DNA from: a virus
Direction: 5' to 3' (one strand)
Virus record (IMG/VR): IMGVR_UViG_3300023278_000826
Span: 1 to 30,061 of that record
Length of the DNA: 30,061 bases
The position numbers and the translations under genes were made by a program. Shown piece after piece: positions 1 through 30,061 of this stretch; the stretch's first letter is position 1, and each line of letters starts with the position of its first letter. The notes under the pieces were generated by a model that ran no database searches, was not told where the DNA came from, and saw nothing but the letters and a program-made list of their open reading frames with translations.

Positions 1-15
1 CAGGAGATCAGCACC

Positions 16-129
16 ATGGTTATGGCTGATAAGGGAAACTGGTGCAGCCATCATGCGAACGGGTGTCCGCCTCCACCGGATCAACCTGATTTCTGCATGA
101 TGCTTTTCAAGGAAAGTTGTACCACCTAG
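16..129 (+). CDS. Cys/His-rich miniprotein (37 aa)
   Basis: A 37-residue reading frame begins at an ATG preceded by a good Shine-Dalgarno sequence (AGGAG at 2-6, nine bases before the start). The product has four cysteines (residues 10, 17, 27, 35) and an adjacent His-His pair (12-13), with a run of four prolines between the second and third cysteines. The CxHH...C...C...C spacing could bind a metal ion, but I recognise no family. The frame stays open to the left edge, so it could instead be the end of a longer gene. It lies upstream of the GNAT-like gene, separated from it by a strong hairpin. Function unknown. Confidence 0.4.
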   Translation: MVMADKGNWCSHHANGCPPPPDQPDFCMMLFKESCTT

Positions 130-151
130 CTCCAATGTTGATAGCACACGC

Positions 152-182
152 TGCCGGCGGGATTACAACATGCCCGCCGGCA
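152..182 (+). terminator. strong GC-rich hairpin, possible terminator without U-tract
   Basis: A perfect 10-bp inverted repeat (TGCCGGCGGG at 152-161 and its complement at 173-182) encloses an 11-base loop. It sits just after the miniprotein gene and 22 bases before the next start codon. No T-run follows on either strand, so it is not a textbook intrinsic terminator. It could block read-through, protect an RNA 3' end, or act as a protein-binding site. Confidence 0.4.
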
Positions 183-204
183 ATTCTACCAAAAGGCTTA
201 GAAC

Positions 205-969
205 ATGGCCGACGCAACCCAGTCAAGTCAGGGCATCACTTATCCGACCGATATGCTGCGGCAGCAATCCTTTGCGCCATCCGATCGCTATAGCGGAGAT
301 GTGCGAGACCTGCCACCGTGGCACGAAAGACCAGTATCCGCAACGGGAGACGCCGTTCGTTCGTTGGGTCGGTCCATGGGTTATTATAATTTCGATGAAC
401 GAACAAACGCAGCATTGATGCTTGCCAGCTTAATGTCTGGAGCGTCTAGTCCGGCTTGGCTTGGTGTCAAATCGGTTGGCCAAGCGGCAAGAATGACGCC
501 GTATCTAAAGCCTGATGCAAAAATGGAAAACGGAGTTCAGTTTTTCATTCCGCAAGCAGGCAGGATAACAGCCGCCGTTGATCATGATAACGGCCTCGTT
601 GGGGTTGGTGGAGCATATGTTCAAGATGCCTTGCAAGGCCAAGGCTACGGCAAAGCACTCTACAAGGCCGCTGTCGACCATGCTCACGGCCTTGGTTATC
701 CGCTTACCAGCGATATGTCAGTATCGAGCAAGGCAGCTCGAATGTATGAAGGAATGGCACGACGTGGCTACGATGTTGAAAAATTACCAGGGAGCACCAA
801 GTGGCACGCGTCCAAAGATAGATGGGGTTGGGATGCGCCTGATGGGCATCAAGGCCAAAGGGGCGTGTTTACAGTCAATATGCCGCCGCGTGCATCCGGC
901 GGTCCCGTCAATGATCCATTTCTTCAAGCCCTACATCTCGCTATGCTGTACGCCAACCACCGGCAGTAA
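205..969 (+). CDS. GNAT-fold acetyltransferase-like phage protein
   Basis: This 254-residue protein has an unrecognised N-terminal part (about 1-105) and a GNAT-like core (about 110-195). The core holds the acetyl-CoA pyrophosphate loop signature QGQGYG at 144-149, followed by the helix ALYKAAVDHA and a later MYEGMARRGYDVE strand-helix pattern typical of the end of a GNAT fold. GNAT enzymes transfer an acyl group from acyl-CoA to an amine. Diverged copies of this fold occur as modules in phage polyvalent proteins near terminase and portal genes. The C-terminus carries an RASGGPV motif shared with several other proteins in this window. A weak AAAGG precedes the start. The nuclease gene starts five bases downstream. 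The substrate is unknown, and catalysis cannot be assumed. Confidence 0.65.
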   Translation: MADATQSSQGITYPTDMLRQQSFAPSDRYSGDVRDLPPWHERPVSATGDAVRSLGRSMGYYNFDERTNAALMLASLMSGASSPAWLGVKSVGQAARMTPYLKPDAKMENGVQFFIPQAGRITAAVDHDNGLVGVGGAYVQDALQGQGYGKALYKAAVDHAHGLGYPLTSDMSVSSKAARMYEGMARRGYDVEKLPGSTKWHASKDRWGWDAPDGHQGQRGVFTVNMPPRASGGPVNDPFLQALHLAMLYANHRQ

Positions 970-974
970 TCACA

Positions 975-1373
975 ATGACAAAGAAACCAACCAAACCAGA
1001 GCCATCCGAGCTTCAAATCCACATCGCCGTTGTTCAGCACCTCAAGTTCCGTGCCCGCAAAGGTGTGCTGTGGTTCCACGCTGCAAACGGCGAGCTAAGA
1101 ACCAAGCGCGACGCTGCCAAGCTCAAAGCCATGGGCGTTACTCCTGGTATTCCTGATATCGTCATGATTGCAGATGGAAAGACTTACGGCCTTGAACTAA
1201 AAACGAAAAAAGGTCGCCTTTCCCCAGAACAGCAATCCATGCTAGAGACATTCCAGAATGTCGGAGCATTGTCAGCAGTCGCCTATGGGCTTGACGCCGC
1301 AATCTCTATTCTTGATGCGTGGGGTATTCTACAAGACAGCAAGTCGCCGAAGATGTGCGAATGCTTTAACTGA
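975..1373 (+). CDS. VRR-NUC domain nuclease
   Basis: The 132-residue protein matches the VRR-NUC branch of the PD-(D/E)xK nucleases. The PGIPD motif supplies Asp61, and the following ELKTKKG strand supplies Glu74 and Lys76, the metal-binding and catalytic set. An upstream GxxTxKRDAAKLKAMG segment and the downstream LSPEQQ helix also fit. Almost the whole protein is this single domain, the usual size for the phage stand-alone form, so it appears intact. Family members act on branched or flap DNA and are often compared with Holliday-junction resolvases. Its place just before the terminase genes suggests resolving replicated or recombining DNA before packaging, or acting on host DNA; this is inference. 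Confidence 0.85.
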   Translation: MTKKPTKPEPSELQIHIAVVQHLKFRARKGVLWFHAANGELRTKRDAAKLKAMGVTPGIPDIVMIADGKTYGLELKTKKGRLSPEQQSMLETFQNVGALSAVAYGLDAAISILDAWGILQDSKSPKMCECFN

Positions 1374-1386
1374 CGAAGGTAGCGCC

Positions 1387-1629
1387 ATGACACCGTATGA
1401 GAATGCCATAGCGCTGGCTCGATACTATGCAGACGGTGGGGCTGTGTCCGATGACGGCCTAGAGCCGTGGTACTCCAAGCTGCGGCGCGAACGCTGGACT
1501 TGGTGTGCTAGACTATTACACGGCTGGCATTCCAAGCACGATGGCAGGTCTCGTGAACGGGGCAATTCCAGGTCAGCCACTCGGCGGCATAAGCGAAGCC
1601 AAGCGAGCCGCGTCGGATGCTCATTCTGA
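1387..1629 (+). pseudogene. out-of-frame N-terminal part of the ART polyvalent gene
   Basis: Translation should start here: ATG 1387 follows a GAAGG Shine-Dalgarno at 1375-1379, seven bases away. The first 35-40 residues look like a real phage protein and include a YADGGAVSDDG segment resembling the GG-x-V motif found elsewhere in the window. After about codon 37 the translation turns into Arg/Ser-rich text typical of a wrong frame. The adjacent frame, open from 1463, carries a convincing continuation (LDYYTAGIPSTMAGLVNG). Moving forward by one base between about 1463 and 1505 would join them. The cause could be an indel, an assembly error, or programmed +1 frameshifting. A genuine separate 80-residue protein is less likely. 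Confidence 0.5.
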
Positions 1630-2803
1630 TGCAGCCAAGATGTTCGGTCGTGATGTTCTCGGCGGTGCTGAAATTCCAATCATGGGCATGACAGCAATGC
1701 CTGCATTCCGACGTATGTCAGCGCCATCGCGGGCCGCAGAAGGACTAGAACGCGGCACGGCGGCGGCATCTGCGACTGAAGTTCAGCCAGGCATCCGCGC
1801 CTATCACGGCAGCCCGCATGATTTCGATCGGTTCAGCATGGACAGAGTGGGGTCAGGTGAAGGTGCGCAGGCGTATGGGCATGGGCTGTATTTTGCAGAA
1901 AAAGAGGGCGTTGCGAGAAGTTATCGCGATGCCCTGGCGGATAGAGGATTGCCAATTGGGAATGGGCCAATACCATACCGCAACGGTCGTCCAATACAAG
2001 GAGAGCCCGATAGCGTTAACCAGGCAATAGCATTGATCGAAAAACACGGCGGCGATACGCAAAAGGCTCTTGACGAAGTCAACATAGAGGCCATGGCAAG
2101 GCAGAAAGCTGTAATTGAAGCAAGAGACGCTGAGGAATCATTTTTTCCATGGAAAAGGCGTCCTTTTGATATGAAGTTGATTGAAGAAAGGAATAAAATT
2201 CACAATATCGCTCAAGCCCTGGAAAACTCTATTAGAGATAAAACTAAATTGGAATTAAGAGAACGCCCGAAGGGGCACATGTACGAAGTCAACATCAACG
2301 CCCACCATGATCATTTCCTCGACTGGGACAAGCCGGTTGGGCAGCAGCATTGGCTTGTAGATGACATGGCGGGACAGCATTTGCCGCCGACAAAGTATGA
2401 ATACGAAGTTGGTTCTCACTATCTCACGCCAAAGCGGTTCAAAACAGAAGCCGACGCCAAAAATTACGCTTCCGGTCATCGCGGGGCCACGGTAACGCCG
2501 CGAGAACTTGGACCAGATATGTTCACCGGGAAAGACATCTGGGAGCATATCAATAAGGGAAAACCGGAAGCTGGCGCAAAGGCCCTTCGCGAAGCCGGCA
2601 TCCCCGGCATTAAATACCTAGACCAAGGCTCCCGCACCGCTGGTGAAGGTTCGCGCAACTACGTCGTGTTCGACGACAACCTAATCTCGATCCTTCGCAA
2701 GTACGGCCTGCTTGGCATGGCTGGTGGCGCTGCATCCATGTACGGTTCAAGTCCATCAGACGCAAATCCAGCAAAATACGAATTTCGCGCGCCGGAGCAA
2801 TGA
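1505..2803 (+). CDS. ADP-ribosyltransferase-like (ART) polyvalent protein
   Basis: The main body is 432 residues if it begins at GTG 1505, which has no good Shine-Dalgarno; the natural start is probably ATG 1387 in the neighbouring frame. After a helical N-terminal part, residue 98 onward shows the signature of ART-like domains in phage polyvalent proteins: AYHGSPHDFDRF, then GEGAQAYGHGLYFAE. It closes with IPGIKYLDQGSR and NYVVFDDNLISILRKYG near residues 365-405. The YHG and GLYF elements correspond to the NAD-binding His and Tyr of the H-Y type of ART. Such domains are predicted to modify host proteins or nucleic acids using NAD. A charged segment of about 170-255 interrupts the core. Activity is unproven. 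Confidence 0.75.
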   Translation: MLDYYTAGIPSTMAGLVNGAIPGQPLGGISEAKRAASDAHSDAAKMFGRDVLGGAEIPIMGMTAMPAFRRMSAPSRAAEGLERGTAAASATEVQPGIRAYHGSPHDFDRFSMDRVGSGEGAQAYGHGLYFAEKEGVARSYRDALADRGLPIGNGPIPYRNGRPIQGEPDSVNQAIALIEKHGGDTQKALDEVNIEAMARQKAVIEARDAEESFFPWKRRPFDMKLIEERNKIHNIAQALENSIRDKTKLELRERPKGHMYEVNINAHHDHFLDWDKPVGQQHWLVDDMAGQHLPPTKYEYEVGSHYLTPKRFKTEADAKNYASGHRGATVTPRELGPDMFTGKDIWEHINKGKPEAGAKALREAGIPGIKYLDQGSRTAGEGSRNYVVFDDNLISILRKYGLLGMAGGAASMYGSSPSDANPAKYEFRAPEQ

Positions 2804-2856
2804 ACGAAACATAACCCATCAACAAAAGGGCGGACATACATTCCGCAGTTATTCCA

Positions 2857-3423
2857 ATGCCAGCCAAGGCAAAGACTAAGAAGAAATCCAAGGATAAAAA
2901 GACAGTCAAAGCACAAGCAACAGAGAAGCGACAAGTTGGTCGCCCAAGTGCTTACAAGCCTGAGTATGCCGAGCAAGCAAAAAAGCTCATTCTGCTTGGC
3001 GTAACTGATGATGAAATGGCCGGTTTCTTTGGTGTTATTAAACAGACCATCTACAACTGGCGGAAAGAATTTCCAGAATTTTTAGACCCCGTTGCTTATA
3101 AATCGATTTCTGACGCCGAAGTTGCCGCCAGCGCGCACAAACTTGCTACTGGTTACGACTATGAAGTTGAACGAGTAATTGGCAAGGGCGATAACGCCAA
3201 GGTTGTCAAGATCAAGGCGCATGTGCCCGCTAATCCGGTTGCCCAACAGCATTGGCTTCGCAACCGTCGTCGCAAGGAATGGGGCGATACCAAGCAGGTT
3301 GAGGTCGGCGGTCCTGGCGAGTTCGACCAGATGGACGTTGACCAGCTTCGTGACTTTATCCTTGCGGAACAGGAAGCTATCGGTCTGTATGACGCCGAGC
3401 CGGGCAGTGATGCGCTTAATTAA
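2857..3423 (+). CDS. terS: terminase small subunit
   Basis: The 188-residue protein has a Lys-rich N-terminal tail (1-25), then VGRPSAYKPEYAEQAKKL and a helix-turn-helix at about 49-70 (LLGVTDDEMAGFFGVIKQTI, then YNWRKEF). This is the usual DNA-recognition arrangement of small terminase subunits. The middle (about 85-140) is typical of the family, and the acidic C-terminus may contact the large subunit, whose gene follows. The small subunit binds the packaging site on concatemeric DNA and regulates the motor. Initiation looks unusual: the only Shine-Dalgarno-like sequence (AAAAGGG at 2824-2830) is 26 bases from the ATG, but a 5-bp hairpin (2830-2834 with 2842-2846) lies between them and would shorten the distance. 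Confidence 0.85.
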   Translation: MPAKAKTKKKSKDKKTVKAQATEKRQVGRPSAYKPEYAEQAKKLILLGVTDDEMAGFFGVIKQTIYNWRKEFPEFLDPVAYKSISDAEVAASAHKLATGYDYEVERVIGKGDNAKVVKIKAHVPANPVAQQHWLRNRRRKEWGDTKQVEVGGPGEFDQMDVDQLRDFILAEQEAIGLYDAEPGSDALN

Positions 3424-3426
3424 ACT

Positions 3427-3455
3427 ACAATTGCAGCGTTTTTAGCAAATATAAT
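3427..3455 (+). promoter_or_regulatory. possible promoter upstream of the large terminase gene
   Basis: A perfect TATAAT lies at 3450-3455 in an AT-rich gap of 121 bases between the terminase genes. No convincing -35 box sits 16-18 bases upstream; the best TTG-type box (TTGCAG at 3431) is only 13 bases away, and there is no extended -10 TG. It may be a weak promoter or chance. Confidence 0.25.
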
Positions 3456-3544
3456 TCGGTAGCATATGAAATACGTTGGGTAATCTCCCGGCTAAACACT
3501 TTCAAAACCCCAAAACAACCACATGGGAACGAAATAATTTTCTA

Positions 3545-5230
3545 ATGTCAGACCTTCGCCCCCGTCTCATCCAACTCGCAAAGGCTAAAAAAGCACTGCG
3601 GATGAAGCTGGAGAAGGAACATCTTGAGGGGAGTTTGATCGAGTTCTATCGGGCAGCATGGCATGTCATTGATCCAGCTGCCTATCAGGATAACTGGCAC
3701 CTAGATGCGATTGCAGAACATCTGGAGGCTGTGGCGCGCGGTCAAATTCGAAAACTATGCGTGAACTTACCGCCTAGGCATTCCAAGACGATCCTATGCA
3801 GCGTGGCGTTCAATGCCTGGATTTGGTGCCAGAAGCCGGACGAGCGCTATCCTTTGCTTGGTCCGGGCTCGCGGTTCATGTGCTTGTCGTATGGCGACGA
3901 CTTGGCGATGGACAATTCCGTTCTCACGCGGCGTTTGATCGAAAGCCCGTGGTATCAAGAGCGGTGGGGCGATCGTGTCGCCATCCACAAGGATCAGGAC
4001 GCTAAAGGCAAGTTTGATACCACATCTGGCGGCACTCGAATATCTGGATCGTTCAGAGGAACGGTGACGGGTCGCGGCGCTGGCATTCGCGTCTATGACG
4101 ATCCGCACAAGATGGATGAGGTCGAAAGCCAAACTCAACGCGAACGGGTCTTGACGCTCTACAATACGACACTCAAATCTCGCGTGAATGACCCGCGAAC
4201 GTCTGCTGAAGTGTTGGTGGCACAGCGTGGTCATCAGGATGATTTGTCCAGCGTGTTTTTGAACGACCCGGAAACCGTGCACCTCAACTTGCCAGCCGAG
4301 TACGATACAACTCGGCATTGCGTGACATCGCTTGGATGGGAAGACCCGCGTACCTACGATGGTGAGTTGCTATGGGCTGATCGATGGGGACCAAAAGAGC
4401 TAGCACAGTATAAGCTCAACCCATACGAATGGGCGGCACAGTGGCAACAGCAGCCGACACCACGCGGTGGCGGATTGATCCATGAAGAATGGTTCCAGCC
4501 GCATGAGGTCCGTAGGGGCGACGGCGGAATGCTACGGTTTATCCCAGAGGTCAAGCCGCTGTATGTGCTGGCGTCGCTCGATACGGCGTTCAGCGAGAAA
4601 GAAACGGCCGACTACAGCGCCCTGACGATTTGGGTTGTTCACGAAGACCCAATCACGAAGCACCGCAAGATTTTGCTTGCCGACGCTTGGCAGAAGCGGC
4701 TGCCTGAATTGAGCGGCGAGACGGTCGAACGCGAAGACGGCGAAAGTGAAATTTCATGGAAGAAACGCCAGCAAGCCAAGTGGGGACTTGTCGAGTGGGT
4801 TGGCTATTCCTGTAAGCGCCGTCGCGTTAATCAGTTGATCATCGAGAACAAAAATCGTGCACCCGATGTTGTGCGCGCCATCAAACGACTGTTCGCGGAT
4901 CGAGATTTTGGCGTCCAAGCCATCAACATCCACGGCGACAAGCGTTCGCGCGCCAGTGCAATAGTTGATATTTTTACGGACGGCATGGTTCATGCGCCAG
5001 CCGTGATTACCAAGAATGACGACGTTCAATTTCTTGATTGGGCGTCCAACGCCATGCAAGCAATTTGCTCCTACCCGCACGGGTCACATGATGACTTGCT
5101 TGATGCAATGACATTGGGATTGAAGTATCTTCGAGACAACGGTTGGGCCATCCGCAAAGACGAACACAAGGCCGATGAGCTTGCAAGATCGCAGCATCAG
5201 AGCCAACGAGATGCCTTGTATCCCGTCTGA
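3545..5230 (+). CDS. terL: terminase large subunit
   Basis: This is the ATP-driven DNA-packaging motor and headful or cos nuclease. The N-terminal ATPase shows the atypical Walker A CVNLPPRHSKT near residues 72-82 and a Walker B-like VYDDPHK near 182-188. The C-terminal RNase H-like nuclease shows LASLDTAF near 342-349, IIENKNRAP near 432, and the SHDDLLDAM acidic pair near 514-522. At 561 residues it has normal family length and appears intact. I chose ATG 3545 (MSDLRPRLIQ) over TTG 3476 because conserved-looking sequence begins there; neither has a strong ribosome-binding site. It acts with the small terminase upstream and the portal at 9143. Confidence 0.93.
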   Translation: MSDLRPRLIQLAKAKKALRMKLEKEHLEGSLIEFYRAAWHVIDPAAYQDNWHLDAIAEHLEAVARGQIRKLCVNLPPRHSKTILCSVAFNAWIWCQKPDERYPLLGPGSRFMCLSYGDDLAMDNSVLTRRLIESPWYQERWGDRVAIHKDQDAKGKFDTTSGGTRISGSFRGTVTGRGAGIRVYDDPHKMDEVESQTQRERVLTLYNTTLKSRVNDPRTSAEVLVAQRGHQDDLSSVFLNDPETVHLNLPAEYDTTRHCVTSLGWEDPRTYDGELLWADRWGPKELAQYKLNPYEWAAQWQQQPTPRGGGLIHEEWFQPHEVRRGDGGMLRFIPEVKPLYVLASLDTAFSEKETADYSALTIWVVHEDPITKHRKILLADAWQKRLPELSGETVEREDGESEISWKKRQQAKWGLVEWVGYSCKRRRVNQLIIENKNRAPDVVRAIKRLFADRDFGVQAINIHGDKRSRASAIVDIFTDGMVHAPAVITKNDDVQFLDWASNAMQAICSYPHGSHDDLLDAMTLGLKYLRDNGWAIRKDEHKADELARSQHQSQRDALYPV

Positions 5231-5267
5231 GCATATCAATTCATCGCCATTCGAACGGGACCATCCA

Positions 5268-5459
5268 ATGGTGCACCAAGAGATTGAAGACCTCGCTAGA
5301 TATCTATGCAAGCGGGACGGGCAAGACCCTGATGCTGTTGTGTTCTTGCGGCTTCCGCACGGCAAGAAAAAGCAGGAAGTTCTATGGCGCTTGTACGTTT
5401 CTGTTGCGCGCGGGGTGCACTTGGTGCATGCTGAACCTGCTAGCTATTCGGTGAATTGA
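5268..5459 (+). CDS. small hypothetical protein
   Basis: A 63-residue product starts at ATG 5268, preceded by CGGGA seven bases away. An upstream ATG at 5211, inside the terminase gene, would give a longer form. The sequence is helical and charged, with a strand-like AVVFLRLP and a KKKQEVLWRLY segment. No family is recognised. It is tucked between the large terminase and the polyvalent gene, whose ATG lies just after its stop codon, so the two are probably translationally coupled. Confidence 0.5.
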   Translation: MVHQEIEDLARYLCKRDGQDPDAVVFLRLPHGKKKQEVLWRLYVSVARGVHLVHAEPASYSVN

Positions 5460-5461
5460 CG

Positions 5462-7834
5462 ATGGCCAACAATGATGATTTTGACGTATTCGCCAACGCT
5501 CTTGCAACGGCGCGTCGATACAATGATCTATCGCAGCCGGAAGGCCCTTCGACGGTTGATCTGAATGCGGGACTTGGCACGGATCGACCTGCGACATTGA
5601 GCGGCGTCGGATCACGTCTAGGCTCTATGCGATCGACGCCAGAACAGCAAGACGCGTTTCATCAGCGGTTCATGGAAGCCAGGGACAAGCCGACGTTGGG
5701 CGGAAAGTTGCTTGGCGCGATCAATGGCATCAATGACACTGAACTTGGCAAGTCGACGATGACAGGTCGAGCACTTGGCATGTTTGGCAGCGATGACAGC
5801 GGAGATCGGGCGCGCACGCCATGGGCCGATGCGGTCATGTCGACGGCACACATGCCACATCGATTTGGCGATGCAGTGTATGACGCAGGCGAGCTGATTT
5901 ACGACGCCGTGACAAAGCCGTTTGCTCAACGTGGCGACAGGACAGAAGAAGGCTCAATCGATACAAACGAAATGATGTATCCAGAGTTGGGACGGCGTGG
6001 GATCGGCTTTGCTGGCACTCTTGCACTTGTTGCTGGCGCACTGGCACGACCGGCGCAAGGTGTTGGTATCTTTGCAGGACGGACAGCTAAGACAGCAGAT
6101 CATGCGGCGCTCGCCAAAGCAGAAGCTATGGCTGCGGACAATGTTCCGCGTGGGCGCATATGGGGCGAGACTGGACAGTTTCGAGCCATGGACGGCGAAT
6201 GGCTGCACGAGATCGATGATAGCAAGATGAGGCTGCACAACGTTCCAACGAAGTTCGAAGAACCGAAAACAGCGCACGCCGAGCATGGCCGTCCAATTCT
6301 TGATCTTGTCGATCACTCCAAATTTTTCGATGCGTATCCAGACGAAAGCGGGTTGGCAGCCCAGCGCATCAACGGGACGAGCCGCACGGGTTGGAATGGA
6401 ATGTTCGTCAAGGACAGGGGTATTGCATACAACGCAGCCATGCCGGATGGCGGTAGGTCGACGGTGTTGCATGAATTAGATCATGTTGCCCAAAACAGAG
6501 ACAAAAGGTGGACGGGTCCAGGATACGATAGAACAAATCCAGATGGGTACGACATATACCATCGATCCCATCCGGAAGTCGAAGCCCGTGCCGTCCAAGC
6601 CCGTCGCGATCTCACACCAGAACAACGTTCAGCCCGTCCACCATGGGAAGACTACGACGTTCCTGAAAGCCAACAGATTGTAAGGTTCAACTCCAACGGT
6701 GACAAAGCAACTCTTCCAGGAACAGTCCTAAGCCAAGCGTCTAAAGACCTTCCTATGAACCATCCCATGGATACGCGCACGCCCAAATTTGTTGAGCGTG
6801 GATACCATGGAACAGATGAATACGGCATCTTGAATGTTCCCATGAATGAGCGTGTGGAAAACGGTATTGGCCCATGGGGAACAAGTAACGCAAAGGTTGC
6901 AGAGACCTATGCTAACATTGGTAATTCCCCCGCCATTGTTCCTGTTGAGTATAGGTTTGACAATCCGCGCGTGATTGAAGGCCATGGGAGGCGGTTTGGC
7001 GTCAGAACTGACCGGCACGGCATTAACTCAGACATTGAGGCCGCGATGGCGCGTGATGCTGGGCATGATGGGCTGGTGATCCGCAACATGCGTGATGCGG
7101 CAGGTTCCGACCTCACCATGGCTGATACATACGCGCCGCTAAAGCCTGGAACCGCTTACAACTCATTGACCGGCGATCTGCTGTACTCCAACGGTGACAA
7201 AGCTACCATTCCAGGAACACTTATCTCTCAATCCAGTCGTGATCCAATAGAGAGAGGATTGGCAGTGGCGCGTAACGTCGACAGTCTCGGATACTATTCA
7301 CAAGCTCTTGAAGCAGCAAAAGGCTTGAAGCAAGCCAAAGGCACGCCAGAGCAGATGCTTGCCATGCTCAAGAAATCAGGTGTGAAGGATGCGGAGATCG
7401 AAGCGACGGAGCTCCGCAAGATGTTGGCCGATAATCCGTCGATCACACGAGACGATATCGTCAAGCACCTGGAGGGGAATAGGGTTAGGCTGAGTGAAAA
7501 GGAGTACGCTGCGCCCGACATGGAAGCGCTGAACAACGCGTCGAGGATGTATCACGGCGAACAGTATTCCGAACTAGGCCACGATCAGCAACGCATGATC
7601 AGAGACGAGTTGGGGGCGTCAAGCAGCGCACCAAAGTGGTCCGCCCATTCTCTCGATCCATCCAACCCGACATATAGAGAAACAGTACTGCATCTGCCGG
7701 AGAATGTAGACAAATCAGGGATTGAAGCCGCACTCAAGAAATTCGACGCAAGCATGTTGGATAAATACGGACAGGATTGGCGTTTCAAAATGTCAATTCA
7801 AGATGGTGAACTCCGTACAGATCTAATGAAATGA
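5462..7834 (+). CDS. large polyvalent protein, N-terminal part (zincin-like and ART-like domains)
   Basis: The 790 residues read as several modules. A region near 150-200 is hydrophobic and Ala-rich. Residues about 215-265 (TADHAALAKAEAMA, then GRIWGETGQF) match the entry segment of a polyvalent-associated domain. That domain continues into a metallopeptidase-like core with HELDH (HExxH) at 337-341. An ART-like domain starts at GYHGT (447-451) and runs to about 560, flanked by two near-identical linkers, SNGDKATLPGT near 417 and SNGDKATIPGT near 577. A KGTPEQMLAMLKKSGV segment follows near 626. The frame stops at TGA 7832-7834, but the same frame continues at once with the expected next domain, so this is probably two thirds of a 1,120-codon gene. 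Proteins of this class are thought to act in the newly infected cell. Confidence 0.75.
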   Translation: MANNDDFDVFANALATARRYNDLSQPEGPSTVDLNAGLGTDRPATLSGVGSRLGSMRSTPEQQDAFHQRFMEARDKPTLGGKLLGAINGINDTELGKSTMTGRALGMFGSDDSGDRARTPWADAVMSTAHMPHRFGDAVYDAGELIYDAVTKPFAQRGDRTEEGSIDTNEMMYPELGRRGIGFAGTLALVAGALARPAQGVGIFAGRTAKTADHAALAKAEAMAADNVPRGRIWGETGQFRAMDGEWLHEIDDSKMRLHNVPTKFEEPKTAHAEHGRPILDLVDHSKFFDAYPDESGLAAQRINGTSRTGWNGMFVKDRGIAYNAAMPDGGRSTVLHELDHVAQNRDKRWTGPGYDRTNPDGYDIYHRSHPEVEARAVQARRDLTPEQRSARPPWEDYDVPESQQIVRFNSNGDKATLPGTVLSQASKDLPMNHPMDTRTPKFVERGYHGTDEYGILNVPMNERVENGIGPWGTSNAKVAETYANIGNSPAIVPVEYRFDNPRVIEGHGRRFGVRTDRHGINSDIEAAMARDAGHDGLVIRNMRDAAGSDLTMADTYAPLKPGTAYNSLTGDLLYSNGDKATIPGTLISQSSRDPIERGLAVARNVDSLGYYSQALEAAKGLKQAKGTPEQMLAMLKKSGVKDAEIEATELRKMLADNPSITRDDIVKHLEGNRVRLSEKEYAAPDMEALNNASRMYHGEQYSELGHDQQRMIRDELGASSSAPKWSAHSLDPSNPTYRETVLHLPENVDKSGIEAALKKFDASMLDKYGQDWRFKMSIQDGELRTDLMK

Positions 7835-7891
7835 CATCTTGGTTTAGACTTTCGTTCCGGTCATTTCCCCGAGCCCAACATAGTAGGTCAC

Positions 7892-8824
7892 ATGATGACT
7901 TCTACGACTAAGCACGAGGGCAAGCCTGTCTTTACAGTCGATCAAATACAGAGCGATTGGGGACAGAAACTTAGAGACGGTGGCGTTAGGGATGAGGCGA
8001 AGATTGCGGAGTTGAAGGCCGCACAAGATGCGGCGCAACGGCGTGCTAACGAAATAGCTGACAAGTTCATGGCGTCACTGCCAGACGGCGACAGATCAAA
8101 GAACTATCGCGGGGATGCTAACGATCGATTGTCTCAAATGCGGGCTCTTGGAGACCCTACCGGCATAGAGTGGGCGGACAACTACCAAAAGGCCAGAATG
8201 CTTGCCGCAGAGTTGAAAACGGCCGAGAACTCAGCATCCGGTCATCCTCTCGTCAACACCACAGACCAATGGACAAACACAACGCTTCGCAGAGCGCTAA
8301 GCCAAGCTGTTGAGGCTGATGCACAGTATATTGCTATTCCGAGTGGCGATACGGTACTTGGCTATAATCCTGGCGGCATGGAGGGAATGGAGGCATTTTA
8401 CGGCCATAAGCCGAACGCAAGAGCGGCAGAATCTTTACGCAGAGAAATCAAGCAGGTCGAAGATGGCCAACGTACTGATCTTGATGTTTCGTACTTGAAG
8501 AAACGGCTTGAGATTGCCGAAAATGGCGTAACCGGCATTGTCCCTAAGAACCTCCGCAATATCCTGACCAAGATCGACCCCAGCATCAAGCCTCAACACA
8601 TCGAAACTCTTGACAGTCCATCAGGCAAGACAGGTCTCGGTAATGGCTTCACGATCTTCCCGTTAACTGATAAGGTAAGGGAAGCAGTCAAGGGAGGGCA
8701 ACCGTTGTTTGCCAATCCGCGTCAGTCCGCATTGCCTGGAACAATGATCAATGATGATGGCGTGAACGCAGAAGATGCAATGAACCGTGCGCTTGATATC
8801 GCGCGCAGACATTCACAAGAATAG
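7892..8824 (+). CDS. large polyvalent protein, C-terminal part after in-frame stop
   Basis: This 310-residue frame is in register with the gene upstream. Between TGA 7832 and ATG 7892 the same frame encodes HLGLDFRSGHFPEPNIVGH, which runs into FTVDQIQSDWGQK, the order seen in intact polyvalent proteins (GHF.EPN followed by IQSDW). Later landmarks are TTLRRALSQAVEADAQYIAI and the terminal PLTDKVREAVKGGQPLF. A third linker-like copy, SALPGTM, occurs near the end. Independent initiation is possible at ATG 7892 or 7895 with a weak TAGG. Otherwise the part is made by stop-codon read-through or is dead. I regard it as the 3' half of the preceding gene. Its biochemical role is not known. Confidence 0.65.
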   Translation: MMTSTTKHEGKPVFTVDQIQSDWGQKLRDGGVRDEAKIAELKAAQDAAQRRANEIADKFMASLPDGDRSKNYRGDANDRLSQMRALGDPTGIEWADNYQKARMLAAELKTAENSASGHPLVNTTDQWTNTTLRRALSQAVEADAQYIAIPSGDTVLGYNPGGMEGMEAFYGHKPNARAAESLRREIKQVEDGQRTDLDVSYLKKRLEIAENGVTGIVPKNLRNILTKIDPSIKPQHIETLDSPSGKTGLGNGFTIFPLTDKVREAVKGGQPLFANPRQSALPGTMINDDGVNAEDAMNRALDIARRHSQE

Positions 8825-8833
8825 AGATAACCC

Positions 8834-9055
8834 ATGAACCAGAACGAAGCCTTCCCACTCACCACAAACGATATGCTCGGTATCATCCAGCGCCAGCTTG
8901 CAGAGTTGAATGCCTACTGTGGTCAAGCCCCGCATCATGTCGACCGTGACGTGTGCATGAAATACCTAGAGCGGATTGCATCGTTTGTTGTTCAAATTCC
9001 GCCCGCGCATGTTCCGTCAAGCGAGAATGACGACGCGCCTTCGATGAGGAATTAG
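8834..9055 (+). CDS. small hypothetical protein
   Basis: A 73-residue product follows the polyvalent gene by nine bases and is followed by a clear terminator, so it is the last gene of that transcript. It has a helical centre (NDMLGIIQRQLAELNAYCG, then CMKYLERIASFVVQ) with a disordered, acidic tail. No family or motif is recognised. Spacing and orientation support it as a real gene. Confidence 0.5.
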   Translation: MNQNEAFPLTTNDMLGIIQRQLAELNAYCGQAPHHVDRDVCMKYLERIASFVVQIPPAHVPSSENDDAPSMRN

Positions 9056-9093
9056 TAGAACACGTTACGCCGCATTCATTGTTAAGATTTCTT

Positions 9094-9126
9094 GCCCGCT
9101 TCGGTTCATCCGTGGCGGGCTTTTTA
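9094..9126 (+). terminator. rho-independent terminator before the portal gene
   Basis: GCCCGC (9094-9099) pairs with GCGGGC (9115-9120) across a 15-base loop, followed directly by TTTTTATT. This ends the terminase and polyvalent transcript. The portal gene starts 17 bases beyond the T-run, so its transcription must depend on read-through, antitermination or a promoter I could not find. Confidence 0.75.
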
Positions 9127-9142
9127 TTGAGGAATTTCCATC

Positions 9143-11647
9143 ATGTCCATGTCACAAGATTTCAACGCGCCGAAGCCAAAGCGCAAGCGCACCAAGAAAT
9201 CCGATGGATTGTTGCCGGCGTTCGCCGCGTTCGATTCGTCCGAAATCACCATCCCAACCGCAGATGACGGCCCCAAAGACGACAGCGGAATTACCATTAA
9301 TCCTATGACTGGCGCAGTCACGATCGATCATGACGACGGCTCGATTACGATTGATCCGACCGGCGAAAGCCTCCATGAGCCCGACCTGTCCGGCCCATCA
9401 GCACACCAGGATAACCTTGCAGACCGCATTGATATCATGGAGCGTAATCGTATCGCCGAAGATTTGCTTGATGCCATCGGGTCCGACAAGCAAGAGCGCA
9501 CGTCGTGGGAAAACATGCGCGCCAAGACGATTGAGTTGCTTGGTATGAAACTGGAAGACCCGAAGTCGAGCGTATCAACGTCGTCGTCCGGCATGAGCAC
9601 TTCGGTTGTCCGTGATCCGGTTCTACTAGAGGCGGTCGAGCGGTTTCGTGCCAATGCGTTTGCCGAGCTATGCCCGGCTGCGGGTCCGGTCAAGGTGGTC
9701 GACTTCGGCTCTGAGACGGCAAACAGCGATGATCTCGCCAACTGCCTGCAAAAAGACCTGAACTACTATCTCACGACAACCGCAAGTGAATATTACCCCG
9801 ACACCCGCTATATGCTGTGGTGGACGGGTCTCGCATCCGGGACATTCAAGAAGGTCTACAAGTGCCCGCTGCGCCGTCGCCCGGTCTCCGAGTACGTCGA
9901 TGGAACACATCTGATTGTCCCATCAAACGCGACCGACTTGAAGAACGCAGGGCGCATTACGCACGAAATCTCAATGCGCCGATCGACCATGAAACGCATG
10001 CAAATCCTTGGGGTCTATCGCGATGTGGATTTGACGGAACCACTGGCGCAAACACCAAGCGTGGTCGATGCTAAGAAGGCCAATATCGAAGGTAAGTCTG
10101 TCCAGTCCCAGCGCGTCGAAGATCAGGAATACACTGTATTCGAATGCTATTGCGAGCTTGATATCAAGGGCTTCGAGCACCAGGAGGATGGCGAGGAAAG
10201 CGGGCTTCCATTGCCATACCGTGTGACGATCGAGGAGGGTTCGCGCCAAATCCTTGAAATCCGCCGCAATTGGGAGGAAGACGACGAAGACCAGATTGCG
10301 CAAATCCCATTCGTGCTGTTTCCCTATTCGACGGGTCTAAGCCGCATTTACGGGTCCGGCCTTGGTCAGATGATGGGCAACATGGCAAGTGCGCTAACGG
10401 CCCTGTTGCGTATATCCATCGATAGCGGCATGGCCGCAAACTATCCTGGATTGTTGAAAGCAAAGGGATCGGGTCGCCAGCTTTCAAACGAAATTGTCGT
10501 TCCTCCGGGCGGATGCGCCGAGATCGATACGGGAGGTCTCCCCATTCGGGATTTTGTCATGGGGATGCCGTACAAAGACGTATCGGCAATGGTCGTTCAG
10601 TTGATCGAGCAAACGCGCAATGTTGCGCAACGTCTTGGTGGAACTGCAGATTTGCCAGTCGGGGAAGGCAAGCAAGACGCGCCTGTCGGAACTACGCTTG
10701 CAATGATCGAACAGGCGACCAAGATCGAGGGTAGCGTTCACAAGGCGCTGCACGCGGCACAGAGCGAAGAATTTCGACTGTTGGTCAAACTGTTCCGCGA
10801 TGATCCGGAAAGCCTGTGGCGCGGCAATCTGCGTCCTGCCATGGGATCAGCCAAGACCGAGGCCGATAAGCAGGCCCGGTTGGTGAAGTTCAAAGCCGCA
10901 CTCGACAACTGTAATATCATCCCGATGGCTGATCCGAATGTGCCGAGTGAAATGCACCGCATCTTGAAAGGCATGAGCCTGAAGCAGTTGACACAAGGCA
11001 ATCCGGCGTATGACCAGATTGCGGTGGATCGGCGGATAGCAGCAATTCTGAAGATCGACGATTTCGACAGCTTGCTTGCCCGCAATCCAGGCCAGCCGCA
11101 GCCTGATCCATTGGCCATTGCCATGCTTCAAATCAAGGCCAAGGAAGTCGAGATCAAGGAACAGAAGTTGCAGCTTGACGCACAGAAAGCCGATAAGGAC
11201 CGGCAGTCGAAGGAAGGCATTGCCTCGTTGCAGATCGCAAAGGATATGCACGGACAGCCAACCGGCGCACCCGCACAGCCACAAATCGATCCGCTGGCGG
11301 CAGGAGCACTACAGCTCAAGCATCGCCAGCAGCAATTGCAAGAGGCCAAGATGGGCTTGGACGCTCACAACGCCCATAAGGATCGGCAGTCTAAGGAAAC
11401 CATCGAGGCCATGCGCATTGCCGAGCGGATGGTGACACATCCCGAGGCTCAAGGAGTGGTCAACAACGAGCTGGATAGCCTGTCTGAGTACATGACGCCA
11501 GCAACCGCAAACGCCGAGCCACAAGCACAGCAAGCGCCACCAATGAGCAATGGCGGACCTGTTGGCGGGTATCAGGATCGAGAGGCATTCCTGTCGGCGG
11601 TGGCAAGGGCTATTGCGCTTGGACCGATCTCGGAAACTGTGAATTAA
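9143..11647 (+). CDS. portal protein
   Basis: The portal forms the dodecameric DNA channel at one capsid vertex; it docks the terminase during packaging and the tail afterwards. The 834-residue protein starts at an ATG with a GAGGA site nine bases upstream. Family-like core sequence runs from about residue 95 to 640, including SSSGMSTSVVRDPVLLEAVERF, YKCPLRRRPVSEY and IYGSGLGQMMGNMASALTAL, resembling large podovirus portals. The N-terminus is Lys-rich and acidic. The C-terminal 180 residues are a Gln/Lys/Ala-rich helical region with a duplicated unit (about 654-714 and 715-768, each starting DPLA and containing KDRQSKE). This would fit a barrel-like helical extension. A SNGGPVGGY motif near the end is shared with other proteins here. 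Confidence 0.88.
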   Translation: MSMSQDFNAPKPKRKRTKKSDGLLPAFAAFDSSEITIPTADDGPKDDSGITINPMTGAVTIDHDDGSITIDPTGESLHEPDLSGPSAHQDNLADRIDIMERNRIAEDLLDAIGSDKQERTSWENMRAKTIELLGMKLEDPKSSVSTSSSGMSTSVVRDPVLLEAVERFRANAFAELCPAAGPVKVVDFGSETANSDDLANCLQKDLNYYLTTTASEYYPDTRYMLWWTGLASGTFKKVYKCPLRRRPVSEYVDGTHLIVPSNATDLKNAGRITHEISMRRSTMKRMQILGVYRDVDLTEPLAQTPSVVDAKKANIEGKSVQSQRVEDQEYTVFECYCELDIKGFEHQEDGEESGLPLPYRVTIEEGSRQILEIRRNWEEDDEDQIAQIPFVLFPYSTGLSRIYGSGLGQMMGNMASALTALLRISIDSGMAANYPGLLKAKGSGRQLSNEIVVPPGGCAEIDTGGLPIRDFVMGMPYKDVSAMVVQLIEQTRNVAQRLGGTADLPVGEGKQDAPVGTTLAMIEQATKIEGSVHKALHAAQSEEFRLLVKLFRDDPESLWRGNLRPAMGSAKTEADKQARLVKFKAALDNCNIIPMADPNVPSEMHRILKGMSLKQLTQGNPAYDQIAVDRRIAAILKIDDFDSLLARNPGQPQPDPLAIAMLQIKAKEVEIKEQKLQLDAQKADKDRQSKEGIASLQIAKDMHGQPTGAPAQPQIDPLAAGALQLKHRQQQLQEAKMGLDAHNAHKDRQSKETIEAMRIAERMVTHPEAQGVVNNELDSLSEYMTPATANAEPQAQQAPPMSNGGPVGGYQDREAFLSAVARAIALGPISETVN

Positions 11648-11652
11648 TGGTT

Positions 11653-11691
11653 GCCCAAGAGCACGTTGCGACGGTTAACGTGCTCTTGGGC
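11653..11691. terminator. 15-bp perfect hairpin between convergent genes
   Basis: GCCCAAGAGCACGTT (11653-11667) pairs perfectly with 11677-11691 across a nine-base loop. It lies six bases after the portal stop and 20 bases beyond the minus-strand H-NS-like stop. Symmetry and placement suggest a bidirectional transcription barrier, but neither strand has a T-run directly after the stem. Confidence 0.55.
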
Positions 11692-11711
11692 GTACAATCG
11701 ATTTCTTGCGA

Positions 11712-12038
11712 TCAAACCTTGAACGCTTCAAGCTGTTTTCCAGCCTTCAATTGACCGTCCAACCACAAGGGGCGTCGTCCATGTCCTGCCCATGTCTGTG
11801 TTGGGTCTGACGGATTGCGATACGTCACGCGAGAGTACCCGCGAACGCCATTGGTCTTGCGCTTCATGCCGCCGACGATATCTGCCAGCGTAAAGCCGTG
11901 TGCTCTAGCTTCATCGTTAAGTGTCTGACGAAGCTCTGCTTTCTTGTCTTCGATCTTTTGCGCCTTGGCGCGGATCGCATCTGCGATTGTGGCATCGATC
12001 TCAGCCACGGACATGCGAGCAAAGTTTAGGGTCGACAT
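11712..12038 (-). CDS. H-NS-family nucleoid-associated protein
   Basis: The 108-residue protein has the two-part layout of H-NS. Residues 1-50 form a charged helical oligomerisation region, and residues 72-100 form the DNA-binding domain, with YRNPSDPTQTW followed by AGHGRRPLW. The TWxGxGRxPxW pattern is the AT-hook-like loop that enters the minor groove of AT-rich DNA. One departure is His86 where Arg is commonest. H-NS proteins silence AT-rich foreign genes. A phage copy could silence host or competitor genes, replace or poison host H-NS, or control late phage genes. It is the only gene on the minus strand in this section. A GAGGAA site lies nine bases before its start, with its own promoter upstream. 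Length is normal and the gene looks intact. Confidence 0.88.
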   Translation of the reverse strand: MSTLNFARMSVAEIDATIADAIRAKAQKIEDKKAELRQTLNDEARAHGFTLADIVGGMKRKTNGVRGYSRVTYRNPSDPTQTWAGHGRRPLWLDGQLKAGKQLEAFKV

Positions 12039-12076
12039 TTGGCACTTTTCCTCTACAACAACTTACGTGGGCATGC

Positions 12077-12104
12077 TATTATCACGATAACTTAGGCAAT
12101 TCAA
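12077..12104 (-). promoter_or_regulatory. probable promoter of the H-NS-like gene
   Basis: On the minus strand, TTGAAT (12099-12104) lies upstream of overlapping -10 candidates GATAAT (12078-12083, 15-base spacer) and TAATAG (17-base spacer). The site is 39-66 bases before the H-NS-like start codon in an AT-rich stretch, as expected for a small independently expressed gene. Confidence 0.5.
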
Positions 12105-12177
12105 GGGCGGCGTTGCCGCTTCCATTCTTTCGTGCCCATTGCGTATCATCACCTCATTTCCAAAGGGTCTAACATCC

Positions 12178-13041
12178 ATGTCAATGAAGTCTATTGCTCG
12201 TTCCGGCGCGATCGGAAACACACGACTTGCTAAGCAGTACGGTGCAGCTGGTGACCCGAAAGCTCAGTCTTATCCGAAAGGGTATGCAACGGGCGGTGCT
12301 GTCACGAGTGTCAACCGTGACATGGGGGGCCCTGTTGGTGCGGAAGGAATGCCAGCCAAGCCAAATCTAGGCCGTGCCGGTCGCAAGATGAAAGGCAAGG
12401 ATGGCAATAAAGGCACCAACGTCAACGTTGTGATCATGCAGAAGCCGGACGGCGCACCCCCCATGCCGGGTGGCCCCGTGCCGGGTCCAATGGCTGGCCC
12501 GCCTCCGGGTGGTCCTCCAATGCCGATGCCAATGCCGCCTCCTGGTGCTGGCCCTGGTGGCCCTCCGATGCCAATGCGTAAGGCTGGTGGCCGTGTCAAA
12601 CGAGCATGGGGTGGTCCAGTTGGTAATGCTGCCGGCGCGACTGGTGCAACGCCCGTTGCCCCATCGATGCCTCAGATGCCACAGACGCAAGCTGGAAGTA
12701 TGCCTGCCACAAGCGGTTCCGCTTTCGGCGGGAATGCGACGCCTGTGCTTCCGGTTGGCGCTTCGCCAACGGCGAACATCGCACCTACAGGCATCAACCT
12801 GCCGCAGCCATCGCCCATTTCGTATCAGATGCCGACAGATATCACGCCGTCACCAAGCGTTTTCTCCTCCAGCATGGGCGGCGCGCCATTGCAACAGGCT
12901 TCAGGCGGGAGCGCATCAAACAGCCCGACGGGTGGCCTTGGCTTCAGATCGGGTGGTCCCGTCATGCGGGGTATGAACGCAGGTGCAGGAAGCGCCAAGG
13001 GCCGCGAGGAAATGGCCGAGATGCAAAAGAAGATCAGGTAA
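12178..13041 (+). CDS. Pro/Gly-rich low-complexity virion-region protein
   Basis: The 287-residue product starts at ATG 12178 with AAAGGG ten bases upstream. Residues about 25-85 are basic and Gly-rich. About 92-140 is a Pro/Gly/Met block, with runs of GGPP and PMPMPMPPP. The rest is Ser/Thr/Pro/Gly-rich and probably disordered. Five copies of a GG-x-V motif are visible: ATGGAV, DMGGPV, KAGGRV, AWGGPV and RSGGPV. The same motif occurs in several neighbours. No enzyme domain is present. It lies between portal and scaffold and is followed by a terminator. A structural, ejection or capsid-interior role is a guess from position and composition only. Confidence 0.6.
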   Translation: MSMKSIARSGAIGNTRLAKQYGAAGDPKAQSYPKGYATGGAVTSVNRDMGGPVGAEGMPAKPNLGRAGRKMKGKDGNKGTNVNVVIMQKPDGAPPMPGGPVPGPMAGPPPGGPPMPMPMPPPGAGPGGPPMPMRKAGGRVKRAWGGPVGNAAGATGATPVAPSMPQMPQTQAGSMPATSGSAFGGNATPVLPVGASPTANIAPTGINLPQPSPISYQMPTDITPSPSVFSSSMGGAPLQQASGGSASNSPTGGLGFRSGGPVMRGMNAGAGSAKGREEMAEMQKKIR

Positions 13042-13055
13042 AACGCACACCATTG

Positions 13056-13086
13056 AGCGCCAACGGACGAGGTTGGCGCTTTTTTC
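13056..13086 (+). terminator. rho-independent terminator
   Basis: AGCGCCAAC (13056-13064) pairs perfectly with GTTGGCGCT (13072-13080) across a seven-base loop and runs into six T residues. It closes the transcript of the Pro/Gly-rich gene. Confidence 0.85.
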
Positions 13087-13154
13087 TTGCGCGTTTGTGC
13101 TGTTGGAATTAAGTTGCAAGCAAATCAGTGCGCGTCGACCCGTTAGAAAAAGTC

Positions 13155-13466
13155 ATGGCTCGCGCTAAAGCTATTGAACCAATACCGGCGATTGATCCGT
13201 TTGAGCCGACCGAAACTCTTGACATGGCAGGTGGGCAGCCGACGCTTCCATCGGACCATCCGTTGAAAGAGTTGGTTGTGCCAGCGCCAGTGCAAGAGCC
13301 AATTCCACCGCCATTGAAGCTGTTGAAGTGCTGCGGAACGTGCACATTCTGGCGTCCAACCCGCGACGATATCACCATAGGTCAATGCCTCCCGAGCGCG
13401 AAGGTTCTTCCCGCGCCAATGTGGACGCTTGATCTCGCCGTCTGCAAGAAATGGACGGGCAAGTGA
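13155..13466 (+). CDS. small cysteine-cluster protein
   Basis: With ATG 13155 the product is 103 residues; GTG 13128 would add nine. Neither start has a good ribosome-binding site. The N-terminal half is Pro/Glu-rich and probably flexible. The C-terminal half has cysteines at 59, 60, 63, 78 and 97 in a CCGTC...C...C arrangement that could bind zinc. The family is not recognised. The next gene overlaps its end, which supports translation as part of the scaffold operon. Confidence 0.55.
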   Translation: MARAKAIEPIPAIDPFEPTETLDMAGGQPTLPSDHPLKELVVPAPVQEPIPPPLKLLKCCGTCTFWRPTRDDITIGQCLPSAKVLPAPMWTLDLAVCKKWTGK

Positions 13467-13690
13467 ACCCGCTCGATACACGGTTCGCCCGCATTCTTCA
13501 CGACAAGCTAACCGCTGATTTGAATGAAGCACATACAACGCTTGGCAGCGGAACGCAAATCATTCGTGAAGATGCGGCTGCAACCGGAATGAATTGCGTC
13601 AAGTATATGGGTATCATCGACGGCTTGAAGACGGCGCTCGCCCGCATCAAACAAGTCAATGATGAGATCGAAGGCAAGAAACCAGACTAA
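13451..13690 (+). CDS. small helical hypothetical protein
   Basis: A 79-residue product overlaps the preceding gene by 16 bases from ATG 13451. GTG 13463 would instead give a four-base GTGA stop/start overlap and may be the real start. The sequence is mostly helical (FARILHDKLTADLNEAH, then IDGLKTALARIKQVNDEIEG) and has no recognised domain. It stands ten bases before the co-chaperonin-like gene. Confidence 0.55.
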   Translation: MDGQVNPLDTRFARILHDKLTADLNEAHTTLGSGTQIIREDAAATGMNCVKYMGIIDGLKTALARIKQVNDEIEGKKPD

Positions 13691-13699
13691 GGGAACCGC

Positions 13700-14242
13700 A
13701 TGTCGAAAACCAATCTTCAACTCAAACCACTGTCGCATTCACTCAAGTCGCTGCCGCATCTTTCCCAACCGACGCAACCGATGATCAAGCGCCGATTGAA
13801 TGTCGGTCGCACGCCGGCAGGTAAGCGCAATTACCATACGATCGAATTCAGGCACGAAGTCGACCCTAAGACGGTCATTCTGGACAAGATCGGTAAAATC
13901 GACGACGGCGTGATGCAGCTGTCCCGCATTCTGATTGCGGTTTATCAGCCTCCGGCCGCTCCAAAAACGCAGGGCGGATTGATCCTGCTCGACACGGCGA
14001 CCGAAGAAGACCTTGAGGAATACCTATGGCAAGGCAAGGTCGGATTGATCGTCGCAATGGGACCGCAAGCCTATGTCGATGACGATGTGAATAAGTTTCA
14101 CGGCACGAAGAACTCGATCGGCGATTGGGTCTGGTTCCGTCCGTCTGATGGCATTCAGTGCGATGTCAATGGTGTATTCTGTCGGATCATGACGGAAGCC
14201 AGTATCATCGGTAAAATCCCTCATCCTGATTATGTGTGGTGA
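13700..14242 (+). CDS. GroES/Cpn10-like co-chaperonin
   Basis: The 180-residue protein has a 60-residue leader, then a section resembling the Cpn10 fold: ILIAVYQPPAAPKTQGGLIL (strand, mobile-loop-like Gly segment, strand). This is followed by WQGKVGLIVAMGPQAYVD and GDWVWFRPSDG, which correspond to the GxVxxVGxG and GDxVxF positions of GroES. The proteins form a dome on GroEL and help fold large substrates; phage T4 gp31 plays this part for its own coat protein. The position directly before scaffold and coat genes fits a role in coat folding. An AAGGGA ribosome-binding site precedes the start. Similarity is distant, so the alternative is a structural protein with a related beta fold. Confidence 0.6.
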   Translation: MSKTNLQLKPLSHSLKSLPHLSQPTQPMIKRRLNVGRTPAGKRNYHTIEFRHEVDPKTVILDKIGKIDDGVMQLSRILIAVYQPPAAPKTQGGLILLDTATEEDLEEYLWQGKVGLIVAMGPQAYVDDDVNKFHGTKNSIGDWVWFRPSDGIQCDVNGVFCRIMTEASIIGKIPHPDYVW

Positions 14243-14247
14243 TCGAC

Positions 14248-15396
14248 ATGGCAAGAAGCGATGATTACGTCATTGAAATCCCAGTCGAGGATATGCAGCT
14301 TGGTTTTGATACGGACGGCTTGCCACGTGTCGATCCGGGCGTAAAAACGTCTCAGGACAAGCCGGCACCTCTCAAGATAGAGACGGCTGATGCTGATGAC
14401 GTGCGGCTTCCAGTCAAGCCAAAGGGCATCGCGCCAAAGTACAGCGATGCGGATTACGAGGCCGCAAAACGGCGAGCGGATGAAGCCGCTGACCGCGCGT
14501 CAAGGGCTGAAGCCGCAGTTGCCGCCGAGCGATCGGCACGGGCCGATGTTGAAAAAAAGCTGAGCACCAGCACCGATGCCGCCAACCGTCAATTCTGGGG
14601 GCGGTTGAACAGCGATTTCGACAATATCAACGGGGCTATTGCACTTGCCGCAAGTGAAAAGGATGCAGCCAAATCGGCGTATAAGGCTGCATTCGATGCT
14701 GGGGATTCTAACGCAGCTGCTGATGCACAGGATCGAATTGCCGTCATTGCCGCCAAAATGCAAACGCTCGAAAGCGGCAAGCACGGCATTGAAGCCAAGA
14801 TCGATGAAACGCGACGTGTATTCGAGGCGGACGCCGCAGCCGCCAAAGAGCCCAGACACGTTGCGGAACCAAAGAACGATCCGCCGCAGCGTCAAATGAC
14901 GGTTGACGATTACATCGGATCACAGCCTCGCAAGACGACGGGTGCATGGCTGGCGGACCACAAGGATTATGTGTCCGATCCGGCAAAGCACAAGGAATTG
15001 CTGACGTTTGCCGATGAGTTCGTCAAGGATTACGGCCCGACACAACTGCATACCAAAGCATTTGTCGACGCTTTGAACGAGCGGTTTAATCCAACTGAAA
15101 TTGAGACAGCAATCGAGGATCACGAGATGGACGACGAGCCGGAAATCGAAGTCAAGGCCGCACCAAAAGCCAAGCCAAAAACGACGGCCGCAGCTCCTGT
15201 CTCGCGAAATGCCAATACGTTTTCATCGCGCAACATGGACGGCAACAAGATCAAGCTGCCGCCGCACATTGCAGATTTTGTCAGAACGTCAGGTCTTGAT
15301 CCAGTGTCCTATGCCCAGGGGTTGGTGAAGGAAATCAAGGCCGGCAAGTTGCCGAAGAACTATCTCGATCACGACTATCAGCACGAAACCGTTTGA
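14248..15396 (+). CDS. probable scaffolding protein
   Basis: The 382-residue protein is acidic at the N-terminus and has a long Ala/Glu/Lys/Arg-rich coiled coil at about 75-205 (for example RADEAADRASRAEAAVAAER). A helical middle follows (VDDYIGSQPRKTTGAWLADH), then a disordered Ala/Pro/Lys linker near 305-325, and a compact end (LPPHIADFVRTSGLDP). This composition, plus placement before the coat genes, is that of scaffolding proteins, which guide coat assembly and then leave or are cleaved. No protease domain is visible. ATG 14248 is favoured, with GGTGA five bases upstream overlapping the previous stop; GTG 14239 is possible. Confidence 0.65.
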   Translation: MARSDDYVIEIPVEDMQLGFDTDGLPRVDPGVKTSQDKPAPLKIETADADDVRLPVKPKGIAPKYSDADYEAAKRRADEAADRASRAEAAVAAERSARADVEKKLSTSTDAANRQFWGRLNSDFDNINGAIALAASEKDAAKSAYKAAFDAGDSNAAADAQDRIAVIAAKMQTLESGKHGIEAKIDETRRVFEADAAAAKEPRHVAEPKNDPPQRQMTVDDYIGSQPRKTTGAWLADHKDYVSDPAKHKELLTFADEFVKDYGPTQLHTKAFVDALNERFNPTEIETAIEDHEMDDEPEIEVKAAPKAKPKTTAAAPVSRNANTFSSRNMDGNKIKLPPHIADFVRTSGLDPVSYAQGLVKEIKAGKLPKNYLDHDYQHETV

Positions 15397-15407
15397 GGAA
15401 TATTGGC

Positions 15408-15971
15408 ATGGCCGCCCTTATGAAAGAAAAAGTAGCAATGACCGCTGGACGATCCGAGCCGGAATCCCGCATGCCGGAGCGTGATCCGAACGTCATTCTG
15501 AACCGTTCAGGACAGCCCGTTACGCTTCGACTGCGCGGCGATGAAGATAAGTTCGACCTGCACCGGATGGGCATTCGCGCTCCGGAAGGCTGGACGTATG
15601 AATGGAAAACCAAAACCGTCAAGAATTGGGAATGGACCGAGCATCAGGTCGACCTTGCGCAGAACGGATGGGAGCCTGTCCCTGCGTCTCGGCATGATGG
15701 ATTGTGCATGCCAAGGGGCCACGTTGGCAACATCGAGCGCGGTGGTCAAATCCTGATGGAACGCGATGCGCGCCTGACGGCAATGGCGCGCAAGTCTGAA
15801 AAGCGTGCGGCGAACGAGCCCGTTCAGAATTCTCGCAACATGGCGGGCATGATGGGCCGCAATGACATGACGGACTTTGACAATCCGCTGGCGCGCGGCG
15901 CAACTGGCGTCAAGATCGAACGTCAGGCTCGATTGCCGGAGGCGAACTACCAGTACACGGTTGATGAGTAA
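15408..15971 (+). CDS. hypothetical virion-region protein
   Basis: The 187-residue product starts at ATG 15408 with GAGGA eight bases upstream. It contains a Trp-rich stretch (WTYEWKTKTVKNWEWTEHQV), a central GNIERGGQILMERD segment and a Lys/Arg/Met-rich region before an acidic tail. I do not recognise the family. It sits between scaffold and capsid genes, as do minor head proteins in related phages. The end overlaps the next start by eight bases, so the two are coupled. Confidence 0.6.
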   Translation: MAALMKEKVAMTAGRSEPESRMPERDPNVILNRSGQPVTLRLRGDEDKFDLHRMGIRAPEGWTYEWKTKTVKNWEWTEHQVDLAQNGWEPVPASRHDGLCMPRGHVGNIERGGQILMERDARLTAMARKSEKRAANEPVQNSRNMAGMMGRNDMTDFDNPLARGATGVKIERQARLPEANYQYTVDE

Positions 15972-16248
15972 GTCGATGTTGGATAAACCTCGATATCGCG
16001 TGAAGGCAGCAAGCCGCCCGCTTCTCAATGTGGTGCGGCTTGAGCCGCGATCTGAACCAGAGGTTCACTCTATTCTCGATCAGTTTCAAACGCTGGCGAA
16101 GGACGGAAAAATAAGCGGCATTGCGGTATCTATTGTCCATCACGATGGGTGCGTAGCGTCCGCTTACCACATCGGCAGCAACCTGTTCACGATGATAGGC
16201 TCTGCACGGAACGTCTGTCGTCGCCTGGAACTGGAAGCGAAGTCCTGA
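15964..16248 (+). CDS. small hypothetical protein
   Basis: A 94-residue protein begins at ATG 15964, inside the end of the preceding gene. The N-terminus is basic, followed by a helix and a beta-like KISGIAVSIVHHDG segment, then AYHIGSNLFTMIGSARNVCRRLELEAKS. This pattern resembles small unassigned phage and prophage proteins that I cannot name. It is the last gene before the hairpin and the structured noncoding stretch. Confidence 0.5.
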   Translation: MSKSMLDKPRYRVKAASRPLLNVVRLEPRSEPEVHSILDQFQTLAKDGKISGIAVSIVHHDGCVASAYHIGSNLFTMIGSARNVCRRLELEAKS

Positions 16249-16249
16249 C

Positions 16250-16286
16250 GCAAGAAAAATTCATCGCATCGCAATTTTTCTCTTGC
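16250..16286 (+). terminator. terminator-like stem-loop after the scaffold operon
   Basis: GCAAG and AAAAATT (16250-16261) pair with AATTTTT and CTTGC (16273-16286), with a two-base bulge and an 11-base loop. The stem begins two bases after the stop codon at 16246-16248. The T-run is inside the stem rather than after it, so termination efficiency is uncertain. Confidence 0.4.
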
Positions 16287-16336
16287 AGCAAATCGCCGAC
16301 ACACCTACAAATCAAATCACAGAGTGTCCAAGCGTA

Positions 16337-16509
16337 TCCGGTTAAAGGTCTCCAACATCGAGACCGAGGGTGTTCAAATCGCCCCGGAAATGTAAATCCC
16401 GGCCAGTTGACTGGCTGAGTAACGGTGAAAGCCGAACAGGGATAGAGCCGCAATCAAGTCGTTACAAAACGTAACGGGTTGAAAGCATTGTCAATCGACG
16501 GCGCTATCC
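16337..16509 (+). ncRNA. candidate structured RNA upstream of the capsid genes
   Basis: About 170 bases without a convincing gene fold into consecutive helices. A closing stem TCCGG (16337-16341) with CCGGA (16384-16388) encloses two hairpins: GGTCTC/GAGACC (16347-16365, seven-base loop) and GGGTG/CGCCC (16368-16384) with the tRNA T-loop sequence TTCAAAT. Next come GCCAG-TTGA-CTGGC (16402-16415) and CGGT-GAAA-GCCG (16423-16434, a GNRA tetraloop). Then an 11-bp helix with one mismatch (16440-16450 with 16499-16509) encloses the perfect hairpin CGTTAC/GTAACG (16460-16476). It may be a leader of the capsid mRNA, a processed small RNA or a packaging or regulatory signal. It matches no RNA family I know. 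Pairing was found by eye; no folding energy was computed. Confidence 0.4.
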
Positions 16510-16512
16510 TCC

Positions 16513-16656
16513 ATGACACTCCATCTTTCACACATCAGCACGGTTTGCGGTTCATCCGCATTCATTGCTCTGTTTGCGAATGGGTCTGAGCGCGCCGCCT
16601 TCATTAAGGCAACTCGGACAAAACCATGGCAAACACCAATGCACCCTTTGGCCTGA
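16513..16656 (+). CDS. possible 47-aa leader ORF overlapping the capsid gene start
   Basis: A frame from ATG 16513 encodes 47 residues with sensible composition (ISTVCGSSAFIALFANGSER, then AAFIKATRT) and ends inside the next gene at 16656. The start lacks a Shine-Dalgarno; the preceding TCCTCC is anti-Shine-Dalgarno-like. It could be a regulatory leader peptide or chance. Two hairpins (16546-16560 and 16597-16610) lie within it. Confidence 0.2.
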   Translation: MTLHLSHISTVCGSSAFIALFANGSERAAFIKATRTKPWQTPMHPLA

Positions 16657-17258
16657 GACAGATCGGTCTCAACGGCTCCCCCACAACTAATTTCTCGATG
16701 GCAGAGCTTCGTAACGGTATTTCGTCGGCCAATGCGACCGCGATCTATACCGGCGATCTCATCAAAATGCTGTCCACTGGCTTTGTAGCTCAGTGGACCG
16801 CAGGAACGGCCGCATCTCAGGCATGGGGCATTTTCTCCGGCTGCCGCTACGTGTCGAATAGCCAGCAGATGCCGGTTCCGAATAAGTATTGGCCGGGGAC
16901 CGATGCCGCATCTGGCTCTGTCTTGCTTCAATACATTCCAGGTATTCTTTCGCCCGCACCACTGTTTGTAATCCAGACGGATGCCACCGGCATTACCAGT
17001 GCTGACATCGGTGCCAATGCTGACATTGTTGTTGGCACGGGTTCTACTACGAGTGGCATGTCCGGCTCGTATCTGGATGTTTCCACGCTTGCAACCACTG
17101 CAACGCTTCCGCTGCGGATCGTCGATCTTTGGGCTAACCGCGCCATGGGTGGCAATGAAACCGCTGGCGTGGGTTCTGCGCTGCTTCCTGGCACGCAAGC
17201 CGGTGCTTACAACTATGCGGTTGTCGCTCTGAACGTCTCTAGTTCTACCGGCATCTAA
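16626..17258 (+). CDS. putative capsid decoration or minor head protein
   Basis: The 210-residue protein begins MANTNAPFGLRQIG and continues with AIYTGDLIKMLSTG, GIFSGCRYVS and KYWPG. I recognise this pattern from head-associated proteins encoded directly next to coat genes in tailed phages. It is Gly/Ser/Thr/Ala-rich and beta-like, with no membrane or signal segment. The coat gene follows after 44 bases, so the two are probably co-expressed. The ribosome-binding site is weak (GGAC about nine bases upstream) and lies after a small hairpin at 16597-16610. A role in stabilising the shell is inferred from position and family resemblance. Confidence 0.6.
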   Translation: MANTNAPFGLRQIGLNGSPTTNFSMAELRNGISSANATAIYTGDLIKMLSTGFVAQWTAGTAASQAWGIFSGCRYVSNSQQMPVPNKYWPGTDAASGSVLLQYIPGILSPAPLFVIQTDATGITSADIGANADIVVGTGSTTSGMSGSYLDVSTLATTATLPLRIVDLWANRAMGGNETAGVGSALLPGTQAGAYNYAVVALNVSSSTGI

Positions 17259-17302
17259 TCAGGCCCAAACTCACGGCCTAGTGCCGGAAAGGACAATACG
17301 TC

Positions 17303-18220
17303 ATGGCTATTAATACAGCAGCAATCTATCAGCTTCTTCGCCCCGGCCTTCGCGAGATCGACGGCGCTTATCCAAACATCCCAACGCAGTATAAGAAGGT
17401 GTTCAAGTCGACGCCGAGCACGATGCAAATCGAGCGTACTGCGCATGTGGCCTATATGGCAGCAGCGCAGATCAAGCAGGAGGGCGGTGCTACTCAGTTT
17501 GATAACGGCGCTGGGACGCGGTGGGTTTACAACGCTGAGACCTACGAAGTCGGGCTTGGCTACGCGATCACTCGCAAGGCTATCCGCGACAACCTCTACA
17601 AGACCGAGTTCAAGCCGACTGCGCTAGGTCTTGCCAAGGCGTTCAAGGAATTCTGGGAAATCCAGGCATTCAACGTATTCAACAACGGCACGACGTATGA
17701 TGCGTCTGTCGTTGGCGATGGCAAGGCACTGTTCGCAACCGATCATCCGGTTGACGGCAGCACATGGGCCAATCGCTTTACGACTGACCTTGACTTGAAT
17801 GAGGCATCTCTCATTCAGGGCATCAAGAATATCCGAACCAACTGGGTTGACGAACGCAATCTCAAGATCATGGGTCGCCCGCGTAAGGATGGCCTGATGG
17901 TTCCGATCGCCTTAATGGACGTGGCAGAGCGCATTACCAAGACCGAAATGCGCCCCGGCACCAACGACAATGATGTGAACGCCGCGCGATCGATCGAAGG
18001 CGGTATCACCGATTATATGGTGTGCGATTACCTGACCAGCAACTTCGCTTGGTACTTGCTCACTCAGAATGAAGGACTCAACTTCTTCGAGCGTGATCCA
18101 TTCGAGACAGATATGTGGGTCGACAACTCGACGGATAACCTTTTGGTTAAGGCTTATCAACGTGCGCAGCCAATCTACAGCAATTCTCGATGCGCATACG
18201 GATCATTTCCAACCTCTTGA
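17303..18220 (+). CDS. major capsid protein (HK97-type fold, Mu gpT-like)
   Basis: This is the probable shell subunit, 305 residues long. Diagnostic segments are the start MAINTAAIYQLLRPGLREID, an E-loop-like middle VYNAETYEVGLGYAITRKAI, and FKEFWEIQAFNVFNNGTTYD. The FATDHP.DG.TWANR segment near 150-165 is typical of Mu gpT-like coat proteins. The later LMVPIALMDVAERI and MVCDYLTSNFAWYLLTQNEG fit the axial and peripheral domains. No N-terminal protease-cleaved delta domain is evident, which agrees with a separate scaffold gene upstream. A GAAAGGA site precedes the start. The small size is within the range for this family. Confidence 0.88.
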   Translation: MAINTAAIYQLLRPGLREIDGAYPNIPTQYKKVFKSTPSTMQIERTAHVAYMAAAQIKQEGGATQFDNGAGTRWVYNAETYEVGLGYAITRKAIRDNLYKTEFKPTALGLAKAFKEFWEIQAFNVFNNGTTYDASVVGDGKALFATDHPVDGSTWANRFTTDLDLNEASLIQGIKNIRTNWVDERNLKIMGRPRKDGLMVPIALMDVAERITKTEMRPGTNDNDVNAARSIEGGITDYMVCDYLTSNFAWYLLTQNEGLNFFERDPFETDMWVDNSTDNLLVKAYQRAQPIYSNSRCAYGSFPTS

Positions 18221-18258
18221 TTTTGTTGAGAAAAACGAAAGGTTAGGAGAACAATCCA

Positions 18259-19206
18259 ATGAGCATTTCAGCCTCTCAAGGGCCACTTATCCAGTATCGG
18301 TCGAACCCGTTGGGTTCGGCCGGAACCGGAGCGGCCAACCAAAATCCGGATGCAGCCGCCGCCGCTTTCTTGCACGGCGTCGCCGTGCTGGATCAGCGAT
18401 ATGCGTTTACCTACGTCAACGGCATGTCGACCAGCCCAACCGCTGGAGCCACGTGTTATTCATGGTTGGCAACGGAATGCCAGGCTATGGACGCTGTTCC
18501 CTCGGCGATTTCAGCGGTCAATATCGCCGCATCTCAATCGCCGGGTGCGGGTGCTATTACTCTGGTATCGGTGACTGGTGCTGGTATCACGGCGGGTGTC
18601 AGCATCACGCGACCTGATACGGGGGAAACCGTAACTGGCGTTCTTGCTATTGATACGGCATTTGCTGGAACCAGCTTTTCGCAGAACGCATCGGTTCAGA
18701 TGTGGGACCCGACCAAGGCAATCTCGCGCAACGTTCGTCTCGTCTCCGGCGGCAACGACAGCGGTATTACCTTTACTGTCATCGGGTATGATCTCTATGG
18801 TTATCCGATGAGTGAAGCTATTACGGGTGCCAACGCAGGAACGGCATCAGGTGTCAAAGCCTTCAAGTACATTTCGAGTGTGACGCATACTGGCACCGTC
18901 GCCGGTACGCTTACGATCGGAACTGGCGATGTGATCGGGTTGCCGCTTCGTGTCGATCGCTTTGGCTTCGCTCGGGTTGTCTACAACAATACGGTGATTA
19001 CGGCATCGACTGGTTTTGTCGCAGCAGTAACCACTGATCCGGCGACAACCACCACTGGCGATACGCGCGGCACCTATGCCCTGCAATCGGCATCGGATGG
19101 CACCAAGCGGCTTCAGGTGTTCATTACGCCATCGGCCGCGAATATCGGAACTGTGCTTGGACAATATGGCGTAAGCCAGAACTTGGCCAGAAATAACGGA
19201 GCATAA
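18259..19206 (+). CDS. virion structural protein with Ig-like beta module
   Basis: The 315-residue protein is Gly/Ser/Thr/Ala-rich and beta-strand dominated. About residues 160-230 form a module starting GGNDSGITFTVIG, then EAITGANAGTAS and SVTHTGTVAGTLTIGTGD. The same module occurs in the protein at 19770-20783. Such modules are common in phage head and tail surface proteins and probably form Ig-like sandwiches. The gene has a strong ribosome-binding site (GGTTAGGAGA) and directly follows the coat gene, so a head-surface or head-completion role is likely but not proven. Confidence 0.6.
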   Translation: MSISASQGPLIQYRSNPLGSAGTGAANQNPDAAAAAFLHGVAVLDQRYAFTYVNGMSTSPTAGATCYSWLATECQAMDAVPSAISAVNIAASQSPGAGAITLVSVTGAGITAGVSITRPDTGETVTGVLAIDTAFAGTSFSQNASVQMWDPTKAISRNVRLVSGGNDSGITFTVIGYDLYGYPMSEAITGANAGTASGVKAFKYISSVTHTGTVAGTLTIGTGDVIGLPLRVDRFGFARVVYNNTVITASTGFVAAVTTDPATTTTGDTRGTYALQSASDGTKRLQVFITPSAANIGTVLGQYGVSQNLARNNGA

Positions 19207-19208
19207 CC

Positions 19209-19766
19209 ATGGGCAAGATGTCAAATAGCCAACGGCAGAACTGTGCCTATGGTGGTACTCCGAAAATGCGGGATATCGGCGGCGTCAAAGCCATGCCTTA
19301 CGGGCATAGTGATAATGCCGTCATGCGTGAAGCCAAGGCTGGCACGACTGGCAAGATTGGCATGTCTGGGATCGGTAAAGACGGTGAGCCGGTGAAATCC
19401 CGGCTTGATCGTCCCGGCCGTAAGGCTGGTGGCCGGGTCAATCGTGAAAGCGGCGGCCCGATAATCTCGGAAGACAGTAAAAAGGAAGCCGCGAGGCTTC
19501 GTGCCGAAGCGCGCGAAGACAGGAACAATGCGTTGATGAGTGCAGGGTCGGCATTGTTCACTGGAGTAATGAATAAGATGCCTGGTGGCGGTGCCATTAC
19601 AAAGGGCATCGGTCATGCGTTGACGGCTGGAAATGCTGGCGCTGCTGGACTTAGTGGTCTCAGCAGTCGTGCGAAATCTTCGGAAGCCGATCTCATTGAT
19701 GCTGGTCGCATGAAACCCGGCTATGAAGATCGCAAGTCCGGTGGTCCTGTAAAGAAGGGCAAATAA
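19209..19766 (+). CDS. basic Gly-rich protein with GG-x-V motifs
   Basis: The 185-residue protein is basic and mostly disordered, apart from a helix (SKKEAARLRAEAREDRNNAL) and a Gly/Ala segment (KMPGGGAITKGIGHALTAG) that could touch a membrane. It carries RKAGGRV, ESGGPI and, at its end, KSGGPVKKGK. The first is identical to a motif in the Pro/Gly-rich protein at 12178-13041, and both are preceded by an LxRxGRK stretch, so the two may share ancestry or a partner. It lies between two beta-rich virion genes with two- and three-base gaps, so it is almost certainly expressed with them. Function unknown. Confidence 0.55.
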   Translation: MGKMSNSQRQNCAYGGTPKMRDIGGVKAMPYGHSDNAVMREAKAGTTGKIGMSGIGKDGEPVKSRLDRPGRKAGGRVNRESGGPIISEDSKKEAARLRAEAREDRNNALMSAGSALFTGVMNKMPGGGAITKGIGHALTAGNAGAAGLSGLSSRAKSSEADLIDAGRMKPGYEDRKSGGPVKKGK

Positions 19767-19769
19767 CCC

Positions 19770-20783
19770 ATGTCGAGACCGATCGTCGTCACCGTTGGAC
19801 CACTTGCGTCCGCTTCAGCAACGAAAGTCAGCCTCAGCCAGAAGTCGGCCGTGGCGGGATATCTCGTGCTGAACGGTGCGGCGGGGTCGTTTGCCGCAAA
19901 TAACGTCTGCCTGTCTCAAACGCCTGGTGCGGCCGACAATCTTACTCTGAACGGATCGCTAGCCGCAACCGTCGCTGGCGCATCTGCGGCGGTTGCTTAC
20001 CTCCCTGCGATGCAACGGATTTATATCACCACGGCAGCCGACGAAAGCGCCAAGACGTTTACCATCACGGGTCTTGGGTTTTCCATCATGGGAAGCCCCT
20101 ACGCGATTACCGAAACGATTACGGGAGCCGTCACGTCGACCGTATCGAGCCAAAAGACCTATGCACAGATAACCAGCATTGCCGTATCGGCTGCAACCAC
20201 GGGTGCAATTACAGTCGGCACCTACGGAACGGCCACGCTTGATGTGGCGCGTCGCGTCTTGTTCACGTCGGCAGGCAATGACAGCGGTATCACACTCACC
20301 GTCATCGGAACCAATCAAGCCGGCGCGCCTACGACTGAAGTTGTCACGGGTGCCAATGCGACCACGGCCGTGACACTGTTGGACTATCTGACAGTCACCA
20401 GCATTCAAACATCGGCCGCCGTGGCAACAACTGTCACGGTTGGCACGAATGGCGTTGCTGCCAGCCCGTGGGCACGAATGGATAACCTCGGGTCTCTCGC
20501 GCCTGTGGCTATTCAGGTTGATGGGTCCGGAACTGTAAATTGGAGTATACAGCAGACACTAAATGACCCGAATGTGATTACCAATCAACTCCCGACGCCA
20601 ACTTATCTCTATGCCCCATCCGCTGTCGCGTGGGTTAATCATCCCGACAGCAATCTCGTTTCCAGTGCGGTTACAACTGGCGTGCAGGGTAATTATGCAT
20701 ACAAACCTATATTCGCGCGCGTACTTTTGAACAGCGGATCAGGAACGGTCACGGCAACGTTTGCCCAAAGCTATCAGGGGTGA
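19770..20783 (+). CDS. virion structural protein with tandem Ig-like modules
   Basis: The 337-residue protein has two tandem modules. The first, about 85-150, contains ADESAKTFTITGLGF and ETITGAVTSTVS and ends ITVGTYG. The second, about 165-230, contains AGNDSGITLTVIGTNQAGAP and EVVTGANATTAV and ends VTVGTNG. The second is close to the module in the protein at 18259-19206. The C-terminus (DGSGTVNWSIQQTLNDPN, then FARVLLNSGSGTVTATFAQS) is common among phage structural proteins. It is probably displayed on the head or at the connector. It is not an enzyme. Confidence 0.6.
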   Translation: MSRPIVVTVGPLASASATKVSLSQKSAVAGYLVLNGAAGSFAANNVCLSQTPGAADNLTLNGSLAATVAGASAAVAYLPAMQRIYITTAADESAKTFTITGLGFSIMGSPYAITETITGAVTSTVSSQKTYAQITSIAVSAATTGAITVGTYGTATLDVARRVLFTSAGNDSGITLTVIGTNQAGAPTTEVVTGANATTAVTLLDYLTVTSIQTSAAVATTVTVGTNGVAASPWARMDNLGSLAPVAIQVDGSGTVNWSIQQTLNDPNVITNQLPTPTYLYAPSAVAWVNHPDSNLVSSAVTTGVQGNYAYKPIFARVLLNSGSGTVTATFAQSYQG

Positions 20784-20790
20784 TGGGTCA

Positions 20791-21483
20791 ATGGCGGCGA
20801 CTGGGACATATGCTTTCAACGAAGCCGCATCTGGATTGATGTTGACGGCATATGGACGAATTGGAATACGGCGAACGGAAATCACGGCTCAGCATTTGCA
20901 AGATGCGTATTTGGAATCAAACCTCTTGCAAGTCGAGCTATCGAACCGACAGCCCAACCTTTGGACCGATGAATTGTATTCCGTGCCGCTGGTCTCCGGC
21001 ACTGCAACGTATACGCTCTTGGCTCGCATGATTGCAATTCAAGCCGCGTACATCACAACAACGTCGGGCGGCGTTTCAACGGATCGGATTATCTGGCCGT
21101 ACTCGACGTTCGAATATGCTGCCATTCCAGACAAGACGCAGGAGGGGCCGCCAACATCGTATTGGTTTCAGCGTCTTGAAACGCCACTGATTACACTGTG
21201 GACTGTACCGGACGATGCGGCAACGTATGTTTTGAACCTGCGAATTCTACATCAGATACAGGACGCATCGTTAACGAGGGGCGCAACGCTCAATCTTCCG
21301 TATCGATGGCTTGATTCTTGGGTTGCGGGACTGGCTGCCCGTCTCAGTCAGATTTACAAGCCGGAAATGGCAGAGCGTATGGATAAAATGGCAGAGCGAG
21401 CATGGCAAATCGCTGCCACTGAGGATCAAGAGCGCGTACCTATCTACATTTCCGCTGGCGGAATGGGCAACTATTACAGGTAA
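20791..21483 (+). CDS. head-tail adaptor-like protein
   Basis: The 230-residue protein starts at ATG 20791 with GGG five bases upstream; an in-frame TTG at 20761 is possible. It begins with helices (RRTEITAQHLQDAYLESNLL) followed by a beta part (LYSVPLVSGTATYTL, then LWTVPDDAATYVLNLRILHQ) and ends with PYRWLDSWVAGLAARLSQIY and a helical LDKMAERAWQIA-like stretch. This mixed order is that of small proteins encoded near phage connectors and I infer an adaptor role. The gene follows a beta-rich virion gene by seven bases and is followed by the zinc-ribbon gene. Confidence in the role is moderate. Confidence 0.5.
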   Translation: MAATGTYAFNEAASGLMLTAYGRIGIRRTEITAQHLQDAYLESNLLQVELSNRQPNLWTDELYSVPLVSGTATYTLLARMIAIQAAYITTTSGGVSTDRIIWPYSTFEYAAIPDKTQEGPPTSYWFQRLETPLITLWTVPDDAATYVLNLRILHQIQDASLTRGATLNLPYRWLDSWVAGLAARLSQIYKPEMAERMDKMAERAWQIAATEDQERVPIYISAGGMGNYYR

Positions 21484-21486
21484 AAA

Positions 21487-21987
21487 ATGGCCTACCGCTG
21501 GCATCCCGCGAACGCAGACACCGATGTTGATGCGCCGCAATGCTGGGGAACGTGTGATCGTTGTGGAAGGGTTCATAATCTCAATAAGTTGCAATGGCAG
21601 TTTGACTATCGGGGAAGCCCGATGCTGCAAAATACACGATTACTGGTGTGTGATCGATGCCTTGATGTGCCGAACCTGCAATTCACGCCCGTTATGCTGT
21701 CGCCAGACCCGCCACCAATCTACAACACACGGCCAGAGCCCTACGCACTCGATGAAACAGACTGGCTGACGACGCAAGACGGTGATATTATCGATACCGA
21801 ATTGGGTGACGATTTCATCAGTACGGTTCCAAACCCAAGCGGGAGAGCGCCTGACGTCGCCAACATGACAACGGAAGACGATCAGACCATCGTGACGGAA
21901 GATGGCAATAATCTTATCGACGATTTGCCTAACCCAGATATCAAGACCATTGATCCAAATCCTCAAAATACGGAACTGCCACCGTGA
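21487..21987 (+). CDS. zinc-ribbon-like phage protein
   Basis: The 166-residue product has two CxxC knuckles, CDRC at 23-26 and CDRC at 55-58, separated by a [18 protein letters not shown] hairpin. That is a zinc-ribbon pattern seen in small proteins of phage structural operons. [11 protein letters not shown] follows, then a long acidic Asp/Thr/Pro-rich tail (about 88-166) that is probably disordered. An AGG lies six bases before the start, and the last four bases overlap the fibre start (GTGA). It may act in tail or fibre assembly, but the function is unknown. Confidence 0.6.
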
Positions 21988-24900
21988 GCAATGTCAACAT
22001 TTTAAATCTTCCCGTGGCCGTGTCATTGTCGGGAGGGGAATCTGTTCCACTCGTTCAGGGCGGCGTGACCAAGCGCGCGGCAACGAATTTGTTCGCATCA
22101 TTATCCGCGTTGCAGTCAATTGCTAACAATACGCTATTGGCCAATACATCTGGAGCCGCAGCGCAGCCTGTGTCCACGACACAATCAACGATGCTCGACA
22201 CTATCGGGTCGACACAAGGGCAGCTATTATTCCGATCAGGGTCTGCATGGGTTGCGCTTTCTCCAGGGACGACAGGTCAAGTTCTGCAAACGCAAGGGGC
22301 TGGGTCTAACCCAATATGGGCGACTGGCGGCGGCGGTGGTGGCTCACCGGGCGGTGCAAATACTCAAATTCAATACAATAATGCCGGCTCGTTTGGCGGT
22401 GCGTCCGGCTTAACATATACAACATCCGGCCTCAATGAAACATTAGGGGTTGGTCAGGTTGGAATTGCATCTGGTGTCATTGCCATCGCAGGTAGCACCA
22501 GCGGGACAATTACGTTGCAGCCGGCAGCGGCTGCTGGGACGTACAACTTCAACATGCCGACAGGTGCTGGAACATCTGGGCAGCCTTTGCTGTCTGCCGG
22601 TGGTGGATCGTCCGCTATGACATTCGGCACTCTTGGTGTTGCGGCTGGTGGCACTGGATTAACCAGCGGGACCAGTGGCGGCATTCTGGCATTCACCGCT
22701 TCCGGTACGGTTGCGTCATCTGCCGCGTTGACTGCAAGTGCCATTGTGATTGGCGGCGGCGCTGGTGCAGCACCCACTGCATTGGGATCGCTGGGCACGA
22801 CAACGACGGTATTGCACGGCAATGCGGCGGGATCACCAACATTCGGTGCGGTATCGCTGACAACTGACGTCAGCGGCACGCTGCCAGTCGCCAATGGTGG
22901 CACTGGTGCTGCGACGTTGACTACTCATGGCGTTTTGCTGGGTCAGGGTACATCTGCCGTCACGGCACTTGCCGTGCCTGCATCGGGTACGATACTGGCA
23001 GGCATTGCTTCATCTGACCCGGCGTTTACGGCAACACCAACACTTGGCGTGCAACAAACGACACGGGGGCAGCTTGTCCTTGCGAATACAGCAGCTGGGT
23101 CGTTTTCAACAACGCTGCAATCATCTAATTCTGCAACAGTAGCATGGACACTAACGTTACCGACTGCGGCAGGATCAAGCGGCCAATTTCTACAAACCGA
23201 TGGTGCTGGCACTGGATCATGGGCGGCTGCGGTCACGGCTGCGGCGGGTTCGAATACGCAGGTACAATTCAACAGCAGTGGAGCTTTTGGCGCGAGCGCC
23301 AATCTGACATTTGCAACCAGTACGCTATCAATTGGCGTGGCGGCTGCGGCGTTGGGTGCAATATCTCTTGCCGGAAGCACGAGTGGTTCGACTATTGTTC
23401 AACCAGCAGTGGCAGCAGGTGGCACACTAACATTACCCGCATCGACTGATACGCTTGTTGGTCGCGCGACAACGGATACACTTACTAATAAAACTTTGAC
23501 ATCGCCCACATTGACGACGCCAGCGATAGGTACTCCATCATCTGGCGTTTTGACGAGTTGCACGGGATTGCCACTCTCGACCGGAGTCACTGGCAATCTC
23601 TCTGTCAATAACCTGAACAGTGGTACATCGGCATCGAGCACTACGTACTGGCGCGGAGATGGCACGTGGGCCACGCTATCGGTTAGCCTGGTGATTGGCA
23701 CGTCCACGATTACGAGCGGCACGACGGCGCGCATTCTCTACGACAATGGCGGCGTAGTCGGTGAGGCACTGTTGACCTACAGCGCGGCTGTGCTCCAGCT
23801 TGGAGCGGCCGACACGACGACGGCCACGGCACAATCACTCAAGGTCCAGTCTGTCACGGGTGCGGCCAACACAGCCGGCGCTGACTGGACGATGCAATCC
23901 TCGCTGAGCACGGGCAGCGGCACGCCGGGCAACACGATCATCACGTCAGGGTTTGCCGGTCTGACGACCAACTTTACCGTAACGATTTCGAATGCCTCGC
24001 CGGCAGTTCTGACTGCTGCCGCACATGGCGGCGTCCCCGGACAGGTCGGCCAGCTGACCACGACCGGCACATTGCCGACCGGGTTGTCACTGGCAACAAA
24101 CTACTACGTGATATCGACGGGGCTGGCGTCCGGATCATTCCAGGTTTCAGCGACACCGGGCGGCGCTGCGATCAACACATCATCGGCGGGGTCGGGCACG
24201 CACACGTGGACCAATCAGACCAGTGTGCAGAATGCAGCTTCGACCATCGCCACGCGGGGTCCCTCTGCGCTGACAGGATCGTCGGCCACGTCGCTGCTCA
24301 ATCTTGCACAGACTTGGAATACGTCTGGCACGCCGACTGCGTTAAAGTTAAATGTTACGAATATAGCGTCTAACGCGTCTGCTGCACTCATGGATATTCA
24401 ACTTTCAGGGGTTAGTCAGTTTAAAATTGGAACCATAGGTGCCGGGATTGGTGCATCAGCAACAACATTGTGTCCTTTTACTGTTCGGTGTGGGACTGAT
24501 TCAAATTTTGCCATAAGAAACGGTACGGCGTGCAACTCAACTGGAATATTGATTGACTGTGTCCTCGACAGCTTGACTCAAAGGGCTCCGTGCAACGTAA
24601 TGGCATCAAGTTTCACATACGTCAGTTCTTCGAATGGATTACCCGCATTTGGGGTGTCTTTGTCTAGCGTTTTGACACTGAATAACGGCAACACCAGCGT
24701 ATCGGCTCCATCTGCGGCCACGCTGCAACTCGGTTCGACTGACGCGGCATCTCCTGTTGCACAGACCCTGCGTGCCCAAGGATCACGCGGTGGCACTGAC
24801 ACCAACGTCGGCGGGGCTAGCCTCACGATCCAGCCCGGCGCTGGCACGGGTACAGGAACAGGTGCATCTCTCATTCTGCGCGCCCCACAGCCGACATCTT

Positions 24901-25184
24901 CCGGCACGGGTGCGCAGTCGTATGTAACCGGCCTGACTGTCATTGCCCCAACAGCGAGCATGCAGCCAAGCGTTGTTGTTGGAAACGCAGCTTTGGCAAC
25001 ATCGGATACGGATGGGTTCCTGTATATCTCAACGTGTGCCGGCACGCCGACGGGTGTTCCAACGACGAATACGGGCCGTGTCGCATTGATATATGATACG
25101 ACTGCGCATCAATTTTGGATCTACGATGGCGGATGGCTCAGACCAAAAACACCAGCAGGTGCGGCAATTGTTACGTGGCAATAA
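21984..25184 (+). CDS. long repetitive tail fibre protein
   Basis: The 1,066-residue protein starts at GTG 21984 in a four-base overlap with the preceding stop. It is built from Gly/Ser/Thr/Ala-rich repeats typical of trimeric fibre shafts: [40 protein letters not shown], and AGSTSG units twice. A beta module near 660-745 ([10 protein letters not shown], then [17 protein letters not shown]) is a common phage insert. A repeated LQLG..D module occurs near 595 and 910. A segment at about 790-890 contains several cysteines and is visibly A+T-richer than the GC-rich DNA before it. The end ([18 protein letters not shown], then [15 protein letters not shown]) is a common fibre terminus. It probably contacts the host surface. 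No enzymatic or chaperone domain is visible. Confidence 0.78.
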
Positions 25185-25202
25185 TATTGATGGAGATGCG
25201 TT

Positions 25203-25508
25203 ATGGCATCGATAGCATTTGTGATAACCAACAGCGATGGTTCCGTCGCGTCGAAAACAGCAACAGTTGCAGACGCTGATGTTGGACGCTTTATCGCGTG
25301 GGGATTGTCGACGTTCTCCATGCCGAATGACGATGCTGGTATTCCAGTATCGGAGCGAACGCCATCATGGGCCGTCAATCGATGGATTGAGTTGATACTT
25401 TCTGATGCGTTTGCTTCCGTTCATGCGTTTGAAATTGCGCAAGCCTCCGCTATTGCTCAACAGCACGCCGTCGCTGCAATCAAACCGATTGCGCTCGATC
25501 TGAAGTAA
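25203..25508 (+). CDS. small hypothetical protein
   Basis: The 101-residue product has a GGAGA site before its ATG. Residues 1-35 include VITNSDGSVASKTATV and DADVGRFIAWG; the rest is helical (WAVNRWIELILSDAFASVHA). It resembles small unnamed proteins found beside phage fibre genes. Position suggests a virion or tail-assembly role, but nothing in the sequence identifies it. Confidence 0.55.
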   Translation: MASIAFVITNSDGSVASKTATVADADVGRFIAWGLSTFSMPNDDAGIPVSERTPSWAVNRWIELILSDAFASVHAFEIAQASAIAQQHAVAAIKPIALDLK

Positions 25509-25529
25509 CATCCAACCAAGGGAAACCAC

Positions 25530-25805
25530 ATGACCGATACCACCAAGATCAAAGAAATCGAAGACAACGCCAATGACCTCATTTCCGCACTTCAATCACA
25601 GCGCGATAGTGCACTCAATGCTGTTGCACAGCATCAAGCCGCACTGAAGAAAATGCAGCGTGACGCTGAAACTATGATCAAGTCCAAACAGGCGGAGATC
25701 GACAAGCTGACGGCTGATCTTGATGCAGCCAAGGCGGCAGAGCCAGAGCTTGGGCTTGATGTTCCAAAGACCAACGGTCATGACAACCACTCGGCGGTCA
25801 ACTAA
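25530..25805 (+). CDS. small coiled-coil protein
   Basis: The 91-residue product is nearly all coiled coil at 5-72 (ANDLISALQSQRDSALNAVA, then MIKSKQAEIDKLTADLDAAK), followed by a short flexible tail. An AAGGGA site lies seven bases before the ATG. Small coiled-coil proteins of this kind occur in tail and spanin-like positions, but there is no signal peptide or lipobox, so a spanin is unlikely. It precedes an adaptor-like gene by three bases. Confidence 0.55.
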   Translation: MTDTTKIKEIEDNANDLISALQSQRDSALNAVAQHQAALKKMQRDAETMIKSKQAEIDKLTADLDAAKAAEPELGLDVPKTNGHDNHSAVN

Positions 25806-25808
25806 GCG

Positions 25809-26552
25809 ATGTCGCTGACATACTCAACGACGGTATCGTCACTTGCGGTGCTCATGGCGGAAGATCCAACCAACGTGGATTTTCTTGCCATGGTTCCGAA
25901 TGCGATCGCATATGCGGAAGGGAGGATTTACCGCGAATTAAATATGATTGTCGGTAACATTCGTGATGCAACAGGGGTCACCTCGTCAACCACCCGTAAC
26001 TTCAATCTGCCGACTGGTATAGGTACGTTTTTGATTATCGACGGGATCAATATCATTACCCCAGCAGGAACAGCGGCAGATAGTGGAACGCGGCATCAAT
26101 TGACGCCAGTTTCACGTGATGTTCTGGATATGGTTTGGCCAAGTTCGACCGGCGCAACGGTGCCATCGATGTTTGCGTACATCTCACAGAATACGTATCT
26201 GGCTGGTCCCGCAGCACAGACGCAAGTTATCTTTGGGCCATGGCCGGATGCTGCATATACGGTTGAGGTCATCGGTAAAATTCAACCCGCAGCCATGACG
26301 GCCATCAATCCCAACACGTTTTTAGGCGACAATTTGTCGGACCTGTATCTTGCGGCGTGCATGATATACATGTGCGGTTTTCAAAAGAACTATTCAGCCA
26401 CTTCTGATGATCCAAGATCGGCCGTATCATGGGAAGGCCAGTACGTCGCGCTTCGAGATTCAAGCGCGACGTGGGAGGCAAGAAAGAGATTTAGTGGAGC
26501 GTCGTGGACATCAAAAATGGTTGAGCCAACGGCCGTTAACCAAAGAGGCTAA
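25809..26552 (+). CDS. P22 gp4-like tail adaptor protein
   Basis: The 247-residue protein shows the organisation of phage connector adaptors: an N-terminal helical part (MVPNAIAYAEGRIYRELNMI), a beta-rich middle (RNFNLPTGIGTFLIIDGINI, then QVIFGPWPDAAYTVEVIGKI), and a helical end (LSDLYLAACMIYMCGFQKNY, then SWEGQYVALRDSSATWEARK). In P22 the adaptor (gp4) sits below the portal and receives gp10. The gp10-like gene is the next plus-strand gene here, beyond the inserted endonuclease. Its stop overlaps the minus-strand endonuclease stop (CTAA at 26549-26552), so the homing gene ends exactly at its 3' end. Confidence 0.55.
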   Translation: MSLTYSTTVSSLAVLMAEDPTNVDFLAMVPNAIAYAEGRIYRELNMIVGNIRDATGVTSSTTRNFNLPTGIGTFLIIDGINIITPAGTAADSGTRHQLTPVSRDVLDMVWPSSTGATVPSMFAYISQNTYLAGPAAQTQVIFGPWPDAAYTVEVIGKIQPAAMTAINPNTFLGDNLSDLYLAACMIYMCGFQKNYSATSDDPRSAVSWEGQYVALRDSSATWEARKRFSGASWTSKMVEPTAVNQRG

Positions 26553-27418
26553 TCTCCTTTGGCAAATTCTCCGAACAGTTCGTCTGCTTTCTTCTTGTAA
26601 GCCGCAGATGCCTCATCTAAATCTGTAAATCTGCCTAAGTAATAACTCTTTCCTTTGTGTTGAATTTGGGCAGTGTATTTTCCAGCGCTTATCGTAACTC
26701 CTTTCCTTCCTGTCAATGTATTAGCGTTGCCACGGCTGTTTCCACTGTTTTGCGTTGGCGTTGCCTCACGTAGGTTGCTAAATTTGTTGTTAGTTCGGTT
26801 GCCATCCATGTGATCAATTTGATCCTTCGGCCAATTTCCGGTCATGTAAAACCACGCTAGGCGATGAGCAGTGTAACTTTTATAGTCGATACCGATAAAA
26901 ATGTATCCATTACCTTTGTTGAATGTTCCTGCATTCTTGCCTTTGCTTTTTGGAACACCACTTCGATATGAATTCCACTCAAACGTCCCTTCATCAGGAT
27001 CGTATGTCATGACTTCGCGCAGTCGGCCAAAAGTTAGATCAACCCCCTTTCTGGCCCTAGTCTTGCATCCGCATGACTTTGTTACACCCTTGCGTAAAAG
27101 TGAACTTGACGCAAACGTTTCGTTGCCGCAGTCACACATGCACCTCCATCGTGCCGATCCATCCTTGCTTGAACCAGATCGATCAATCGCAGTAAGGTTA
27201 GAAAATCTCAATCCGGCTATATCGTATGGCGATCCAACTAGGCATCCGCATGACTTTGTGTTACCGCTCAATAGATGAGTTCCGCAAACTTCTTTGATAT
27301 TTCCGCACGAGCATTTGCACTCCCAAATCACACCTCCACTACTGGTTCTTTTCTCTGTTTTTAGTACAACAGTCAAAAAGTTGAACTTTTTCCCGATCAA
27401 ATCAGATGGTTGTCCCAT
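26549..27418 (-). CDS. AP2/HNH homing endonuclease
   Basis: With ATG 27418 (GGAG site seven bases upstream) the protein is 289 residues; an in-frame longer form of 307 is possible. Two Cys-rich finger-like units come first: Cys34-36-38-45 with 57-59, and Cys93-95-97 with 116-118, each ending KSCGC. An HNH_3-type core follows at about 183-225 (AHRLAWFYMTGNWP, then IDHMDGNRTNNKFSNLRE; His203 central). The C-terminus (238-285) matches an AP2 DNA-binding domain (KYTAQIQHKGKSYYLGRFTD). Such proteins cut DNA at a specific site to spread themselves. It lies antisense between two tail genes, is A+T-richer than its neighbours, and has its own promoter, all signs of a recent insertion. It appears intact. 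Confidence 0.88.
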   Translation of the reverse strand: MGQPSDLIGKKFNFLTVVLKTEKRTSSGGVIWECKCSCGNIKEVCGTHLLSGNTKSCGCLVGSPYDIAGLRFSNLTAIDRSGSSKDGSARWRCMCDCGNETFASSSLLRKGVTKSCGCKTRARKGVDLTFGRLREVMTYDPDEGTFEWNSYRSGVPKSKGKNAGTFNKGNGYIFIGIDYKSYTAHRLAWFYMTGNWPKDQIDHMDGNRTNNKFSNLREATPTQNSGNSRGNANTLTGRKGVTISAGKYTAQIQHKGKSYYLGRFTDLDEASAAYKKKADELFGEFAKGD

Positions 27419-27443
27419 ATTTGCACTCCATTTGTTTGTTAAC

Positions 27444-27472
27444 ATTAACACATAAATAAGTTCGGTTGTCAA
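27444..27472 (-). promoter_or_regulatory. promoter of the HNH endonuclease gene
   Basis: On the minus strand a perfect TTGACA (27467-27472) is followed after exactly 17 bases by GTTAAT (27444-27449), which matches four of six positions of TATAAT. It lies 26 bases before the start codon of the endonuclease gene. It fits autonomous early expression of the homing gene. Confidence 0.6.
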
Positions 27473-27498
27473 TACGGATGAACTTTTGAGATTATGCT

Positions 27499-29772
27499 AT
27501 GCCCATGAACATGCTCAGGCTAAAACCCGGTGTCAACGTCGAAATGACGCCGTCGCAGGTGCAGGCAGGCTACGCCGCAAGCAATCTCGGTCGCTTTCGT
27601 TCTGGGTTATTCGAAAAGCTCGGCGGATGGTCGAAGTTCTATGCATTCGTTTTGGGAGGTATTCCAAAGGCGCTGCTGGCGTGGCTTGATCTCAATTCCA
27701 ACCAGTACGTTGGCGTGGGCACGACGACAAACCTCAGCGTGATCACCAATACGGCAATTCCGAATACCATTCTGACGACCATCACGCCACAGACGAAGAC
27801 CACCGATCTGTCGCCTAATATCACGACATCAGCGACGTCATCGACCGTCAGAATTACCGATCCGAATATTTCTAACGTGACCAGATTCGACGCGGTAGCG
27901 TTCAACACGCCCGTGTCTGTTGGGGGTCTTATCCTGTCTGGCGTTTACCCTATTGCATCGTCGATTTCGACGCATGCCTTTACGATAGTAGCCGCGTCTG
28001 CGGCTACTACAACGATTGCAACTGGAACCATATCAGGAGCAACGCAAGCCAATCCATGCGTCGTGACATCGGCCGCGCATGGCTTCGCCAATGGGCAGAT
28101 TGTCTACATTGACAGCGTTGTCGGCATGATCCAACTCAACGGCCGCATTTACACGGTGGATGGTGTCACCGCGAATACATTCCAGCTTTCCGGCGTCAAT
28201 AGCACGGCATACACGGTATATTCATCTGGCGGGTCCGTGTACGGCGCTGCGGTGCCGCAGTTTGGCACGACATCCACATCGTCCACTGTCACGGTGACGC
28301 TCGCCAGTCATGGATTGTCAGTTGGCGACACGGTCGTGTTTCAGATAGCGACAACAGTTGGCGGCGTGACAATCCAAGGCTCATATGCAGCAACGGCGGT
28401 GGGTGGCGCGAATACATTCAACATCACATGCTCGCAGCAGGCATCATCCACCACTACGGGAATGATGAACTCAGGAAATGTAGAGCTGGTATATTACATA
28501 GCTCTTGGTCCGCCTGCCGCATCGGCTGGATATGGCACTGGCACGTATGGCACGGGTGGCTATGGCACGGGATCGACGTCGTCAGCGCAAACCGGCACCG
28601 CGATCACGGCAACAAACTGGTCCATGGACAACTGGGGACAGACGCTATTAGCGTGCCCTGAAGGCGGCGGAATTTATGCGTGGACGCCAAACACAGGGTT
28701 TCAAAATTCACAGCTGATCCCCGGTGGCCCACTCTATAATGCTGGCATCTTCGTCTCAATGCAAACGCAAATGCTGATTGCATTTGGGTCAACGGTGGAC
28801 GAGACGGTTGGCGTTCAGCAAGACCCGCTTCTGGTCAAATGGAGTGATCAGGCCGACTATACCAGTTGGGCGGTATCGACAGTTTCGCAAGCGGGATCGC
28901 GACGACTTCCCACTGGCTCGAAAATCGTGGGAGGTATGAGCGTTCCGCAAAACGAGTTGATCTGGACGGACCTTGATTTATGGTCTATGGCTTATCTCGG
29001 AGGGCTTACGGCTGGCGTATGGAGCTTTACCAAGATCGGATCAAATTGTGGATTGGTTGGCAAGCACGCTACAGCACGGCAAGGGTCGAACGTCTATTGG
29101 ATGTCGGCCAGTAATTTCTTCGCGACAGGCGGAAGTGTGCCAGCTGTTATTCCGTGTTCGATCTGGGATGTTGTGTTTCAGGATTTGAACACGGCATACC
29201 AGACGACATGTTGGACGTGGAGCAATACACCGTTCAATGAAATTTGGTTTTTTTATCCGAGACGATCGACTGGGGCGACATCGCCCGATGCCTATGCAAA
29301 ACTCAATACGCTAGACGGATCGTGGGACTATGGCCCATTGGACAGGTCGTGCGGGATTGATCAATCTCTTGCTGGAATGCCGATCGCAGCGGCATCGACG
29401 GGGTTGATTTATGAGCATGAGATATCACCGGATGCGGACGGGCAACCGATTAAATCAACGATGACATCTGGCTGGTTCCCGTTGTCGGACGGGCAAGATA
29501 TCGTGTTCGTCGATTGGGTGCTACCAGATATGACGTGGGTCAAGCACAACGGAACAGGATCGGCGAGCATTCAGCTGACGTTCTATTCGGTTTACTATCC
29601 GGGCGAGACGCCAAGAACATATGGCCCATATACTGTGACGCAAGCAACGAAATACATCAATCCGCGCATTCGAGGCCGACTGGCCAAGATAGAGATATCC
29701 AGCAATGATATCGGCAGCTTCTGGCGACTTGGGGGCTTGCGGATGCGCATAGCGCCTGACGGAAGGCTATAA
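27499..29772 (+). CDS. P22 gp10-like tail stabilisation protein
   Basis: The 757-residue protein begins MPMNMLRLKPGVNVEMTP, like P22 gp10-type proteins, which join the adaptor ring to the tail needle and fibres and keep packaged DNA from leaking. The later part (about 360-757) has the beta-propeller signature: WTDLDLWSMAYLGG, SNCGLVGKHATARQGSNVYW, FNEIWFFYPRR and GSWDYGPLDRS. Residues about 100-330 are extra beta modules, including CVVTSAAHGFANGQ and VTLASHGLSVGD, absent from the shorter P22 protein (about 470 residues). One resembles a module in the fibre at 21984-25184. Start choice among ATGs at 27499, 27505 and 27511 is uncertain. The gene looks intact. Confidence 0.68.
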   Translation: MPMNMLRLKPGVNVEMTPSQVQAGYAASNLGRFRSGLFEKLGGWSKFYAFVLGGIPKALLAWLDLNSNQYVGVGTTTNLSVITNTAIPNTILTTITPQTKTTDLSPNITTSATSSTVRITDPNISNVTRFDAVAFNTPVSVGGLILSGVYPIASSISTHAFTIVAASAATTTIATGTISGATQANPCVVTSAAHGFANGQIVYIDSVVGMIQLNGRIYTVDGVTANTFQLSGVNSTAYTVYSSGGSVYGAAVPQFGTTSTSSTVTVTLASHGLSVGDTVVFQIATTVGGVTIQGSYAATAVGGANTFNITCSQQASSTTTGMMNSGNVELVYYIALGPPAASAGYGTGTYGTGGYGTGSTSSAQTGTAITATNWSMDNWGQTLLACPEGGGIYAWTPNTGFQNSQLIPGGPLYNAGIFVSMQTQMLIAFGSTVDETVGVQQDPLLVKWSDQADYTSWAVSTVSQAGSRRLPTGSKIVGGMSVPQNELIWTDLDLWSMAYLGGLTAGVWSFTKIGSNCGLVGKHATARQGSNVYWMSASNFFATGGSVPAVIPCSIWDVVFQDLNTAYQTTCWTWSNTPFNEIWFFYPRRSTGATSPDAYAKLNTLDGSWDYGPLDRSCGIDQSLAGMPIAAASTGLIYEHEISPDADGQPIKSTMTSGWFPLSDGQDIVFVDWVLPDMTWVKHNGTGSASIQLTFYSVYYPGETPRTYGPYTVTQATKYINPRIRGRLAKIEISSNDIGSFWRLGGLRMRIAPDGRL

Positions 29773-29775
29773 CCC

Positions 29776-30061
29776 ATGGCAGATCAAGTGAATCAGCAAT
29801 GGTCCCCGACCGGAAACCAAGCCCATCCAGAACAGCTTGGGGGCGCACTCAATTCTGTCGTGACCAACGGATCAAACATGGTCCAGCAGCTTGGCGTTCT
29901 CATTCAGACGTTATCCGGCATCCTACCGTTCACGGGAGCGTTTGGAACGTTTACATGTGCAGCAGCGGTGACCACAACCATAACCACACCATCCGTGAAG
30001 GCCAATAGCATCATACTATTGATGCCAACAAATGCAGCAGCTGGAACACTGATGGGAAGCG
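29776..30061 (+). CDS. tail fibre-like or virion protein, 5' part only
   Basis: The gene starts at ATG 29776, three bases after the gp10-like stop, and runs off the right edge after 95 codons. The N-terminus (MADQVNQQWSPTGNQAHPEQ) is followed by a hydrophobic VQQLGVLIQTLSGILPFTGA and then a beta module (TFTCAAAVTTTITTPSVKAN, then SIILLMPTNAAAGTLMGS) that recurs in phage fibre and stalk proteins. The segment after the N-terminus may attach it to the tail. A tail-fibre, needle or stalk role fits its place after the gp10-like gene. Confidence 0.6.
   Translation, partial: MADQVNQQWSPTGNQAHPEQLGGALNSVVTNGSNMVQQLGVLIQTLSGILPFTGAFGTFTCAAAVTTTITTPSVKANSIILLMPTNAAAGTLMGS

Follow-up and report, generated by a model that had tools for sequence, protein, structure and literature searches.

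A conserved structured RNA directly upstream of a head gene in a clade of uncultured phages

What is the heavily structured RNA encoded just before the capsid genes of an uncultured phage, and does it act on them? The question is raised by IMG/VR record IMGVR_UViG_3300023278_000826, all 30,061 bases of which were analysed and are termed the window here. Phages express few genes as heavily as those of the capsid and, to our knowledge, control of capsid genes by structured RNA has rarely been documented. A structured RNA of about 180 bases occupies the gap between genes ending by 15971 and the capsid block, directly 5′ of a head gene; a preliminary description had placed such an RNA just before the capsid genes. 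That description gave its extent as 16337–16509; this stretch is indeed structured, but the element is larger, running from roughly 16333 to 16515 on the plus strand, with promoter-like sequence upstream. The genome setting is as follows.

3476–5230: terminase large subunit (phrog_38, E 1.1e-72 in PHROGs)
9143–11647: portal
13700–14242: GroES-like gene
16250–16287, plus strand: A+T-rich inverted repeat GCAAGAAAAATT...AATTTTTCTCTTGC, seen directly, a possible terminator of the upstream gene block
16283–16311, plus strand: sigma70-like promoter TTGCAG-17-TACAAA, predicted start near 16318
16626–17258, plus strand: head protein, first gene of the capsid block (phrog_37556, PHROGs E 1.3e-15)
17303–18220, plus strand: major capsid protein, Mu gpT-like (Pfam PF10124, E 5.5e-6; phrog_371, major head protein)

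The head gene at 16626–17258, whose PHROGs family carries no functional annotation and which was named 'decoration-like' from its place alone, in relatives lies immediately 5′ of the major capsid gene. Pelagibacter phage HTVC023P, Roseobacter phage CRP-902 and phage DSL-LC04, which are cultured or deposited distant relatives, keep a GroES gene, two further genes, the head gene and the capsid gene in this order. Downstream within the structural gene block, an HNH homing-type endonuclease gene (26549–27472, minus strand; Pfam HNH_3, E 2.3e-14) is opposite in strand to its neighbours.

The folding energy of the RNA was compared with that of dinucleotide-shuffled sequences. Positions 16337–16509 fold at −64.6 kcal/mol, far better than the shuffles (−45.9 ± 3.8; z −4.9, 0 of 200), and inclusion of the conserved 5′ end (16333–16515) gives a z of −4.75. 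The helices listed in the preliminary description were found at their places, among them the GNRA hairpin at 16423–16434, which is exact (CGGU-GAAA-GCCG, closing pair U-G), and the 11-bp helix, interrupted by one mismatch, around a perfect hairpin (UCAA-g-UCGUUAC/GUAACGg-g-UUGA, inside 16454–16482). The claimed three-way junction is likewise present and conserved (P2/Pa/Pb, 16396–16443), but it differs from the junction of the minimum-energy fold. Elsewhere in the phage, 100 windows of 185 nt gave a mean z of −0.57 (sd 1.33). One coding window, at 19501, fell below the leader's value (−5.67, on recheck −4.0), and folding energy alone is therefore weak evidence, since a coding stretch of the same phage scores as low. 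That stretch, 19501–19685, contains long hairpins inside the open frame 19209–19766. Among homologues, the z value was modest for L006 (−1.5) and L012 (−1.3), and L008 and L013 folded no better than their shuffles. The parts of the RNA are listed below.

16333–16392, plus strand: 5′ cloverleaf-like domain, a layout also found in L006, L004, L003 and L014
16333–16340 with 16385–16392, plus strand: acceptor-like stem
16347–16365, plus strand: anticodon-like arm, loop CAACAUC
16368–16384, plus strand: T-arm-like hairpin, loop UUCAAAU, joined without a gap to the acceptor-like stem
16396–16400, plus strand: strand P2a, AUCCC, pairing with 16439–16443
16401–16416, plus strand: hairpin Pa, four of four pairs with double changes in alignment A8 (below)
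16417–16422, plus strand: junction strand GAGUAA (of 10 homologues, 6 share GAGUA unchanged and 8 share GAGU)
16423–16434, plus strand: hairpin Pb, GAAA tetraloop
16439–16443, plus strand: shared strand P2b, GGGAU, pairing with P2a or with the 3′ strand of P3
16439–16510, plus strand: P3/P4/P5 domain, in the minimum-energy fold and, by model R1 (below), in held-out members
16439–16449 with 16500–16510, plus strand: P3
16454–16482, plus strand: P4 hairpin
16490–16499, plus strand: P5

The cloverleaf-like domain, the arms of which were picked by eye, pairs in five members through entirely different letters. Its anticodon-like loop reads C(A/G)ACAWC across members (CGAGAUC in L003), and its T-arm-like loop UUCAAAU in the window and UCCAAAU in L006. 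An optional D-like hairpin is present in L004, L003 and L014 and absent from the window and L006; in the former three (e.g. L014, 2361–2400) it is flanked by AUGA ... UGAGA/GAGA, which is reminiscent of a kink-turn. Hairpin Pb, its stem and loop sequences changed, recurs in L006, L004, L003, L014, L002 and L008 and is absent from L010, L012 and L013. The P3/P4/P5 domain carries the conserved string GCCGC...GUC...GACGGCGCU. Two further readings were tried and rejected: a loop E/sarcin-ricin motif formed by GAGUA...GAA is inconsistent in L003 and L008, and no consistent pseudoknot partner was found for the anticodon-like loop.

Homologous loci were collected from IMG/VR by searches with the capsid protein, which gave 13 loci at 70–84% identity, and with the head protein, which gave 80 further or overlapping loci. 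A related RNA was found in 10 loci on the same strand and at the same place, 117–347 nt before the head gene. Shape is kept far more than letters: upstream of the head gene, the only BLAST alignments were with L006 (104 nt at 70%) and with a short stretch of L008, but helices and short conserved strings follow one another in a common order in L006, L004/L005, L003, L014 and L002. Reduced forms occur in L008, L010/L011, L012 and L013, down to approximately 100 nt in the last two. These amount to about 10 independent members, all uncultured, with helices partly chosen by eye. The leaders of L010 (approximately 5298–5330) and, at the same place, L011 are nearly identical and are followed by different hairpins (GTTCTACGAAAATTTCGTAGAAC and AGATTTCCGACAAAAGCGGAAATCT, respectively), as if this hairpin had been swapped as a unit.

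A covariance model, R1 (99 positions), was trained on the window, L006 and L004. Because MAFFT misaligned the hairpins of untrimmed sequences, the variable hairpin interiors were manually shortened in the training set; trimmed alignments of four and five sequences were off register and were excluded from use. Among 21 loci and records (178 kb), R1 recovered the held-out members L014 (E 1.3e-4) and L008 (E about 4e-4) and, more weakly, L003 (E 0.03) and L002 (E 3.1). Every match in this set, including those to the training members and the near-copy L005, was directly 5′ of the head gene, the place before homologous coat genes at which the preliminary description had proposed to look for relatives. 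R1 did not find L010–L013, and membership of those four is a reading by eye. Across 455 kb of distant head-gene loci the sole convincing match was L020, the contig of L008, and at E≤1 there was none in 1.49 Mb (712 kb + 776 kb) of control viral DNA picked for containing pieces of the motif. Scans of IMG/VR with GCACGTC-N-GACGGCGCT and GAGTAACGGT-N-GCCGAA gave chance matches except for L002, and none matched R1 at E≤1. BLASTN of the window and L006 leaders against GenBank phages returned chance short matches or none, and bacterial genomes searched with the capsid protein held no relative.

Covarying pairs, also proposed as a check in the preliminary description, were sought in alignment A8 (six sequences). 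Compensatory changes are present: 92% of cells were paired, compared with 74% after re-dealing; 13 of 23 pairs had changes on both sides (5.5 expected; 0 of 500 shuffles); 20 cells carried double changes (6.3 in shuffles; 0 of 500); and the covariation score was 0.47, compared with 0.145 ± 0.036 (0 of 500 shuffles). Sliding the partners by one to three columns lowered pairing to 30–46%. This covariation leans toward the model, because A8 was fitted to it, and the held-out search with R1 is the cleaner test. Together these data show that pairing of this architecture is under selection in the phage clade, just 5′ of the same head gene. Two of the outcomes that the preliminary description had named as refuting, a folding energy no better than that of shuffles and a lack of compensatory changes, were contradicted by these results. 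The element is almost certainly a conserved cis RNA.

It was of interest to determine whether the RNA belongs to a described family. None of the 4227 Rfam families matched the window at the gathering score, and at E≤10 the leader gave one chance lncRNA match only; the leaders of L006, L014 and L004 gave nothing credible. The tRNA-like layout, assigned by hand in the window, L006, L004, L003 and L014, has acceptor, anticodon-like and T-like arms in cloverleaf order, with the T-arm directly on the acceptor and, in the window, the loop UUCAAAU. Unlike a tRNA, however, the leader has no CCA and no usual anticodon loop, the D-arm is often missing, ARAGORN found no tRNA or tmRNA, and the Rfam tRNA model (RF00005) was negative. 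The preliminary statement that the RNA fits no known family thus agrees with these searches.

The three stems meeting at a junction whose strands read CUGA(G)UA and GAA(C) (16396–16443 and homologues) superficially resemble a hammerhead ribozyme. That candidate was rejected, the junction being CUGAGUA instead of CUGANGA, with no UH cleavage site between the stems and with letters that vary in homologues (UUGAGUAA, GGAGUAAA). The packaging RNA of phage phi29 is likewise a phage RNA with a three-way junction (PMC5340915), and it has a length of about 174 nt. A phi29-type packaging RNA was likewise rejected, there being no Rfam match and a large terminase of phrog_38 instead of a phi29-type ATPase.

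Known leaders offer closer parallels. As in riboswitches and autogenous leaders (e.g. those of ribosomal proteins), two exclusive folds, here putative, precede a gene start, but no Rfam model is matched. The leader of T7 gene 10, which is short and combines a single main hairpin with a translation enhancer, raises expression of a capsid gene and also lies, as a structured 5′ leader, directly before it; compared by architecture, the present leader is different, with approximately 180 nt, a cloverleaf-like domain, a three-way junction and exclusive helices. No report of such an RNA was found in the literature searched, which lay largely outside subscription journals. A cis-acting structured mRNA leader is a known kind of element, and this architecture matches none of the families tested.

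The sequences flanking the RNA bear on whether it is part of the capsid mRNA. The terminator-like stem noted upstream in the preliminary description exists as the A+T-rich inverted repeat at 16250–16287, but it is weak as a terminator because the terminator scan does not list it. The promoter at 16283–16311 matches 7 of 12 consensus letters and was too weak for the promoter scan, which missed it; its support therefore lies in its repeated position across members, a TTGnnn-17-nnnnnn pair being found 22–33 nt 5′ of the RNA in the window, L006, L004, L003, L014 and L002. A transcription start at a promoter approximately 15–30 bases before the RNA is strongly suggested, and the RNA would therefore form the 5′ end of the capsid mRNA. 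Of the three options offered in the preliminary description, a capsid-mRNA leader is the best supported (promoter-like site, same strand, constant position), and the element is very probably such a leader.

Two predicted features follow P3.

16513–16656, plus strand: candidate leader ORF of 47 aa, starting right after P3 and overlapping the head-gene start
16586–16628, plus strand: predicted structure over the head-gene ribosome-binding region AAGGCA and start codon

An AUG follows P3 with 0 nt between them in five of the five fullest members (window, L006, L004, L003 and L014). The candidate ORFs have 47, 43, 32, 15 and 17 codons, respectively, and end between 15 nt before and 31 nt inside the head-gene start; neither a ribosome-binding site nor a clearly conserved peptide was found for them in these five. 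The GGC of AAGGCA is predicted to be paired in the window, L006, L003 and L014.

The 3′ strand of P2 has two complementary partners, one preceding Pa and one following P3. Its letters differ among members (GGGAU in the window; GGGAG, CAGGG, ACGGG and GGGAA in others), and 49 of 50 cells are paired in P2 (over 10 homologues) and 38 of 45 in the P3 extension. A register-free test, with fixed windows and partners re-dealt among members, gave 32 of 5000 for P2 and 21 of 5000 for the P3 extension. Two exclusive folds thus appear to be conserved, P2b pairing with either P2a or P3, and a switch is therefore suggested. In computed ensembles of the full RNA, the P3 extension has a probability near 1.0 and P2 one near 0 in seven of nine members; in a transcript ending before the 3′ strand of P3, P2 forms in L003 (0.97), L012 (1.0), L002 (0.62) and L014 (0.48), the P2b/P3 overlap in L014 being one pair only by the main alignment. 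Because the finished RNA favours P3 and the shortened RNA forms P2 in some members, a co-transcriptional two-state RNA is the best reading of the shared strand, though not a proven one.

A translation switch had been among the options of the preliminary description. The apparently conserved, mutually exclusive helix pair, which that description had missed, speaks for it, but the energies of the window, L006 and L004 do not: in the shortened RNA of these three, P2 is hardly predicted (≤0.09), and the switch may therefore be an artefact of strands that are rich in C or in G. The U-run after P3 that marks a riboswitch with an intrinsic attenuator is absent; UCCAUGAC follows P3, and no terminator is listed there. 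Two-state control of capsid expression is accordingly offered as a tentative possibility, somewhat short of an even chance.

Several other explanations must be weighed against a regulatory leader. The structure might only protect the 5′ end of the capsid mRNA and keep the start region open, with no switching; strong structure at the predicted mRNA start would suit this, as would the wide variation in shape, down to the approximately 100 nt of L012 and L013, which is expected if only stability mattered. Conservation of the unpaired GAGUAA, GCCGC and GACGGCGCU, together with the exclusive helices, nevertheless exceeds the needs of a protective stem, and such a passive leader is considered rather unlikely. 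The nascent RNA might instead modify RNA polymerase so that terminators in the long capsid-tail operon are read through, in the manner of the put RNAs of phage HK022. Its strong hairpins and its location, close behind a promoter-like site and ahead of a long head–tail gene block, fit this role, but put RNAs are shorter and consist of two hairpins, Rfam gave no match, and both the AUG after P3 and the shared strand would be left unexplained; we regard this explanation as improbable.

The stable small RNA and packaging RNA of the preliminary description have nothing specific in their favour. A separate RNA ending near 16515 and acting in trans would account for the compact, strong fold and its own promoter-like site, and a three-way junction is shared with phi29 pRNA (PMC5340915). 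Against it, the terminator scan lists no terminator after the RNA, which in every case shares the strand of the head gene and immediately precedes it, and the phage has an ordinary large terminase; the chance of such an RNA is therefore put as slight. Least probable, and very unlikely, is a tolerated by-product of a packaging or recombination site in the DNA, the inverted repeats of which mimic RNA structure. The intergenic position beside head genes would be suitable for such a site, but the complementary changes spare the conserved unpaired junction letters and the orientation is fixed relative to the promoter-like site and the gene.

More distant phages provide a comparison at the same gene. 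Most of about 75 of them, with head proteins of about 40–50% identity, carry a different leader there (L023, L028, L030, L038, L043, L046, L090, L091 and others; e.g. L043, 2911–3004). It consists of two hairpins with equal loops, CCCCGGYGYG, followed by a ribosome-binding-site hairpin that ends at the start codon, and 11 of its 15 predicted pairs are compensatory (24 sequences). A second model, R2, finds it in GenBank MW202675 and in dozens of contigs, at approximately −90 to +4 relative to the head gene, and gave no match in the leaders of the window, L002, L003, L004, L006, L008 and L010–L014. Rfam holds no match for it; the twin-hairpin leader is widespread and previously undescribed and has no Rfam family. 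In MW202675.1 (L225, 2653–2729), a tRNA-Met gene resembling bacterial initiator tRNA lies just 5′ of the capsid block and the twin-hairpin leader.

Like the leader of the window, the twin-hairpin RNA is structured, lies immediately before the homologous head gene, and has the ribosome-binding site within a predicted hairpin. It differs from that of the window clade in its two hairpins with equal loops, and there is no convincing sequence relation. Homology of the two leaders was rejected, the best shared strings (e.g. AAUCGCCCCGG) being within or near the range of shuffles. The twin loops suggest that a dimeric RNA-binding protein may be the partner. Since a different structured leader precedes this gene in related phages, control at this point recurs; the presence of two unlike RNAs at one gene argues that control of this gene start is what is selected.

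Taken together, the preferred reading is that the RNA is a structured, cis-acting 5′ leader of the capsid-operon mRNA that probably controls translation or mRNA fate. Transcription would begin approximately 15–30 bases before the RNA, and the three-way junction closed by P2 could form during synthesis. As the downstream strand emerged, P3 would capture the shared P2b and P2 would open. The first state might be held by a head protein, a host factor, a ligand or the timing of transcription and translation, and whatever held it would set access to the AUG after P3 and to the coupled, structured head-gene start; alternatively, the output of the two states could be mRNA stability. A more elaborate version, in which the tRNA-like domain and three-way junction would respond to capsid protein, to the state of host translation or to a metabolite and, through exchange of the shared strand, switch translation of both a leader peptide and the capsid genes, is considered unlikely.

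The comparative alignment makes the leader directly testable by compensatory mutation. If either leader is a switch, regulated RNA parts for expression work would become available. A switch in this leader or in the twin-hairpin RNA would also show how uncultured phages time or balance the synthesis of their head proteins.
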